Positions 1-64,000 of a DNA stretch of 64,000 bases are shown piece after piece (the stretch's first letter is position 1; each line of letters opens with the position of its first letter). Under the pieces are notes generated by a model. That model made no database searches and was not told the origin of the DNA. It saw only the letters and a program-made list of their open reading frames with translations. The stretch is from positions 1-64,000 of the forward strand of contig CAIXPS010000522.1 in assembly GCA_903921365.1 (NCBI GenBank), in the 5' to 3' direction. Both the position numbers and the translations under genes were made by a program. This stretch comes from an uncultured bacterium (GTDB lineage Bacteria; Chloroflexota; Anaerolineae; J036; Brachytrichaceae).

Positions 1-1796
1 ACTACTTGATGCGCGACACGCCAGCCGGGATCGATGCGTTCGATCCCGCGAACCTGCTCATCCTCACATCGAGCGTTGTTGCCGGTTATCCCTACGCGGG
101 TCTGGCGCGTTTCACCGCGGCTGCAAAAAGCCCGCTGACCAACGGCATTGGCGAGACCCGCGCCGAGGGGCCGTTTGGCATGGCCCTTAAGGGCAGCGGC
201 GCGGATGCTTTTGTGATCCATGGCGCCTCTTCGTCTCCCGTCACAGTCCTGATCGAGAACGGCGCGGTGACATTTAGCGACGCAACGCCTGTGTGGGGTC
301 AGAACGTCAATCCAACGGTTGATGCGCTGGAGGCACAATACGGCGGCAACATTCATACTGCCGTGATTGGGCCGGCGGGCGAAAACAAGGTGCGCTTCGC
401 CAGCATCGTCACTGACCGCAGCTACCAGGCGTCACGCATGGGCATGGGGGCAGTCATGGGGTCAAAGCGGTTGAAGGCGATTGTCATCCGTGGCGATTCA
501 CGACCGCCCGTGGCTGATCTGGAGCGGTGTGCCCAGATCACGCGCAGTTATGCCGAGCGCATGCGCGCCAATTCGCTGACCGCCTGGCAACTCGATCCCC
601 CCGGCTTCTCAGCCTGGGTGCATCTGCATGGGCTGGATGCTGCGCTCTGCGTCGAAAACTACCGCGACAATGAGTTCCCGAACGCTGACAACTACGCGCC
701 GGACAAGTTCATGGCGCGTTACCGGCACGACGGCGAATGCCCCGGCTGTCCAAACAACTGCATCAAGTTCTTCGGGGCTGCGCCTGCCGAGAACTCTGCT
801 TACAGCAGCGATCCACGAGCGGGCGCAATTCACCAGGAGATCGCTGGCGCACTGGGGCCAAACTGCGGCATCACCGATCTCGACGCCATTTTTCAGGCGA
901 ATATCCTGTGCAACGAGTACGGCATGGACCCGACCTCGCTGGGGTTCACGCTCTCAATGGCGATGGAGTGCCTGGAGCAACGCTGTATCGACCAGCAGAT
1001 GGTTGGGTTGCCCTTATGGTTCGGCGATTTCCGCGCGATGCTGCGGATGATCGATCAAATCGCGCATCGCGAGGGTTTTGGCAACGTGCTGGCGGAGGGA
1101 TCGAAGCGCGCGGCGGCGATTATCGGCAATGGCGCCGACCGCTTCGCGTTGCATGTCAAGGGACTTGAGATGGTGTGCTTTGAGCCTCGCACTCAGACCA
1201 ATCTTGCGATGGGGTATGCCACCGCACCCATAGGGCCGCGCTATGACATCTGCGAGCACGACTGGGATTTTGACACCACCGTCGGCTGGGATCACACGCT
1301 GAACAGCTCGCGCACTGTGGGCATTCTCGAACGCATCCCAATGCAACTGCTGGCGCCCGAGAAGATACGCAACTTCAAAGCTCTGGCGACGCTGTGGTCT
1401 GCCGCGGATGCACTGGATTTTTGCCTCTTCGCGATTGCGCCAACGCGCGTGTTGACGCTGCACGAAATGGCCGATCTGCTGGCCGCGGTAACAGGTTGGA
1501 ACACGTCGAGCCATGAGATCATGCGTTTTGGCGAACGGCGTCTGCATCTGATGCGGGTGTATAACTTGCGCGAAGGGTTAACGGCCGAGGATGACATCCT
1601 GCCGGCGCGTTTTTATGAGGAGCCCATTCGCGCGGGTCAGTGGGCGGGAACACGCCTCGACCGCGCTGCGTTCAAACAATGCGTCCAGACCTATTACCGC
1701 ATGATGGGTTGGGACGATGCCGGGCGCCCGCTCTATGAGACGTTGCTGGATCATCGCCTCGAATGGGTCGCACCCGGAGAGAAGGGGACATCATGA
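1..1796 (+). CDS. Aldehyde:ferredoxin oxidoreductase family protein (5' partial)
   Basis: Tungsten- or molybdenum-pterin enzyme of the AOR family, which oxidises aldehydes or related substrates with ferredoxin as electron acceptor in the cytoplasm. The window starts inside the gene. About 30-40 N-terminal residues of the usual 600-plus appear to be missing, because the first readable part already matches the middle of the AOR N-terminal domain. Visible marks are the R-x-G-x-GAVMGSK-x-LKAI segment near residue 145 and a C-x2-C-x3-C cluster (residues 245, 248 and 252 of the readable part) with a fourth Cys near 473; these would ligate the 4Fe-4S cluster. Its stop overlaps the start of the following aminotransferase gene, so the two are probably co-transcribed. 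The family is clear but the substrate is not. Confidence 0.9.
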   Translation, partial: YLMRDTPAGIDAFDPANLLILTSSVVAGYPYAGLARFTAAAKSPLTNGIGETRAEGPFGMALKGSGADAFVIHGASSSPVTVLIENGAVTFSDATPVWGQNVNPTVDALEAQYGGNIHTAVIGPAGENKVRFASIVTDRSYQASRMGMGAVMGSKRLKAIVIRGDSRPPVADLERCAQITRSYAERMRANSLTAWQLDPPGFSAWVHLHGLDAALCVENYRDNEFPNADNYAPDKFMARYRHDGECPGCPNNCIKFFGAAPAENSAYSSDPRAGAIHQEIAGALGPNCGITDLDAIFQANILCNEYGMDPTSLGFTLSMAMECLEQRCIDQQMVGLPLWFGDFRAMLRMIDQIAHREGFGNVLAEGSKRAAAIIGNGADRFALHVKGLEMVCFEPRTQTNLAMGYATAPIGPRYDICEHDWDFDTTVGWDHTLNSSRTVGILERIPMQLLAPEKIRNFKALATLWSAADALDFCLFAIAPTRVLTLHEMADLLAAVTGWNTSSHEIMRFGERRLHLMRVYNLREGLTAEDDILPARFYEEPIRAGQWAGTRLDRAAFKQCVQTYYRMMGWDDAGRPLYETLLDHRLEWVAPGEKGTS

Positions 1797-2917
1797 TGAC
1801 GAGCCTGCCGCCCTTTAAGCTCGAACGTTTCTTCGCGCAATACGAATTTCAGGTGAAATATCTGCTGAGCCCATCCGACTGTGAAGCGCTCAGCATGCGT
1901 GAGTTGCTGGCGATGGCCGATCCGGACAGCCTGAGGCTGTGGGAACAGCTCAGCCTTGGGTATACTGAATCGCAGGGGCTGCCCGCGCTCCGCGATGAAG
2001 TCAGCCGCCTGTATCCATCGCTGCAGGCGGAGGATGTTTTGATCCTGACGCCCGAAGAAGGCATCTTCATCGCCATGAATACGCTGCTTGAGCCTGGTGA
2101 TCACATGATCACGATATCACCCGCGTATCAGTCGCTTTACGAGATTGCGCGGTCGCGCGGCATCGAAGTGACGCCGTGGCAGGTGCGGCCAACGGAGAGC
2201 GGCTGGCGCCTCGATATCGACGAACTTGCGCGCGCGATTACCGCCCGCACGCGGTTGCTCGTGATCAACTTCCCGCATAATCCAACCGGCTATCTGCCGT
2301 CCAAGTCGGAACTCGCTGCGATTCTGGCGCTTGCTGCGCGACACGGGTTGTGTGTGTTCTCGGACGAGATGTACAGGTTCCTGGAGTACTCGCCGCAACA
2401 ACGTCTGCCTGCGGTTTGCGCCTGGCCGGACTATGAGCGCGGCATCTCCTTGAGTGGATTGTCGAAGTCTTTTGCGCTGCCCGGATTGCGCATCGGCTGG
2501 CTCGCGACGCGAGACCGACAGGTCATGCAGAAGTGGCTGATGTTCAAGGACTACACGACGATCTGCAGCAGCGCGCCGAGCGAGGTGTTGGCGCTGATGG
2601 CGTTACGCGCGCGCGATCAGATCGTGCAGCGCAATCTGGCGATCATCCAATCGAACACTCTCGCAGCGGAGCGCTTCTTTGCGGAGTTTCCCGGTTTATT
2701 CGGCTGGCGCAAACCAAACGCAGGCTCCGTTGCGTTTGTCGAATGGCTTGGACAGGAAACGGTCGAATTGTTTTGTCAGGCTGTGCTTGACACCAAAGGC
2801 GTGATGATCGTCCCGGGCAGCATGTTTGATCTCACCGCGAGCTACTTCCGCCTCGGGTTGGGCCGGCGCAATTTCCCAGAGGCAATCATGCGCCTCCGTG
2901 ACTATCTTATAGAATAG
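1793..2917 (+). CDS. PLP-dependent aminotransferase, class I/II fold
   Basis: Predicted fold-type I aminotransferase of 374 residues. It shows NPTG (residues 163-166), the PLP-contacting Asp191, and the Schiff-base lysine Lys225 in a SGLSKSFALPGLRIGW context. The start was chosen at ATG 1793 because it overlaps the AOR stop (ATGA) and follows a purine-rich GGAGAGAAGGGG; a second ATG at 1796 would also serve. The overlap suggests translational coupling with the AOR gene. AOR, aminotransferase and the next phosphatase gene would fit amino-acid or keto-acid/aldehyde turnover, but this is inference. The substrate cannot be read from the sequence. Confidence 0.88.
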   Translation: MMTSLPPFKLERFFAQYEFQVKYLLSPSDCEALSMRELLAMADPDSLRLWEQLSLGYTESQGLPALRDEVSRLYPSLQAEDVLILTPEEGIFIAMNTLLEPGDHMITISPAYQSLYEIARSRGIEVTPWQVRPTESGWRLDIDELARAITARTRLLVINFPHNPTGYLPSKSELAAILALAARHGLCVFSDEMYRFLEYSPQQRLPAVCAWPDYERGISLSGLSKSFALPGLRIGWLATRDRQVMQKWLMFKDYTTICSSAPSEVLALMALRARDQIVQRNLAIIQSNTLAAERFFAEFPGLFGWRKPNAGSVAFVEWLGQETVELFCQAVLDTKGVMIVPGSMFDLTASYFRLGLGRRNFPEAIMRLRDYLIE

Positions 2918-2985
2918 AATCACCCTGGCACGCGCCATTAACATGGTCATCGACAGGGTCAGCATGGCAGGAGGAATTCAGATAG

Positions 2986-3708
2986 ATGCAGTTGTACTTC
3001 GTCCGTCACGGACAATCCGCAAATAACGCCCTGTGGGAGACACACGGCACGGGTGCTGAACGCAGCTCAGACCCGGAGTTGACCGAGGTTGGATACCGGC
3101 AGGCAGAACATGTCGGGCGATTCCTGGCACAACCGCTGGATGAGGCGCGCATCGTCGGGCGCGACCCGCAGAACCTTGCAGGCTTTGGAATCACACACGT
3201 CTATTGCAGCCTGATGGTGCGGGCAGTAGAGACCGGCACGGCCATCGCGCGTCGGCTCGGACTGTCGCTGCATGCCTGGCACGATCTGCATGAGGTGGGC
3301 GGCATCTATCTCGATGGCGAACAGCCGGGCGAGCGCAATGGTCAGCCGGGATATAACCGCGCCTACCTCGAACAACGCTTTCCCCACCTGGGCTTGCCGG
3401 GGACGGTAAGCGAAATGGGGTGGTGGAATCGTCCCTTCGAGTCAGTTGAGAATCGCATTCCGCGCGCGCAACGCTTTGTGAATGAGTTGTTCGCCCGCCA
3501 CGGCGGCACAGACGATCGCGTCGTTGTGGTCAGTCATGGAGACTTCTACAACCTGATGCTGACGGTCCTGCTTGCCTTGCCTGAATCCGAACAGCGCTGG
3601 TTCTCTCTGAACAATACCGCCGTATCACGTTTTATCATTAAGGGTGACAACGTCGCGATCACGTATATGAACCGGGTGGATTTTCTGCCGCGCGAGCTGA
3701 TTACTTAA
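2986..3708 (+). CDS. Histidine phosphatase family protein (phosphoglycerate-mutase-like)
   Basis: Member of the histidine (acid) phosphatase superfamily, 240 residues. The catalytic RHG is at residues 8-10 (YFVRHGQSANN), and the second histidine lies in VVVSHGDFYN near residue 185. A GGAGGAATTC stretch precedes the ATG. The region between the motifs is longer than in small broad-specificity phosphatases, with an extra segment after the YCSLMVRAVET motif. It could be a phosphatase of a sugar or nucleotide phosphate; mutase activity is less likely. It follows the aminotransferase by 68 bases in the same direction. Its stop overlaps the end of a converging nitroreductase pseudogene. Confidence 0.85.
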   Translation: MQLYFVRHGQSANNALWETHGTGAERSSDPELTEVGYRQAEHVGRFLAQPLDEARIVGRDPQNLAGFGITHVYCSLMVRAVETGTAIARRLGLSLHAWHDLHEVGGIYLDGEQPGERNGQPGYNRAYLEQRFPHLGLPGTVSEMGWWNRPFESVENRIPRAQRFVNELFARHGGTDDRVVVVSHGDFYNLMLTVLLALPESEQRWFSLNNTAVSRFIIKGDNVAITYMNRVDFLPRELIT

Positions 3709-4034
3709 TTCGGGCGCGTGCCTACATTAAGGAGCCGCAACCGATTGGCCGGTTTGAAATGGTCGCCGAGGTAGTACGCGACTGGCAACAACGCCGCCTG
3801 CGTGACTGTGTCAGGAATGCCCAGGATATCGCACACCTCGCGCTCATAGCGCAAGTGCAGCGTCGTCCAGGCGGAACCAAGGCCGTGCGCCTACAAGGCC
3901 AGCATCAACGACCAAGTCGCCGGGAGGATTGACCCGTAGGTCGCGGCTTGCGCCATCTGCCCGGCATCGGTCACGACGACGAAGTGCCATTGTCGGTTTC
4001 GCGCGCCGCAAACCACTGGCCACATCTAATTCCG
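3705..4034 (-). pseudogene. Nitroreductase family protein, 3' fragment with internal stop
   Basis: No open reading frame covers this stretch, but the reverse strand reads continuously as the C-terminal 105 or so residues of a nitroreductase. It starts at a R-N-R-Q-W-H-F-V-V-V-TD segment, runs through SILPATWSLMLAL and then GLGSAWTTLHLRYE, and ends YYLGDHFKPANRLRLLN. One in-frame TAG interrupts it at about 3890. The N-terminal half is absent and the fragment stops close to the 3' end of the PIN gene, which suggests deletion when the toxin-antitoxin pair arrived. FMN-dependent nitroreductase function is therefore lost. Confidence 0.8.
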
Positions 4035-4058
4035 ATGATGGCGCGGACAAACATCCCT

Positions 4059-4448
4059 CTATAACAGACAACGAAAACCAGCTTGATTAAAATGATGGTC
4101 GGTCGAGAGGGCGTCGCCTATGTCGCGCTGTTGCATCAGAACGAAGCTAATAGCGTCACATAACGAATAGGATTTATCCAGTTGGTAATCGAGTAAAGAT
4201 AGCGCCGACCGATATAAGGTCTGATCGACCCACACGATCTCAACACCTCGATTATCAAGCAGTTGGTTTACAAATGAGAGCACCCGCCGACGTGGAAAAT
4301 GTCTTACATGAGCTAATGCTATCAGTTCGGCAATCACGAAGGTATGTGTCAGAACATACGATGCAGCAGCCATATAGGTGACTGCATCCGGATGACGAGC
4401 ATCGTCTGCATCCAAGTAACACAACAGCCCGGACGTATCAAGAAGCAT
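4059..4448 (-). CDS. PIN-domain toxin (VapC-like ribonuclease)
   Basis: Small 129-residue PIN-domain protein, the expected size of a VapC-type toxin RNase. The acidic residues that bind Mg/Mn are visible: Asp4 in the MLLDTSGLL start, Glu at about 41 in FVIAELIAL, Asp at about 97 in SLCDAISFVLM, and Asp at about 117 in LSTDHHF. The gene overlaps the end of the upstream antitoxin gene by about 11 bases, the usual toxin-antitoxin arrangement. All catalytic positions seem intact, so the toxin is probably functional, unlike its decayed neighbours. Confidence 0.88.
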   Translation of the reverse strand: MLLDTSGLLCYLDADDARHPDAVTYMAAASYVLTHTFVIAELIALAHVRHFPRRRVLSFVNQLLDNRGVEIVWVDQTLYRSALSLLDYQLDKSYSLCDAISFVLMQQRDIGDALSTDHHFNQAGFRCLL

Positions 4449-4707
4449 TGTCTTGAGATGGTCGAGAGGCGTATTCGTCTGCCAGCTCGATATCGATCAG
4501 ATCATTATCTGCAGACTGTGCATTACCGCTGTGAATGCATCCCGCAAACGCCAGCAAGGTTGAGCGTTCTAACCGATCCTGCGCAGGCATTTCTGATGGC
4601 TCGCGAACGGCCTCTATCTGAATCTGGACTCGCTCGCTCTCGTTCAGATGAAGTGGCTGCAAAGGCCGTAATATGCCATGTTCGTAGATGGCTGTGATTG
4701 TTTCCAC
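4438..4707 (-). CDS. Antitoxin of the AF2212/DUF104-like family
   Basis: An 89-residue protein whose first 33 residues (METITAIYEHGILRPL, then a short ESERVQIQIE strand) match the small beta-barrel DUF104 (AF2212-like) antitoxins. These pair with PIN toxins. The C-terminal half is polar and probably disordered, as expected for the toxin-binding tail. It lies directly upstream of the PIN gene and overlaps it, so the pair is translated together. Such pairs usually autoregulate, but no clear operator was found in 4708-4929. Confidence 0.8.
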   Translation of the reverse strand: METITAIYEHGILRPLQPLHLNESERVQIQIEAVREPSEMPAQDRLERSTLLAFAGCIHSGNAQSADNDLIDIELADEYASRPSQDNAS

Positions 4708-4929
4708 ACATTCCTCTGCACTTGATTATAAGGCCGAGTAGAGCAATATCTGCGGCGCCAAACACCCACGTCTGCGAGCGCCCAGTCAATGCTGAGGGTT
4801 GTTTGAGAGTGCGTTATCATAAAAGTAGGTGACACCATGACAATAAACCAGCTAACCATTCTTGCGGATGGCTTTGCACCGGTCCCCTGAACCTGAACAG
4901 GCACTGGCAACCGCCACTCACCCGCACAC

Positions 4930-5280
4930 ATGCAAAAACTCTATTGCTACGTCGATGAATCAGGACAGGACACTATCGCCCAGTCGGGACGCGAGCGACT
5001 GTTTATTGTGACCGCTTTTACCAAACTCTCTGTTACTCAAAGTTGAGTCTGGAGCAAGACCCCCAATTCGATGCCAATACGGTTTCCAGTATTGCCCGGG
5101 CTATTGCGTGGAAACATCCGCCAGACGACTACACTAGCGATATCTTCATTGACGGGATCAGTGAAAGAAAGCAAACGCAATACGCGAATGAGTTACGTCA
5201 ATTTGGAGTTAGAGTCCGGCGTGTGCATCGAGCGCCCATTCCTTCGCCTCGTGTCCAACGGTTTGCGATAATTCCATTGT
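4930..5280 (+). pseudogene. DUF3800 family protein remnant
   Basis: The reading frame from ATG 4930 gives a 38-residue peptide with the DUF3800 signature YVDESG (residues 7-12) followed by the strand LFIVTAF, then hits TGA at 5044. A second frame (5043-5280) continues with a segment resembling the middle of the family, including the strand DIFIDGIS. At least one frameshift and a large internal deletion are needed to join them; the full family is about 200-250 residues. DUF3800 genes are RNase-H-like and common in mobile and defence islands. This copy is dead. Confidence 0.6.
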
Positions 5281-5354
5281 GACACAACGGTGAAAAGAGT
5301 GGGTGCTTTTGTCAATCTAACTTGAACCGAGCCTATTCTTAGCCCCTTAAACAA

Positions 5355-5384
5355 TCGACCCTGTCAAGGAAACCATGATATACT
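5355..5384 (+). promoter_or_regulatory. Putative sigma-70 promoter with extended -10
   Basis: TCGACC (-35, 4 of 6 matches) and TATACT (-10, 5 of 6) are separated by 18 bases, with an extended -10 TG two bases upstream of the hexamer. It lies about 65 bases upstream of the ATG of the secreted repeat protein and is the best promoter candidate in that gap. Confidence 0.5.
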
Positions 5385-5448
5385 AAACTCCGCTTCGACA
5401 GAACTCGCTTAGTCATTTCATTTACTTGTTCACAACAATGAGGATCAT

Positions 5449-6468
5449 ATGGCAAAACAGCAGCAACCAGCCAAGAAAGGCGGATGTTTGCGTACAGGTC
5501 TCTTGATAGTAGGCGGAGTGATTCTATTTTTCTGTGTCATTAGCCTCATTGGCAGCCAGCTGGGTGGAAACACTGGCAAGGCTACAGGCACACCTGCAAC
5601 AGTTGCCGGACTCACTACGACACAATCTACGACGAGTACGCCTGACACAGTCAGCCAAGTCAGTACTGCGAAACCGACAAACACTTCGGTACCTACCGCA
5701 CAGGTATTGGCAGATACTCCAGCGCCTACAGCAATGCCGGTTCCTACTGGAACGCAGTCCCCTACCGCTGCGTCACAACCTTCAAATACACCTGCTCCCA
5801 CGGATAGTTCAACGACAGCAGCGCAGGTGGCCAGCCCACAGCCAACCAAGGTTATCCCAACGGTGGCGCCTACAGTGACTCCACCACCTACAAAGGTAAT
5901 ACCAACAGTAGCGCCTACAGCGACCCCGCCACCAACCAAGGCAGCTCCTACTGCGATCCCAACTGCTGTACCAACTGCGGCGCCAAAAGCATCAGTGTTT
6001 GGCGATGGCACGTTTGTCGTGGGCGCAGATATTGCACCAGGTACCTACCGCAATACTGAAGGACAGGGTTGTTACTGGGAGCGCCTTAGCGGTTTCGGTG
6101 GAACTACCGGGGATATTCTCGCGAATGATAACGCCAGCGGGCCAGCCGTAGTAACCATCTTTCCTACGGACAAAGGTTTTTCATCAGAAAGGTGTGGATC
6201 ATGGACTTCAGATTTATCTCCCATTACGACCAACCCCGGAGCACCGTTTAGGACTGGAACGTATATTGTTGGTCGGGATATAGCAGCAGGCCAATGGAAG
6301 TCAAGTGGTGGTGCAGGATGTTATTGGGCCCGACTGAGTGGCTTTGATGGAACAACGAATAATATCATCGCTAACGATAACACCGATAATCCAGCTATAG
6401 TTCAGATTGGCACCAGTGACAAAGGATTTATGAGTACTCGATGCGGCACATGGACGAAAGTGGGCTAA
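5449..6468 (+). CDS. Membrane-anchored or secreted protein with Pro/Thr linker and two GxYxxG repeat domains
   Basis: A 339-residue protein. After a basic start (KQQQPAKKGG) there is one hydrophobic segment at about residues 18-36, acting as signal anchor. A low-complexity Pro/Thr/Ala linker with PTATPPPTK-like units follows to about residue 180. The C-terminal part holds two copies of a domain of about 70 residues. Each starts G-T-(F/Y)-x-V-G-x-DIAxG, has GCYW-x-RLSGF in the middle, and ends F-x-(S/T)-x-RCG-(S/T)-W. Each copy has two cysteines, which could form a disulfide outside the cell. The domain resembles repeats in secreted actinobacterial and Chloroflexota proteins of unknown function. 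It has its own promoter and terminator. Confidence 0.75.
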   Translation: MAKQQQPAKKGGCLRTGLLIVGGVILFFCVISLIGSQLGGNTGKATGTPATVAGLTTTQSTTSTPDTVSQVSTAKPTNTSVPTAQVLADTPAPTAMPVPTGTQSPTAASQPSNTPAPTDSSTTAAQVASPQPTKVIPTVAPTVTPPPTKVIPTVAPTATPPPTKAAPTAIPTAVPTAAPKASVFGDGTFVVGADIAPGTYRNTEGQGCYWERLSGFGGTTGDILANDNASGPAVVTIFPTDKGFSSERCGSWTSDLSPITTNPGAPFRTGTYIVGRDIAAGQWKSSGGAGCYWARLSGFDGTTNNIIANDNTDNPAIVQIGTSDKGFMSTRCGTWTKVG

Positions 6469-6566
6469 ATGAACATTGAAACAACCAGCACACTGTAAAT
6501 TCCGCTTATCGCTATAAAATAATGTAGATCACTGATAAGTTATTCGCGTAATTGGCGAGGCAAGAG

Positions 6567-6596
6567 AGTCACTTTCAACGAGAGTGGCTTTTTTGT
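6567..6596 (+). terminator. Rho-independent terminator
   Basis: A 10-base-pair hairpin (arms 6567-6576 and 6580-6589, loop AAC, some G-U pairs) runs straight into TTTTTTG. It lies about 100 bases after the stop of the secreted repeat protein. Confidence 0.75.
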
Positions 6597-6716
6597 TAAA
6601 GGTTTCATATCTAGCGAACTGGTTGAAGTTTAGTGGAGAATATCAGATGTTGATATCCAATAAACTTAGCTATTTGAGAATGCATTGGATCAAGAAATGT
6701 CCTGACGTATACGCAT

Positions 6717-7246
6717 GAACCGTATCCACGACAGTCTACTCGGCGTCTTTCGCCGGCACCGTCTGGTGTTCTGGGATGACCCACAAGCGAGTAGAAGGAC
6801 GCCTATGAAATCTTCGCCGATCCCGCGATCACGAAAGTCTACGTAGCCGGCAACGAGTTCGGCGTCAAGGTCACGATCCACGGCAACCAGGGCCATGGTG
6901 CCCGCTACTTGTTGTGCTTCTCCACAGCACGCCCTCGGATAACTACAACTGGCTGCTAAATCTGCTGATGTAGGGTCACGTATACAAAGCTGACCGTGCC
7001 TCGCTGGCGTTGCAGGAGGCTGGCGTGTCGTATGAGTTCCTGCCGGTCATCAACGAACACGTCTGGGTGTTCAACGCCGAGAGACGCGCTTCCGCCTTCC
7101 GCGAGTTGTACAAACCCGGCGATGAAGCCCGTGCGATACGGCTGAAGATGATGGCGGCTATCACCGGCTCTGCACCAGAGATCGATGCCTTGCTGTTGTG
7201 GTTCCTCAAACAGGTGCCACCGGAGGGTATGGTGTTAGTGTCCTGA
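6717..7246 (+). pseudogene. PglZ-like (BREX) N-terminal remnant
   Basis: Three frames read in order give one protein-like sequence. MNRIHDSLLGVFRRHRLVFW comes first. Then, one frame over, EIFADPAITKVYVAGNEFGV and ARYLLCFSTARP follow. After a further shift comes DNYNWLLNLL, an in-frame TAG at about 6971, then YKADRASLALQEAGVSYEFL and a helix-rich stretch ending near 7246. This is the expected order of the N-terminal region of PglZ proteins from BREX phage-defence loci (the VFWYD start, the GNEFGVK strand, the DNWLLDLL helix). About 175 of some 800 residues remain, with two frameshifts and one stop. The phosphatase domain and the other BREX genes are absent. Confidence 0.65.
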
Positions 7247-7321
7247 ATGTTTGACTACGAGTAAGACATCCCAAGCCAAACTAAATGCAGGCTGAGGAGA
7301 TGGGGTGACGCGCGTGGCGTC

Positions 7322-7353
7322 ACGCGGGGCGTTCTGGTGATCGCCCCGCGTGG
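7322..7353. terminator. GC-rich hairpin, probable terminator
   Basis: A perfect 11-base-pair inverted repeat (arms 7322-7332 and 7343-7353, 10-base loop) lies 20 bases beyond the stop of the minus-strand VWA gene. On the plus strand it is followed by GTTTTG; on the minus strand there is no U run. It may be a structure-only or bidirectional terminator. Confidence 0.5.
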
Positions 7354-7372
7354 TTTTGTCGCGTTGCGTCCC

Positions 7373-9058
7373 CTATCGCCCGATCCCCACGCTCCCGCCA
7401 AAGGCCGCTGACATCTCCTGGTAGATGCTCGCGATGTTGGCCGTGTTGCCGGCGTAGAAGTTGCCCTTGCCGCCGCTGGCGAGCTTGAGCAATACATCCT
7501 GGTCGGCGTCCTCACCATAGGCAATCGTGAAGACCGTCGTGTTGTTAGCCGCCGCGGTGTCGATCAACTTCTGGTTCATGGAGTACTGGTTGCTGCTGGT
7601 GTCCTGACCGTCGGTGAGCACCACCATCACGTTGCTGGTCTCGGCGCTGTTCGATTTCTTGAGCAGCCCCGCCGCCGTTCCAATGGCGTCGTACAGCGAT
7701 GTGTTTCCAGAAGCCTGGATGCCGTTGATCTGAGCCACGGCATTCGCGCGCGCGTCCGCCACCTTTTTGTGATCGATCAGCACGCGTATTTTGTCGGAGA
7801 ACGTCATCAATGTCAGGAAGTCGTTGTCGCCCATTTGTTGCGCGAACTGCATGGCCGCTGTGCGCACGCTGTCGATCTTGGCCCCGCGCATGCTGCCTGA
7901 GATGTCGATCAGCATGACGAGGTTGACGTTCTTGCGCGCGGACTGCCACAGGTTGCTGACGGCCAACAGCGTATCGACGCTTGGCGCGCCATACACCACC
8001 TTGGGTTGCGCGGGATCGACGCCGTGCTCGGTGTCAAAAGGCGCACCCAGGCTGACGCCCGCGCTAGCGGTCGCGGGGCGCAGCCCTGCGCTCACCGCCG
8101 TCTGTTGCACGTCGGATTTCAACAGGTAGTCGCGGAACAGCTTCGCCGCCTCCTGCGTCTGCGCATCCGCGCCGTCGTTTACGCACGCGGGATGTGTCGC
8201 CATAAACGTGCCCTCAAAGGGGTAGATGGCGACCAGGTCGGTGTCGCCACCGCCGCCGCCGTTGTTGATCAGCGTGCTCTCGTACTCCACGCCGCCGCCC
8301 ATAAAGTCGCTGCCGCGCTGGTACAAGGTCTCGCCCATCTTGTCGGTGGATGGGCTGAAGGACGCGACGGCGCCTTCAAATGCCTTGACCGAGGCCTGCA
8401 CGATCGGGTCGTTAATGTCGGCGACGGTGACGGGATCGGTTTTCGAGCGTGCAGCCTGCACGATTGCCAGCAACGTGCTCACACCGCTGCCCGATAAGCC
8501 GGGATGCGTGTGGCCGATGCGCAACGCCGCGCCGTATTTGCCGCCGCTGTAATAGGCCCACTCCGACGGGTCCGCGGCCAGTGTGCCGACGTCGAGCCAT
8601 CCGAGCGCGCGTCCCGGCCAACCCAGGGCTTCGGCGATCGGGCGCCACATCGCGATCACGAGCGGGCTTTGCGCCACGCTCACGCAGTTGGCCTGGTAGC
8701 CGGTCTGTCCGCGCTTTGCCAGCACGGCGGCCCAGACGGCGTCATCAGGGATCCACAGGGCGGGCAAGTTTGTGCCGTCCGTCATGTCGCTGACCGCCTG
8801 TCCGGCCTCGACAATGCTGACGTCGACGAAGACTGGTTTTCCCGCCGCCAGCTTCGTCCCGGACTGGTTGAACTTGTCCACGGCCTGCTCGATCCAGGGC
8901 GTCAGCCCGGCGTTGGCCGTGACGCGGATCCTGAAGGCGTTCGCCGGGGCGACGGGCGCCTTGCTTGTTGTTCCGCTCGGCGCGCGTGAACACGCCGCCA
9001 GCGCCAGCGCTCCCGCAACGACAAACACCATCAGCGCAGATGCTTTTTTATTATGCAT
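7373..9058 (-). CDS. Lipoprotein with solute-binding and VWA domains
   Basis: A 561-residue exported protein. A lipoprotein signal ends at LAACS, so Cys23 would be lipidated. Residues of about 40-330 look like a periplasmic solute-binding fold of the type found beside VWA domains. Residues of about 375-555 are a von Willebrand factor A domain with an intact MIDAS (DISGSM, Asp385 onward; TSLYDAIG; VLTDGQD). It is the last gene of the minus-strand unit that starts at 13102. It probably acts outside the membrane together with the next gene, which also carries a solute-binding domain. Ligand and role are unknown. Confidence 0.82.
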   Translation of the reverse strand: MHNKKASALMVFVVAGALALAACSRAPSGTTSKAPVAPANAFRIRVTANAGLTPWIEQAVDKFNQSGTKLAAGKPVFVDVSIVEAGQAVSDMTDGTNLPALWIPDDAVWAAVLAKRGQTGYQANCVSVAQSPLVIAMWRPIAEALGWPGRALGWLDVGTLAADPSEWAYYSGGKYGAALRIGHTHPGLSGSGVSTLLAIVQAARSKTDPVTVADINDPIVQASVKAFEGAVASFSPSTDKMGETLYQRGSDFMGGGVEYESTLINNGGGGGDTDLVAIYPFEGTFMATHPACVNDGADAQTQEAAKLFRDYLLKSDVQQTAVSAGLRPATASAGVSLGAPFDTEHGVDPAQPKVVYGAPSVDTLLAVSNLWQSARKNVNLVMLIDISGSMRGAKIDSVRTAAMQFAQQMGDNDFLTLMTFSDKIRVLIDHKKVADARANAVAQINGIQASGNTSLYDAIGTAAGLLKKSNSAETSNVMVVLTDGQDTSSNQYSMNQKLIDTAAANNTTVFTIAYGEDADQDVLLKLASGGKGNFYAGNTANIASIYQEMSAAFGGSVGIGR

Positions 9059-9086
9059 AACTCACCACCTGTATCCTTCGACCGGG

Positions 9087-10715
9087 TTATCGGCCGACGG
9101 TGAGCAAGGTCATTTCAACGTAGCGGTCTTCGGCCTGGAAGTTGACGTCTTCGGTCTCCCAGTGTTCCTGCGGCGGCAGGGTGGCCTCAACAATGAACCG
9201 GCTGCGATCCACGCCCTGCGACACCATGTAGTCGACGACCGACTGCGCGCGACCCTGCGCAAACTTCAGGATATCGTCCTGCTTGTATGTCCCTTTCGGG
9301 CCTGGCCAGGCGGCGGAACCCTTGACGCGCAGGAATAGTCCCACGCTTTGCTGCAATGTGGGCACGACGCAGTCGTCCAGAATGCGGCGCGACTCGATCG
9401 TCAATGCAGTCGATTCTGGCACGAACGTGAACCGGCGGCACGGCAACTCGGCCAGCGTGGCCGCGTCATTGGTGTTGACGCCGCTCAAGTCCAGCTTGGC
9501 CGATATTGAGAACGTATCGTTAATCGGCTTGGCGTTGGCTTGTAACACGGCCTGCGAAGCTGAGCGGCTGACGAAGCCGGGGTTCACCAGGTCGGTGACG
9601 TTGTCGTTTGGCACCGTCGCGCCCGAGGCCGCCCACACGCGCCGCGCGATATTCAGCCGGTTGATGATCGGCGTGGGGTCGCGCATGACGAAGGCGTTGG
9701 CGCCCAGGTCGGCCTGCGCCAGGCTCTTCAAGGCGCCCTTCAGATCCGCGCCGCCAGTGGCAGTCTGGATCGTCGTCCAGTCGTTATGCCCCCACTTGGC
9801 GACCTGCGCGCCGGCGGCGTCGTAGTTTTCAACCTGCGCCTTCAGCGTGTCGAACCAGGCGTCGTGGAACTTCTGAACGGCGTCGGCGCGCTTTGTGATC
9901 GACTGGCGCGAGGTGACGATCACGTCGATCACGATGCGCATCTGGCTGGAACTGAGCAGCGCCACGCCGCCGCTGGTCTTTGCCCCGTAGATGTCAGGCT
10001 CCCAGCCGGCCACGGCGTCGGCCTTGCCGTCGTTGAATGCCTTGACCGCAGCCTCAACGCTGTCCTGCGGGACCAGCGTGACATCGAAGCGCGGGTTCAG
10101 GCGCGCGATGCTGAGCGTGTAATACACGAAGTACTCGCCGACGCTGCCGCGCGAGAACGCGATGCGCTTGCCCTTGAGGTCGTTGACCGTCTTGATGTTG
10201 CGCACCCACAACTGGTCTGCGCCGGCGCTCTCGTCGATGATCGCGGTGATCGCCCCTGGGCTGGTCAGCGCCACCGAGTCGAGCGTTGTGAGCAGGCAGT
10301 CCCACTGTCCGGCGTTGAGGAGCGCTGTGCGCTGCTCCTCTGAGACGTCGTATTCAGGCTTGTTATCGAGCGAGAAGGGGACGATGCCGAGGTGGAACCC
10401 GTGCGCCACATCCTTGCCCGCCGTCTGCATCTGCTGCAGGACAAAGTAGCTGCCGAATGTGTCGGCGCCGCAGATGTAGTTTGGCAAGCCGTCCTTCGCG
10501 TCTATGCCGGCGGCAAACACTGGCGCCGGCGACTTCAGATCCACCTGTGGCGTGGTCGCTTGGTCGGGACTCGCCACGACGGGCGCGACTGTTGGCGCCG
10601 GTGTGGCCTGCAGCGGCTTGACGACAAAGTTAGCCGCCAACGCGCCGCACACGATCACCAGCGCGACGCCGATAATGAGAAAGAACACGATCCGGGTTGA
10701 ACTGAGCTTTTGCAT
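9087..10715 (-). CDS. Solute-binding (NMT1/SsuA-like) protein fused to an OmpA-like domain
   Basis: A 542-residue protein with one N-terminal membrane helix (about residues 9-29), a Pro/Thr/Val-rich spacer, a substrate-binding domain of the NMT1/SsuA type (about 65-345), and an OmpA-like C-terminal domain (about 425-540). The C-terminal domain shows ESRRILDD, the helix FAQGRAQSVVDYMVSQGVD and the final strand RYVEMTLL. OmpA-like domains usually hold peptidoglycan, so the binding domain may be tethered to the wall. It sits between the membrane coiled-coil gene and the VWA gene, with only short gaps. No permease or ATPase gene is nearby, so transport is unlikely and a sensory or structural role is more plausible. 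Confidence 0.82.
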   Translation of the reverse strand: MQKLSSTRIVFFLIIGVALVIVCGALAANFVVKPLQATPAPTVAPVVASPDQATTPQVDLKSPAPVFAAGIDAKDGLPNYICGADTFGSYFVLQQMQTAGKDVAHGFHLGIVPFSLDNKPEYDVSEEQRTALLNAGQWDCLLTTLDSVALTSPGAITAIIDESAGADQLWVRNIKTVNDLKGKRIAFSRGSVGEYFVYYTLSIARLNPRFDVTLVPQDSVEAAVKAFNDGKADAVAGWEPDIYGAKTSGGVALLSSSQMRIVIDVIVTSRQSITKRADAVQKFHDAWFDTLKAQVENYDAAGAQVAKWGHNDWTTIQTATGGADLKGALKSLAQADLGANAFVMRDPTPIINRLNIARRVWAASGATVPNDNVTDLVNPGFVSRSASQAVLQANAKPINDTFSISAKLDLSGVNTNDAATLAELPCRRFTFVPESTALTIESRRILDDCVVPTLQQSVGLFLRVKGSAAWPGPKGTYKQDDILKFAQGRAQSVVDYMVSQGVDRSRFIVEATLPPQEHWETEDVNFQAEDRYVEMTLLTVGR

Positions 10716-10772
10716 GATAGATCCCCTGTTCCTGTTAGAAAGTTGACGCGTTGTGCGCCCGTGGGACTGATA

Positions 10773-11630
10773 TTAACGTGCTGATGCGGTCGCCTTGACC
10801 GCCGAAAGTGACGAGTTCTGATAGACCTCGTCCATGGCAGAGCCGGTGTCTTGCAGGGCGCGCACCTGCTCCGTCATATCCTGTTGCAGTCGCTGCGCGC
10901 GGCTGCTGCTGACATCCTTTGAACCGATTAACACGATTTGCATATAGACCGTCCCGATGGCTGAGAGCGTATCCTCCAGTTGCAGTTGGGCCCTGGCCAT
11001 CGTATCGCGCAGGTTGCGCAACGCGTCCCACTGCGATTGTTTGATGCTAATGGTCTTTTCCAGTTCTGCCTGAACGGGGCTGCCCTTTTCCCTGACAAGT
11101 TGCGCCTTGAACTTATCCAGTTCCTGCGGGACGGTGGCGGTGTCCCGCCCGATAATCGGGTCGCGCTGATAGGCGTCCAGCCCCTGCGCCAGCCTGTAGA
11201 TCTGCGCAATCCAGTCTTCCATCCCACGCGCGGCGTCGCGCAGATACTCATCCAGAACCGCATCCTGCTTTCTGTCGATTTCCTTTGCGATCAGTTCGCG
11301 GTACTCCAGCGCCTTGGCCACCTTCTGGCGCAGTTCAGGGCTGCGCAGCCGGTTGATGTCGAACTTCTCGTGGAACATTTCGTTGAGCACCTGATTATAG
11401 AAGTGCGGGTCGCGCAACGTGCTCAGCAGGATCAACCCCTCGCCCAGAAGCCCGCCGAGCAGCCACATCCACCACAGGCCGGGGAACCAGGGCAACCCCA
11501 GCAGCGACAACGTCATCAGCACCAGCGTCAGCGCGATGATGATGGCGCTCTCTGGTCTGAATATCGAATAGGACAGGACAGACTTGCGAATCTGCTCCTG
11601 CATTTCCTTGCTGAGTTGGTTGCGGTTCAT
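10773..11630 (-). CDS. Membrane protein with long coiled coil, function unknown
   Basis: A 285-residue protein. Two close hydrophobic segments at about residues 29-50 and 52-70 form a hairpin, followed by a charged, Gln/Glu/Arg-rich helical region to the C-terminus that should form coiled coil (for instance SRAQRLQQDMTEQVRALQ). Its start overlaps the stop of the PLP decarboxylase by four bases (ATGA), so it is translationally coupled. The helical tail most likely lies in the cytoplasm. No named family is recognised with certainty. The position between a decarboxylase and two exported binding proteins suggests one membrane complex. Confidence 0.75.
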   Translation of the reverse strand: MNRNQLSKEMQEQIRKSVLSYSIFRPESAIIIALTLVLMTLSLLGLPWFPGLWWMWLLGGLLGEGLILLSTLRDPHFYNQVLNEMFHEKFDINRLRSPELRQKVAKALEYRELIAKEIDRKQDAVLDEYLRDAARGMEDWIAQIYRLAQGLDAYQRDPIIGRDTATVPQELDKFKAQLVREKGSPVQAELEKTISIKQSQWDALRNLRDTMARAQLQLEDTLSAIGTVYMQIVLIGSKDVSSSRAQRLQQDMTEQVRALQDTGSAMDEVYQNSSLSAVKATASAR

Positions 11631-13102
11631 GATTCGTCCACCGGGTAGCCCAGAATGCGCAACACATCGTTGCTCGTCTGGCCGGGCAACAGCCGAAACT
11701 GGTATGGTTCTTTGTCATCGGCGCGGTCAATGATCAGTTCAAACGCTTCGGGCAGCATGCAGTGTTTTGCCCCTTTCACGCCGCCGAGCATCTCCTGATA
11801 CGCGCCCACGCTGAAGAAACCGATGTACAGGTCTTTCGTCTCCACAGGCAGATACAGCGGCGAGACGCTCGTCTTGGGCGGGTAGACATCGTCGCTGTCG
11901 CACGTCAGCCCGCCGAGTTGCACGCGCTGGAAGGGCTTGTCCAGGTGGTTCAACGGCAGGACGATGAAGTGCTCGCCGAGCGCCCAGGTGTCGGGAAACG
12001 AGGTCATGATTGAGCCGTTGAGGATGTACCAGGGCAACTCTGAACCGTTGTTCTTCACCGTCAGCACCCTAAAGAAATGCGCGCCATGCTCTGTCGCGGT
12101 GTAGCGCCCCATCTCGCCCATAATGTCGGGCACGGGCACACCGTAACGCGCGCAGGCCTCGCTCAGCGCGGTCATCAGCAGCCGCGCGAACAGCCGGTAG
12201 TCAAAGTGGAAGTTGAGCGTCATCGGGGCGGGCACGCCGCCGCCAAAATCGAAGATGCTCATCTCTGAGTGGCGTTGGCGCATCCGCCCGTATAGGTCGA
12301 TGGCGGGTTTTAGCGCGCTGACGAATTCGTGTTCACTGGTGATCTGGCTGCCGATCATCGCGTGCAATAGTTTGAGATTCAAGCTCGGCGCAGCGGCGAT
12401 GATGTCAGCCGCTTTCCACAGGTCTGCAATTTGCAGCCCGAAGCGCGAGTTGCCGGCATCCACCGGCGTTTTAGTCCCATGATTGCCGCTGACGCCTGAG
12501 GTCAGCCGGTGTCCGTAGCACTTCAGGCGCAAACCGACGTCGAAGGCCAACCCGCTCTCGATGAAGGGGGCGAGTTCGATGAGGTCTTCGAGCACCGGGA
12601 TCAGGTTGTCGTGCACACGTTTCAACTGAACCAGGCTATGCGCATAGCCGCTGCCCGCGGGTTTGAACCCATTGGCGATGACCATGCGTTCGGGCGACAG
12701 TACCCCGGATGTCTGCATCGTCTGCACGATCACTGTGTCGAACTGCGACGACATCTCATAGTTCGCGCCGGCGTCCAGCACCGCATGAACCACTTCTTCC
12801 GCGGTGTTCGCTTTCGAGGCGTAGGTATAGTGAAATCGCCCGGCGTATCCGATCTCGGCTGCTACCTCGGCAAATACGGAGTTGAGTTCCGCAACTTTCT
12901 GTCGCAGCATCGGCAGATAGATGATCTCCAGCGGCGACGGCAACGTCCTGCCCAACCCCTGATCCTGACCGCCGCCATGGACCAGTTGCGCAAGGTCGAG
13001 GTCCTCGTAGAACAACCTGCCATTCCGCGATGCCAGGAAGCTGTTGAACTCATGATTCGGGACGGGAGATTCATGCTCCCAGCCAATAATTGGATGTGTC
13101 AT
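11627..13102 (-). CDS. PLP-dependent decarboxylase, arginine/diaminopimelate decarboxylase type (fold III)
   Basis: A 491-residue protein with the alanine-racemase-like barrel of group IV decarboxylases. The PLP lysine is Lys97 in the YTYASKAN motif. Later comes the glycine-rich FDFGGGVPAP loop that holds the phosphate, then a C-terminal beta domain with CDSDD, the motif that usually includes the catalytic Cys and Asp. It resembles biosynthetic arginine decarboxylases but is shorter than SpeA (about 630-660). The start is placed at ATG 13102; a TTG 15 bases upstream is less likely. It heads the four-gene minus-strand unit. Its product might be a polyamine precursor, but it could be a divergent enzyme with another substrate. 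Confidence 0.8.
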   Translation of the reverse strand: MTHPIIGWEHESPVPNHEFNSFLASRNGRLFYEDLDLAQLVHGGGQDQGLGRTLPSPLEIIYLPMLRQKVAELNSVFAEVAAEIGYAGRFHYTYASKANTAEEVVHAVLDAGANYEMSSQFDTVIVQTMQTSGVLSPERMVIANGFKPAGSGYAHSLVQLKRVHDNLIPVLEDLIELAPFIESGLAFDVGLRLKCYGHRLTSGVSGNHGTKTPVDAGNSRFGLQIADLWKAADIIAAAPSLNLKLLHAMIGSQITSEHEFVSALKPAIDLYGRMRQRHSEMSIFDFGGGVPAPMTLNFHFDYRLFARLLMTALSEACARYGVPVPDIMGEMGRYTATEHGAHFFRVLTVKNNGSELPWYILNGSIMTSFPDTWALGEHFIVLPLNHLDKPFQRVQLGGLTCDSDDVYPPKTSVSPLYLPVETKDLYIGFFSVGAYQEMLGGVKGAKHCMLPEAFELIIDRADDKEPYQFRLLPGQTSNDVLRILGYPVDES

Positions 13103-13157
13103 TTGCTGCTTTCTCAACCCGCTGGTTATACTGTTTTATGCGCGGATCACATGACCG

Positions 13158-14675
13158 CTATCTGACAATTATCGTCCACAGCAACGCCAGAATGCCCACA
13201 CCCAGCCCGATCAACAGGCCATAAGGGAGCGTTAATCGCAATACGTCGCCGTCGCGCCCTTTCAACCCGACGGTGCTGCAACCGACAATGATCTTGGCGG
13301 GGGCAATCATGCTGCCCAGCGAGCCGCCGGCCGTCTGCGTTGCCACAAGCAGGCTCGGGGCGATTCCCAGCAATACCGCCGCGCTCTTTTGCAGCGATCC
13401 AAACAGCACATTCGAGTTATTGTTGCTGCCGGTGGCGAAGGCGCCCAGTATACCGACCAGCGGTGATACAACCGGGAAGGCGCCGCCCATCAAGGCGCTC
13501 AACCCCTGCGCCAGCAACAAGGTCATCCCGCAATGATCCATCAGGGCGGCTAGCCCGACCATCGCCAGAACCCCTGCGCTCGATGGCGCAGCGGATCGCC
13601 ATGTGGCGGTCAGCGCGGTGCGCCACGCGCCATCCGGCAGCAAACGCCGCCGCCGCTGCAAACCATAACTTGCGACAGCGACGAGCAGGATCGCTGTGCC
13701 TGGATGGATTAAGGGCCGGAAAATCTGGCCAGGGCCGGCTGGGGTGACAAATCCAGTCTGCGTGATCACCTGGGGAAAATCCAACTGCCATACTATCTGC
13801 ATGAGCACAGATCGCAATGGCTGAATGAGCGCGATCAAGCCCATGAGAATCGTCAAGCTCCCGTACGTCGCAAGCGCGCCGAGAAGCTCAGGTGACAACT
13901 TTGTTTTAACAGATGGGCTTTTAACGCGCGAGGTGTTGCCCAGCGCCATCCCACCGCCGACGCCGACGATTCCGGCGCCGAGAGCGCCGAGTGCGGTCAG
14001 CCCGGCCACCGCCAGAACGCCCTGCGTCACCGCCATGATAACGCCGAGGACGAGCACCACCAGCCAGCGGCGCCCCTGTTGCAGGATGCGCGCCGCCGCC
14101 AGGCCGCAGGCCACGCACGCGATTCCGAGGATAACGGCAGCCGTTGGCGCAAGCGTTGCGCCATCCATCTTGACGACCGAGATGAGCGTCTGGAAGATCA
14201 CGCCCATGTCGCCAAACGTGACCGACCACGAGTGACCGACGGCGACGGCGGCCACCGCAATCACTGGGGACACGCCCAGGCTGGTGAGCATTGGCGCAAC
14301 CACCGCGATCGGCAGACCGAAGCCGGCCAGCCCTTCGAGCAGGCCGCTGAACGCCCAGGCGAGCACGATCAACAGCACGCCGCGGTCGGCAATCGCGCGC
14401 TCCAGCCCCAGCGCAATCGCGCGAATGCCGCCTGCCTGGTTGACGACGTTATACAGCAGCAATGCCGGCCACAGGACGGCGAGCACGTAGAGCGAGAGCA
14501 ACAGCCCCTTCGCCTGGGATACCCACAAAATCTGTGGCGTCAGCCCGAACGCGACTGCCGCAATCGCAACGCCAGCCAGCAACCCGACCGGCCCGGCGCG
14601 CTGGCCGCCCCATCGCAATAAGATCATCAACGCGAGGACGAGCACGATCGGTAGAAGAGCAAGGAAATATTGCAC
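13158..14675 (-). CDS. L-lactate permease family transporter
   Basis: A 505-residue, very hydrophobic protein with about 12-14 membrane segments, matching the LctP/GlcA (lactate/glycolate permease) family. The family signature FSGLLEGLAGFGLPIAV is present near residues 109-125, with VAAVAVGHSWSVTFGDMG following. The C-terminus carries the AGGSLGSMIAPAKI motif typical of the family. It would bring lactate or glycolate in with protons. It starts divergently from the UroD-like gene and ends 55 bases before the decarboxylase unit in the same direction. Confidence 0.88.
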   Translation of the reverse strand: MQYFLALLPIVLVLALMILLRWGGQRAGPVGLLAGVAIAAVAFGLTPQILWVSQAKGLLLSLYVLAVLWPALLLYNVVNQAGGIRAIALGLERAIADRGVLLIVLAWAFSGLLEGLAGFGLPIAVVAPMLTSLGVSPVIAVAAVAVGHSWSVTFGDMGVIFQTLISVVKMDGATLAPTAAVILGIACVACGLAAARILQQGRRWLVVLVLGVIMAVTQGVLAVAGLTALGALGAGIVGVGGGMALGNTSRVKSPSVKTKLSPELLGALATYGSLTILMGLIALIQPLRSVLMQIVWQLDFPQVITQTGFVTPAGPGQIFRPLIHPGTAILLVAVASYGLQRRRRLLPDGAWRTALTATWRSAAPSSAGVLAMVGLAALMDHCGMTLLLAQGLSALMGGAFPVVSPLVGILGAFATGSNNNSNVLFGSLQKSAAVLLGIAPSLLVATQTAGGSLGSMIAPAKIIVGCSTVGLKGRDGDVLRLTLPYGLLIGLGVGILALLWTIIVR

Positions 14676-14752
14676 GGGTTGATTATCCCGCCAGTTGCGA
14701 AATCAGTCACGCTCGTGAAACGCCGTTTGCCCCAATCCGGCCTTGCGCGTAT

Positions 14753-14772
14753 GATCTCCTTGCGAGGAGATC
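14753..14772 (+). promoter_or_regulatory. Hairpin covering the Shine-Dalgarno of the UroD-like gene
   Basis: A perfect 8-base-pair inverted repeat (GATCTCCT, loop TGCG, AGGAGATC). The right arm is the only good ribosome binding site (AGGAGA) before the ATG at 14782, so folding of the mRNA would hide it. Confidence 0.5.
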
Positions 14773-14781
14773 GAAACAAAA

Positions 14782-15879
14782 ATGACGGAACTGACCTGTG
14801 GCGAGCGCGTGGTGCGCTGTTACGTCGGCGAGGACATCGATCGTGTGCCCTATGGCGTGGGTCTTGGCTGGGATCCATGGGGCGAGACGCTGGAGCATTT
14901 CCGCGCCCAGTCTGGCATCCCGGCGCTTGATCTGCGCGAACACTTCCATTTCGACAAGAGCTTCGCCCTGCCGGATGTGCACTATGGCATTTTCCCGGAA
15001 TACCCGCCGGTCATCCTGGAGGAGACGCCCGAGTTCGTCATCCATCGTGACGGACGCGGCATTACGATGCGCGACCGGCGCGACGGCGGCTCGATGCCCG
15101 AATGGCTGGATTACCCGGTGAAGACTGAGGACGACTGGGAGCGCCTGAAATCCGAACGGTTGCGCCCGGATGACCTCGGACGAACCGCGCTGGATTGGGA
15201 CGCCTTCCGCGCGCGATTGAAGGAGACCGGTGAAGCCGTGCAGGTGGGCGTGTTCCCCTGGGGCGTATTTGGCACCCCGCGCGACCTGCTGGGCGTGGAG
15301 AACCTGCTCATCAGCTTTTACGAGCGCCCCGAAATGATTAAAGACATGATGCAGCATCTGACCAGCGTGTGGCTGGCGGTCTGGGAGCGCGTGGCACTCG
15401 AAGCGCCCATCGATCACATCCACATCTGGGAGGACATGAGCGGCAAGGGAGGCTCGCTCATCTCGCCGAAGATGGTGCGCGAGTTCATGATGCCTTGTTA
15501 CGACCGCATCGCCGATTTCGCCCGCGCGCACGGCGTGCGCGTCGTTTCGGTGGACACCGACGGCGATTGCCGCCAGCTTATCCCCATCTTCGTGCAGCAC
15601 GGCGTCAACATGATGTTCCCCTTCGAAGTGCAGGCCGGCAACGACGTGCGCGACTTTCGCCGGCTGTACCCGACGCTGGGGATCATGGGCGGTCTTGATA
15701 AGCGCGCCCTGGCGGGAACCCGCGCTGATGTAGATCGCGAGGTGCAGAAGGCTGCCGAGATGGCGCGTCATGGGCGCTACGTGCCGGGCTTCGATCACCT
15801 CATCCCGCCCGACGCGACATGGGACAACTATCGCTACGCTGCCGAGCAGATGCGGCGCGTGTGTTTCGAGAAAAGCTAA
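14782..15879 (+). CDS. Uroporphyrinogen-decarboxylase-like protein (UroD/MtaA superfamily)
   Basis: A 365-residue TIM-barrel protein of the UROD/MtaA/CmuA superfamily, whose members are haem-pathway decarboxylases or corrinoid methyltransferases. The ending VPGFDHLIPPDATWDNYRYA and the segment HIHIWEDMSGKGGSLISPKMVREFMMPCY are typical of the non-haem branch. The RPG and GFRP motifs of true HemE at the N-terminus are not seen, so it is unlikely to be the haem enzyme. It starts divergently from the lactate permease. A related paralogue lies at 34287-35444. Confidence 0.8.
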   Translation: MTELTCGERVVRCYVGEDIDRVPYGVGLGWDPWGETLEHFRAQSGIPALDLREHFHFDKSFALPDVHYGIFPEYPPVILEETPEFVIHRDGRGITMRDRRDGGSMPEWLDYPVKTEDDWERLKSERLRPDDLGRTALDWDAFRARLKETGEAVQVGVFPWGVFGTPRDLLGVENLLISFYERPEMIKDMMQHLTSVWLAVWERVALEAPIDHIHIWEDMSGKGGSLISPKMVREFMMPCYDRIADFARAHGVRVVSVDTDGDCRQLIPIFVQHGVNMMFPFEVQAGNDVRDFRRLYPTLGIMGGLDKRALAGTRADVDREVQKAAEMARHGRYVPGFDHLIPPDATWDNYRYAAEQMRRVCFEKS

Positions 15880-15948
15880 ACCAGGGGGGTGGATAAGGTA
15901 AACTCCGATGCAACCAGACCAATCCAGTTTTAGAGCAAGGAGTGACCC

Positions 15949-16770
15949 ATGTCCACTGATCCGGGCATCTTTGAGGATGTCCCCATTTTCGCGATGCTCG
16001 ATGCCGATGAGCGCACCGTTCTCGCGCAACAGGTAGAGGTGCGCCGATTTAAGGCCAACACCATCGTGTTCCGCGCGGGTGAGCAGGGCGGGCGAGCCTA
16101 TGTGGTGCAAAGCGGCAAGGTGCGCATGTGCATGCGGGACGAGTCAGGAGAGGAGTTCGAATTGGAAGTTGCAACGAACGGCGACATTTTCGGGCTTTCC
16201 TCGATGCTCGCTGGCGCCGCCCACTTGACGACGGCGCTTGCGCTGGAAGACACGGTGGCGATTGAGGTGGATCGCAACGATATCGCGGTGTTGCTCCAGA
16301 AGAAGCCGCTGGCGGGGCTGGACATGCTGACGATGGTGGAAAAGCAGTTGCGCACATCGCATGAACTCCTGCGCGTGCGCGTCGCGCGCAACCCGAATAC
16401 CGAGATTGATGAGACAGAGACACTGGGCGAGCGCGTTGCCGATGAAGTGGCGAAGTTCGGCGGTTCGTGGAGATTCATCATCATTTTCGGGTCGATTCTC
16501 GCTGTCTACATTCTCATCAACTCATTCTTGCAGAAACCGTGGGACCCCTATCCGTTCATTCTCCTCAACCTGTTTCTGTCTACGCTGGCCGCCATACAGG
16601 CGCCCGTGATCATGATGAGTCAGAACCGCCAGGATACCAAGGATCGCATCCGTGGCGAATTGGATTACCGGGTGAATCTGAAAGCTGAGTTGGAGATTTC
16701 ACAGGTGTTGAGCAAGCTGAACGACATCCACGAACACCTGGAACAAGCGATTGAGGTCAAGAAGGACTGA
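15949..16770 (+). CDS. Cyclic-nucleotide-binding domain protein with DUF1003 membrane domain
   Basis: A 273-residue protein with two parts. Residues of about 10-125 form a cyclic-nucleotide-monophosphate-binding domain of the CRP type (FRAGEQGGRAYVVQSGKVRM, then NGDIFGLSSML). Residues of about 150-260 are a DUF1003 domain with two membrane helices: FIIIFGSILAVYILIN, the conserved PWDPYPFILLNLFLS, and QAPVIMMSQNRQ. No DNA-binding domain is present, so the nucleotide signal is passed to the membrane part. A good ribosome site (AAGGAG) precedes the ATG. This pairing is known in several bacterial groups; its function is not. Confidence 0.85.
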   Translation: MSTDPGIFEDVPIFAMLDADERTVLAQQVEVRRFKANTIVFRAGEQGGRAYVVQSGKVRMCMRDESGEEFELEVATNGDIFGLSSMLAGAAHLTTALALEDTVAIEVDRNDIAVLLQKKPLAGLDMLTMVEKQLRTSHELLRVRVARNPNTEIDETETLGERVADEVAKFGGSWRFIIIFGSILAVYILINSFLQKPWDPYPFILLNLFLSTLAAIQAPVIMMSQNRQDTKDRIRGELDYRVNLKAELEISQVLSKLNDIHEHLEQAIEVKKD

Positions 16771-16784
16771 CCTTTGGGGCGCCA

Positions 16785-17606
16785 ATGCCAACACAGATTA
16801 CCAGCACACAAAACCCGCGCGTTAAACATATCGTTGCGTTGCGCGACCGGCGCCAGCGCGAAACGGATGGCCTGATGGTCGTCGAAGGATTCGATGAACT
16901 TTCACTCGCGCTTGGCGTCGGTAAACCGGCGGCGCTCTATTACTGTCCTGCGATGGTGCGCCATTCATCACAGTTGGCTTTGCTTGACCTGGCGCAGCAG
17001 GCCGGCGCTGAAGTGTTCGATGTGAACGAGCGCGTATTCGAGAAGATGGCCTACCGCGATACCCCTGATGGCTGGCTGGCGGTCTTTCCATTGCGCCGGC
17101 ACAAGCTCGCCGACCTCGCGCCGACCGGCGTCCCATTGATCGTCGTTGCCGAGGCGATTGAGAAACCTGGCAACCTGGGCGCGATCCTGCGCACTGCGGA
17201 TGCCGCCGGTGTCACCGCGGTGATCGCGTGCGATTCGGTCACCGACCTCGGCAACCCGAATGTCGTTCGATCGAGCAAAGGGGCGGTGTTCTGTGTTCCA
17301 GTGGCTGAAGCGACGACTGCAGAAACGATCGCATGGTTGCGCGCGCACGGCATCAAGAGCATCGCCGCATCCCCGCAGGCGACGGTCAGCTACTCGGATG
17401 TGGACATGAGCGGGTCTGTGGCGATTGCCGTGGGCGCAGAGAAACCCGGTTTAAGCCAAACGTGGCTGGATCAGGCTGATATCACGGTGCAGATTCCGAT
17501 GGTGGGGCGGGTGAACTCGCTGAACGTTGCCACGTCAGCGGCGTTGCTGGTCTACGAAGCGGTCAACCAGCGGCGCCGAAAGGGGTTACAATCGCTTCGA
17601 ACATGA
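16785..17606 (+). CDS. TrmH/SpoU family RNA 2'-O-methyltransferase
   Basis: A 273-residue SPOUT methyltransferase acting on rRNA or tRNA ribose with S-adenosylmethionine. The N-terminal substrate-binding domain starts SxxNPRVKHIVALRDRRQR (residues 5-24). The C-terminal knotted domain shows motif 1 EKPGNLGAILRTADAAG (near 129-145), motif 2 IAVGAEKPGLS and motif 3 QIPMVGRVNSLNVATSAALLVYE. Length and domains are normal. It starts 14 bases after the DUF1003 gene and its end overlaps the S9 peptidase start by four bases (ATGA). Confidence 0.9.
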   Translation: MPTQITSTQNPRVKHIVALRDRRQRETDGLMVVEGFDELSLALGVGKPAALYYCPAMVRHSSQLALLDLAQQAGAEVFDVNERVFEKMAYRDTPDGWLAVFPLRRHKLADLAPTGVPLIVVAEAIEKPGNLGAILRTADAAGVTAVIACDSVTDLGNPNVVRSSKGAVFCVPVAEATTAETIAWLRAHGIKSIAASPQATVSYSDVDMSGSVAIAVGAEKPGLSQTWLDQADITVQIPMVGRVNSLNVATSAALLVYEAVNQRRRKGLQSLRT

Positions 17607-19690
17607 AAGTAATCACTCCTGAAAAACTCCAGGATCTCGTATACATCGACGAAGTCCGCGTATCCCCTGATGGTTCCCGTGCGGCGTTTGTGCGCCTGAG
17701 CGCAGACCGCAGCGCCAACGAGAACGTCCGCGCGATCTGGATTAAAAACCTGCGCGATATCACCGCGCCAGCGCTACCCTTTACGGCTGGTCGCAAGGAT
17801 AGCGCCCCCCGCTGGAACCATGACGGGTCGCGATTGGGATTTATCGCCGCGCGCAAGGCCGAGGCCGCTACTAAGGCCGAGGCCGCTATTTACGTCATTG
17901 CGATGTCGGGCGGCGAGGCTCAGAGGGTCGTCGGTCACCCCAATGGCGTAAGCGCCTTCGAGTGGTCGCCGGATGGCAGCCGCGTGGCGTTCACCGCGCC
18001 GGTTCGCGTGGATGAACAGACTAAAGAGGATGTAGAGCGCAGCAAGCTCGCAGCCGGGTCAGACGAAGCGGTGAAGGATAGCTGGGACATCAAACGCGAC
18101 AAGGAACAGCGCGGGCATTCCGATGCGTTGCGCCTGGACCCCCGCATCGTGCGCGAGTTCCCCTATCGCGCCGGGACAACGTATCTCGAGGACCGCTGGA
18201 CGCACATTTACACTGCTGACGTTCCCGCAAGTTTCGCTGATGAGCAGAAGGTGAAGGCGGAACGCGTCACCAGCGGTGATACGAACTATAGCCTGCCCAC
18301 ATGGACGCAGGATGGCACGGGGCTGATAGCCACGATGGCGCGCCAGCCTGAGCATACGACTATCGAGTACTGGTATGACCTGGTGCGCGTGCCAACCCGT
18401 GATGCGGGCGGCCAAGCGCTCGTTACGTTGATATCAAATCGCTACAACCACATCCACCCGCTGACGTCGCCGGACGGCAAATGGGTGGCGTTCGCGCGGT
18501 TGAATGCCGAACAGCCCGAGTTCCACGACGAAATCCTCGCTGTGGCGCCGGCGGGCGGCGGCGCTACGATTGACCTGACGTTGTCGCTGGATCGCAGCGT
18601 CGACCAGTTTGTGTGGGGCGCCGACAGCCGTCACCTTTACTTCACAGTGATTAAGGATGGCTCGACCAACCTCTATCGCGTCAGCGTCCTGGACTATCTG
18701 ATCGAGCAACTCACCGATCTGGCGCACGATATCACCTCATTTGATGTGGATGCGACCGGTCGTGTGATCTTCGCGGCTAGCACGCCGGGTGATCCATCGG
18801 CGCTATATGCGCGCGACACAGATGGGCGGATTACGGCGCTCTTCCAACCCAACACCCGCTTCCTGACCGACCATCACGTCTGCCCTGTCGAGGAGATTCA
18901 TTACCCCTCGGACGAGTTCACGATCCAGGGCTGGATCATCACGCCGCCCGATTTCGACCCGGTGAAGAAGTACCCGCTCGCGCTCGAAATCCACGGCGGG
19001 CCTTCTGCGATGTGGGGCGCGTCGACGCGCAGCATGTGGCACGAGTGGCAGATACTGGCGCAAAGCGGCTACGTGGTGTTCTTCTGCAACCCGCGCGGTT
19101 CGGGCGGATACGGCGAGATCTTTCTCGCTGCCAACCGCGCTGACTGGGGCGACGGCCCGATGCGCGACATTCTGCGCGGAGTAGACCTAGTAGCGGCGCG
19201 CGGCGTTGTTGACACCGACCGCATGGCGCTCACCGGCGGCAGCTACGGCGGTTACCTGACTGCGTGGATCATCGGGCGCGACCATCGCTTCAAGGCGGCC
19301 GTCGCGCAGCGCGGTGTGTATAACCTAATCTCTATGCGCGGCGTGACCGATATTCCGTTTTTCAACGACCGTGAAAGCGGCACAACGCCGTGGGATGATG
19401 TGGCCGCCCTGTGGCGGATGTCGCCTGTTGCGCTGGCGCCGGATGTTCAGACGCCATTGCTGCTGGAACATAGCGAACAGGATTACCGCGTGCCGATCAG
19501 CCAGGCCGAGGAGCTGTACCTGGCGCTGCGCTCGTTCAAAAAAGTCGTCGAGTTGATCCGCTGGCCGCGCGAAGGTCACGAATTGTCGCGCAGCGGCGAA
19601 CCGAAACACCGCGTCGAGCGAATCAGGCGAATTGTTCAGTGGTTCGATCAGTATACTGCTTTGAGCCCCTTTGGGATTGTGAAATCATAA
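17603..19690 (+). CDS. S9 family peptidase (acylaminoacyl-peptidase/prolyl-oligopeptidase type)
   Basis: A 695-residue serine peptidase. The N-terminal WD40-like beta propeller (about 15-410) is followed by the alpha/beta-hydrolase domain. The catalytic triad is visible: Ser547 in GGSYGGY, Asp627 in SEQDYRVP and His659 in REGHELSR. There is no signal peptide, so it is cytoplasmic and probably recycles peptides. The start overlaps the RNA methyltransferase stop, which indicates coupling. A perfect 18-base tandem duplication (17855-17890, one mismatch) adds KAEAAT/KAEAAI in the first blades. Confidence 0.9.
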   Translation: MKVITPEKLQDLVYIDEVRVSPDGSRAAFVRLSADRSANENVRAIWIKNLRDITAPALPFTAGRKDSAPRWNHDGSRLGFIAARKAEAATKAEAAIYVIAMSGGEAQRVVGHPNGVSAFEWSPDGSRVAFTAPVRVDEQTKEDVERSKLAAGSDEAVKDSWDIKRDKEQRGHSDALRLDPRIVREFPYRAGTTYLEDRWTHIYTADVPASFADEQKVKAERVTSGDTNYSLPTWTQDGTGLIATMARQPEHTTIEYWYDLVRVPTRDAGGQALVTLISNRYNHIHPLTSPDGKWVAFARLNAEQPEFHDEILAVAPAGGGATIDLTLSLDRSVDQFVWGADSRHLYFTVIKDGSTNLYRVSVLDYLIEQLTDLAHDITSFDVDATGRVIFAASTPGDPSALYARDTDGRITALFQPNTRFLTDHHVCPVEEIHYPSDEFTIQGWIITPPDFDPVKKYPLALEIHGGPSAMWGASTRSMWHEWQILAQSGYVVFFCNPRGSGGYGEIFLAANRADWGDGPMRDILRGVDLVAARGVVDTDRMALTGGSYGGYLTAWIIGRDHRFKAAVAQRGVYNLISMRGVTDIPFFNDRESGTTPWDDVAALWRMSPVALAPDVQTPLLLEHSEQDYRVPISQAEELYLALRSFKKVVELIRWPREGHELSRSGEPKHRVERIRRIVQWFDQYTALSPFGIVKS

Positions 19691-19707
19691 ACACTCAGTA
19701 ATGCGGC

Positions 19708-20223
19708 ATGAAAAGTATTAAATCCACTCGACTGTATGGCGTCGCGCGCGCCAACAAACCGGAAGTAAAGCGCTTTGTAAAATTCGCGATTGTGGGCTTC
19801 AGCGGCCTGATCGTGGACTTCACCGTGCTGAATATCCTTGCGCATGTCTTCTTCATGGCATCTTGGCTCGCGCTCGCGATTGCGTTTATCATCGCTGCGA
19901 TTAACAACTTCATCTGGAACCGCTTGTGGGTCTATCCCGAGTCGCGCCAACACTCACTCTGGAAACATTTCCCGACTTTCCTCATCGTAAATGCCGTCGG
20001 CCTGCTCATCAATGAAACTATCTTGTTGCTGTTTGAAGCGCCGATTGGAAACTTTGTCGGGAGTGCGGTCATTGGGTTGAACCTGACCAAGGCCATCGCC
20101 GCTGTGATTGTCATGATTTGGAACTTTTTCGTGAACCGGTTGGTCACGTTCCGTGACATCAAGTGGCAGAAGCGCTCGCCAGTCACCGTTGCCGATGAAG
20201 AGCAGGTTGTGAGCGCTCTCTAG
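19708..20223 (+). CDS. GtrA family membrane protein
   Basis: A 171-residue protein with four membrane helices in the GtrA arrangement. The first begins KFAIVGFSGLIVDFTVLN, and the loop NNFIWNRLWVYPE contains the conserved N-x-x-W-x-R-x-W/F-F/Y pattern; NFFVNRLVTFRD closes helix four with the same repeat. GtrA proteins help flip lipid-linked sugars or move polyprenyl-linked sugars. The next gene is a glycosyltransferase six bases downstream, which agrees with a role in cell-surface polysaccharide. Confidence 0.88.
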   Translation: MKSIKSTRLYGVARANKPEVKRFVKFAIVGFSGLIVDFTVLNILAHVFFMASWLALAIAFIIAAINNFIWNRLWVYPESRQHSLWKHFPTFLIVNAVGLLINETILLLFEAPIGNFVGSAVIGLNLTKAIAAVIVMIWNFFVNRLVTFRDIKWQKRSPVTVADEEQVVSAL

Positions 20224-20228
20224 AACGC

Positions 20229-21413
20229 ATGTCGCGCATCACTATCGACGTAACCCCCGCAGTGCATCAGAGCGCCGGCATCGGACGTCTGACGCGCGAA
20301 GTGGTGCGCCAGTTGCTTGCGACACCAACGGCGCATCAGTATCGGTTGTTCTGCATGGGCAGGAAGGCGCCTGTGCGTGACGAAAAGCCCCCGCTCTCTG
20401 CGGAGGACATCTTTGCCGAGTGTCCTGGAAACGTGCCGGTCGTGACTGGCCGACTGACCGATCGCTGGTTGTATCGCATCTGGTTCCGCGCGCGACTGCC
20501 GGCGCCTGTCGAGGTCTTCGCCGGGCGCGCCGACCTTTATCACGCCACTGATTTCGTCCTGCCGCCGGTCTTACCTGGCGCGCGCACTGTCCTGACGGTG
20601 CATGACCTGACGTTTGAGCGCGACCCTTCGTCCGCGCCTCCCAGGCTGTTGCCGTTCCTGAAACGCGTCGTGCCGCGTTCCGCCCGTCGCGCCACGCACA
20701 TCGTCGCTGACTCCTACGCCACAGCACGCGACCTGACTGAGCTTTACGGGATTGCCCCGGCGCGGATTACCACGATCCATAGCGGCGTCGATGCGCGCTT
20801 CAAACCTGCGACAGCCGCGGCAGTGCCGTGGCCTGTTCAGCAGGGCGCCGCGCTACGCAAACGATATCAACTCGGCGATGCGCCATTTGTCCTCACCGTC
20901 GGGACAATGCAACGCCGTAAAAATCATCTGACGCTGGTGCGCGCCTTCGCGAAGATGGATTCATCGAACGTCAATCTGGTGATCGCGGGAGGGCAGGGCT
21001 GGTTGTATGACGAAGTATTGGCGGAAATCAAAGCCCTGGGATTGACGCAACGTGTGAGGCTGATCGGATTTATCGACGACGCTGATCTGCCCGCGTTGTA
21101 TCGCGCTGCGTCCGTGTTCGCGTTCCCCTCCCTGTACGAGGGATTTGGCCTGCCACCGCTCGAAGCAATGGCCTGTGGTGTGCCGGTTGTGGCCTCGAAC
21201 GCTTCCTCGTTGCCCGAGGTTATCGGTGACGCCGGGTTGATGGTCGATCCGCTCGATGTGGACGCGCTCGCCGCAGCGTTGGCACAGGCGCTAAATGATG
21301 CCAAGTGGCGCGAAAAAGTCATCCCGATGGGTCTCGCGCGCGCCAGCACATTCACCTGGCAACGCGCCGCCGAACAGCTTGCCAGCGTCTACCAGCACGC
21401 GTTGGAGATGTAA
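20229..21413 (+). CDS. Glycosyltransferase, GT4 type
   Basis: A 394-residue GT-B glycosyltransferase. The N-terminal half shows the acceptor-domain patterns QSAGIGRLTREV and the DLYHATDF and TVHDLTFERDP segments. The C-terminal half has the nucleotide-sugar site: FVLTVGTMQRRKNH near 224, then FAFPSLYEGFGLPPLEAMACGVPVVAS near 300, with the E-x7-E motif. It starts six bases after GtrA and is likely co-transcribed. It probably adds sugar to a lipid-linked or surface glycan. The sugar cannot be predicted. Confidence 0.9.
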   Translation: MSRITIDVTPAVHQSAGIGRLTREVVRQLLATPTAHQYRLFCMGRKAPVRDEKPPLSAEDIFAECPGNVPVVTGRLTDRWLYRIWFRARLPAPVEVFAGRADLYHATDFVLPPVLPGARTVLTVHDLTFERDPSSAPPRLLPFLKRVVPRSARRATHIVADSYATARDLTELYGIAPARITTIHSGVDARFKPATAAAVPWPVQQGAALRKRYQLGDAPFVLTVGTMQRRKNHLTLVRAFAKMDSSNVNLVIAGGQGWLYDEVLAEIKALGLTQRVRLIGFIDDADLPALYRAASVFAFPSLYEGFGLPPLEAMACGVPVVASNASSLPEVIGDAGLMVDPLDVDALAAALAQALNDAKWREKVIPMGLARASTFTWQRAAEQLASVYQHALEM

Positions 21414-21426
21414 GCGTGGCGAAGCG

Positions 21427-21489
21427 CCCTCTCCCTCTCCTCTGCGCCCCTCTCCCTCTGGGAGAGGCGGCTTGGCGGGGGGAGAGGGG
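21427..21489. repeat. CCCTCTCCC...GGGAGAGGG palindromic repeat
   Basis: Two C/T-rich blocks (21428-21459) face two G/A-rich blocks (21459-21489), able to form a long imperfect hairpin. This kind of CCCTCTCCC/GGGAGAGGG element is scattered between genes in many bacterial genomes. Here its right arm ends three bases before the ATG of the HMG-CoA-reductase-like gene and supplies that gene's ribosome binding site. Confidence 0.65.
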
Positions 21490-21492
21490 AGC

Positions 21493-22608
21493 ATGAACGC
21501 GCCTGTTCCCGGTTTTCCTGGTTACGGAGACATACGCAGTGTCGGGTTGTCCCTCGACCATGCCGATCACATGGTCGAGAATGTCGTCGCGACCTACGCT
21601 TTGCCGTATGCTGTGCTGCCTGGATTTCTCATCAATGCTGGAATTGTTGCGATCCCGATGGTGACTGATGACGCCGAGGTGGTTGCCGACTGCAAACTGG
21701 GGGCTGAGCTGGCGCGGGCTGGCGGTGGTTTCTCAGTCCGCAGCACGGCGCCCGTGATGATGGGTCAGATACAGGTGCTCGATGTCCCGGATTATGGCGA
21801 GGCGGTGCGGCGTGTTCACGAAGCCGCCCCCGACTTGATCGATTGGCTGAACACGCGTAACCCGTCCACGGTTAGCAGGCACTCGCGCGCCGTGGGGATG
21901 GAGGTGCGCATCGTCGCTGGTGATCGGCTTGCAGATGAGCATGACGAAGGCCGAGCTGCGTTGATGAGCTATAGCGCGATGCTCGCGCCAGCGCCAGAAG
22001 AGGCCATGCCCGCCATCCGTATGCTCATCGTGCATGTTCATTACGATTGCGCGGACGCCATGGGCGCTAATTTGATCAACACGGCCTGCGAGGCCTTGTC
22101 GCCTCGGATCGAGTTGATCACCGGCGGGCGCGTCAATCTGTGCATCCTGACCAACCTGAGCGATCGCCGCCGCGCCCGCGCCGCGTGCGTGATTCCTGCA
22201 AACCGCATTGCTGGCCGCGCCCATGAGATCGCATCGGCGGCGCGCTTGTTTGAGTTTGACAGCGCGTGGGCGTCGGCGCACAATAAACGTGTGATGGATG
22301 CGATTGAGGCGGTGGTCATGGCGACAGCCAATGACTGGCGCGCAATCGAGGCCGGGGCGCATGCCTATGCGGCGCGCAATGGGCGGTATGAACCGCTGGC
22401 CGTCTGGCGCGTGGACGAACACGGCGACTTGGCGGGCGAGATCGAGTTGCCGCTCGCGGTAGGCATTGTCGGCGGCGCAACGCGTGTGCACCCACTCGCC
22501 CAGGCTTCGCTAAGGGTGATGCAGGTAACTTCTGCGCGCGCCCTGTCAGAGATCATCGCCTGCGCCGGGTTGGCGCGGAGCATCGCCGCTGTGTGTCGCG
22601 CAGTCTGA
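21493..22608 (+). CDS. Class II (degradative-type) HMG-CoA reductase-like protein, C-terminally short
   Basis: A 371-residue protein that resembles class II 3-hydroxy-3-methylglutaryl-CoA reductases (about 425 residues). Matching catalytic positions: Glu29 in VENVV, Lys265 in AHNKRVMDAI and Asp281 in ATANDWRAIEAGAHAYA; the AVGIVGGATRVHP motif (about 322-333) is also present. The protein ends about 10 residues before the place where the catalytic His of the GH(M) motif normally stands, and no continuation is found in other frames. The N-terminus is also about 50 residues short. The start at ATG 21493 follows a GGAGAGGGGA site; the longer frame to 21295 only overlaps the glycosyltransferase. 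It is either inactive or changed in function. Confidence 0.72.
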   Translation: MNAPVPGFPGYGDIRSVGLSLDHADHMVENVVATYALPYAVLPGFLINAGIVAIPMVTDDAEVVADCKLGAELARAGGGFSVRSTAPVMMGQIQVLDVPDYGEAVRRVHEAAPDLIDWLNTRNPSTVSRHSRAVGMEVRIVAGDRLADEHDEGRAALMSYSAMLAPAPEEAMPAIRMLIVHVHYDCADAMGANLINTACEALSPRIELITGGRVNLCILTNLSDRRRARAACVIPANRIAGRAHEIASAARLFEFDSAWASAHNKRVMDAIEAVVMATANDWRAIEAGAHAYAARNGRYEPLAVWRVDEHGDLAGEIELPLAVGIVGGATRVHPLAQASLRVMQVTSARALSEIIACAGLARSIAAVCRAV

Positions 22609-22653
22609 CAACTAGATGAGTCGTGCCGCGATGGCGCGTGAGGAGAGTATGAA

Positions 22654-24177
22654 ATGGCGCTCGAACCGATCCAGATATTTCCCGATCTATGGCAGTTTAC
22701 CGATACATGCAACGTCTATCTTCTGAAGCATGGGGACGAGGCCGTCGCCATCGATTTTGGATCCGGCGCATGGCTACAGCACTTGCCTGCACTGGGCATT
22801 CGTCGCCTCGCGCACGTATTTCTAACGCATCACCATCCTGACCAATGCGCCGGGTTGCAGGCACAGTCGCCCTGGCCGTTCGATATTCATGCGCCGTCCG
22901 GTGAGGAGCGCTTTTTTGATCCCGAACAGGTGGCGAGGGGTGATTTTGATGCCCGTTATAAGGGTTGCCCTGATACCTATGCCGTTCTGCCTGGGGGTAT
23001 TCCAAACGCGCGCTACGACATGGCGGGATTTGGCGACTTCTTCTGGGGCGCCGAACGTATTCGTTTTCTGCTCACTCCTGGTCATAGCGCAAACGCATGC
23101 AGCATCATCGTTGACCACGCGGGTCGTCAGGTAGTGTTTTGCGGAGATGCCGCTCATGCCGGCGCGACGATATGGCAGCCATATCACCTCGAATGGGATC
23201 ACTGGACGGGCGGCGGCGCACTGGCAGCGTGGGAGGGCATTGTGCGGTTATACGGCGTCGCGATTGACGCACTGTGCCCTGCGCATGGGCCGGTTGTGAC
23301 CGATCGCCCCCGCGACTTGCTGAAGAGACTGGCGCGCAAGCTGCTCACCCTGTATCACAGCAAGGGGCAGATATCGCCGGGGGAACCAGACGCCTACCTC
23401 ACGCCGGAAATTATGCCATGCGGGGCACAACGCCTGTTGCCGCACCTCTATCACTTTGGCGTGAACGGCTACCTCTTGCGTAGCGAGGACGGGCAGGGCA
23501 TGGTCATCGACCCATTCAGCGAAGACATGCCGGCGCTCGAAGCGTTACTCGGTGAGCTTGGCGATGTGCGACCAACCGTCGCGACCGCTACGCACTACCA
23601 TGCCGATCACTGTGACGGCATCCGTTATCTGCGCGAACGGCACGGATGCTGCGCGGTTCTGCACCCGTGGGTGGCCGAACCTCTGGGCGAGGCAGCGCAC
23701 GCCCATGTTCCCTGGTTGCCGCGCGAACCAATTGTGCCAGATGAATTGTGGCCGGCGCGCGGTGAGTGGGAGTGGCGCGGCTATCGGTTTACCGTTGCGC
23801 CGTGGCCGGGGCAGACCCGCTGGCATTGCGTCTTCATGACGCGCGTCGACGGCATGGCAGTTGCGTTTGGCGGCGACTCGTTCCAGCCGGCGTCGCGCTG
23901 GAATGGCACAGGCGGGTATTGCGCCTATAACGGCAGCCGCTTTGAGGACGGGTTCGTTGCCAGCGCCCAACTGATCATGAGTTGGAAGCCGGACATCGTC
24001 GTGTGCGGTCATGACACGTTCTACACATACAACCCATCAAAGTTCCGCAAGATCATCCGCTGGGCGCGCGCGGCGCAGTCGGCGGTGACCGACCTCTGTC
24101 CATCGGGAAACCTGGAACAGGACTACTATGGGGTAAGTCAAGCCGCGGCCGCGTTCTTCTGGGCGGCTGCGCGATGA
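22654..24177 (+). CDS. Protein with two metallo-beta-lactamase-fold domains
   Basis: A 507-residue protein with two MBL-fold hydrolase domains in one chain. The first (about 10-230) has LTHHHPDQCAG, where the last His of HxHxDH is Gln64, and ends with the GDAAH and PAHGP motifs. The second (about 265-500) has an intact HYHADH (His314, His316, Asp318, His319), FGGDS and VVCGHDTF. The second domain therefore looks fully metal-binding and the first possibly altered. A GAGGAGAG site precedes the ATG. No substrate is evident; lactonase or thioesterase types are possible. Confidence 0.82.
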   Translation: MALEPIQIFPDLWQFTDTCNVYLLKHGDEAVAIDFGSGAWLQHLPALGIRRLAHVFLTHHHPDQCAGLQAQSPWPFDIHAPSGEERFFDPEQVARGDFDARYKGCPDTYAVLPGGIPNARYDMAGFGDFFWGAERIRFLLTPGHSANACSIIVDHAGRQVVFCGDAAHAGATIWQPYHLEWDHWTGGGALAAWEGIVRLYGVAIDALCPAHGPVVTDRPRDLLKRLARKLLTLYHSKGQISPGEPDAYLTPEIMPCGAQRLLPHLYHFGVNGYLLRSEDGQGMVIDPFSEDMPALEALLGELGDVRPTVATATHYHADHCDGIRYLRERHGCCAVLHPWVAEPLGEAAHAHVPWLPREPIVPDELWPARGEWEWRGYRFTVAPWPGQTRWHCVFMTRVDGMAVAFGGDSFQPASRWNGTGGYCAYNGSRFEDGFVASAQLIMSWKPDIVVCGHDTFYTYNPSKFRKIIRWARAAQSAVTDLCPSGNLEQDYYGVSQAAAAFFWAAAR

Positions 24178-24204
24178 TCTGATTCTTTCAGCCTATCAAA
24201 ATTA

Positions 24205-24231
24205 AGGTAAATGAGGTAAACGAGGTAAATA
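24205..24231 (+). repeat. Three tandem 9-base units before the SDR gene
   Basis: AGGTAAATG, AGGTAAACG and AGGTAAATA follow one another directly up to the ATG at 24232. Each unit carries an AGG that could act as a Shine-Dalgarno core, and the last is too close to the start to be optimal. Confidence 0.7.
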
Positions 24232-24993
24232 ATGAACATCGATCTTTCGAACAAAATAGCTCTGGTTACCGGCGCTTCAGGCGAACTCGGCCGCGTGATC
24301 ACACGCACGCTGGCGAGTTGCGGCGCAGACGTGGCGATCCATTATCACAACGGTAAAGCGCGCGCCGAGGAACTGGCGCGCGAGGTTGAGGCGAGTGGCG
24401 CGCGCGCGATGACTGTCCAAGCCGATGTCGGCGATGGCCAGTCGGTGATGGCGATGCGCGATGCCGTTGTGGCGACGCTCGGACACCCGTCGATCATCGT
24501 CAACAACGCCGTGGCGCAGTACAACTGGACGTCCGTCCTGGAGCAGGCGGTTGAGGACTACGAGAGCCAGTTCCGTTCGTGCGTGCTGCAGAACGTTTTG
24601 ATGGCAAAGGCTTTTGTCCCCGGAATGATCGCCCGGAACTGGGGACGCGTCATCGCAATCAATACCGAATGCGCAATGCAGAACTTCCCCAACCAGTCGG
24701 CGTATGTATCGGGCAAGCGCGGGATGGACGGCGTGTTGCGCGTTCTCGCAAAGGAGATTGGCGAGCATCAGATCACGGTCAACCAGGTTGCGCCGGGGTG
24801 GATGATCAGCGACAAGTACCGTGGCACGCCGGAGGAAAAACAGCCGGGATACTCGGCCAATGTGCCGCTCAAGCGCAGGGGCTATGACCAGGACATCGCC
24901 AATGCGGTGGTGTTCCTGGCGTCCGATCTCGCAGCATTCATCACCGGCGCCTATATCCCAGTGTCGGGTGGCAATGTCATGCCGGCAATCTAA
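24232..24993 (+). CDS. Short-chain dehydrogenase/reductase (SDR), FabG-like
   Basis: A 253-residue classical SDR with NAD(P)-binding TGASGELG (residues 14-21), the NNAVAQ motif and the catalytic Tyr and Lys in YVSGK (about 162-166). The usual Ser before the Tyr lies in a region reading INTECAMQNFPNQS, where the typical SS pair is absent, so the active site may deviate. The C-terminal FITGAYIPVSGGNVMP is standard. The stop overlaps the stop of the converging histidine kinase by four bases. Confidence 0.88.
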   Translation: MNIDLSNKIALVTGASGELGRVITRTLASCGADVAIHYHNGKARAEELAREVEASGARAMTVQADVGDGQSVMAMRDAVVATLGHPSIIVNNAVAQYNWTSVLEQAVEDYESQFRSCVLQNVLMAKAFVPGMIARNWGRVIAINTECAMQNFPNQSAYVSGKRGMDGVLRVLAKEIGEHQITVNQVAPGWMISDKYRGTPEEKQPGYSANVPLKRRGYDQDIANAVVFLASDLAAFITGAYIPVSGGNVMPAI

Positions 24994-26929
24994 GGAGTTG
25001 TGGGTTGTGGCGCCGTCCTTGCATGGACTGGGATCGTCACCGTGAATGTTGTGCCTTGATCATGGATGCTTTCGACTGAAATCCTGCCGCCATGCTGTTC
25101 CACGCATTCCCTGGTGATGCTCAATCCGAGGCCGGTGCCCGCAATCGCGCCGACGTTTGAGGCGCGATGGAACTGCTCGAACAGGTGCGGCAGATCGGAT
25201 GCCGGTATGCCTATGCCATGATCGGCTACGCTCAACACCAGATTTTCATCCGCGCGCGCGAGATCGATATGCACCGTCGTTCCATGGGGCGAGTACTTTA
25301 ACGCATTGGATATCAGATTTGTGATGACTTGTTTCATCAGCATTGGATCGAGGAAAGCGATCATCGGCGATTCGGCGCTTGTATAGCGCAACGTGTGTGT
25401 TTCGCCTGGCGCGCCCTGAAACTCATCGACGATCTCAATGAGCAACCCATCCAGATCGAAAGCAGACGGATTGAAGGATAGGCGTCCGCTCTGTGTGCGC
25501 GCGGCATGGAGAACATCTTCGATGAGAGACTTCAAGTGGTTGACTTCCGCGCAGATCTTCTTAAGCCTGTAGTCAATTTTTGCCTCATCCATCTTTTTGC
25601 GATACGCGAGCAGGCTGTCGGCGGTAATCATGATTGTCGCCAGAGGGGTGCGAAATTCGTGCGACGCGGTTGTGATAAAACGGGTTTTCAGGTCGTTCAG
25701 TTCTTCCTGTCTGCGCAACGATTCACGCAGTGAGGTTTCGACCTGTTTGCGCGCGGTGTTATCACGAAGCGACCCCATGATCAATAGTTCATCCTGGATG
25801 GTGATCATATGCATATTGATCTCGACTTCGATTGTTCTGCCATCACTGGCGTGAACGACCATCTCGAACGCTTGAACCGTTTCACCCGCCATGATGCGCC
25901 TGATAATTGGCACTATCGTAATGCCAACATCGGGGGTAACAACACCCATCTCGATTGAAGTTCGGCCAACTAATTCCTCGCGGCTATGACCGATCAGTTC
26001 TTCGTACGCATGGTTCACGTCGCGGAAAGTGGCTTTCAGGTCAAAGAGAACGATTGGCACGGGCGCGTCCCGAAAGAGGATATCCAGGCGCTGTTCCAGT
26101 TGTTTCCGCTCGGTGATATCCACCGCTGCCGCAATCGTGCCCACAAGGACGCCGTCTTCGAGAATGGGAGTGCAGTGTGACAACACATGGAATGTGCTGC
26201 CATCGCGGCGTCGATCACGAAACTCCCCGCTCCATTGCCCGTTGCTTGAGAGCATTTCAGTAATCGCATCGTAATTGTTTTGTGTATTTGTCCCTATCAA
26301 GCCCAGGAGTTTCTGACCAGTCGCCTCTGTGGCCGTCCATCCATACATCTGTTCGGCAGCCTTGTTCCAGAAGGTTATGGTCCCGTCCGGGAGAGTGGCA
26401 ATGATGGCTTCACCTACTGCATTTACCAGAAGCGCCTGGAAACGCGACTGCTCTTCCCGTTTGTTCTGAAAGGTGATATCGCGCAACAGGCGCTCTTCCG
26501 GCGCGCGCGCAACAGCGCGTTGCTCAGTCACAGTCTTTTGATCCCGCATAGAAAGCGCGCGGTACATCGCGCGCGGGATGTCGGCAGGTGTCGCGCGATT
26601 GACCACCTCGGTCGCGCCACGATTCAGCCACGACATGTAGGGTTGGGCGGAGCAAGCGGCTGCATCATCGACAACGATGAGACATGAGCCCGCGCTATTC
26701 TGATGCGCGCGCGCACAGCGCGCGACCATGTAGTGTCATTGACTAACGCCGCATCGATGATGGAGCAATCGGACGGGGCAGCGGCAATCATCACGAGGTA
26801 GTCGCTGATTGATGCAACGCAACGGAACTCGGCGTCAATTCCATAGGTCGGGCAATCGGAGGAGATGGCCCCAATAATAGCTGCCGTCTGTGTTGGCGAA
26901 CTGACTAGCGTGATTGTTATCTTCTGCAT
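24990..26929 (-). CDS. Multi-PAS sensor histidine kinase, frameshifted in its N-terminal receiver-like domain
   Basis: The intact frame (24990-26729, 579 residues) contains two or three PAS/PAC domains (about 90-340; WNKAAEQMYGW and the VNHAYEELIGHSREELVGR box), a HisKA domain with the phospho-acceptor His in TTASHEFRTPL (near 360), and an HATPase domain with NLISNALKYS, DHGIGI and GTGLGLSI. Upstream, a second frame (26929-26624) codes for a start that looks like the first half of a receiver-like domain, including CSIIDAALV. The second half (the SWLNRGATEVVNRATP part) is in the kinase frame. One base is missing or two are extra within the GCGCGCGC run around 26700-26715. This may be a real mutation or a sequencing error. 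Confidence 0.75.
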
Positions 26930-27009
26930 GGCAGTGTGATTGTAAATGTCGTTCCACTTTGTCCGCGTATGCGCTCACTATAACGCAATGCATGCGGGAA
27001 AATGACTGT

Positions 27010-27037
27010 TTGAGCCTTTCCTGTTCCGTAATACACT
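27010..27037 (+). promoter_or_regulatory. Weak promoter candidate before the class III aminotransferase
   Basis: TTGAGC (27010-27015) and TACACT (27032-27037), 16 bases apart, lie about 55 bases before the ATG at 27092 in the gap between divergent genes. The match is modest (4 of 6 in the -10). Confidence 0.3.
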
Positions 27038-27091
27038 TTACAGTGGCGGATGGCGCAGGCTGACTGCCAATCTAACTACAGGAGATGCAAC

Positions 27092-28462
27092 ATGCCGGAA
27101 ACACTCGCATGGTGGCGTAAGGGAATCGATTTCAGTCAAATACCGCACTTGGTGACGGATAGCCCGGGACCCGAATCAATAAAGCTGCACGGTCGCGCTT
27201 CGAAAATCATGAAGGGGCTGTCATCACAAGTGAAGCTGCACCCGGTCTGCTTCAAGGAAGGATTCGGGGTCACTTTGACCGACGTGGACGGGAACACCTA
27301 TATCGACTTCTCGTCGGGCATCTATGTGACTACGCTCGGACACTGCCACCCGAAGATATCGGAGGCAGTTGCAAACGCAGCGAAGACGCTGATGAACTGC
27401 CATGATTTCACAACGCCAGTGAAGACCGAATTGCTTGAGAAGATGGTGGAGGTGCTCCCTCCAGGAATGAACGGCGTGCAACTGTACGATTCCGGGACGA
27501 CGGCGGTGGAAGCAGCCATCCGCGCCGCGCGCGCCTTCACGGGCAAGAGCGAATTCCTCGGCTTTATGATGGATTTCCATGGCAAGAGCGGTCACTCCGT
27601 GAGCCTGGCGAAAATGAACTCCACCAACGGCGCTGGCAGGGCGCAGGGGTTCTACATGCTCCCCAAGCCATACCCGTATCGCCCGTTGTTCAAGAAGGCG
27701 GATGGCAGCATTGATACCGATGCGTTCTTCACCTACTACGAATACGTGGTCGACAATGCCACGACCAACCAGATAGCGGCGGTCATCCTCGAACCGATCC
27801 AGGGGTGGGGCGGGTCTGTCATTCCGCCTGATGACTTCTTCCCCAAACTGCGCGCGTTCTGTGACCGCCATAAGTACCTGTTGATCGCCGACGAAGTGCT
27901 CACGAGTATGGGGCGGACGGGCAAGTACCTGTGCATGGAACACTGGAATATCGTCCCCGACATCACCACCATGGGCAAGGGCTTTGGCAACGGATTCCCG
28001 GTGACCGCGATGGTGGCGAATGAGCAGATCAAGGAGTCATTCGAGAAGATTTCGGCCTCGACCAGCTATGGCGGCAATCCGATGGCCTGTGCCGCTGCGC
28101 TCGCGTCGATCCAGGTGATCGAGGAAGAAGGGCTGAACGAAAACGCCATGCGGCTGGGCGCGTTCTTTGAGCGCCGGATGGCGCGTATGAAGGCCGAGCA
28201 CAAGATCATCGGCGATGTGCGCGTGAAGGGCTGCCTGATGGGGATAGAACTGGTCAAGGACCTCGAAACGAAGGAGCCGTTCGACGAAGCTGGCAAGCGG
28301 GTCTATCGCAAGGCGTTCAAGAAAGGGTTGGCGTGGATACCCGCCGGCCACATCCTGCGCTTGTCGCCGCCGATCATCATGGATGAGGAAATTGCGGCTA
28401 AGGGCATGGATATTGTGGATGAGGCAATTTTTGAGACCGAGCGTGAACTCGGCTATGCGTAA
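27092..28462 (+). CDS. Class III aminotransferase (acetylornithine/GABA aminotransferase family)
   Basis: A 456-residue PLP enzyme of the class III group. Visible motifs are the cofactor-binding YDSGTTAVEAAIRAAR (near 130), LIADEVLTSMGRTGK with the PLP-contacting Asp, and Lys296 in TTMGKGFGNGFPVTA. The start at ATG 27092 follows AGGAGATGC at the right distance; an ATG 42 bases upstream lacks a site. It is the first gene of the long plus-strand block of catabolic genes. It could act on an omega-amino acid or amino sugar. The group is certain but the substrate is not. Confidence 0.9.
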   Translation: MPETLAWWRKGIDFSQIPHLVTDSPGPESIKLHGRASKIMKGLSSQVKLHPVCFKEGFGVTLTDVDGNTYIDFSSGIYVTTLGHCHPKISEAVANAAKTLMNCHDFTTPVKTELLEKMVEVLPPGMNGVQLYDSGTTAVEAAIRAARAFTGKSEFLGFMMDFHGKSGHSVSLAKMNSTNGAGRAQGFYMLPKPYPYRPLFKKADGSIDTDAFFTYYEYVVDNATTNQIAAVILEPIQGWGGSVIPPDDFFPKLRAFCDRHKYLLIADEVLTSMGRTGKYLCMEHWNIVPDITTMGKGFGNGFPVTAMVANEQIKESFEKISASTSYGGNPMACAAALASIQVIEEEGLNENAMRLGAFFERRMARMKAEHKIIGDVRVKGCLMGIELVKDLETKEPFDEAGKRVYRKAFKKGLAWIPAGHILRLSPPIIMDEEIAAKGMDIVDEAIFETERELGYA

Positions 28463-28487
28463 TGCGTAAGCATGGAGGAGGATTGTG

Positions 28488-28979
28488 ATGAACCGGAACG
28501 ATGCACAGTGGGTGCTGGACTTTGAGTTACAGGGCGTGGAGCGCGACGAAGCGCTGGCAAAAGCGGCGCGCATTTTCGACGGCTGGGGGCTGGTGATGCC
28601 CGCCGGCGAGGTGTTGACGCCTCACTTTGGCCTGGGTGACTTCTACACTATCGGCGAGATCGAATACTGGATTGTCAACGACCGCGTGAACCAGTATTGC
28701 GGTAAGTTTCTGTTTATGTTTGAGAACCAGCGCTGTCCGTTGCATCACCACGATATCAAGGACGAGACGTTCTTCATCGTCAAAGGCGATGTCAGCATGA
28801 CCGCCGGCGGCGAGACATGGACGATGGCGCAGGGCGACACATTCAAGATGAAGCCCGGCGTCGATCACACGTTTATGGCAGTCGGCGCGCCGGCGCTGGT
28901 GCTGGAAGTCTCACTACCGTCCATCGAGCGCGATAATAGCTTCGCGGATAAGCGAATCGGCAATCAGGGCGTTATTTGA
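28488..28979 (+). CDS. Cupin protein, sugar-isomerase-like
   Basis: A 163-residue single-domain cupin. The metal site is visible as HHHDIKDETFFIVKG (about 85-99) with a later His in KPGVDHTFMAV. The pattern resembles D-lyxose ketol-isomerase-type cupins, but the length and N-terminus differ, so the substrate is only a suggestion. GGAGGAGGATT precedes the ATG (a GTG three bases earlier also exists). The stop overlaps the ATG of the next dehydrogenase gene, so the pair is coupled, consistent with a sugar pathway. Confidence 0.7.
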   Translation: MNRNDAQWVLDFELQGVERDEALAKAARIFDGWGLVMPAGEVLTPHFGLGDFYTIGEIEYWIVNDRVNQYCGKFLFMFENQRCPLHHHDIKDETFFIVKGDVSMTAGGETWTMAQGDTFKMKPGVDHTFMAVGAPALVLEVSLPSIERDNSFADKRIGNQGVI

Positions 28980-30133
28980 TGAAAACCTACAACATCGGGT
29001 TGATCGGCGCGGGATTCATGGGGCACGTTCACACCTACTGCTGGACTGCCATCCCGTTTTTCTACAAGAATCCCGGTTTCAAGATCGTCTTGAAAGCCGT
29101 GGCTACCTCCAAGCTTGCTACTGCGCAGGCGGCGCGGGATGAACTTGGTTATGAACGGGCACACAGTGATGCGGCTGCGCTGATCGCTGATCCGGAGATC
29201 GACATCATCGATATCGCGACGCCAAATAGCCTGCATCTCGATGCGTTGCTGCTGGCGCAACAGGCTGGCAAGCGCGTGTACTGTGATAAACCGTTGACCG
29301 GCAACCTGGAGCAGGCGCTCGAACTGGAACGGCAGATTGCGGCGCCGGGCGCGTTGGGTCAGATGACGTTGCAGTATCGCTTCTTCCCGGCGACGATGCG
29401 CGCGCGCGCGATGATCGACGCCGGGAAGATTGGCGACATCATTAACTTTCGGATTGAGTATCTGCATTCGGGCAATGTGGCGCCGGGAAAGCGCATGAAC
29501 TGGAAGGACTCGCGCGTGTTTGGCGCGGGCGTGTTGTATGACCTGGGTTCGCATGCCATTGACTTGCTGACCTGGTTGTGCGGCGCAGAGTTGGGTGAGG
29601 TTGTGGCTCGGCAGAAAACGCTGCACAAACTGCGCCCCTCGCTGCAGGATGCGGGTGTGCTGGTTGAACAGGATACCGACGACATGAGCGTCATCCTTGC
29701 CACACTGACGAACGGCGCGCTAGGCAGTATTGAGGTGTCGAAGATCGCGACCGGCGCGCAGGATGAGCTTCGGTTTGAGATTCACGGGACGAAGGGCGCG
29801 CTGCGGTTTAACCTGATGCAGCCCAACTATCTGGAGTATTTTGACATGGCTGACCCGGAACTGCCCCTGGGCGGCGAGTCCGGGTTCAAGCGCATCCACT
29901 GTCTGCAACGCTACGAATCTCCGGCCGGATTCCCAGGCCCCAAGTTTTCAATTGGATGGTTGCGTGGGCACCTGCATTGTCTGTACTCATTCATCGACGC
30001 TGTTCACAATGACAAGCCTTTTGAACCGTCGATCGCGCGCGGCATCGAGTTGGAGAAGTGGATTGCCTGTGTGGCGCAATCGGCGGAGAGCGGTCAGCCA
30101 GTCGTCGTGACGTCACAACCATCGGGCATATAA
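28979..30133 (+). CDS. Gfo/Idh/MocA family oxidoreductase
   Basis: A 384-residue NAD(P)-dependent dehydrogenase of the glucose-fructose oxidoreductase/inositol dehydrogenase family. The N-terminal Rossmann motif is GLIGAGFMGHVH (8-19). The catalytic motif is CDKPLTGNLEQA, with the family's EKP-type Lys, and the C-terminal domain has GVLYDLGSHAIDLLTWLCG. The ATG overlaps the cupin stop. It probably oxidises or epimerises a sugar or cyclitol. It is one of three paralogues in the window (also at 32261 and 41929). Confidence 0.88.
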   Translation: MKTYNIGLIGAGFMGHVHTYCWTAIPFFYKNPGFKIVLKAVATSKLATAQAARDELGYERAHSDAAALIADPEIDIIDIATPNSLHLDALLLAQQAGKRVYCDKPLTGNLEQALELERQIAAPGALGQMTLQYRFFPATMRARAMIDAGKIGDIINFRIEYLHSGNVAPGKRMNWKDSRVFGAGVLYDLGSHAIDLLTWLCGAELGEVVARQKTLHKLRPSLQDAGVLVEQDTDDMSVILATLTNGALGSIEVSKIATGAQDELRFEIHGTKGALRFNLMQPNYLEYFDMADPELPLGGESGFKRIHCLQRYESPAGFPGPKFSIGWLRGHLHCLYSFIDAVHNDKPFEPSIARGIELEKWIACVAQSAESGQPVVVTSQPSGI

Positions 30134-30136
30134 CCC

Positions 30137-31468
30137 ATGACCAAAAACTGCACCATCGGGCTCGACCTGGGAACGACGGCGTTCAAGAGTGCGCCGGTTG
30201 ACGGGACTGGATTGCTGGCCGATCCAACCGTCGTAAGCTATGATCTTGACTATCATGCCGGGGCCGTGACATTCGACCCGGAGTCGTACCTGCACATCGC
30301 GACAGCCGCTCTCGCAGGCGCAATTCGTTCGGCGCGCGCGGCTGGCCTGCAGGTAACGGCGATCGGGATTTCGTCGCAGGCGCAGACCTACATCCCACTG
30401 GATGCGCATGGGCATCCGATGCAGCCGGCGATTGTATGGACGGATGGCCGCGCAGTCAGCGAAGCGCAAGACGCTGCCCAGGCGATCCCCGACTTTGTCT
30501 CGCACTCCGGGTTTCGGCAACCGCTGCCCGAAATGTTCATGCCAAAAGTGCGCCAGTTCACGCGGAGCGAAGGCGCGCGCGCCGGGGATGTGTGGAAGTA
30601 TGTGTTGCTGAACGAGTACCTCATCTACCGGCTGACGGGCGTCGTCTACGGCGACACTACCAACCAGGGCATGAGCGGGTTTTACCACATCACCGAACGG
30701 CGCTGGTCGCAGGCTGCTCTGGCCTTTGCCGGGATCGCTGCAGGACAACTGGCCGAAACCGCTGGCGCGGCGCAGATCAACCATCCCCTCACCGCCGATT
30801 GGTGTCGCTCACTGGGCATCGGCGCCGCGCCGGTGTACTCATGCGGCAACGATCAGAGCTGTTCTGCGGCGGGCGTTGGGCTGACCAAAGCCGATGATAT
30901 TCTATGTAACTTTGGCACAGCGATGGTGATTTACGCGTTGAAGGATAACCTGCCCCGTGAGTTAGCGCCCCGCCAGATCGCAGGGATCAACCCGCTGACC
31001 GATCGCTACTTTCTGCTTGGTCTCGAATCAGAGTGCGGGAATATGATGGATTGGGCTTTTCGCCTGATGTACAGCGAATTGACGTTCACCCAGATGATGG
31101 AGGATGCGCTACGGATGGTCGTTGATACGCGCACCCTGCCAACGATCCAGATACCTGGCGGCGGGCGGATCGAAATCCAGGGGTTGAACGTCGGATGCGA
31201 GCGCCGCCATCTGGTGCGCGCACTGCTCGACCTCTACGCCCAGACTTTTGGCGAGTTGTATGCGGATGTGAGTGGTGAGCGACGCATTGGCGGGTCAGCA
31301 TCCGCGACGCGCGTCGCAGGCGGACTGTCGCGCAGTGATGCCTGGCTGGAATATCTCAGCCGCAGATTCGGGCTGACATTCAAGCGAGCTGCGAGCGATC
31401 AGGCCGCCTTGCCTGGGATTGCAAAGATTATTGAACGGAGGACTACTGTAAATGGAACATCGATTTGA
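30137..31468 (+). CDS. FGGY family carbohydrate kinase (short)
   Basis: A 443-residue sugar kinase of the FGGY family, which phosphorylates ketoses or polyols with ATP. The phosphate motif GLDLGTTAFKS is near residue 9, and the catalytic Asp lies in PAIVWTDGRA (about residue 99). The C-terminal GLSRSDAWLEYLSRRFG motif is present, but the last helices after SDQAALPG are shorter than in the usual 490-520-residue enzyme. It overlaps the creatininase-like gene by 17 bases. A second FGGY kinase is at 42975. Confidence 0.82.
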   Translation: MTKNCTIGLDLGTTAFKSAPVDGTGLLADPTVVSYDLDYHAGAVTFDPESYLHIATAALAGAIRSARAAGLQVTAIGISSQAQTYIPLDAHGHPMQPAIVWTDGRAVSEAQDAAQAIPDFVSHSGFRQPLPEMFMPKVRQFTRSEGARAGDVWKYVLLNEYLIYRLTGVVYGDTTNQGMSGFYHITERRWSQAALAFAGIAAGQLAETAGAAQINHPLTADWCRSLGIGAAPVYSCGNDQSCSAAGVGLTKADDILCNFGTAMVIYALKDNLPRELAPRQIAGINPLTDRYFLLGLESECGNMMDWAFRLMYSELTFTQMMEDALRMVVDTRTLPTIQIPGGGRIEIQGLNVGCERRHLVRALLDLYAQTFGELYADVSGERRIGGSASATRVAGGLSRSDAWLEYLSRRFGLTFKRAASDQAALPGIAKIIERRTTVNGTSI

Positions 31469-32237
31469 GTATTTAACTTCTGAAGAACTTAAGCCTTTTA
31501 TTGCGCAGAAAGCGCTGGTCGTCATGGGTATTGGGACGATTGAGGAACATGGCGCGCACCTGCCCACCGGCACCGACTGGTTTATCACGCAGCGCTTTAC
31601 AGACGACCTGTCGGCCTACCTCGACCAGAACAGCAGTGTGCCTTTCCTGACGCTGCCGGCGATCTGGACTGGCTATTCAGCCACGTTGATGCAGGCCTGG
31701 CCAGGGACGATACGCATGGCCACGCGAACCGTGATGGACATGATGCGCCAGATCATCGGGTCGCTATGCGAGATGGGCTTCGACAAGTTTCTGATTTTGA
31801 ACGGTCACGGCCATCACACTGAATTGCTGCGCGTGGTTGCGCGTGAGATCGCGGATGACCATGGCGTTTTCCCGGCAGTCACCAACTTCTTCACGCTTGG
31901 GGCCAAAGAATACAACGCGGCGCGCACCGGCCCGACTGGCACCAGCATCCACGGCGGCGAGGACGAGACATCGGTGATGCTGCACTACGGGTACAAGATC
32001 GATGTTTCGAAATACACGACGGTGGATCACGTCCACTATCACACCGAGTTTATGGCGGGCGACAACTTCCTTGGTTCGACCAAGCTATTTTGGTCAACGT
32101 GGAATTACAACCCGAGCACGACCGGGCTGCTGGGCGACCCAACGCCCTCCACGCCGGAACTCGGGCGCGTGCTCATCGAGGCGTGTGTGAAGAACCTGGC
32201 GCGCTTTGTCGAGGAGTATTGGCATCACCGCGATTAA
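31452..32237 (+). CDS. Creatininase family protein
   Basis: A 261-residue metal-dependent amidohydrolase of the creatininase family. The N-terminal EEHGAHLPTGTDWF segment (28-41) carries the Glu, His and Asp that bind the metals. NGHGHHTELL (about 118-127) and the HGGEDETSVML motif complete the site. Members hydrolyse creatinine, N-formyl-aminopyrimidine intermediates or related amides. The ATG overlaps the FGGY kinase end by 17 bases. The substrate is unknown; given the neighbours, a lactam or amide of a sugar-derived compound is possible. Confidence 0.85.
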   Translation: MEHRFEYLTSEELKPFIAQKALVVMGIGTIEEHGAHLPTGTDWFITQRFTDDLSAYLDQNSSVPFLTLPAIWTGYSATLMQAWPGTIRMATRTVMDMMRQIIGSLCEMGFDKFLILNGHGHHTELLRVVAREIADDHGVFPAVTNFFTLGAKEYNAARTGPTGTSIHGGEDETSVMLHYGYKIDVSKYTTVDHVHYHTEFMAGDNFLGSTKLFWSTWNYNPSTTGLLGDPTPSTPELGRVLIEACVKNLARFVEEYWHHRD

Positions 32238-32260
32238 CCTGCAAGTGTGCAAGGAGCAAT

Positions 32261-33496
32261 ATGGCAAAGGTAAAAGTAGGCGTATTTGGCGGGCGGCGCG
32301 GTGGAACAATGATCGACGTCATGTCGCGGCACCCGGATGCCGAACTCGTCGCAATCTGTGACTTCGATCCTGCGGCGCTCGACAAGGCGCGCGCTCTGGC
32401 CGAACACAATGGATCGAACGTGTCTCTATACACGGACTTCGAAAAGTTCATCAATCACGACATGGACGCTGTGGTGCTGGCGAACTACGCGACCGAACAT
32501 GCTCCCTATGCGGTAAGGGTGCTCGATTCGGGCCGGCATGTCACCAGCGAAGTGCTGGCGTGCCAGACGCTGGGCGAGGCCGTCGCGCTGGTCGAGGCGG
32601 TGGAGCGCAACGGCAAGGTGTACACCTACGCGGAGAACTACTGCTACTTCCGTGGCACGATGGAGATGCAGCGGCTTTACCGAAACGGCGACATCGGCGA
32701 GTTCCTTCATGGCGAAGGCGAATATGTGCACGACTGCGAAAGCATCTGGGTCGATATCACGCGCGGGCAGAAGGATCACTGGCGCAACTGGATACCGGCG
32801 ACTTATTACTGCACCCATGCCATCGGCCCGATCCTGACGATTACCGGCGCTCGCCCGACGCGGGTGAGCGCCTATGAGACGCGCAATGTCAACAAGCGGA
32901 CTTTTGGCAGTCGTTCCGCCGATGGGGCGGTGATCGTGTGCCAGATGGACAATGGCGCGACCGCTAAATTCCTGCCGTGGTCCAACTTCAAACGCCACCC
33001 CGAGTCGATCTGGTATGCCGTGTACGGCAGCAAGGGAATGATGGAAACAGACCGCTGGGGCGCCTCGTTTAACAAACTGAACCTGTTTGTTGAGGGCGAC
33101 GACGGCGCGCTGATGGAGCGCAGTTATCATCCCAGCGCGCGCCTGGAAACACAACTTGCGCGCAGTATCGGCGGACATGGCGGCTCGGACTTCTACACCA
33201 TGCACTTTTTTCTGGACAGCATCCTGAACCGCCCCGGGAAAGAGCGCGCCATCGATGTCTATCAGGCGCTCGATATGACGCTGCCCGGCATCCTTGGGTA
33301 CCGGTCGATCTGGGAAGGGAACATCCCGCTCGAAGTGCCGGACATGCGCGACAAAGGCATTCGTGAGAAGTACAGGGACGATCACTGGTGCTGTGATCCA
33401 AAGATGGCCGGGCCGGGTCAGCCAGATGCCAGTTGCTCACATGAGAAGGTCATTATCCCGGATGATGTCTATGATCGCCAGGCGGAATTAAAATAA
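32261..33496 (+). CDS. Gfo/Idh/MocA family oxidoreductase
   Basis: A 411-residue NAD(P)-dependent oxidoreductase. The N-terminal fingerprint is VGVFGGRRGGTMI, with RRG instead of the more usual GGMG; ICDFDPAALDKA closes the second strand. A TSEVLACQTLGEAVALVEAVER segment replaces the canonical EKP triad, so the catalytic Lys of the family is not seen at that place. A Tyr-rich region (TYAENYCYFRG) follows. AAGGAGCAAT stands before ATG 32261; the upstream in-frame extension to 32090 only overlaps the creatininase gene. It may be a divergent dehydrogenase or a glycosidase-like member. Confidence 0.82.
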   Translation: MAKVKVGVFGGRRGGTMIDVMSRHPDAELVAICDFDPAALDKARALAEHNGSNVSLYTDFEKFINHDMDAVVLANYATEHAPYAVRVLDSGRHVTSEVLACQTLGEAVALVEAVERNGKVYTYAENYCYFRGTMEMQRLYRNGDIGEFLHGEGEYVHDCESIWVDITRGQKDHWRNWIPATYYCTHAIGPILTITGARPTRVSAYETRNVNKRTFGSRSADGAVIVCQMDNGATAKFLPWSNFKRHPESIWYAVYGSKGMMETDRWGASFNKLNLFVEGDDGALMERSYHPSARLETQLARSIGGHGGSDFYTMHFFLDSILNRPGKERAIDVYQALDMTLPGILGYRSIWEGNIPLEVPDMRDKGIREKYRDDHWCCDPKMAGPGQPDASCSHEKVIIPDDVYDRQAELK

Positions 33497-33508
33497 ACCG
33501 TCGTCTCG

Positions 33509-33514
33509 TATAAT
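33509..33514 (+). promoter_or_regulatory. Perfect -10 hexamer before dnaJ-like gene
   Basis: TATAAT lies 45 bases before the ATG of the J-domain gene in a short gap. No good -35 is seen (AATTAA at 17 bases), so it is only a candidate promoter. Confidence 0.35.
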
Positions 33515-33558
33515 AACGATCTGCACCGGGATATCACCAGTGCACAGACAGTGAGTGC

Positions 33559-34110
33559 ATGATAAAACAACACGAGGATTACTACAAAATTTTGCAGGTG
33601 GATCCGTCTGCGGACCCCGAAGTAATTACGGCCGCTTACCGCCGCCTGGCCGTGAAGTATCACCCGGATACGAACCCGGCGCCTGATGCACTGCCGCGGA
33701 TGCAGAAAATAAACGAGGCATACGCGATTCTGTCTGATCCCGCTCAGCGCGCGATCTACGACCGCAGCCGCCGTAATGGCGTTGTGTTGCACGAAGGCCA
33801 CAACACGCAGGAGCCCGTGACGCGTCGCTCTGATGCGCGGAACTGGCAGGAGGCGGAGGCCGAGTGGATTCGCCAGAAGCGCTTCGCCGAAGACGCGTGG
33901 AAGCGGGCGGTGCGCGACGCCGAAATCGAGCGCGATCGCGTGTTGCGCGAAGCCGAGGATGCCTTTAACCGCGCTAAGCGCCAGGCCGAGGAAGCCTACA
34001 AGCGCGCATCGCGCGAGGCTGACATCGAGCGTGACAAGTCTTTGCGCGAGGCCGAAGACGCATGGAACCGCGTCAAGCGCACCGCACAGATGCCGCAAAC
34101 CCGCGGCTGA
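33559..34110 (+). CDS. DnaJ-domain protein with charged repeat tail
   Basis: A 183-residue protein with an N-terminal J domain (about 6-70) containing an intact HPD in KYHPDTNPA, so it should stimulate an Hsp70. From about residue 85 to the end the chain is an uninterrupted charged helix of repeats near 18 residues, with E-A-E-D-A and R-x-A-x-E themes: DAEIERDRVLREAEDAFNRAKRQ, then the same pattern again. It lacks the Gly/Phe and zinc regions of DnaJ. The helical tail may be an anchor or partner-binding rod. It stands alone among sugar genes. Confidence 0.85.
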   Translation: MIKQHEDYYKILQVDPSADPEVITAAYRRLAVKYHPDTNPAPDALPRMQKINEAYAILSDPAQRAIYDRSRRNGVVLHEGHNTQEPVTRRSDARNWQEAEAEWIRQKRFAEDAWKRAVRDAEIERDRVLREAEDAFNRAKRQAEEAYKRASREADIERDKSLREAEDAWNRVKRTAQMPQTRG

Positions 34111-34186
34111 CGGACTCTACGCGGAAGCACGGGACGGCGCCCGCTCACTGCAAATTCCGGATAAATCGACAACTCCCTCCCCGAAA

Positions 34187-34216
34187 ACGACAAGCATGCA
34201 GGGCGTCGTCTTTTTT
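34187..34216 (+). terminator. Weak terminator after the J-domain gene
   Basis: ACGAC (34187-34191) pairs with GTCGT (34205-34209), followed by C and six T (34211-34216). The stem is short and the loop long. Confidence 0.35.
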
Positions 34217-34286
34217 ACAATCTGGTGAATAATCAACAGCGATGCCGGATGATCATTCTGAATGACGCGTGCCGGCGGAGGCCAAT

Positions 34287-35444
34287 ATGAATAATCGACA
34301 AAGAATCCTTGCTGTGCTGAATTACCAGCCCTACGATCGCCTGCCGATCGTGCACTTCGGTTTCCTGGACGAGACGCTGGAGCGCTGGGAAAATGAAGGC
34401 CATATCAACCGCGCCGAGTTGCCGCATATTTACGATGGCAGCCCGAGTGAACAAAAGCTCACAGAGATGCTGGGCTTTGACTGCAATTACCACAACGTGT
34501 TCAGCCCATCTGTGCGGCTGGAGCCCCCGTTCGAGTCCAAGGTGCTGGAGTACCTGCCCGGCGGGTACCGCAAGGTGCTCAATGGCGACGGCGGCATTGT
34601 CCTCGACAGCGATGACAATTCGAGCATCCCTGGCGCGGTGGATCATATCCTGAAGGGGCGCGCGGAGTGGGACGGTATTTTCCTCGAAAAGCTTCAGTAC
34701 TTCGATGATCGCGTCACTCGCGCGTGGGTGAACTGCGGCGGCGTGATGAAGCGGTTTGACCAGGGCGGTAGGGACTATCTCATCAATCCTGACCGGCAGA
34801 CGCATATCCTGTTGCATTGTGGCAGCTTGATGGGCGTGTTGCGCGACTATGTCGGCATCGAGCACCTGAGCTATCTGCCTGGCGATGACGATGTCTTGTT
34901 TGACGAGATGATCGAGGTCAATGCAGACTTGTGTTATCGCTGCACCGAGACGGCGCTCGCCAGCGGGGTCACTTTTGACATTGGCCACTTCTGGGAGGAT
35001 ATCTGCTACAAGAGCGGGCCGCTGGTGAACCCGAAGATGTTCTACAACAAAATCGGCCCGCACTATCGCCGCATCACCGACCTGCTGCATCGATATGGGG
35101 TCGACCTTGTCTCGCTGGACTGCGACGGCAAAATCGATATGTTGGTTCCTACCTTTATCGAGAATGGCGTCAATGTCATGTTCCCGATTGAGGTGGGCAC
35201 ATGGGGCGCTAACCTGCGCCCGTGGCGCGAGAAGTACGGCAAGCAGATTCGCGGCGTCGGCGGGATGGCCAAGCGCGTGTTTGGGTTTGAGCGCGAGGAC
35301 GTGGACGCTGAAATCGAACGCTTGAAGCAACTGGTGGATATGGGCGGGTTCCTGCCGTGTCCCGATCACCGTATTGCGCCGGACGCCAAGTGGGAAAATG
35401 TGCAGTATTACTGCGATGAGTTGCGCAGGATATTTGGCGGTTAA
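34287..35444 (+). CDS. Uroporphyrinogen-decarboxylase-like protein (UroD/MtaA superfamily), second copy
   Basis: A 385-residue paralogue of the protein at 14782. NNRQRILAVLNYQPYDRLPIVHFGF is the classical N-terminal start of UROD/MtaA superfamily members; DIGHFWEDICYKSGPLVNPKMF and DLVSLDCDGKIDMLVPTFIENGVNVMFPIEVG correspond to the barrel centre. The haem-enzyme motifs are absent, so it may be a methyltransferase or a decarboxylase of a small organic acid. GGAGGCCAAT precedes ATG 34287. The stop is followed by GTG 35446 of the aldolase-like gene, indicating close coupling. Confidence 0.82.
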   Translation: MNNRQRILAVLNYQPYDRLPIVHFGFLDETLERWENEGHINRAELPHIYDGSPSEQKLTEMLGFDCNYHNVFSPSVRLEPPFESKVLEYLPGGYRKVLNGDGGIVLDSDDNSSIPGAVDHILKGRAEWDGIFLEKLQYFDDRVTRAWVNCGGVMKRFDQGGRDYLINPDRQTHILLHCGSLMGVLRDYVGIEHLSYLPGDDDVLFDEMIEVNADLCYRCTETALASGVTFDIGHFWEDICYKSGPLVNPKMFYNKIGPHYRRITDLLHRYGVDLVSLDCDGKIDMLVPTFIENGVNVMFPIEVGTWGANLRPWREKYGKQIRGVGGMAKRVFGFEREDVDAEIERLKQLVDMGGFLPCPDHRIAPDAKWENVQYYCDELRRIFGG

Positions 35445-35445
35445 T

Positions 35446-36240
35446 GTGAATGCAATTGAGATCAAGACCAGGCGGTTGATGTCGGGCGGGCGCGCAGTCA
35501 TCGTCGCCTGCGACCACGGCGAGTTCGACGGGCCGATCCCGGGGATGATCAATCTGGGCGAAACGATTCGCCGGATCAATCCTGCGGTGGATGCTGTGCT
35601 GCTCAGCCCCGGCATGATTCGTCACACCGGCGATTACTTCACAGCCAAGGGCGCTCCGCTCGTGATCGGCCGGTTGAACTGGGACACGGTGTACTGCTTT
35701 CACTGGAATTACAACGACGCCCCTGCGGTCGAAGCGTTTTCACCCGAAGAGGCGCTGTCGCTAGGCGTCGAAGTGGCGCTTGTCTCTTTGACGCTCAAGA
35801 CGGGCAGCGAAGAGCGCGATGCGCGCAATGTCGAAGTCTTCCGCCGCCTGGCGGCGCAGTGCCATAGGCTAGGGCTGCCTGTGATCGGCGAGTACTTCCC
35901 GGCCTATAGCGATACGCTCAGCCCGGATGAGATGCACCAGCAGGTTAAGATCGGTTGTCGCATCCTGGCCGAGTTGGGCGCCGATATGATCAAGACGTTT
36001 TACACCCACCGTTTCAGCGAAGTCACGGCGGGTTGCCCGGCGCCTGTGTTCGCGCTTGGCGCCGCAAAGTTGCCGACGCCTCTGGACGCCTTGCGACTGG
36101 CGCAGAACGAGGTCGCAGCCGGCGCGCAAGGGGTGGTGTTTGGGCGCAACGCTTTACAAGTTGAAGACCCCATCCGGTTTCAGGCCGCGTTGATCGAGGT
36201 TGTAAAACACGGCGTCAAACCTGAGGATGTGTGGCAGTAG
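35446..36240 (+). CDS. Class I aldolase of the DhnA/FbaB (DeoC/LacD) family
   Basis: A 264-residue TIM-barrel aldolase. The start VIVACDHGEFDGPIPGM is the family signature. The Schiff-base Lys is probably in the strand DMIKTFYTHRF (about residue 180), and GVVFGRNALQVEDPIRF is the phosphate-binding end. Such enzymes act on fructose-1,6-bisphosphate, 2-amino-3,7-dideoxyheptulosonate or related sugar phosphates. The GTG 35446 start follows the upstream stop by one base; the longer ORF to 35374 overlaps the UroD-like gene. With an isomerase and FGGY kinase nearby it would complete an isomerase-kinase-aldolase route. Confidence 0.78.
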   Translation: MNAIEIKTRRLMSGGRAVIVACDHGEFDGPIPGMINLGETIRRINPAVDAVLLSPGMIRHTGDYFTAKGAPLVIGRLNWDTVYCFHWNYNDAPAVEAFSPEEALSLGVEVALVSLTLKTGSEERDARNVEVFRRLAAQCHRLGLPVIGEYFPAYSDTLSPDEMHQQVKIGCRILAELGADMIKTFYTHRFSEVTAGCPAPVFALGAAKLPTPLDALRLAQNEVAAGAQGVVFGRNALQVEDPIRFQAALIEVVKHGVKPEDVWQ

Positions 36241-36246
36241 CAGCAA

Positions 36247-37311
36247 ATGACGAATATGCTCTTTGAAATCAAGGCTGTCGATCGCGAGTGCTACATCACT
36301 CGACTGCGGGATTTCCTGCCCGACCGGCTGATCGATATCCACACGCATGTGTGGCTGGACAAGTTCAAAGCGCGCGACCCGAACGCCCCCGTGCGCACGG
36401 TAAGTTGGCCGTCCCTGGTGGCAAAGGATTGTTCGCTTGCAGACCTTGATGAGACGTATCGATTGTTACTTCCCGGTAAGCGCGTTGTTCCGATGTTATT
36501 CAGCAGTCTTGCCAGTGAAGACGATGTGGATGGCGCAAACGCCTACGCCAGCGAATGCGCGACCCACAGCGGTTACCCGGCGTTGATCTTTGCCGCTCCG
36601 CAGTGGAGTGCGCAGGAGTTTGAGAACCGCATCCTGGCGGGCGGGTTTGTCGGCGCGAAAGTCTACATGACGATGGCCGACCGATACATCCCGATCCGCG
36701 AAATGCGCATTTTTGACTATCTGCCGCATCACCAGTTGGAAGTGCTCGACCGGCATGGTTGGATCGTCATGTTGCACATCCCGCGCGACGGGCGGTTGCG
36801 CGATGCGGTGAACCTGGCGCAGATGCTGGAGATCGAGCGTCGTTATCCCAACGCGCAGGTGGTCATCGCGCACGTTGGCCGGGCCTACTGCAGCGAGGAT
36901 GTTGGCGAGGCGTTTGAAGTGCTGGCGTCAACGCGCCGTATGCGCTTTGACTTCAGCGCAAATACCAACGCCGAGGTTTTCCAGCGGCTGATCCGCGCTG
37001 TTGGCCCCGCGCGCGTGCTCTTCGGCAGCGACATGCCCATCTTGCGCATGCGCATGCGGCGCATCTGCGAGGACGGTCGCTACATCAACCTCGTCCCGCG
37101 CGGGCTGTATGGCGATGTGTCAGGCGACCGCAATATGCGCGAAGTCGACGGCGCTGAGGCGGCGAGCCTGAGCTTCTTTCTATACGAAGAACTGGATGCT
37201 TTCCGGCGCGCGACCGAGGCGACCGGGTTGCAGGCGCAGGATGTCGAGGATGTCTTTTATAACAATGCGGCGCGGATGTTGCATGCGGCCGGTTTCCGTG
37301 GCGCGTTGTGA
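36247..37311 (+). CDS. Amidohydrolase 2 family protein
   Basis: A 354-residue metal-dependent hydrolase. Metal-binding His residues appear in RLIDIHTHVWLD (about 27-38), the VIAHVGRAYC strand (about 207-216) and the Asp in LFGSDMPILRMR (about 258). The fold is that of aminocarboxymuconate-semialdehyde-decarboxylase-like amidohydrolases, which act on C-C or C-N bonds. It is directly downstream of the aldolase gene, six bases after its stop. Two smaller relatives are at 45933 and 46701. Confidence 0.85.
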   Translation: MTNMLFEIKAVDRECYITRLRDFLPDRLIDIHTHVWLDKFKARDPNAPVRTVSWPSLVAKDCSLADLDETYRLLLPGKRVVPMLFSSLASEDDVDGANAYASECATHSGYPALIFAAPQWSAQEFENRILAGGFVGAKVYMTMADRYIPIREMRIFDYLPHHQLEVLDRHGWIVMLHIPRDGRLRDAVNLAQMLEIERRYPNAQVVIAHVGRAYCSEDVGEAFEVLASTRRMRFDFSANTNAEVFQRLIRAVGPARVLFGSDMPILRMRMRRICEDGRYINLVPRGLYGDVSGDRNMREVDGAEAASLSFFLYEELDAFRRATEATGLQAQDVEDVFYNNAARMLHAAGFRGAL

Positions 37312-37344
37312 AACGCACCGCCGTTGCGGCGACAGGAGGATGTG

Positions 37345-38763
37345 GTGATAAAAGCGATCTCAGTCGGGCTCTTGCCCTTATACCTGAAGCTGTACGATGA
37401 CACCTCACCGGAACACCGGCCGGGCGTCGAACGCTTTCGCGACACGATTGCGGCGGAGTTGCAAAAGCGCGGTCTGAATGTCGTCGTCGCGCCAGTGTGC
37501 CGCATCGCATCCGAGTTTCAGGCAGCCGTTCAGGAGTTCGAGGCGCAGGATGTAACCGCGATTGTCACGCTGCACCTGGCGTATTCGCCGTCGCAGGAGT
37601 CTGTCCCGTCGGTTGCTGCGACGCATCTGCCAGTGATCGTCCTCGACACCACCCCCACACTCGATTTCAGCCCGCGCCAGAGTCCTGATGAGATCATGCA
37701 CAACCACGGCATTCACGGCGTGCAGGATTTCTGCAACCTCCTGATTCGTCATGGCAAGGGGTTTCAGATCGAGGCAGGGCACTGGGAGAAGTCCGACGTG
37801 CTGGATCGCGTGGTGACGCGCGCGCAGGCCGCGGCGCTTGCGCAAGCGATGCGCGCGGCGCGTGTGGGGCGAATCGGCAACGGGTTCAAGGGCATGGGTG
37901 ACTTTGATGTGCCCGAACCAGTGCTGTCCGCAACCATCGGCATCACAACCGTGCCGATAACGCCGCAGAGTTTTGGTGAATTGGCTGCTCGTATCTCCGA
38001 CATCGATGTCGCGGCTGAAGTAGCCTTCGACCGCGCTGCTTATACGCTCGACGGCGTCACACCGGAGGCGCACGCACTTACTGCCCGCGTGGGATTGGCT
38101 GCGCGCCGATGGATCGAAAACGAACGGCTGACGGGATTCACTGTGAACTTTATGGAGGCGACGCGCGGCGCCGGTGTCCCGGCCATGCCTTTTCTTGAGG
38201 CCAGCAAAGCGATGGGGCGCGGCATTGGTTATGCGGGTGAAGGCGACGTGCTCACTGCTGGCCTCGTCGGCGCATTGGGTTCGGTTTACCCGCAGGTGAC
38301 GTTTACGGAGATGTTCTGCCCGGACTGGGCGAATGACACGATTTTTCTCAGCCACATGGGTGAGATGAGCATTAATCTGATCGAGGGCACGCCGCGCCTG
38401 CGGCAGAAGGTGTATGCATTTATCGATTCGTCAGATCCGGTGATGGCAGTCGGACGGTTCAAAGCCGGCGGCGCCGTTTGGGTCAACCTGGCCCCGGGGC
38501 CAGCCGATACCTTCACGCTGATCCTCGCGCCAGTCGATGTGCTGGAAGTGACAGGCGCAGATGCGATGGCCGATAGTATCCATGGCTGGATCAAGCCGCG
38601 CCGGCCGATCTCAGACTTTCTTGCCGCTTACAGCCGCTTGGGCGGCACGCATCACGCTGCGATGGTCTACAGCCATGGGTGCCATGGGCGCGAAGATCGC
38701 GAACTTGCCGCGTTATGCGCCTTCGGCGACATGATGGGTTGGAAGACCGCCATTCTGAAGTAA
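37345..38763 (+). CDS. L-fucose/L-arabinose isomerase family protein
   Basis: A 472-residue protein with the fold of L-arabinose/L-fucose isomerases. LPLYLKLYDDTSPE and the FQAAVQEFEAQDVTAIVTLHLAYSPSQE strand match the N-terminal domain, and the C-terminal half contains GLVGALGSVYPQVTFTEMF and the final HHAAMVYSHGCHGREDRELAALCAFGDMMG. Isomerases convert aldoses to ketoses with a divalent metal. Start: the GTG 37345 is preceded by AGGAGGA; a GTG at 37342 is an alternative. A second family member lies at 44490. Confidence 0.8.
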   Translation: MIKAISVGLLPLYLKLYDDTSPEHRPGVERFRDTIAAELQKRGLNVVVAPVCRIASEFQAAVQEFEAQDVTAIVTLHLAYSPSQESVPSVAATHLPVIVLDTTPTLDFSPRQSPDEIMHNHGIHGVQDFCNLLIRHGKGFQIEAGHWEKSDVLDRVVTRAQAAALAQAMRAARVGRIGNGFKGMGDFDVPEPVLSATIGITTVPITPQSFGELAARISDIDVAAEVAFDRAAYTLDGVTPEAHALTARVGLAARRWIENERLTGFTVNFMEATRGAGVPAMPFLEASKAMGRGIGYAGEGDVLTAGLVGALGSVYPQVTFTEMFCPDWANDTIFLSHMGEMSINLIEGTPRLRQKVYAFIDSSDPVMAVGRFKAGGAVWVNLAPGPADTFTLILAPVDVLEVTGADAMADSIHGWIKPRRPISDFLAAYSRLGGTHHAAMVYSHGCHGREDRELAALCAFGDMMGWKTAILK

Positions 38764-38800
38764 TGTCGTTTCGGCAAGAAATATGCTGATACGGCAGACC

Positions 38801-38857
38801 AGTCAACTTGACTTTTCACGGTTTAAAGGCATAACATGAATTGACTTAAATAGTCAA
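38801..38857 (+). promoter_or_regulatory. Pair of palindromic operator-like sites with a promoter
   Basis: AGTCAA-C-TTGACT (38801-38813) and TTGACT-TAAAT-AGTCAA (38841-38857) share the half-site TTGACT. The first can also supply a -35 (TTGACT at 38808), with a -10-like CATAAC 16 bases on. The second would lie near the transcription start, before the gene at 38887. This fits dimeric repressor control. Confidence 0.5.
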
Positions 38858-38886
38858 ACCATGATGTTTATCTTCGAGGTTTTACG

Positions 38887-39687
38887 ATGATCAAATTGGG
38901 CGTTAACTCCGTGCTCTTCGGCGGTTTCGATTTTGCCACCGCCGCAAAGCACATCAAAATGGCTGGCTATGATGGCGTCGAGATTTCTGCCATCAAGGGA
39001 ATGTGCGAACACCTGTCGCTGGATAACTGGAAGGCGCAGGCTGCAGAACTGAAGCAGATCGTATCGGATAACGGTCTTGAGTTCCTTTCAACCGAGGTTG
39101 CGTCGCTTGACGAAACGCGACTTCTATTGGCTTTCGAAGCGTGTGCGGCGATTGGCATACCAATCATCAACGTTGGCCCTGGCGGCAAGAGCAACGTGGA
39201 AGCCGACTTCGAGCGCACGATCGACATGCTGGCTAAAATGGCCGTAAAGGCCGAGGAATTCGGCGTCACATTGTGCTGCAAGGCGCACGTGGGCGGCGCG
39301 ATCTATAACACAGCGACAACATTGCGCGCGATGGAGCGGGTGACGCATCCCGCCTTCGGGGTCGATATGGATCCCAGCCACATCTACCGCGCGGGCGAAA
39401 ACCCCGCCGATGCGCTTGCGCCGGTTCTCAGTGCGACAAAGCACGTCCATATCCGCGATTGCAAGGGCCCCGGTCCAAACCCCGGCACACCGCCGAACCA
39501 GGCCTGCGGGCGCGGCGATATCGACCTGTTTGCCTATTGCAAAGTCATGGTGGATGGCGGGTACAAAGGCCCGGTCTGTCTTGAGGTGATTGGCGCGAAC
39601 CAGTTGGAACTCGCGCAGGTGGCAGTGATCGCTGCGGAGAGCTACGGTTACCTGAATGCCTGTTTGCGCATGCTGGGCGCGCGTTGA
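38887..39687 (+). CDS. Sugar phosphate isomerase/epimerase (xylose-isomerase-like TIM barrel)
   Basis: A 266-residue protein of the AP-endonuclease-2/xylose-isomerase-like TIM-barrel family. The first strand is KLGVNSVLF, and the metal-ligand segments are EFLSTEVASLDE, ITLCCKAHVGGAIYN and GVDMDPSHIYRAG, then VHIRDCKGPG and VCLEVIGANQ. Metal-binding Glu, His and Asp are in the expected order. It likely isomerises or epimerises a keto-sugar or cyclitol. It starts a new transcription unit behind the palindromic sites. Confidence 0.85.
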   Translation: MIKLGVNSVLFGGFDFATAAKHIKMAGYDGVEISAIKGMCEHLSLDNWKAQAAELKQIVSDNGLEFLSTEVASLDETRLLLAFEACAAIGIPIINVGPGGKSNVEADFERTIDMLAKMAVKAEEFGVTLCCKAHVGGAIYNTATTLRAMERVTHPAFGVDMDPSHIYRAGENPADALAPVLSATKHVHIRDCKGPGPNPGTPPNQACGRGDIDLFAYCKVMVDGGYKGPVCLEVIGANQLELAQVAVIAAESYGYLNACLRMLGAR

Positions 39688-39697
39688 GTGATCTTGA

Positions 39698-39721
39698 GGG
39701 GCGCGCGGCCCTCCGCGCCCC
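39698..39721 (+). terminator. GC-rich hairpin after the epimerase gene
   Basis: GGGGCGCG (39698-39705) pairs perfectly with CGCGCCCC (39714-39721), 8-base loop, about 10 bases after the epimerase stop. There is no U run beyond TTAGTGTT, so it may be an attenuator or a 3'-end protecting structure instead. Confidence 0.4.
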
Positions 39722-39764
39722 CTTAGTGTTGTCTGTAAACTCTGTATTTAATTGAGAGCACAAA

Positions 39765-41180
39765 ATGAAAAAGAAACCCAATCTCATCTTGTTTGGAATC
39801 GACAGCTTGCGCGCCGACCACATGAGTCTGTTTGGCTATGAGCGCCTGACTACGCCTCATATCGACGAATGTGCCGCGGCGGGAACATCATTCAGCCGGG
39901 TTACCAGTCCGTCGATTCCCACCACGCCGGGGTACTCCTCGATGTTTACCGGCATGGACTGCTTTGGGACGGATGTTGTGGCATTGCGTCACGAAGGCGG
40001 GTTAGGCGCGCACGTGAAGACGCTGGCGGAAATCCTGGGAGAGCAGGGTTACAACACGAGCTGCGTGGGTTTCAGCGGCAACCCGGCCTCGCGCGGTTTT
40101 AAGAAGTATCTGGACTTCTCCGGATGGGGATCCTTTGACGAAGGCCGCAGCCCCAAGGCCGAAAACATGAATGCCGTTGCAATCCCGGAGTTAAAGCGCC
40201 TGGCTGTAGAGGACGAGCCGTTTTTCCTCTTCCTGCGCCACATGGATCCGCACTCGCCGTATTTGCCGCCGCTGCCTTTCGAGCGGATATTCTATAGCGG
40301 CGACGAGACTGATCCGAACAACAAGTCGCTTGAGGCGATGTACAAGTTCAAGCCGTTCTGCGATTACCTAGCCAGTTGGATCCCACCCGGATGCTCCGAC
40401 AAGGATTATGTCATTGCGCAGTACGACGGCGCCATTTCTTACATGGACGCCTGTATTGCCAATATCCTCAGCCAGATTCAACAGCTTGGTCTGGAAGAAG
40501 AAACGTTGATCGTGTTCGATTCGGATCATGGCGAAACGTTGTATGACCATGATTGCTACTTCGACCATCACGGCATCTACGAAACCACGCTGCATATTCC
40601 GCTGATCTTCGTGTGGCCGGGGCATGTTCCCGGCGGTCAGATGGTTGATGACCAGTGCTACATGAAGGATATTACGCCGACGATTCTCGATCTGATGGGC
40701 GCTACCCCGAAGCCGAAGATCAAGTTCGACGGCCGCAGCCTGGCGCCGTGGATGTTTGGTGAGCCGCGCGTCGTCGAGTCGGAGACATACATTACTGAGG
40801 CGACCTGGATGCGCAAGCACGGCTGGCGCACGCCGCAGTGGAAGTACATGCACGCGTTGGAGCCCGATTTTCACTTCAAGCCCGAGATCGAGTTGTACGA
40901 CATGATTGCTGACCCGGACGAGAACCATAACCTCGCGGCGGAGCAGCCTGAAGTTGTCAAGATGCTTGAGGAGCGCATGCTGGCTCATATCGCGCGGCGC
41001 ACCAAAGCGACGGGACGACCGAACCCGATGTACACGAACCTGAACTGGCATGGCAAGGGCACAGGGCCGTTCAAGACATCAGAAGAAGCTTACAACGCGA
41101 TGTATATTGGCTCGCCCAAACAAGCGAGCGCGCTACAGGCGAAAGAATTGACCACACAACGCGGAGCCGCGAAACTCTGA
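39765..41180 (+). CDS. Alkaline-phosphatase-superfamily hydrolase, sulfatase-like, without the Cys/Ser sulfatase motif
   Basis: A 471-residue member of the sulfatase/phosphodiesterase group. Asp13 (GIDSLRADHM) and the DSDHGETLYDH motif (about 246-256) bind the metal. At the sulfatase position C/S-x-P-S-R the protein reads Thr53-Thr-Pro-Gly-Tyr (PTTPGYSSMFTG), so formylglycine modification is impossible and a Thr could be the nucleophile, as in alkaline phosphatases and phosphodiesterases. Sulfatase activity is therefore doubtful. No signal peptide is seen. It is next to a sulfotransferase, 17 bases apart. Confidence 0.82.
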   Translation: MKKKPNLILFGIDSLRADHMSLFGYERLTTPHIDECAAAGTSFSRVTSPSIPTTPGYSSMFTGMDCFGTDVVALRHEGGLGAHVKTLAEILGEQGYNTSCVGFSGNPASRGFKKYLDFSGWGSFDEGRSPKAENMNAVAIPELKRLAVEDEPFFLFLRHMDPHSPYLPPLPFERIFYSGDETDPNNKSLEAMYKFKPFCDYLASWIPPGCSDKDYVIAQYDGAISYMDACIANILSQIQQLGLEEETLIVFDSDHGETLYDHDCYFDHHGIYETTLHIPLIFVWPGHVPGGQMVDDQCYMKDITPTILDLMGATPKPKIKFDGRSLAPWMFGEPRVVESETYITEATWMRKHGWRTPQWKYMHALEPDFHFKPEIELYDMIADPDENHNLAAEQPEVVKMLEERMLAHIARRTKATGRPNPMYTNLNWHGKGTGPFKTSEEAYNAMYIGSPKQASALQAKELTTQRGAAKL

Positions 41181-41197
41181 CCTGCACTGAGCTAACA

Positions 41198-41914
41198 ATG
41201 TTGATCACGATCATCGGCCGGGGTCATTCCGGCACGCGCGCCATTTCACACACGTTGATGTCGAGTGGCGTGTTTATGGGCGGTCTGTTGAACGAATCCG
41301 GCGACATGCTGCCGCCGGATGATCTCTATGAAGCCTGCCGGGTGATGGCGAAATACGTCGTCTACAAGGGCGGGTTGGAATGGGACTTTGCGGCCTTGCA
41401 CACTATGCCGATCGATCCGGCGTTTACCCGCCTGGTCGAGTCGTATCTGGCACAGGTCTTTAGCAACCGATCTGAGCACAAGGGATGGAAGTTGCCAGAG
41501 ACGACGTTGATTTACCCGTGGATTGTCAGGATGTTTCCTGACATCCACTATATCCACTGGGTGCGTGATCCCCGCGATAGCATCATGGGCGCGCATCTGA
41601 CGGACGACCTTTCGGATTTCGGCGTCCCTTACGAGAAGACCGACGACGTGCGGCTGCGTCGGGCGATCAGTTGGAAATATCAGCGCGAGATCGTCAAGGC
41701 GACCCCGACGCCACAATATACCTGCAAAGTTCGGTTCGAGGACTTCGTGCTGCAACAGGACGAAGTGCTGGAGAAGTTGCAGGAGTACCTGGGTATCCCA
41801 CTTGGAAAGATCATTGTCCGGCCAGATACGGTCGGGCGCTGGAAGAAAGATAGCGGTGAGCATTACTTTGAGTTCTTCCAGGATGACATGACCGAGCTGG
41901 GGTACGCATCGTAA
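41198..41914 (+). CDS. Sulfotransferase family protein
   Basis: A 238-residue protein starting with the PAPS-binding loop LITIIGRGHSGTRAIS, in the first strand-loop-helix of sulfotransferases. WVRDPRDSIMG (about 124-134) fits the 3'-phosphate-binding motif of the family, and the C-terminal KVRFEDFVLQQDEVLEKLQEYLGIP is the usual family end. It probably moves a sulfuryl group to a small molecule or carbohydrate. It is in one unit with the sulfatase-fold hydrolase and the dehydrogenase gene (14 bases to the next ATG). Confidence 0.8.
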   Translation: MLITIIGRGHSGTRAISHTLMSSGVFMGGLLNESGDMLPPDDLYEACRVMAKYVVYKGGLEWDFAALHTMPIDPAFTRLVESYLAQVFSNRSEHKGWKLPETTLIYPWIVRMFPDIHYIHWVRDPRDSIMGAHLTDDLSDFGVPYEKTDDVRLRRAISWKYQREIVKATPTPQYTCKVRFEDFVLQQDEVLEKLQEYLGIPLGKIIVRPDTVGRWKKDSGEHYFEFFQDDMTELGYAS

Positions 41915-41928
41915 GCAGGAGAGCAACT

Positions 41929-42924
41929 ATGTTGCGTGTTTGCGTTATCGGTTTGGGGCATATTGGGAATCTACATGCCTCGATCTACCAGGGCGACCCC
42001 CTGGTAGAACTCGTTGGGGTATGCGACATCCGGCTGGACCGCGCGAAGGCGGCCGGTGAGAAGTTCGGCGTGCCGCACTTTCTGAGTGCGCCGGAGATGT
42101 TGGCAGCCTTAAAGCCTGATTTGTGCAGCGTCGCCACAGGCGGTTTTGAATACAGCAGCGACCACTATGAGCCGACCATTCAGGCGCTCGAAGCGGGTTG
42201 TCACGTGCTGTGCGAGAAGCCCATCTCGAATGACATCGCCAAGGCCGCGGAGATGGTGCGCGTGGCGCGCGAGCGAAACCGTTGTTTCGGCCTCGATTTC
42301 AACCACCGCTTCACGCCGGCTGCGCGCTATGCGAAGAAGTGGCTCGACGAGGGCCGGCTGGGCAGCCTGTTGTTTGTCAACATGGCCTTGTGGATCGGGC
42401 GACCCGAGGACATGGATTCGCCCTTCTATCACATGAAGGCGCTTAATCCGCACTCGGTCGATATGATGCGCTACTTCTGCGGTGATATCGAGAAGGTGCA
42501 ATGCTTCGCGATGAAGTCGCCTGGTCGCTGGATGTGGAGCACGGCATCGTGGAACATGCTCTTCAAGAACGGCATGGTCGGGCACCTGACCAGCAGCTAC
42601 GACATCGCGCGCGGTCATCCGATGGAGCGGTGTGAGGTGGCTGGGACAGAGGGACGCATGATCGTCGACGACATGTGGCGCGAGGCCACCTTGTTTCCCG
42701 CCGGCAACCCGATCAAAGAGGTGTACACCAATCCGGTCTTTGGCGGCTACCGTGACTTTGATGACACCTTCCGCGAGCGTATTCACTGTTTCGCACAGCA
42801 GGTCGCGGATGGCGTCGCGCCGGAGAATATTGATGGATCGGGCGCAGCCGGATTGGCGGCGCAGAAGGTGATCCACGCCGGCATCGAGTCGCTGACCACA
42901 GGTCAGATCGTTACTGTGAACTAA
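41929..42924 (+). CDS. Gfo/Idh/MocA family oxidoreductase
   Basis: A 331-residue NAD(P)-dependent dehydrogenase. The N-terminal motif is VIGLGHIGNLHASIY. The catalytic Lys is in CEKPISNDIAKAAEMV, and DFNHRFTPAARYAKKWLDEGRLG is the usual second-domain start. HSVDMMRYFCGDIEKV carries the expected His/Asp pair (NPHSVDMMR). GGAGAGCAACT precedes the ATG. The order dehydrogenase, FGGY kinase, isomerase, amidohydrolases repeats the logic of the earlier module. Confidence 0.88.
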   Translation: MLRVCVIGLGHIGNLHASIYQGDPLVELVGVCDIRLDRAKAAGEKFGVPHFLSAPEMLAALKPDLCSVATGGFEYSSDHYEPTIQALEAGCHVLCEKPISNDIAKAAEMVRVARERNRCFGLDFNHRFTPAARYAKKWLDEGRLGSLLFVNMALWIGRPEDMDSPFYHMKALNPHSVDMMRYFCGDIEKVQCFAMKSPGRWMWSTASWNMLFKNGMVGHLTSSYDIARGHPMERCEVAGTEGRMIVDDMWREATLFPAGNPIKEVYTNPVFGGYRDFDDTFRERIHCFAQQVADGVAPENIDGSGAAGLAAQKVIHAGIESLTTGQIVTVN

Positions 42925-42935
42925 CATGAAATTGG

Positions 42936-42963
42936 GTCAACAGCCCTTGCTGTGGCTGTTGAC
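42936..42963 (+). promoter_or_regulatory. Perfect 10-bp hairpin just before the FGGY kinase
   Basis: GTCAACAGCC (42936-42945), 8-base loop, GGCTGTTGAC (42954-42963). It ends 11 bases before the ATG at 42975 and has no U run, so it could be an operator or a translational control structure. Confidence 0.45.
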
Positions 42964-42974
42964 TCGTCGTCACT

Positions 42975-44486
42975 ATGGCAACCGTCGGTTATCTCGGGTT
43001 GGATATCGGCGGCACTGGCGCCAAGGCCGGTGTGTATGGCCGCGACGGTTCGCAACTCGGCTATGGTTACGCCCGTTACTCGCCGAGCGTCTCACCTGAG
43101 GGATACGTCGAAATCCCCATCGAGGTGATCTATCGCGCGGCGCGCGACGCGACAAAACAGGCTGCGAGCGCGAGCCGTGCGCCTATCGCTGCCATGTCGA
43201 TCGCGACGCAGGGGCAGACGTTTGTCGTCCTCGACGAGGCCGACAATCCCCTCTACCCTGCGATCCTGTGGTACGACAGCCGCGCCACGATAGAAGCTGC
43301 GGAACTTCAAGCCGCGATTCACGCAGGTCGCGCGTCAGATGCCGAGGAGCCGCTGATGGAGGCGATATCCGTCGCGCCCAAAGTGTTGTGGCTGCGCCGG
43401 CATAAGCCACAAGCCATGTCTCGTTCCCGTCGTATTCTGCTACTGCCGGACTATTTCAATCGACTCCTGACAGGCGAAGCTGTAACCGATCCTTGCACCG
43501 CGTCGACCACTGGTTTGTATGCCGAAGGCGCAGAGGATTATGACGCCGTCGCACTGGCAGCCGCGCAGATCCCGCGCGGCGCGTTGGCGCGGATCGCCGA
43601 GCCGGGAACCGTGATCGGGCGTGTGTTGCAGACTGCTTCGAGTCCCTTTGGGAGTGTTGCCGCTGACTGGGGGTTGTCGCCTGAGACGATCCTCGTTACC
43701 GGAACCAACGATCAGTATGCGGGCGCGCTGGGCGCCGGCAACTGCGCGGATGGAATCCTGAGCGAGACCACGGGCACGTGTCTGGCGCTGGTGACGCTAT
43801 ATCGTTTACCCGGCGACGGTTTGATCGAGTCGCCCGGATTGTTGCGCGGGCGATTCCCGATACCGGGTTTTGGTTTTGTGCTGGCGTATGCCAAGACCGC
43901 CGGACTGGTGGTAGATTGGTTTCATCAGGCGTTTGCGCGGGGCAGCAGCCTGGCCGAACTCGAGGCGCGCGCGGCGCTTGCGCCGATTGGAAGCAACGGT
44001 CTCACGATGCTCCCGCATTTTGACGGGATGGTGTCACCGGTTCCCAACGCGGCTTCGCGCGGCGCGATGTTGAACCTGGGGTTGAATCACACCCAGGGCG
44101 ATATGTTCCGCGCCGTATTGGAATCCATTGCGTTCTGTCTGCGGGAGAATATCGAGACTATGCAGGCGCATGGGCTTGCTCTAGCCACCGTTCGCTCTAT
44201 TGGCGGCGGCGCAAAGAGTGATCTGTGGATGCAGATCAAGGCAGATGTGACGGGGCGGTCGCTCGAACGACCACAGATCACAGAATCGGCGACGCTCGGC
44301 GCTGCAATGCTTGCGGCTGTGGGCGCGGGCGACCATGCGACACTCCGGGATTGCAGTGCGGCGTTTTATCGCCCCGGACGGGTGTTTACGCCGGACTTAC
44401 GCCGGCACGAGCAATACGCACAGCCATATGGACAATATCGCAGATACTATCAGGAACGCTATGGTGCGAGTAGTTATACGAGGTGA
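42975..44486 (+). CDS. FGGY family carbohydrate kinase
   Basis: A 503-residue sugar kinase of normal family length. The phosphate-1 motif is GLDIGGTGAKAGVYG (8-22), the catalytic Asp is in PAILWYDSRATI (about 94), and VTGTNDQYAGALGAG and VRSIGGGAKSDLWMQIKADVTG are the later ATP-binding motifs; ESATLGAAMLAAVGAG is the classical C-terminal helix. It resembles xylulokinase-type enzymes. It is followed after three bases by a FucI/AraA-like isomerase gene, the expected partner. Confidence 0.88.
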   Translation: MATVGYLGLDIGGTGAKAGVYGRDGSQLGYGYARYSPSVSPEGYVEIPIEVIYRAARDATKQAASASRAPIAAMSIATQGQTFVVLDEADNPLYPAILWYDSRATIEAAELQAAIHAGRASDAEEPLMEAISVAPKVLWLRRHKPQAMSRSRRILLLPDYFNRLLTGEAVTDPCTASTTGLYAEGAEDYDAVALAAAQIPRGALARIAEPGTVIGRVLQTASSPFGSVAADWGLSPETILVTGTNDQYAGALGAGNCADGILSETTGTCLALVTLYRLPGDGLIESPGLLRGRFPIPGFGFVLAYAKTAGLVVDWFHQAFARGSSLAELEARAALAPIGSNGLTMLPHFDGMVSPVPNAASRGAMLNLGLNHTQGDMFRAVLESIAFCLRENIETMQAHGLALATVRSIGGGAKSDLWMQIKADVTGRSLERPQITESATLGAAMLAAVGAGDHATLRDCSAAFYRPGRVFTPDLRRHEQYAQPYGQYRRYYQERYGASSYTR

Positions 44487-44489
44487 AAG

Positions 44490-45887
44490 ATGGCAGGTCA
44501 ACGGGTGAAGCTGGGTTTTTGTCCGATCGGGAAGTTTGTATTCAGCCACGAAGACGCATTGCGTTACAAGGCGTTGATCGAGGCGAAATTGCAGCAATGG
44601 GGCGTCGATTACGTGTCCATCGACGGCGTGTTGCCTGATGGCATGGTGCGCGACCAGGCGCATGTTGACCCCGTCGTCGCGCATTTCAAGCGTGCCGGTG
44701 TGGATGCCGTGTTTATGCCGCACTGCAACTTTGGCACCGAGGGCGCGGTGGGGATGATCGGCGCGAAGCTTGGCGTGCCGGTGCTGCTATGGGGGCCGCG
44801 TGATGAAGCCCCGCTGCCCGATGGGCGCCGCCTGCGCGATACCCTGTGCGGCATGTTCGCATCGAGCAAGGTGCTGCACAAGCTCAACGTGCCGTTCACC
44901 TATATTGAGAACTGCGGCGTCGATGACCCGGCATTCGCGCGTGGTGTCGATCAATTTCTGCGCGCGGTCAACGTTGCGGACGCGTTGCGCCGGGGCATGC
45001 GCATCGGGCACATCGGCCAGCGCATCGACTTCTTCTGGACCACCATAGTGAACGAGAGCGAGCTACTCGAACGTTTTAAGGTTGAGGTGCTGCCGTTCGA
45101 CATGGTGGAGTTCGTGCGCCGCGCCAAAGAACGCGCGCGCAAGAACCGCACCGGATACCTGACCGAGTTGACCGAGTTGAAACAGAGCGCTGAGATCGTC
45201 GGATTCGATGACGACGCGCCGATGATCAACGTCCTGGCAACGCGCGACGAGATGATGGAACTGGGCGACAAACACGCACTGGAAGGCTTCGCCGTGCAGG
45301 ACTTCAATTCACTGGTCGACGAGATGGGCGCGTACTGCTTCTACGCCGACAGCGCAGTAGCCGATCACTACGCGCTTGGCTACGAGTCGGACATCCACGG
45401 CGCGATAACGGGTGTGTTGCTGCAGCGAGCGTCGTTTAATCAGGCGCCGACCTATCTGGTCGATCTGACGATCCGGCATCCAACCAACGACAACGGCATC
45501 CTGCTCTGGCACGCTGGCGCGCCGCTCTCGATGCGCGATGAATCGGACAGCGTGAAGATCGGCCATCACTGGATACTGCCCAGCCCGCTTTCCGGCATGC
45601 CGCACTTCCGGCTGCGCGGCGGACCGATCACTGTAGCGCGTTTTGACGGCGACCGCGGCGAGTACCAACTGGCGATTGGTCAGGGCAAGTCAACTGATGG
45701 GCCATACACACAAAACAACTATGTGTGGATGGAAGTGGACGACTGGCCGCACTGGGAGCGCACGATCATGCAGGGGCCGTTCATCCATCACACCGGCATG
45801 TCCTACGGACAATACGGTGATGCGCTGGTCGAGGCATGCAAGTACGTGCCAGGTCTGGAGCCAGTGCGCCTCGATCGAACCCGTTAG
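44490..45887 (+). CDS. L-fucose/L-arabinose isomerase family protein, second copy
   Basis: A 465-residue relative of the protein at 37345. KLGFCPIGKFVFSHEDALRYK and DAVFMPHCNFGTEGAVGMIGAKLGVPVLLWGPRDE match the N-terminal substrate-binding domain of the fucose-isomerase fold, and the C-terminal half contains ADSAVADHYALGYESDIHGAITG with the metal-binding Asp/His residues. Three bases separate it from the FGGY kinase stop. The pair would convert and phosphorylate an aldose or a hexuronate-like sugar. Specificity unknown. Confidence 0.8.
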   Translation: MAGQRVKLGFCPIGKFVFSHEDALRYKALIEAKLQQWGVDYVSIDGVLPDGMVRDQAHVDPVVAHFKRAGVDAVFMPHCNFGTEGAVGMIGAKLGVPVLLWGPRDEAPLPDGRRLRDTLCGMFASSKVLHKLNVPFTYIENCGVDDPAFARGVDQFLRAVNVADALRRGMRIGHIGQRIDFFWTTIVNESELLERFKVEVLPFDMVEFVRRAKERARKNRTGYLTELTELKQSAEIVGFDDDAPMINVLATRDEMMELGDKHALEGFAVQDFNSLVDEMGAYCFYADSAVADHYALGYESDIHGAITGVLLQRASFNQAPTYLVDLTIRHPTNDNGILLWHAGAPLSMRDESDSVKIGHHWILPSPLSGMPHFRLRGGPITVARFDGDRGEYQLAIGQGKSTDGPYTQNNYVWMEVDDWPHWERTIMQGPFIHHTGMSYGQYGDALVEACKYVPGLEPVRLDRTR

Positions 45888-45932
45888 TCGCGTTCGCGCG
45901 AGCGCGAGTAGCAAAACAGGAGGATGATGACG

Positions 45933-46700
45933 ATGAATCTCTTCGACTCGAATCTGTATCTGGGCAGGCCGACGCGCGGCGCTTACGCGCCTGCGGCCAC
46001 GGCCGTTGAACTGCTGGCCGAGATGGATCGGCAGGGGATCGGGCGCGCACTGGCGTGGCATGTGGCGCAACGCGATGTGTCGCCGGTGACCGGGAACGCG
46101 ATGCTGAGCGAAGCCATTGCCGGGCAGCCTCGCCTGTATGGGTGCTGGACTATCCTGCCGCCGCAGACGCGCGAGGTGTTTCGGAAGGGCGAGGATTTCT
46201 TCGCAGGCATGGGGCGCAACCGCATCATCGGCCTGCGCGCTTTCCCCGGACAGCACAACTTTCTGCTAAACCGGCAGGTGTTTGGCAAATGGCTGGACGT
46301 GATCGCCGCGCGCCGCATCCCGTTGCTGTTGTCGCTCGAAAACGGCGTCACATGGCCAATGGTGTACCAGTTGCTTGAGGCGTGCCCGACGTTGACATGT
46401 GTATTGTGCGACATCGGCATCTGGGGCGTGGACCGGTACACCTGGCCGTTGCTCGAAAACTACCCGAATGTGTGCCTGGAGACGAGTCTGGTCGCGCTTG
46501 AGGATGGCGGTATGGAAGCGACGGTCGCGCAGTATGGGGCGGAGCGGTTGCTGTTTGGCAGTGCGTTTCCCGCGCGTTATCCTGAAAGCGCAATTCTGCA
46601 GCTTCGCCATGCCGAAATCTCGGACGAGGACAGGCATAAGATTGCCTCTACGAACCTCGAACGACTGATTGCGCAGGTTGCGCTGGAGGCCGAGAAGTAA
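45933..46700 (+). CDS. Amidohydrolase-fold protein lacking metal ligands
   Basis: A 255-residue protein of the amidohydrolase 2 barrel, recognisable from the GIGRALAWHVAQRD start and the ending FGSAFPARYPESAILQLRHAEISDEDRHKIASTNLERL. The metal site looks lost: N-x-Y (FDSNLYLGRP) replaces HxH, the barrel strand reads CDIGIWG where active members have a His, and Ala stands for the Asp of FGSD. It may be non-catalytic or use another mechanism. ATG 45933 follows AGGAGG by nine bases; two in-frame ATGs (45924, 45927) touch the site and are less likely. It abuts the active paralogue. Confidence 0.72.
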   Translation: MNLFDSNLYLGRPTRGAYAPAATAVELLAEMDRQGIGRALAWHVAQRDVSPVTGNAMLSEAIAGQPRLYGCWTILPPQTREVFRKGEDFFAGMGRNRIIGLRAFPGQHNFLLNRQVFGKWLDVIAARRIPLLLSLENGVTWPMVYQLLEACPTLTCVLCDIGIWGVDRYTWPLLENYPNVCLETSLVALEDGGMEATVAQYGAERLLFGSAFPARYPESAILQLRHAEISDEDRHKIASTNLERLIAQVALEAEK

Positions 46701-47507
46701 ATGAGCTATGCAACCTTAAAAGAAGCGTTCTACGCCGAGGGCGCCGTGACCGATTGTCCGGTGTACGACTTGCACGGGCACATGGGCGCGTACTATGGCA
46801 TCTCCTTTCCACGACCCGACGCCGCTGGGATGGTGCATGCGATGGATCGCGCCGGCGTGAAGCTGCTGGTGTTCTGTCACCACGGCACACTGATGACGCC
46901 CGATGTTGGGAACGCAGCGAACATCGAGGCAGTGCGGCGTTACCCCAAGCGCCTGCGCGCTTATTGCGGCATCAACCCGAACTATCCGGACGTGATCGCG
47001 CGCGATATCGCGGAGTACGACCAGTATCCCGATGTGTATGTGGGCGTGAAGATGCTGGCCGATTACCACGGCTACGCGCTGACCGATGCGCGTTATGCGC
47101 CGGCGTGGGAACTGGCTGACCGCAACGAGCTTTTAGTGCTGATTCACACGTGGGGCGGGAGCCTTTACGACGGCCCGGCGATCGTGCGACAAGCGGCGGA
47201 GCGATACCCGCATGCGCGCATCTTGATGGGGCATTCGTGCCACGGCGAATGGGACAAGGCGATTGCGCTGGTGAAGGAATTTCCTAACCTGTATTTCGAG
47301 TTGTGCGCCGTATTGGACGAACGCGGCGTGCTCGAACGGTTTGTGGGTGAAACCGGTTCGGAGCGCATCCTGTTTGGCACGGACCTGCCGTGGTTTAACC
47401 ACCACTACTACATCGGTTCCGTTCTTGGCGCGCAGATCAGCGACGAGGACAGGCACAACATCCTGCATCGGAATGCGGAGAGGTTGCTTGCGAAGTATGA
47501 GTTGTAA
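46701..47507 (+). CDS. Amidohydrolase 2 family protein
   Basis: A 268-residue hydrolase with the normal metal ligands: HGH (VYDLHGHMGAYYG, about residue 25), the His of LLVLIHTWGG, MGHSCHGEW and the Asp of LFGTDLPWFNHHYYIG. It ends HNILHRNAERLL, as in its neighbour. The start codon follows the previous stop directly, so both proteins are likely made together and may form a heteromer of one active and one inactive subunit. It is the last gene before the IS630 remnant. Confidence 0.85.
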   Translation: MSYATLKEAFYAEGAVTDCPVYDLHGHMGAYYGISFPRPDAAGMVHAMDRAGVKLLVFCHHGTLMTPDVGNAANIEAVRRYPKRLRAYCGINPNYPDVIARDIAEYDQYPDVYVGVKMLADYHGYALTDARYAPAWELADRNELLVLIHTWGGSLYDGPAIVRQAAERYPHARILMGHSCHGEWDKAIALVKEFPNLYFELCAVLDERGVLERFVGETGSERILFGTDLPWFNHHYYIGSVLGAQISDEDRHNILHRNAERLLAKYEL

Positions 47508-47521
47508 CCATATCCCTATCA

Positions 47522-47663
47522 TGCGCAGGAGGGTGAAGCTTTAGCTGGGATCATTGTTCAGCGAGGATGTGGCTGGTGACGCCGAAATGTCACAACAGGC
47601 GGCGGCACCCGGCTGAAGCCATCGACCTCCATGCGTGCGCAGGAGGTTGAAGCTTTAGCTGGA
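47522..47663 (+). repeat. Direct repeat of 28 bases
   Basis: TGCGCAGGAG-x-x-TGAAGCTTTAGC at 47522-47549 recurs at 47636-47663 with one mismatch, 114 bases apart. It flanks a stretch with no recognisable gene and may derive from an IS end or a duplication. Confidence 0.6.
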
Positions 47664-47689
47664 TACGTCGATCACCCAGCGCGTAGCTT

Positions 47690-48250
47690 GTGATATGGAT
47701 ATGGCGCAACCGGCAGCCGATGAATTCAAAACATGAGATCAGAACTGAACAAGACTTTGCTAACCATATTGTCCAGTCTGTCAGCACTGATCCCGCTGGT
47801 CAGTGGATCTTCGTCGCCGATCAACTCAATACCCATAAATCCGAAGCCTTGGTGCGGTTTGTTGCTGAGCGCTGCGCTATTACGGTTAACTTGGGCATCA
47901 AGGGCAAATCTGGCATTCTCAAGTCGATGGCATCCCGCGCAGAATTCTCGCAAGACACGAGCCATCGTGTTCGCTTTGTTTACACGCCAAAGCATTCTTC
48001 GTGGCTCAATCAAATTGAGATTTGGTTAAGCATTTTGGTGCGCCGCTTGCTCAAGCGCGCCAGCTTTACATCGATGGGACGCAAGGGCGGCAAGTCCGCG
48101 AGTGACGCGGTGCGCCGCTTGCTCAAGCGCGCCAGCTTTACATCCAAGCAGGACATGCGCCAACGTATCCTAGACTTCATCACCTATTTCAATCAGACGA
48201 TGGCCAAGCCTTGCAAATGGACGTTCACTGGACGTCCGCTGGCGAAGTGA
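47690..48250 (+). pseudogene. IS630 transposase, C-terminal part with internal duplication
   Basis: The 186-residue frame contains the second Asp and the Glu of the DDE triad: IFVADQLNTHKSEALV and VYTPKHSSWLNQIEIWLSIL, the well-known IS630 motifs. The N-terminal HTH and the first Asp are missing, so it is inactive. A 72-base in-frame insertion duplicates VRRLLKRASFTS (two 35-base copies, 48038-48072 and 48110-48144, separated by 37 bases of unrelated GK/S-rich sequence). Confidence 0.8.
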
Positions 48251-48313
48251 ATTCTTGTCGACCATTTCCGCAGACGTGTACTAGCCATTCCTTACATATC
48301 TTACATTTGTAAC

Positions 48314-48342
48314 TTGACAGATATTGGTTAGCTGCCTATACT
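48314..48342 (+). promoter_or_regulatory. Near-consensus sigma-70 promoter of the island
   Basis: TTGACA (48314-48319), a 17-base spacer, then TATACT (48337-48342): 11 of 12 consensus bases at the best spacing. Transcription would start near 48350, about 107 bases before the VWA gene. Confidence 0.75.
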
Positions 48343-48456
48343 TTTTTATACAACATTTCTTGTGCCTGGGTTTTGACCAAACTTCTATTAAAATCGGCGT
48401 TGAGTGGGCTTCAATTCCAGGACAAGGTACTCTGCATCTGGTTAAGGAGGATATTC

Positions 48457-49146
48457 ATGGGTTCCGGGAGACAAACAAGTCGTCGTTTGCCAGTGTACAT
48501 CCTAGCTGATCGTTCAGGCTCAATGGCAGGTGAACCGATTGTAGCGGTTAACCAAGGCTTGCAATTGCTCAAGAATGATCTTGAGGGCGAACCCCGCGCT
48601 GTGGAAACGGTGTGGATCAGTGTTATTTCTTTCGGTGGGCAAGCTCAGGTCGAGGTACCATTGACAGAACTTATGGCTTTCAACGCTCCCACATTGAATG
48701 CTGAAGGTAGCACCCCACTGGGCGAAGCGCTCCGGCTCTTAAACAGATCTATCGATAACGACATCATCGTCACGACTGGCGTTCATACTGGAGACTATAA
48801 ACCCCTAATTTTTATATTCACAGATGGGGATCCCACTGATGATTGGCGAACACCGGCAAGAGAACTTAAGCAGCGCACCCAGGCAAAAACGGCCAATATC
48901 ATAGCCATCGGTTGTGGTCCCAGCGTCAATGTAAACAATCTAAAAGAGATAACTGAGAGCGTGATGCTCATGGAAAATGCCACATCTGGCAGCTTTACAA
49001 GCCTCGCGATTTGGATGTCCCAATCAATAAAGGGTGTCTCTATGAAAGCCGGGACGATGAATTCATCTACAGGTTCAAGCGGTGCCCCGCCTGCGCCCAT
49101 TGACTTACCTCCTCCTCCTGGCCCGGGTTTCAAGATTGTTCTATAA
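48457..49146 (+). CDS. TerY-like von Willebrand factor A protein
   Basis: A 229-residue cytoplasmic VWA protein of the TerY type. The MIDAS is complete: ADRSGSM with Asp18, Ser20 and Ser22, the Thr of GSTPLGEAL and the Asp of FTDGDPTDDW. A Ser/Pro/Gly-rich tail ends GPGFKIVL. ATG 48457 is preceded by AAGGAGG at seven bases; the upstream frame (48373) has no site. TerY-type VWA proteins usually travel with a PP2C phosphatase and a kinase, and these are the next two genes. It probably binds a partner in a metal-dependent way and serves as scaffold. Confidence 0.88.
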   Translation: MGSGRQTSRRLPVYILADRSGSMAGEPIVAVNQGLQLLKNDLEGEPRAVETVWISVISFGGQAQVEVPLTELMAFNAPTLNAEGSTPLGEALRLLNRSIDNDIIVTTGVHTGDYKPLIFIFTDGDPTDDWRTPARELKQRTQAKTANIIAIGCGPSVNVNNLKEITESVMLMENATSGSFTSLAIWMSQSIKGVSMKAGTMNSSTGSSGAPPAPIDLPPPPGPGFKIVL

Positions 49147-49207
49147 AGCATGTGAGTTCCTTAGGATTCAGCTTTCCAAGCATATTACAAAAAGGAAACA
49201 GCATTCC

Positions 49208-50425
49208 ATGAGTACAGAAAGTCCCAATGATTCCAGCGGGGGTATAGCTAGGAAGACCAACAAAGAGGTCAATATCCCGCTAGTGGAACCAAGCGTCGAG
49301 GAGCCTGCTGCATCAAGTTCTCATAATCAGCCACCGAAACAATCTGGATCAAGCGATTTACTGCCAACCCAGTATAAGCAAAATCCAAACGCGAATATTG
49401 GCTCAACACAGAAGTCAGCGAGCCAGACGCCAGTTTCTTTTGAACGTGGTCAGGGTACAAAGCCACAACTACCTCAGCAGACACTTAGTAGCCCTAAAAC
49501 AAAACCAACTGATAACGTAACGCAGTCGGAGCCACCTGTCGTACGGTTACTTGATGAGGAGGTGTTGCAGAAATCGCGTTCACTATGGCGTGAGGTGGAA
49601 CCAAAGGATATGAATGACCGGGTCGAGCACGTGGCTACCGATCATAAGATACAAGACGGCATGCAAATTGTCGCGGCCAGCCGACGTGGAAAATCGCATG
49701 CGCAGGATGGCAAATACCGGGAAGATGCTTTCTCGCTGGCAATCTCGGGCGATTGGCTTGTGGCGGCAGTGGCAGATGGGGCGGGAAGTAAACCGATGGC
49801 ACGAGTCGGCGCGCAAGTTGCTTCCCAAGCGGCCATCGATCATCTCTGCCAAACCCTGAGTAAGCCACCGAAGGATGATGACACAATTAAGCATTTGCGT
49901 GGGGCGTTGACAGGAGCGTTGGTCCATGCGTTGGCGTGTGTAAGCGCAGAAGCTGCGTATCGTGGTTCGCAAGTTGATGTCAATGACTTCGCCTCCACAT
50001 TATTACTACTTGCCTATCGCCAGACTTCTGGGAATCCGCTGGTTGGAATCGCTCAAATTGGTGATGGGGGCATTGCTGCCATGCTAAAGTCGGGTCAGTG
50101 TGCTTTACTCGGCAAGGCGGATCATGGCAAGTTCGCCGGTGAAGCCCTATTCCTCACCAGTGGTGAGACCATGCTGACATGGGTAAACCGCGTGCAGATT
50201 TTGGAACTGACCGAGCCTGTCCATCTTGTTCTGGTTGCCACAGATGGTGTACTGGACGATTTCACTCCTTCCTTTGGTACTTTGGCTAATCTATTTCATG
50301 AAATCGAACCTATACGAGAAGCCACTGCGCCAGAAGAGTGGCTTTCAAGTTGGCTTACATATGAAAAACGCAGTTCCTTCGACGACCGTACGATGGCAGT
50401 TCTTTTCCCGAGATCAATGAGTTGA
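49208..50425 (+). CDS. PP2C-family protein phosphatase with disordered N-terminus
   Basis: A 405-residue protein. Residues 1-115 are low-complexity (Ser/Pro/Gln/Asn-rich) and probably disordered. The rest is a PP2C-like phosphatase: YREDAFSLA and VAAVADGAGS (DG motif), IAQIGDGGIAA, LVLVATDGVLDDF and SSFDDRTMAVLF. The metal-binding Asp residues of the family are all recognisable. ATG 49208 follows AAAAAGGAAACAG by a few bases. Substrate is probably the kinase of the next gene or its targets. Confidence 0.85.
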   Translation: MSTESPNDSSGGIARKTNKEVNIPLVEPSVEEPAASSSHNQPPKQSGSSDLLPTQYKQNPNANIGSTQKSASQTPVSFERGQGTKPQLPQQTLSSPKTKPTDNVTQSEPPVVRLLDEEVLQKSRSLWREVEPKDMNDRVEHVATDHKIQDGMQIVAASRRGKSHAQDGKYREDAFSLAISGDWLVAAVADGAGSKPMARVGAQVASQAAIDHLCQTLSKPPKDDDTIKHLRGALTGALVHALACVSAEAAYRGSQVDVNDFASTLLLLAYRQTSGNPLVGIAQIGDGGIAAMLKSGQCALLGKADHGKFAGEALFLTSGETMLTWVNRVQILELTEPVHLVLVATDGVLDDFTPSFGTLANLFHEIEPIREATAPEEWLSSWLTYEKRSSFDDRTMAVLFPRSMS

Positions 50426-50432
50426 ATCGAGC

Positions 50433-51842
50433 ATGAATGTCACATTGCAGAATGGCTCGACTTTGACTTGTCGAGATGAAGTATTCGGTAGCGGTGCCGA
50501 TGGCGAGATGCATTTGACCGCCGATGGCAAGTCGTTGGCCAAGTTGTACCATCAACCCGAGTCTTGGCGCTTAGCAAGCCTCGAGGCCATTCTCGACCGC
50601 TTCAACGCAGTCAAAGGCGATAGTTATTGGGAGCAAACACTGTGTTGGCCCACCGCCATAGTCAAGGCACCGCGCCTGGGCATTGTCATCCCCCGTGCGG
50701 CAAACGGGCTAAAAAAGATGGCGTGCTTTATTGTGCCGAAATGGCTCAAGTATCATCCGGAAGATACAGGCAGTTTACATGGACGCCTTGCCGCCGCAAT
50801 AAAGGTCAGCCGTGCAGTCCGGCGCCTGCACTTTAAAGGCTTATGCCATTCCGACCTTTCTGAAAACAACATATTCGCAAATGCCAGTGATGGGCGGGCT
50901 TATGTGATCGACATTGATGGATTGGTCGTCCCTGACTTACAAATAGCGCACGCAGTGGTCATGGGTAGCCGTGGTGTAATGGCGCCCGAAATTGTAACGG
51001 GTAAAGTGCAAGCGCCCTCTGTGATGACAGAGCGCCATACCTTGGCTGTCCTGATCTATGAGATGCTGTTATTACGACATCCCTTGCTTGGTGGCAAAGT
51101 ATACGATAAAGAACCGGACAGAAATGAAACTCTGCTGCTTGGTGAACGCGCATTGTTTGTTGAACATCCAACGGATCAAACCAATGCTCCATTACTTCCT
51201 GATTATGCCTGGTGCCCTCAGCCGTTCTCATGCAGCTTGCTGGGTCCTGCAGTCAATAAGCTGTTACAGCGCACATTCATTGAAGGATTGCAGCAGCCAG
51301 GTAAACGGCCTCTTCCAGCCGAGTGGGAAAGGGATCTCGTGCATCTTTCCGATACGTTAGTGGCGTGCCTAAACCCGAAGTGTCCAATGAAAACATTTCC
51401 GCTGCCTGATATGAGTGTGGGCAAAGCAGCGATGAAATGCCCGTGGTGTAACACCCCCTTGCGTGGATTTACGGTTACTGTACTCCGCTGGTATACACAG
51501 GTGCCGAATCAGCCAGGCATTTATCGTCCGGACGGAACACGCAAGGTTGCTCTGCCAGATGTAACCCTACATGAATGGCATATCCGACCCAACAAGCTAC
51601 CCGGCCCAGGCGTTGAGGATAAGCCGCTGGCTTCTTTTTGCCGCGTGCAAGATAAAAATGGTGCTACACGCCTGGTGCTCCTGAACCAACAGCTACCATA
51701 CCTGGAAGCGGCGGATCCAGGTGATCGGTGGAAAACGATCCGCGTCAACGAAGCTGTGGAAATGAAAGACAAACGCAAACTGAGATTTGGCTTGCCAGGC
51801 ATGACGCGCGATGCAGTAGTTGAATTGTTGAGTTTTGCATGA
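50433..51842 (+). CDS. Protein kinase of the TerY-P triad with a C-terminal zinc ribbon
   Basis: A 469-residue protein. Residues of about 15-270 form a protein-kinase-like domain: a Gly-rich loop GSGADGEMHL, Lys in SLAKLYHQP, a catalytic loop CHSDLSENN (Asp141, with HSD in place of HRD) and DIDGL (Asp160-Asp162) for DFG. A zinc ribbon follows (Cys312, Cys317, Cys336, Cys339), then a beta-rich C-terminal region. The arrangement matches the kinase that accompanies TerY and PP2C in the TerY-P triad. The start is seven bases after the phosphatase stop, and the end overlaps the next ATG by four bases (ATGA). Confidence 0.82.
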   Translation: MNVTLQNGSTLTCRDEVFGSGADGEMHLTADGKSLAKLYHQPESWRLASLEAILDRFNAVKGDSYWEQTLCWPTAIVKAPRLGIVIPRAANGLKKMACFIVPKWLKYHPEDTGSLHGRLAAAIKVSRAVRRLHFKGLCHSDLSENNIFANASDGRAYVIDIDGLVVPDLQIAHAVVMGSRGVMAPEIVTGKVQAPSVMTERHTLAVLIYEMLLLRHPLLGGKVYDKEPDRNETLLLGERALFVEHPTDQTNAPLLPDYAWCPQPFSCSLLGPAVNKLLQRTFIEGLQQPGKRPLPAEWERDLVHLSDTLVACLNPKCPMKTFPLPDMSVGKAAMKCPWCNTPLRGFTVTVLRWYTQVPNQPGIYRPDGTRKVALPDVTLHEWHIRPNKLPGPGVEDKPLASFCRVQDKNGATRLVLLNQQLPYLEAADPGDRWKTIRVNEAVEMKDKRKLRFGLPGMTRDAVVELLSFA

Positions 51843-53128
51843 AGACATTTGATCTGACGCAGACACTAGCTCAAGCTACTCCAGGTTCGGAAGTGCAGGT
51901 TGTGGCTGGAGAGTTTAATGGCACATGGGTGCTCGATCGACCTGTGCGACTGGTCGGTGTTGGCCCTGCTAGTGTTTTATGGGCAGGTAATGGTCCCGTT
52001 CTTAGGATACTATCTCCGGGCGTTCAATTGGAGGGGCTATCCATAGAAGTAACCGACCAGCAAGACGGCATTGCGCTTGTTATCGAAGAACGTGCTTTCT
52101 CCAAACTGCCCACTTTTACGCGCGTGCGCGTAAAGGGTAGTGTAGAAGGATTAGGTCTTCGACGACATTGGCGTGTCCCGTCGGTGATCGACATTGGACG
52201 TGTTATGCTGGGGATGATTATCAGGCGAACTATTGGATTGGATGTATCGGGTCCTGTCGATATACGTCCCGATCTTGCTGGGTTGAAGGTGCTCGTGCGA
52301 GATGAAGCGGACGGGAGATTAACTCTGCAGCTTGAACTCAACAGCTCCGAATTGAGTCCCGGTACCTTGCTGGACGGTTGTTTAGAAATCGAAGCTCAAG
52401 GGTTGATCAGCCAAATACGCCTGACTGGCCATATTGAACCATTGGACAATCTACCGCGAATCAGCCAGGGCGGAACCGCTACTTCGCCACTGGATCTACT
52501 AAATCAAGTTGAGACTCGTCCCAGGCCAATAGCTCCAGCGCCGTTCGAAACCAGGCGTCAATCGGCACAAAATAGGCCACAATCGCCAACAGGGCATACA
52601 GCCGAGTCTACAACGGAGCAGGAGTTGCCCGAGTCAACCGACGATGAGTTATCCTGGGTTGAATCTTTGATGCAGGAAGCTGATGCTGCCTTAAAGCAGG
52701 ATGACACTGATAAGGCAATAGCGCTACTTAGTCAAGGGATTTACTTGAAACCGAACGAGGTAAAACCTCACGCGCAATTGGCGCTGGTTTACAGCAGACG
52801 AGGGAACTTTGATGCAGCGCGTGGTGAATGGGAGCGTGTGTTTGCATTGGATCTAAAGTATCCGCACGCGTATCGCGAACTGGCAAATTGCTATAACCAA
52901 CTCAATCTTTTCGACCAAGCCATTCATCTGTTGGAACAGGCACTGCGCTTTCCTGAGAACAAGCAGGGACCTGAAACGTTGAGAGCTCTGGGTATGGCGT
53001 ATTCAAAAGCCGAGCGTTTTGATGAAGCTATATGGGCACTTGACCAAGCACAAAAGATAAAGTTCGATCCGAAACTGGCTGCTCTGCATAAGGTTTGGGA
53101 ACAGCAACTCAAAGCAAAACAAGGTTGA
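51839..53128 (+). CDS. Beta-helix-like N-terminal domain plus TPR protein
   Basis: A 429-residue protein. Residues 1-105 read as short repeated beta turns (for example VQVVAGEFNGTWVLDRPVRLVGVG, VQLEGLSIEVTD), which suggests a parallel beta helix. Residues of about 105-205 are further beta-rich. A Pro/Thr/Gln-rich linker (about 210-260) leads to four or five tetratricopeptide repeats up to the end (starting LMQEADAALKQDDTDKAIALLSQGI). It is translated in overlap with the kinase gene. TPRs bind protein partners; a role as adaptor for the kinase is likely. Confidence 0.72.
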   Translation: MKTFDLTQTLAQATPGSEVQVVAGEFNGTWVLDRPVRLVGVGPASVLWAGNGPVLRILSPGVQLEGLSIEVTDQQDGIALVIEERAFSKLPTFTRVRVKGSVEGLGLRRHWRVPSVIDIGRVMLGMIIRRTIGLDVSGPVDIRPDLAGLKVLVRDEADGRLTLQLELNSSELSPGTLLDGCLEIEAQGLISQIRLTGHIEPLDNLPRISQGGTATSPLDLLNQVETRPRPIAPAPFETRRQSAQNRPQSPTGHTAESTTEQELPESTDDELSWVESLMQEADAALKQDDTDKAIALLSQGIYLKPNEVKPHAQLALVYSRRGNFDAARGEWERVFALDLKYPHAYRELANCYNQLNLFDQAIHLLEQALRFPENKQGPETLRALGMAYSKAERFDEAIWALDQAQKIKFDPKLAALHKVWEQQLKAKQG

Positions 53129-53135
53129 AACTGAG

Positions 53136-55745
53136 ATGCAAACTGATAACAGCGCCATCATAGTGATCGTTGCACTACTTTGTGCTATCGCGGCATTTAT
53201 CATTCTCCTGATTAGTATTTTTAAGTCTGTCCGAATTAGAGCAAATCCTGATTATTACCAGCGGTTGATGGGCCGCGCAGAACATGCATTCGCTGAACCC
53301 AATGCAAAAAAAGCCCGTTCAATATACATTCAGGTTACGAAGGGAATCCGTCGAGTTAAGAATCCTTCCACAGATCTATTAAGCCTTCTCGGTCAAGCCT
53401 ACTTGGCAATTGGGAATCTAGATCATAAAACCAGCCATGTCCAGGAAGCGCTCCAATCGTATTGCGAGGCTATTCGTTATATTGCTGTTCCCGCCGAGGT
53501 CGTACGCCTCGTAAGTATGGAATATGCGGCAAACGAGAAAGTAACATCTGATGCGGTAAACGCTTACATGCTTCACATTGCAAGCATACGAAACGAGGAC
53601 TTAGTTGAGGATAAGGTTCTGCAATTCTTGGAGCACTGGAGTCGTAGTGAGTCAACAAAGGAACCTGCTGGATCCAAAGCAGTCATTGCACTGAACCAAC
53701 GCCTAATCGGAGTAGATCCAAGATACGAATGGTCACATTATTCTCTAGGACTGGCGCTAATGCAGTCGGGGCGCATTCCTGAAGCTATTGTGGCGTTTCA
53801 GGAAGCAGAGAAACTCGTCCCGACACGACCGGAGACGCCATTCAATCTTGGGATGCTTCACTATGCTCAGAAACAACCAGATCTGGCCTACAAGTCGTTC
53901 AAGCGTTCTCTTGGTCTGAATGCTCAGCAACCTCAGGCGCTTTATCGAGTCGGCGCGTTATTGGTTGACAAAGCGGGTAAGAATCCCGAAACCATGCAAC
54001 AAGCATTGGAAGAGGCAAGCACCAGCCTGCAACGCGCCTGCGAGTTGGAAGATATGCGCGCGGATTACTGGTACATGCTTGGGCACGCAGAATTGCTGCG
54101 CAATAAACTCGATGCGACGCGTCGTGCATTTATGAAAGCAGCTTCAATTGAGCCAAAGAATTCAATCTACCTTATGGCTCTTGCACATCTTCTGATACAA
54201 TTGAACGATCAGCCAGCAGCAATTATGGCACTGCGCCAGACATTGGTTGCCGATCCCAAGCATACCCTTGCCCATTTTAACCTTGCCCAACTTTTGTTTG
54301 GTGCCGGTAATTTTACCGAATCGGAAAAACACTACCGGAATGTACAGGAACTTGATCCTAAACATGTCGCAGCAAAAATCGGACTTGGGCGGAGTCTTTA
54401 TGGGCAGGAGCGCTGGGGTGAAGCAATTCACGAACTGCGCCTGGTTCAGGATCCGGGCCAAGAAGGATTGTACGCACTTGCAAGGGCTCTTAGTCGTAAT
54501 AGCGCGTTTTCAGATGCAATAACGGTCTACGTGCATTGGTTAGAAGTGTATGGCCCAGAGATTAATGCGTTTTTTTATCTTGGTTGCAGCTATGCTCATT
54601 TGGGTGATTGGGAACAGGCCATCGTTGCTTATGAGCAGGCTGAGCAGGAATCAATAAAGCAGAGCACCACAAGAAGCGATATTGCGCTCTATTGGGGTTT
54701 GGGACTACTTCAACTTGACCAATTGGAGAAGGCACAACAAGTGCTTGGCAGCGCCATTGCTATTACACCAAATGATGTACAGGTTCTCTATATCAATGGT
54801 TTACTCGCATTGCGTAAGGGGGCAAAAGACTATGCAAAAGAGCTGTTTTCAAAGATATTGACGCTCAATCCGAACTATGCTCCTGCACACTTGGCGTTAG
54901 GTATGCTAGATGAAAGAGATGAAGCATACGACCATGCCATACTTCGTTACACGAAAGGTCTGGGTTTATGGCCCGAGTGGAAATGGGCGCAAAACCGGCT
55001 AGGCATTACTCAAGCCAAAAAAAGGGATTGGCCATCGGCGCATAATACTTTGTCTGCTGTAACACGACTTGATGCGACCAACAATGAGTTACTGGCATAC
55101 CTCGGTTTGGTGCAGTCAAAACTCGACCGGCACGGGGAGGCGTTGAAAATCTGGCAGTCGCTAAGTGGTGGTTCTCCTCAGGATCAAACCCTAAGCATTA
55201 ACATCGCCGTGTCGTCATATTATCTCGGTCGAAAGTGTTTTGAGGTGCGGGACTATAGGTCTGCAATCCAGCATTGGCGGTGCTGTGTGCAGGAACAACC
55301 CAACATTTCTGAGTTCCGCGCATGCCTAGTCGAAGCATACCTATGCGATGGATTAGGTGCACTGTTTGAAGGTGATCGATCGGAGAATGAGAGGGTTACC
55401 ATTCGTCAGACGCTGGAGAAAGCGGTAGAGCTGGATCCAGTAGACCCTCGTTCGCGTTACTATTTAGGGCTGGAGGCGCTGACGACAAATAATGCGGCGC
55501 GTGCGATTGCATATCTTCAGCCATTAGCGCACGATAGGCCCCGAGAGTCTCGATATACGTATCATCTCGCATTGTCATTCTTGTTGGCGGGAGACGCACA
55601 GAGTGCGATGCCATTGCTTGATGGGTTAATACCAGAGGCAGCCCTTTATAGTCCCGGTTTGCAGATTGCTGCTGGCAATGCCGCGGTCCTGCAAAATCGT
55701 TGGGAAGATGCACTGGTTTTTTATTGTCGTTCGCTGCAGTATTAA
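53136..55745 (+). CDS. Membrane-anchored TPR protein
   Basis: An 869-residue protein with a single N-terminal membrane helix (residues about 7-29, AIIVIVALLCAIAAFIILLISIF) and some 18-20 tetratricopeptide repeats over the rest. Typical units are AHFNLAQLLFGAGNFTESEKHYRNVQELDP and YALARALSRNSAFSDAITVYVHWLEVYGP. The TPR part lies most likely in the cytoplasm, because the segment after the helix is basic. It starts seven bases after the beta-helix/TPR gene. It is probably the scaffold that brings the system to the membrane. Confidence 0.8.
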   Translation: MQTDNSAIIVIVALLCAIAAFIILLISIFKSVRIRANPDYYQRLMGRAEHAFAEPNAKKARSIYIQVTKGIRRVKNPSTDLLSLLGQAYLAIGNLDHKTSHVQEALQSYCEAIRYIAVPAEVVRLVSMEYAANEKVTSDAVNAYMLHIASIRNEDLVEDKVLQFLEHWSRSESTKEPAGSKAVIALNQRLIGVDPRYEWSHYSLGLALMQSGRIPEAIVAFQEAEKLVPTRPETPFNLGMLHYAQKQPDLAYKSFKRSLGLNAQQPQALYRVGALLVDKAGKNPETMQQALEEASTSLQRACELEDMRADYWYMLGHAELLRNKLDATRRAFMKAASIEPKNSIYLMALAHLLIQLNDQPAAIMALRQTLVADPKHTLAHFNLAQLLFGAGNFTESEKHYRNVQELDPKHVAAKIGLGRSLYGQERWGEAIHELRLVQDPGQEGLYALARALSRNSAFSDAITVYVHWLEVYGPEINAFFYLGCSYAHLGDWEQAIVAYEQAEQESIKQSTTRSDIALYWGLGLLQLDQLEKAQQVLGSAIAITPNDVQVLYINGLLALRKGAKDYAKELFSKILTLNPNYAPAHLALGMLDERDEAYDHAILRYTKGLGLWPEWKWAQNRLGITQAKKRDWPSAHNTLSAVTRLDATNNELLAYLGLVQSKLDRHGEALKIWQSLSGGSPQDQTLSINIAVSSYYLGRKCFEVRDYRSAIQHWRCCVQEQPNISEFRACLVEAYLCDGLGALFEGDRSENERVTIRQTLEKAVELDPVDPRSRYYLGLEALTTNNAARAIAYLQPLAHDRPRESRYTYHLALSFLLAGDAQSAMPLLDGLIPEAALYSPGLQIAAGNAAVLQNRWEDALVFYCRSLQY

Positions 55746-55945
55746 GCAAATCACCCGAAGTAAACCCAACCCTCAAATAAACCTAAAAATGTTAATCATG
55801 ACTATCTACCGCAAGGAGTATATCGAAGAGTAACTACAGGAGAGGAATTTCAGACTTATTCCAGTAATGCAGTTCAATTATCTGAAAGCGAGCTAGTTTT
55901 GGTTGGCGTGTTTTACGATCTATAGGATATAGATTGCAATATAGT

Positions 55946-55965
55946 TTTATGAATTGATTCATAAA
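55946..55965 (+). promoter_or_regulatory. Palindrome in the AT-rich gap before the zinc-finger/TPR gene
   Basis: TTTATGAAT (55946-55954), TG, ATTCATAAA (55957-55965): a perfect 9-bp inverted repeat. TATAAC, a plausible -10, follows at 55966-55971. The gap 55746-56006 otherwise holds no gene, so this is the best candidate for a second promoter with operator in the island. Confidence 0.45.
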
Positions 55966-56006
55966 TATAACTGAAGATACAAAATAATGCTGTGAGACTT
56001 TAGATT

Positions 56007-58427
56007 ATGGAACAATCCACTGTAGTAAATCGACCACCCCAGACTGAGTCAATAGTGGTGAAAGGGAAAATGTGCTTCATGGCAGGCTGCCAGAATGTTG
56101 CCATCGCCCGCTGTACTCAGTGTAACAAGCCATTTTGCGCAACTCACGGTGGCTTGATTGAAAATAAAACGTCACGCTGTCTTATATGCCAACAACAGAC
56201 ATTCGACAGGATACTGGCAGGGGCAGCCAGAACGAATCATTTAGATGCAGCGGTCGATACAATTACAGTTTGGGCGCAAGGGGATAATGCCTCGCCGGTG
56301 GCGCAACGCGCCTTGGGCTTGTTATATGCACACTTGGGAAACTGGGAGGCAGCGTTGTCATTGCTGAAGACATTGCCAGGAGCATCATCAAATTCCTCTA
56401 CACTGGACGCAGACTTAGCACAAGTCTATTTACAACGGGGCGCACAAGCGATCACGAAAGATAATCTTCTATCTGCGGCGACTGATATCGTGGAATCACT
56501 GCGTCTCAATCCACAACTCGCCGATGCTCAGCGCATATTACCCTTTCTACGCAATTGGCAGGTTTTGGCACAAATCCGTGCCGGGGAAGTAGTTGCAGCA
56601 TCCAGCGTATGGGAAATCCAGTTCGAGCAAGAGCCAACTAATCTGACACTGATCCACCATCTCGGAATTCTCTACTATCGAATTGCTTCAGAGATGGAAA
56701 CAATGAACGATAAGATTTCAAAGAATGGATACGTGAAATCGCCTGCTGACACTAAAACTGTTGATGCTTTTTGGCGTAAAACCATTGCCCACTGGGCAGT
56801 TATTTTACGCAATTCCAGCTACTGGGATGAGTGGCGTCAGCAACGATTTGGTGCCACTGGAATCGCACTCACAGACGAGGATATCGTGGCAGCTCGAAAC
56901 AACATGGAAGAACGATTACTGCGCGATTTTCGTGACTATGCCTCAAACTGCGAATCTGCTGGCAAAACTGACGACGCCGCGCGTTTTCACGAGTATGAGC
57001 TCTTATGGGGTCTCGAATTGCACACCACAAAACTTATGCGTGAGTGTGTGCTGGAATATGCAGTTAAAGATTGGCCCCATGGTCTTGGATGCGGTCCGAT
57101 CATGCTAGAACGCTTAGGCAAACTCACAGCCAGTAAAAACTTGGTTGCTGGTCTGCGCCGTGCCGCATTATCTTTCCCGGATGGCATGGGGCATGAACTA
57201 TCACAATATATATCAGCTATTGGCAGGTATTGTTATTTAATCAATGAGAACTATTTGGATCAAGCAGTCACGGAACTGGAAAAAGTCTCTGCCTGGCCCC
57301 AGACAAAGGAACTCTACACAACAGCACTTTGTGCCAAAGCACAAGAATTGGCACAACTTGGGCAATGGGATGAAGCGTTGTCTATATTTGAGAAGGCACA
57401 GCATAATGGAGCTAACCTGTCAACCCATTATTTGCTGATAGCAAACGGAAGTTTGAAGCGCGCGAAGGAGTTGCTGGCTAAGGATGATGACCATGGCCCA
57501 GTAATACGTTTACTTGAACTTGCCCTAAAACTGTTAGGTGATAACGCAGAGATTAAACAGAATCTCGCAGCAGTGTACGCTCAGAAGGCACGCATTGCTA
57601 ATAACGCAGACCATTATGAAGAAGCAGCTGAGTATATCCGCATTGCACTCAAATACGATCCAAGTGAACCTCAGACTAAGCACTGGGCAAGAGTCACTAT
57701 GGCCAATCTCGCCGGCTCCATTGTCGATGGTAATCCAGACCGGGCCATTTCCCTGTTAAAGGAAGCACTTACTTATGAGCAAGATGAGCAAGTAGCAAAA
57801 ATGCTCTCTCATTTTGCGTTCAACCACTCGGTGACACTTGCTCGAGCCAAGAATCGCGAACGCGCAGTCACGTTCATGCGCGACTTTATTCAATACAATC
57901 CTGAAGCAAAAGCCAACCCGACTATTGATGAAGCCAGGGAAACGCTTCAAAGGTTTTTCTTAGTCGAGGCTTCAGAAAATGCGGAGAATAATCAGTTTAG
58001 CCAGGCTATCGACTTAGTCAAAGAAGCTTTAAATTATCTTGACGACTCGACTGGACGAGGCTTTCTGGCACAACTCCTGCTGAAGGCCGGACGGTATGAT
58101 GAAGGTATTAAGACAATGCAGGATGCCGTTAACCGAGATCGAAGCAACAAGGAACTGCGACACTCATTGTGTGTCATGTTGCACAATCGAGGGATTGAAC
58201 TGGCTAATCAGGATAAATATGATCAGGCGATTAATTACCTTCGTCAAGCTTTGCAGATTGAGAGTGATCCTGCAACTAAAAGTAACTTATCAGCAATATA
58301 CAAAAATCGCGCAGTAGAAAGGATAAATAGAGGGGATCGAAGCGGAGCAATTTCCGATCTCCGTGATGCTCTGAACTACAACCCAAGTGACTATGAATTA
58401 AAGAGCTTGCTTAATCGAATAAACTGA
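56007..58427 (+). CDS. B-box/AN1-like zinc-finger TPR protein
   Basis: An 806-residue protein. An N-terminal treble-clef-like zinc finger covers about residues 23-62 (C-x4-C, CTQC, C-x2-HGG, CLIC), similar to B-box or AN1 fingers. The rest is helical TPR-like repeats, with clear units such as AQELAQLGQWDEALSIFEKA and RGIELANQDKYDQAINYLRQALQIE near the end. No enzyme motif is seen. It starts after an AT-rich gap of 261 bases and is followed by the J-domain gene after 11 bases. It probably recognises client proteins or partners of the Hsp70 made downstream. Confidence 0.75.
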   Translation: MEQSTVVNRPPQTESIVVKGKMCFMAGCQNVAIARCTQCNKPFCATHGGLIENKTSRCLICQQQTFDRILAGAARTNHLDAAVDTITVWAQGDNASPVAQRALGLLYAHLGNWEAALSLLKTLPGASSNSSTLDADLAQVYLQRGAQAITKDNLLSAATDIVESLRLNPQLADAQRILPFLRNWQVLAQIRAGEVVAASSVWEIQFEQEPTNLTLIHHLGILYYRIASEMETMNDKISKNGYVKSPADTKTVDAFWRKTIAHWAVILRNSSYWDEWRQQRFGATGIALTDEDIVAARNNMEERLLRDFRDYASNCESAGKTDDAARFHEYELLWGLELHTTKLMRECVLEYAVKDWPHGLGCGPIMLERLGKLTASKNLVAGLRRAALSFPDGMGHELSQYISAIGRYCYLINENYLDQAVTELEKVSAWPQTKELYTTALCAKAQELAQLGQWDEALSIFEKAQHNGANLSTHYLLIANGSLKRAKELLAKDDDHGPVIRLLELALKLLGDNAEIKQNLAAVYAQKARIANNADHYEEAAEYIRIALKYDPSEPQTKHWARVTMANLAGSIVDGNPDRAISLLKEALTYEQDEQVAKMLSHFAFNHSVTLARAKNRERAVTFMRDFIQYNPEAKANPTIDEARETLQRFFLVEASENAENNQFSQAIDLVKEALNYLDDSTGRGFLAQLLLKAGRYDEGIKTMQDAVNRDRSNKELRHSLCVMLHNRGIELANQDKYDQAINYLRQALQIESDPATKSNLSAIYKNRAVERINRGDRSGAISDLRDALNYNPSDYELKSLLNRIN

Positions 58428-58438
58428 GGTGCCTAGAA

Positions 58439-58858
58439 ATGCCATTCCCTGAGATATCACCATATGAAGTCTTGGAGCTTTCGCCTACTGCCTCGCTGAA
58501 TGATATTCTAAAGGCATATCAGTTAGCGATTAAGAAAAAACGCTACCCTTCTGCCAAGATCACACAAGCATTCAATGAGCTAAAGAACACACGAAAACGT
58601 GCGGAACATGACCTGTTGACTTTTTCAAGTCTCGGTGATAGCTCTCAAGTACAACAACTTATCGCAAACCTGCCACCGGCTCGTTTTATTTCAGAAGAAA
58701 TGACGCCATTGCCGATTACGGAAGGGATCACCGCAGTCGGCGCGAGCGTTCCAACTGACGACCTCAAGCAGATACCGTTATGTCCGCTGGAAGTGCGGAT
58801 TCCTGCACAATACGAATTATTAACATTCGTTCTGCCTCTCATTCCAATTCCCTCCTAG
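58439..58858 (+). CDS. J-domain-like protein lacking the HPD motif
   Basis: A 139-residue protein. Residues of about 7-62 follow the J-domain pattern: SPYEVLELSPTASLNDILKAYQLAIKKK, then ITQAFNELKNTRKRAEHDLL. The HPD loop is absent (RYPSAK instead, shorter), so it should not stimulate an Hsp70 in the standard way. The C-terminal half is a Pro-rich, mostly beta region. Its position beside grpE and hsp70 genes supports the chaperone connection. It may be a regulator or inhibitor of the J-domain interaction. Confidence 0.7.
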   Translation: MPFPEISPYEVLELSPTASLNDILKAYQLAIKKKRYPSAKITQAFNELKNTRKRAEHDLLTFSSLGDSSQVQQLIANLPPARFISEEMTPLPITEGITAVGASVPTDDLKQIPLCPLEVRIPAQYELLTFVLPLIPIPS

Positions 58859-58868
58859 AGGAAGTACC

Positions 58869-59360
58869 ATGACAGATCCATTTTTGATTGTAGAGATGCC
58901 AGTGCCAGTGCCGGAGCGAGCCGCACAAGTCAATCTCGCTGAAGAGATCAGACAGTTGATGGTTCGTCGTGGCAAGCTCGAAGCTGCAATTGAAGTTGAA
59001 CGCCAAACGAACATGAAAGCACAGCGAGATCTCTTGCTGGGTCTACTCGAGGTAGTTGATGCACTCGACCGCATCATTCAGCGAGGAACCAGCTCAGATG
59101 ATCCCAAGCAAGCTCTGGAACGTATACGGGGTAATGTGGAATCCACGCGGCGACTGTTGTCTCAAAAGCTACAGAAGGAAGGCGTTTTGCGGATGGATTT
59201 AGTTGGTAAGCAACTTGAACCCAACCTGGCCGATATAGAAGGTTATCAGGATAGGTCTGAACTTCCCGACGAGACTATCATCCGCGATATTGTTACCGGA
59301 TATAAGTGGAAGGATGAAGTACTCAGACGCGCCAAAGTGATCGTATCGCAAAGTCTATAG
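58869..59360 (+). CDS. GrpE-like nucleotide exchange factor (divergent)
   Basis: A 163-residue GrpE-family protein. The long N-terminal helix (NLAEEIRQLMVRRGKLEAAIEVERQTNMKAQRDLLLGLLEVVDALDR) leads to the short helices and a C-terminal beta part with the family motif IIRDIVTGYKWKDEVLRRAKVIVSQ, which matches the GY-x-x-x-D/G-R-V/L-x-R-x-A-x-V-x-V end of GrpE. It directly precedes the Hsp70 gene (29 bases) and is likely its dedicated exchange factor. Confidence 0.85.
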   Translation: MTDPFLIVEMPVPVPERAAQVNLAEEIRQLMVRRGKLEAAIEVERQTNMKAQRDLLLGLLEVVDALDRIIQRGTSSDDPKQALERIRGNVESTRRLLSQKLQKEGVLRMDLVGKQLEPNLADIEGYQDRSELPDETIIRDIVTGYKWKDEVLRRAKVIVSQSL

Positions 59361-59389
59361 ATACAAATCTGTCAAACAGGAGAACATAG

Positions 59390-61897
59390 ATGCAACGAGC
59401 TCTTGGAATTGATCTCGGCACAACGAATTCGGTAATGGCGTATATGCACCGCGGTGAACCGAAGATTGTTCTTAACCGTGATAATCGCGACCTAACACCA
59501 TCCATAGTCTCACGTGGCAAGCGGGGTGAGTTATTAGTCGGCGTACCGGCGAAGAGTCGTGCCTTAATAGATCCACAAAACACCATATCTTCTATTAAGC
59601 GCTTTATGGGTAGAAAATACGCTGATCCCGATGTACATAAGGCCTTGGCGCGAGTCTCGTATCGCGTTACTGAAGGGCAAGATGGTGATGTTCGGGTTTG
59701 GTTGGGTGATCGAGAATATACGCCTATCGAGATTTCGGCACTAATCTTGCGTCGATTAAAAGAGGATGCAGAGAATCGCGAGCATGAGAAGTTCACGCGT
59801 GCAGTGATCACAGTACCAGCATACTTTGGTGAGCGCCAAGTGGCAGCAACGCGTGAAGCAGGACGAATGGCGGGATTCCACGTTTTAAAGATTATCAACG
59901 AACCAACGGCCGCCGCACTTGCATATGGACTCAACCTGGAGCAGGGCGACGATGGAAAAATAATCTTAATATACGATCTGGGCGGCGGTACCTTTGATAT
60001 TTCCATTTTGCTAATGATGCAAGGTGCTATCACAGTTCTAGGCATTGAAGGCGATAATTTACTGGGCGGTGATGATTTTGACCATGATATTACAGAGCGA
60101 TTACTAGAGGAAGCAAAGCGACAACATAATTTGGATCTGAGTAGTGATCGGATCGCGTTGCAAAAGATTCGAAGCGAGGCTGAGTCAACTAAAATCACTT
60201 TGTCGAGTCAGGAAGCCGCCGATATCATATTGCCTGCACTTGGGCATGAACAGATTGATCTAGAGATTGAGCTTTCGCGAATTGAGTTTGAGCAAATGAT
60301 AAGGCCGCGTATGGAACGGACAATAGATTTGACCCACAAAGCCATCCGCGGGTCCTCTCTCACGCCAGATAACATTGATAATATCCTCCTGGTTGGTGGA
60401 TCAACCAGTATCCCTTTGTCTGAAGCTCTCTTGAGAACGGTTTTTGGAGATCTCAAGATTCGCAAAAACGTCAACCCTATGCAATGTGTAGCAGTAGGAG
60501 CAGCGATCCAAACAGCTTTAATTACCGACATAGAGTGTCCGAATTGCCAGACTCGCAATTCGATCCAGCAAGACACATGCACACAATGTTCTGTGACTTT
60601 ATATGGCGCTGACAAGGTAAGCTGTCCGGTCTGCTACATGCCTTGTAATCCTGGAGACCCAACTTGCTGGAAATGTGGCACCACCTTGGCGGGTACAACT
60701 ACACCACTTACCATATCACCATCGCAGCCGGAAACACAAGTCGATCAGCGCTGCCCAAACTGTGGCAAACCTTTTAAGCCAGGAGCAGCAACATGCAGTA
60801 TATGCAATTATGTGTTGATAGAGCAGGGAGGCTTGAAGTGTTCAAAGTGTGGTTATTTGAACATCCAGGGAGCTATCGCCTGCGCGAAATGTGGCATTGA
60901 AATAGCTGGTCCAAGAGATATTACTTCCAAGCCCCTGGGGATTGAACTTAACGATGGAAAGATGTCGGTAATCATTGAAAAAGGCACTGGCTTTCCAACA
61001 GAAGACCTAATACGTAAGGAGTTCAAAACTGCAGTGGCAGGTCAACGAAGGCTGGAGGTTGCTGTCTATGAAGGCTTTGACGAGATTGCGCAAAAGAACC
61101 AACTGTGCGGAATTGTGAGTATGCCGCTCCCTCCTAATCTACCTCGTGGAGCACCCATTAGTATCGGCTTTGGTTTGAATGGTGATCGTATGATAACTGT
61201 TGTAGTCAAACTGCGCTCTGGAGGCGGAGAAGACAAACACGTGACCTTTGATCAGTTTGTTGATCCAGATCGCCTACGCAAGATTGAAGAACACCGCGAG
61301 AAATTGACGCGCTTTATGGACCGCTGGCAAAATGAATTGAAAGAAGCCGAACGGCAGGATCTTCAAGGAATTGTAAATGAGTTAGAGAGTGCCGGTGTAT
61401 CAAATCAGGTAAAACAGATAGAACCACTTATCGCACGTGGTGATGCCATCCTTGAACAAATCATAGAAATTCGCGGCACTGATGCAAACATTTCGAACTT
61501 TTTATTCGCATGTTCAAAGTACCTGTCGGAACAGCAGCGGACTATGATTGCAAGCTGGATAGCCGATCTTGATCAGGCACGTGAACGTGCTGATTGGACA
61601 GGTGCTTTCGCCATTTCTGGCCAGATTGATCAAGATATGAACCAGTTTTCGGACACCCTGCATGTTATCGCTCGCTGCCGAATTTGTGCTTTGCAGGATA
61701 AGTTGTCTCCCGCCCTCAGCCACCGCGTCACTGCAGCGCTTAGTCATCTCGATGATGGTGTTGACAAGAACGACAAAGAAGTTGTTGACCGGGGAATAGC
61801 AGAATTATTCGGCTTGTGGGACAACGTTAAAAGTGAGATTCGTAATCTAGGTGAGGTAATTCCAGGCGGTCATGACTTCAAGCCTGGAAGATTATAG
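59390..61897 (+). CDS. Hsp70 family chaperone with zinc-ribbon insertion between its domains
   Basis: An 835-residue Hsp70. The ATPase domain (1-380) has the expected phosphate motifs GIDLGTTNS, DLGGGTFD and LLVGGSTSIPL. At about residue 383 the hydrophobic allosteric linker and its surroundings are replaced by some 130 residues containing four C-x2-C...C-x2-C zinc ribbons (first Cys383, last Cys501). The chain then continues as a substrate-binding beta domain (about 512-610, with FKTAVAGQRRLEVAVYEGF) and a long helical C-terminus. ADP/ATP use is probable, but communication between domains must be unusual. It is coupled to the grpE-like gene; AGGAG stands before the ATG. Confidence 0.88.
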   Translation: MQRALGIDLGTTNSVMAYMHRGEPKIVLNRDNRDLTPSIVSRGKRGELLVGVPAKSRALIDPQNTISSIKRFMGRKYADPDVHKALARVSYRVTEGQDGDVRVWLGDREYTPIEISALILRRLKEDAENREHEKFTRAVITVPAYFGERQVAATREAGRMAGFHVLKIINEPTAAALAYGLNLEQGDDGKIILIYDLGGGTFDISILLMMQGAITVLGIEGDNLLGGDDFDHDITERLLEEAKRQHNLDLSSDRIALQKIRSEAESTKITLSSQEAADIILPALGHEQIDLEIELSRIEFEQMIRPRMERTIDLTHKAIRGSSLTPDNIDNILLVGGSTSIPLSEALLRTVFGDLKIRKNVNPMQCVAVGAAIQTALITDIECPNCQTRNSIQQDTCTQCSVTLYGADKVSCPVCYMPCNPGDPTCWKCGTTLAGTTTPLTISPSQPETQVDQRCPNCGKPFKPGAATCSICNYVLIEQGGLKCSKCGYLNIQGAIACAKCGIEIAGPRDITSKPLGIELNDGKMSVIIEKGTGFPTEDLIRKEFKTAVAGQRRLEVAVYEGFDEIAQKNQLCGIVSMPLPPNLPRGAPISIGFGLNGDRMITVVVKLRSGGGEDKHVTFDQFVDPDRLRKIEEHREKLTRFMDRWQNELKEAERQDLQGIVNELESAGVSNQVKQIEPLIARGDAILEQIIEIRGTDANISNFLFACSKYLSEQQRTMIASWIADLDQARERADWTGAFAISGQIDQDMNQFSDTLHVIARCRICALQDKLSPALSHRVTAALSHLDDGVDKNDKEVVDRGIAELFGLWDNVKSEIRNLGEVIPGGHDFKPGRL

Positions 61898-61902
61898 GCA
61901 TT

Positions 61903-63042
61903 ATGATGTCAATACAACAGCTTAAGTGTCCAGTATGCCAGACTTTGGTCCCTGATGGCGCAACCCATTGCCCGGATTGCGGTGAGGATCTTGTTGCACT
62001 AGTACACTTGGTTGCTCAGTCACAAATCGCTTTTAATCAAGGCTTAATGCTCTCAAAGGGAGGTAACTTAGAGGGTGCAACTCATGCCCTATTGCAATCA
62101 GTCACTGCAAACCCTACCAACTTTGATGCGATGAACCTTCTAGGGAAAGTATACGCATTGCAGGGATTGGAGGAAAAAGCACGGGCAACCTGGCAGAAGG
62201 TATTGATGAGCGAGCCAGCTAATTCAAACGCACTGACAAATATCGCACATCTTCAGGCGATCACCCTTGAGAGAGAAGAGCGCTCCAAACAAGTAGCCGT
62301 CGAGGAAACGAAAGACCAAGATAGAGTGATGACTAGAGCACGTCGCAGAACTATTCTATTAATTTGTATCTCATTTCTATTGGGACTTTTTGTGCTTAGC
62401 TTGATTGGGTTGTTTATTGTGCCGGGAAAAATAACGACCAGTGTCGCTGAAACGGCGGTCGTACAATCATGGAGTGCACAGACTCGTGAAGCTGCGATAA
62501 ACGCAACTTCTATAGGGGATATGACCCGCGTGGCACAAAATGCAAACCTGACTGTTGTGGCGATGATGGGCGCGGCAAAACAGACTGTAGCCGCCGTTGC
62601 AGTTGTACCCACCCCAGTGGTGTCAACCGCCGTGCCGCTTATTTTAACAGCTCAGCCATCACCAACTCAGACTCCACTACCGGATCTTGTAACTCCTGTC
62701 AAGCAGGCCCTTCTAAACAGACCGGAGATCAGGCAACTGGTCATTTCAGTTGAACAAGATGGAATGGTTGTACGTCTTAAGGGTAATGTCACAAGCCTTG
62801 TAACGCGTTTACTTATCGAAAACGTAGCTCATTCAGCAGGAACTCCCGGCATAATAGATGTACAAGGTCTTTTGCTTACAAATGTATACGAGGTTCAGCC
62901 CGGAGATAATTTGTGGGATATTGCCACACGAGTTTATGGCAGTCCGATATGGGCAAGAACGATTGCCCGCTTGAACAACCTCACCGACCCTTCGCATTTG
63001 GCTACAGGACAAAAACTTATGCTTCCTTCAGTGGGTCAATAG
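61903..63042 (+). CDS. Zinc-ribbon/TPR/membrane/BON/LysM protein
   Basis: A 379-residue protein with five parts: an N-terminal zinc ribbon (Cys9, Cys12, Cys23, Cys26), a TPR region (about 40-120), a basic stretch and one membrane helix (about 148-170), a spacer and a BON-like domain (about 265-325), and a C-terminal LysM (about 333-378, YEVQPGDNLWDIATRVYGSPIWARTIARLN). The zinc ribbon and TPR face the cytoplasm and BON/LysM the outside, where LysM would hold peptidoglycan. It is five bases after the Hsp70 stop and links the chaperone system to the envelope. Confidence 0.82.
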   Translation: MMSIQQLKCPVCQTLVPDGATHCPDCGEDLVALVHLVAQSQIAFNQGLMLSKGGNLEGATHALLQSVTANPTNFDAMNLLGKVYALQGLEEKARATWQKVLMSEPANSNALTNIAHLQAITLEREERSKQVAVEETKDQDRVMTRARRRTILLICISFLLGLFVLSLIGLFIVPGKITTSVAETAVVQSWSAQTREAAINATSIGDMTRVAQNANLTVVAMMGAAKQTVAAVAVVPTPVVSTAVPLILTAQPSPTQTPLPDLVTPVKQALLNRPEIRQLVISVEQDGMVVRLKGNVTSLVTRLLIENVAHSAGTPGIIDVQGLLLTNVYEVQPGDNLWDIATRVYGSPIWARTIARLNNLTDPSHLATGQKLMLPSVGQ

Positions 63043-63131
63043 GTATGTGCTATCCATATGCCTTATTAACGCACCCAAATCAACTACACGGACCGTGGAA
63101 TGCTTTTATTAAGGCGCTTGTCATAGTCTGT

Positions 63132-63163
63132 AGGTGAGTCACCTCATCATAAACACAAGTGTT
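63132..63163 (+). promoter_or_regulatory. Two small palindromes before the DA1-like gene
   Basis: AGGTGA-G-TCACCT (63132-63144) and AACAC-AA-GTGTT (63152-63163) lie in the 152-base gap between the LysM gene and the next ATG. Either could be a dimeric-protein binding site; no clear promoter hexamers were found. Confidence 0.35.
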
Positions 63164-63194
63164 GTTCATTTGTGGATCGCATTACTGCTAAATC

Positions 63195-63836
63195 ATGAAC
63201 TGTGTATACTGCGGACGGCCGGTCAACCAAGTGGATGTTGGGCGTGCTCTCATGCTTCCTGGCAAGCCAGTCGTCTGTCGTATCTGTAAACAAAGCGCCA
63301 TCTACCAGGACCATGAGGCAAAGCCCATTGTTGAACAAGTGGGGGGTTGGCTCCAGACACAAGGTTTCCAGTTTGGTGGTGTTACTCTGGACGTACAGTT
63401 GATGGAGTCCTTACGATTGGCTAAGTACAACTCTGGACAAATACCAGGCAATATTTTAGGCGTTACTTTAAAGCAAAGCATTCCTTGTTATGGTGGAATA
63501 ATAGTCCGGCGCGTATTAGGAATTGGTTTACTCTGGGGACTACCGCGCGATCTTTTGGCTGGAGTAGCGGCACATGAACTAGGTCATGCCTGGCTATTTG
63601 TAAACAAAATAGATCAACTTGAGCCTTGGTGCGAAGAAGGTTTTTGTAATTTGCTCTCATACCTCTGGTACAGCCAGCATCAAACACAGGATGGGGTGAT
63701 CCAAATGTCTAACCTTAAGGTCAATCCTGATCCAGTTTACGGAGCGGGATTCCGTCGAATATTTAACATATTACAGAGACGGAAATTGACAGAACTCATT
63801 CACTATCTCGAAGTGAATCATGCTTTGCCGTCCTGA
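63195..63836 (+). CDS. DA1-like zinc peptidase with N-terminal zinc ribbon
   Basis: A 213-residue protein. An N-terminal zinc ribbon (CVYCGRPVN...VCRIC, about residues 3-30) is followed by a DA1-type peptidase domain. The zinc site is AAHELGHAW (His127, Glu128, His131), then a Glu in EPWCEEGFCNLLSYLWY (about 147-148), the typical second half of DA1 sites. DA1 proteins of plants are ubiquitin-activated peptidases; the bacterial relatives are little studied. The ATG has no clear ribosome site. The gene is oriented with the island and is probably its last member. Confidence 0.78.
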   Translation: MNCVYCGRPVNQVDVGRALMLPGKPVVCRICKQSAIYQDHEAKPIVEQVGGWLQTQGFQFGGVTLDVQLMESLRLAKYNSGQIPGNILGVTLKQSIPCYGGIIVRRVLGIGLLWGLPRDLLAGVAAHELGHAWLFVNKIDQLEPWCEEGFCNLLSYLWYSQHQTQDGVIQMSNLKVNPDPVYGAGFRRIFNILQRRKLTELIHYLEVNHALPS

Positions 63837-64000
63837 AGATGTAACGACTGGTGCTTTGCAAGACAGTAAATGTGAATAGTGGCATGACCAATAAGTTCTG
63901 CATGGTAGCTCAACTTGCAATCGGCTTATATTGTTCACAAAATAGTCTCTTGGCACGCTTCCATGTGAATGATCAACGGATTGGCTTTGCTTTTAGATTG

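Follow-up and report, generated by a model that had tools for sequence, protein, structure and literature searches.

The window analyzed here, a 64,000-nucleotide stretch of DNA from an uncultured member of the Brachytrichaceae (Chloroflexota; Anaerolineae), carries an operon of four open reading frames, all of which we confirmed on the minus strand. They encode a SpeA-like fold-III PLP decarboxylase (DC; positions 11627 to 13102, 491 amino acids [aa] counted from the ATG), a two-transmembrane (two-TM) coiled-coil protein (CC; 10773 to 11630, 285 aa), and two proteins with solute-binding domains, OmpA-SBP (9087 to 10715, 542 aa) and VWA-SBP (7373 to 9058, 561 aa). DC has an alternative in-frame start, a TTG at 13117. 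The initial annotation had described a fold-III decarboxylase with overlapping start and stop, and indeed the TGA of DC overlaps the start of CC as ATGA (junction ...GAATCATGAACC). Gaps of 57 bp and 28 bp separate CC from OmpA-SBP and OmpA-SBP from VWA-SBP, respectively, and this spacing makes cotranscription of the four genes likely. There is no terminator-like site on the coding strand of the operon, and our promoter and terminator scans performed at chance level.

A lactate-permease-family gene (13158 to 14675, minus strand) lies 55 bp upstream of DC and, being on the same strand, could be cotranscribed with the operon. It is no conserved part of it: upstream of DC it occurs in the window, another genome of the same genus (G004) has only a fragment of it there, and in the congeners G002 and G003 a URO-D gene is found instead. 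The URO-D gene has the same direction as DC in these two genomes (L033 and L035) and is inverted in the window (13158 to 15879), where the lactate-permease gene intervenes, a difference caused by local rearrangement. Two other regions of the window, both on the plus strand, are worth recording. The gene at 5449 to 6468 encodes a protein that is anchored in the membrane, has a Thr/Pro-rich linker, and contains two 'GTYxVGxDIAxGxxxxxxGxGCYWxRLSGFxGTTxxIxANDN'-like domains, which match no Pfam family significantly. Between 48373 and 63836 the GC content drops from about 0.59 to 0.47, and according to Pfam this region encodes in a row a VWA protein, a PP2C phosphatase, a protein kinase, TPR proteins, an Hsp70 with zinc ribbons, and a zinc-ribbon/LysM protein. 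Such a series is similar to VWA/phosphatase/kinase stress modules of the TerY type and was possibly acquired.

Domains and topology of the encoded proteins

DC matches the Pfam family Orn_Arg_deC_N (PF02784, 1e-16) and combines the features of a fold-III PLP basic amino acid decarboxylase, namely, a PLP-barrel domain, the catalytic Lys, and a Cys in the C-terminal domain. The active site is kept, with the Schiff-base Lys97 (YASKAN) and Cys401 (CDSDD, the CDSD Cys motif). Its best sequence matches are biosynthetic arginine decarboxylases of the SpeA type (3nzq, 3nzp, and 3n2o; E-value of 3e-27 for 3nzq), which have the active-site Lys and the CDSD Cys in common with DC. However, DC is shorter (491 to 496 aa versus about 620 to 666 aa), lacks the helical insert of ~100 residues that SpeA has between the barrel and the beta/second domain, and misses the cutoffs of the SpeA NCBIfam models by far (177 of 369 bits for NF003763 and 168 of 624 bits for TIGR01273). 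The SpeA-like active site makes a polyamine-type enzyme plausible, the putative substrate being a basic amino acid, most likely arginine.

CC has hydrophobic stretches at about residues 28 to 46 and 52 to 73, which by hydropathy form a two-TM hairpin, followed by a long helical part, in agreement with its first description as a membrane coiled-coil protein. The helical domain is predicted to be cytoplasmic, and the short uncharged loop and charged flanks of the hairpin suggest that both ends of the protein are as well. Close to the C terminus is a conserved motif, AxGTVYxQ...D(V)xSxRAQRLxxD(I)xxQVxALQD. The family is absent from Pfam, NCBIfam, PHROGs, and the PDB, and a profile search of the PDB returned no significant match. 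AlphaFold, with which the window, L138, and L139 sequences alone were folded from shallow alignments, gave a CC model with pLDDT values mostly of 65 to 90 across the soluble part and low values across the TM part. Foldseek searches with the predicted fold gave no significant match and mostly designed helical bundles; the ESCRT-III protein CdvB2 appeared with an E-value of 0.19 and was not used as a structural relative. We found no sequence relation between CC and known PspA partners, and hhalign did not demonstrate homology between CC and PspA itself.

OmpA-SBP starts with a TM anchor, continues with an NMT1/SsuA-type solute-binding domain (Pfam NMT1, 2e-8), and ends with a degenerate OmpA-like domain (subthreshold, 7e-4). 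The latter is a weak match rather than an absent one, scoring 20.4 bits in the window and 26.2 bits in L042 against a cutoff of 27.2 bits, which gp249 of Bacillus phage G passes. In every aligned copy the canonical Asp is missing (the position reads GSAAW or GSSAW) and the canonical Arg is kept (GRAQSVVDY, ARAQ..); these two positions are those of the diaminopimelate pocket of the OmpA-like peptidoglycan-binding domain. The loss of the Asp, together with the predicted cytoplasmic location of the coiled coil, weakens the earlier idea of a wall-spanning complex. An AlphaFold model of OmpA-SBP had a pLDDT of 33 and was discarded. VWA-SBP is a predicted lipoprotein (lipobox LAAC, Cys23) with an SBP_bac_11 domain (6e-14) and a VWA domain (3e-21). 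Its MIDAS (DxSxS...T...D) is intact (DISGS at 385 [D385 to S389], T453, and D483), and the DxSGSM motif is present in all 43 of the 43 SBP-VWA homologues. The two solute-binding domains in OmpA-like and VWA fusions are borne out, and the four window genes include neither an ABC permease, as had been noted, nor an ABC ATPase.

A conserved gene set around CC in Chloroflexota

Homologues of CC are present in 91 of 149 related genomes. Searching the neighborhoods of these genes revealed a conserved, PspA-containing set that is not visible from the window alone. Its class-wide order, taken from 80 regions whose genes were marked with profiles, is STAND-type NTPase/winged helix (NTPase/wHTH), PspA, anchored SBP, SBP-VWA, CC, and LivK-type SBP, and Lgt joins the set at four loci. 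Within 6 kb and on one strand, the 66 strong CC loci include PspA in 47 cases, SBP-VWA in 44, an anchored (second) SBP in 34, a LivK-type SBP in 33, the NTPase/wHTH protein in 18, OmpA-SBP in 11, and DC in 5, and a single locus has no partner at all; as the loci are one sample of relatives, related by descent, these counts measure conservation and not independent events. No ABC permease or ATPase was among the recurring neighbors that we identified at the Chloroflexota CC loci. That CC genes adjoin those for PspA, SBP, and SBP-VWA throughout the class supports the stress complex that had been proposed from the window sequence.

In the family of the window organism, the set is found in two pieces, a PspA>CC pair and the trio CC>OmpA-SBP>VWA-SBP, both present in the same genomes (L033 to L043 and L070 to L111). 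The window contains the trio plus DC; PspA_IM30, which is part of the class-wide version, is not among its operon genes. The PspA gene of this genome is at C292, where it adjoins a CC relict that has kept the C-terminal motif (ALGTVYS..L.DGKDVEASR.QR) and lost the TM hairpin. If the membrane part now comes from the intact CC of the trio, the trio would work jointly with PspA even though they are encoded apart. No PspA gene adjoins the trio, and it is the paralogues that point to a partnership between CC and PspA. Members of the family also have a third, remote CC paralogue (about 25 to 31% identity; L092 to L103), beside which no PspA or SBP genes were marked. The N-terminal anchors of OmpA-SBP and of the class-wide anchored SBP are alike (TRIVFF...), suggesting the replacement of one by the other.

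Similar arrangements occur beyond the class. Genomes of family f96, which belong to other classes (L187 and L190), encode a PspA-sized coil, OmpA-SBP, and a 265-aa two-TM coil in this order. A plasmid cluster of Variovorax contains an exported SBP-like protein of 374 aa, TelA, SBP-VWA, and a 208-aa two-TM coil, and on Streptomyces and Miltoncostaea plasmids SBP-VWA is followed by a two-TM coil. A plasmid search with a distant OmpA-SBP gave no matches. In Bacillus phage G, a coil gene adjoins two OmpA-SBP genes, and genes for an ABC permease and ATPase are nearby; here (gp247 to gp250; L140, 2282 to 7104) the OmpA-SBP pair is in tandem, and the 246-aa coil matches PspA_IM30 weakly over its full length (E-value of 0.36). 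With hhalign, homology of CC to the two-TM coils of Miltoncostaea, Streptomyces, and Variovorax was not demonstrated, and the comparison with the two-TM coil of other Chloroflexota (E-value of 6.6e-4, probability of 27%) is suggestive of homology only.

Recurrent, facultative linkage of DC

Far fewer of the 149 relatives, 15 in total, have a DC homologue. The order DC>CC>OmpA-SBP>VWA-SBP recurs intact in G002 and G003 (family f1) and in G158, a member of another class, and parts of the set accompany DC in G004, G073 (f12), G118, and G091; hence, the four genes do co-occur elsewhere, and the conserved order excludes a chance association. G118 (f35; L128) has DC>OmpA-SBP>VWA-SBP without CC on a 250-kb contig of a genome that is 97% complete. 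Immediately upstream of these genes (L128, 5466 to 7929) are genes for a sigma-70 factor and McrC. In G091 (f33; L129), CC precedes DC with a 4-bp overlap and SBPs are absent. Three genomes of family f37 have a remote DC divergent from a gene for a PspA-sized coil, followed by OmpA-SBP. The PspA-sized coils of f37 and f96 have a PspA-like start and no significant match to PspA, and we regard them as PspA-like by size and position only.

DC is linked in 10 of the 15 relatives, corresponding to a P value of about 3e-17 (2e-9 by families), which assumes a rough 1% chance per genome and independence and should be read as an order of magnitude. Among DC relatives of at least 60% identity with readable flanks, 8 of 9 are linked to CC and/or SBPs. 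DC is unlinked in G059, G056, G037, and G014, and the locus in G016 stops at a contig edge. G073 and G158 are metagenome-assembled genomes (MAGs) that are 8% contaminated and whose contigs are short, and horizontal transfer and misbinning are indistinguishable as causes of their linkage. A single-protein search of genome contigs returned two congeneric MAGs only. In a phylum-wide sample, in which 42 of 400 genomes had a DC match, relatives at about 40% identity turn up often, and in other classes none of the 15 such loci that we read is linked to the set. Most CC-bearing genomes lack DC. As members of the DC family show no such linkage in the majority of other Chloroflexota, DC is an accessory that was recruited in part of the phylum. 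Of the suggestion that a polyamine-type enzyme shares the message, the enzyme type is therefore plausible, given its active site, and the association with the other genes holds for some lineages only.

Could DC be a passenger, that is, a housekeeping gene that ended up ahead of the SBP/CC set without being functionally connected to it? This would be compatible with the explanation that we prefer for the other three genes. The genes upstream of DC vary (LctP, URO-D, McrC), and DC relatives in f61, f71, f97, and other families lie amid unrelated genes. None of the 10 neighbors of unlinked DC relatives that we tested was a polyamine gene. However, DC has joined the set in several distinct arrangements (those of f1, f35 [L128], f33 [L129], and f37), and we consider it rather unlikely that it is a mere passenger.

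Receptor-coupled envelope maintenance as a proposed function

The most likely explanation, to which we give somewhat better than even odds, is that the operon serves a receptor-coupled, PspA-type maintenance of the envelope, to which DC would contribute an amine as an accessory enzyme. The operon would be a derived, PspA-less offshoot of the PspA-based envelope maintenance system of the Chloroflexota. CC would sit in the membrane with its hairpin, and its cytoplasmic helical domain would be the dedicated partner, an anchor or adaptor, of the ESCRT-III-like PspA. The two anchored binding proteins outside the membrane, one carrying a metal-dependent adhesion (VWA) domain and the other an OmpA-like domain, would be the receptors; we read them in this way, and not as transport components, because no permease accompanies them. 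We hypothesize that the SBP/VWA assembly is altered by a ligand or when the envelope changes physically, that CC relays this across the membrane, and that PspA is then recruited from its separate locus and stabilizes the membrane. DC would decarboxylate a basic amino acid, and the amine could stabilize membrane and wall or feed polyamines. The physical contact with PspA, the direction of signaling, and the ligands are parts of this scheme that we infer, as are the substrate and the role of DC.

Importers are the normal users of NMT1/SsuA-type and SBP_bac_11 domains, and the SBPs could instead be ordinary uptake receptors for an ABC permease encoded elsewhere, with CC as a scaffold and DC using the imported amino acid. 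An SBP adjoining an amino acid decarboxylase fits such uptake and use, the OmpA-SBP genes of phage G are close to permease and ATPase genes, and some PspA/PBP-OmpA operons contain an ABC permease and ATPase (PMC11237479). Nevertheless, we find this improbable: transport SBPs do not typically have TM anchors or fusions to VWA and OmpA-like domains, the recurring genes that we identified at the Chloroflexota loci, where some open reading frames are unlabeled, include no permease or ATPase, and PspA and the VWA domain are left unexplained. Still less probable is a surface assembly or adhesion complex with no link to membrane stress, in which the MIDAS of VWA-SBP binds an extracellular partner, OmpA-SBP grips the wall, and CC anchors the assembly, as this would suit the MIDAS being intact in all copies and the lipoprotein or TM anchors but not the conserved PspA and NTPase/wHTH genes or an OmpA domain without the canonical wall-binding Asp.

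If receptor-coupled maintenance is correct, it bears on the question of how PspA outside proteobacteria and firmicutes senses envelope trouble. The Chloroflexota would offer a candidate sensor set, consisting of the extracellular SBP and SBP-VWA, the CC adaptor, PspA, and the NTPase/wHTH regulator, which recurs class-wide and is directly testable. A common plan recurs, in which a receptor on the outside goes with a two-TM coil and with a membrane-associated coil in the cytoplasm. On this basis, these systems might form a new, receptor-coupled ESCRT-III (PspA) class of membrane repair, in which extracellular SBP and SBP-VWA receptors act through a CC adaptor on PspA, a PspA-like coil, or TelA, depending on the lineage, and a dedicated decarboxylase supplies polyamine for the response in some lineages; this is a tentative possibility that we consider doubtful at present. 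The operon suggests a little-described system that connects sensing at the outside surface with the upkeep of the membrane and, possibly, with the making of polyamines.

Ravi et al. (2024, PMC11237479) reported an ABC transporter and a PBP-OmpA protein in PspA/Snf7 operons and, separately, polyamine genes in PspA-CesT/Tir operons, and they proposed that systems of these kinds couple the sensing of extracellular stress to membrane dynamics. The main texts of PMC11237479 and PMC9239133 mention neither VWA nor, for Chloroflexota, a partner like CC, and neither the SBP/SBP-VWA/CC set nor its combination with DC is described in the main texts that we searched. Like the PspA/Snf7-AAA operons (e.g., OGG56892.1), the systems studied here bring together an SBP/OmpA protein and a PspA-type protein; in contrast to those operons, we saw neither an ABC permease/ATPase nor an AAA+ ATPase of the Vps4 type as a recurring component, while VWA-SBP and CC are added and DC is present. 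With the PspA-CesT/Tir operons they share a polyamine-type enzyme beside a PspA-type system. The enzyme there is an AdoMet decarboxylase, spermidine synthase, or glutathionylspermidine synthetase, whereas here it is a fold-III decarboxylase and we found no CesT/Tir partner; DC is a further, separate decarboxylase case for the published link between PspA and polyamines. In the phage-shock systems of the PspA/PspB-C, LiaI-LiaF, and YdjFGHI types, a membrane protein is encoded beside PspA, as at 47 of the 66 CC loci, a regulator with a DNA-binding domain is present in both, and an envelope function is implied. However, CC is a two-TM coiled coil that matches none of the PspB, PspC, band-7, and LiaF families, the CC set has two or three SBPs, one of them with a VWA domain, and the PspA of the window organism is at another locus. 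Finally, the TelA-linked cluster on the plasmid of Variovorax sp. SRS16 resembles the set in having SBP-VWA, a two-TM coil of ~200 aa, and a cytoplasmic coil protein, but this protein is TelA in place of PspA, and the two-TM coil of the cluster has no detectable sequence relation to CC.
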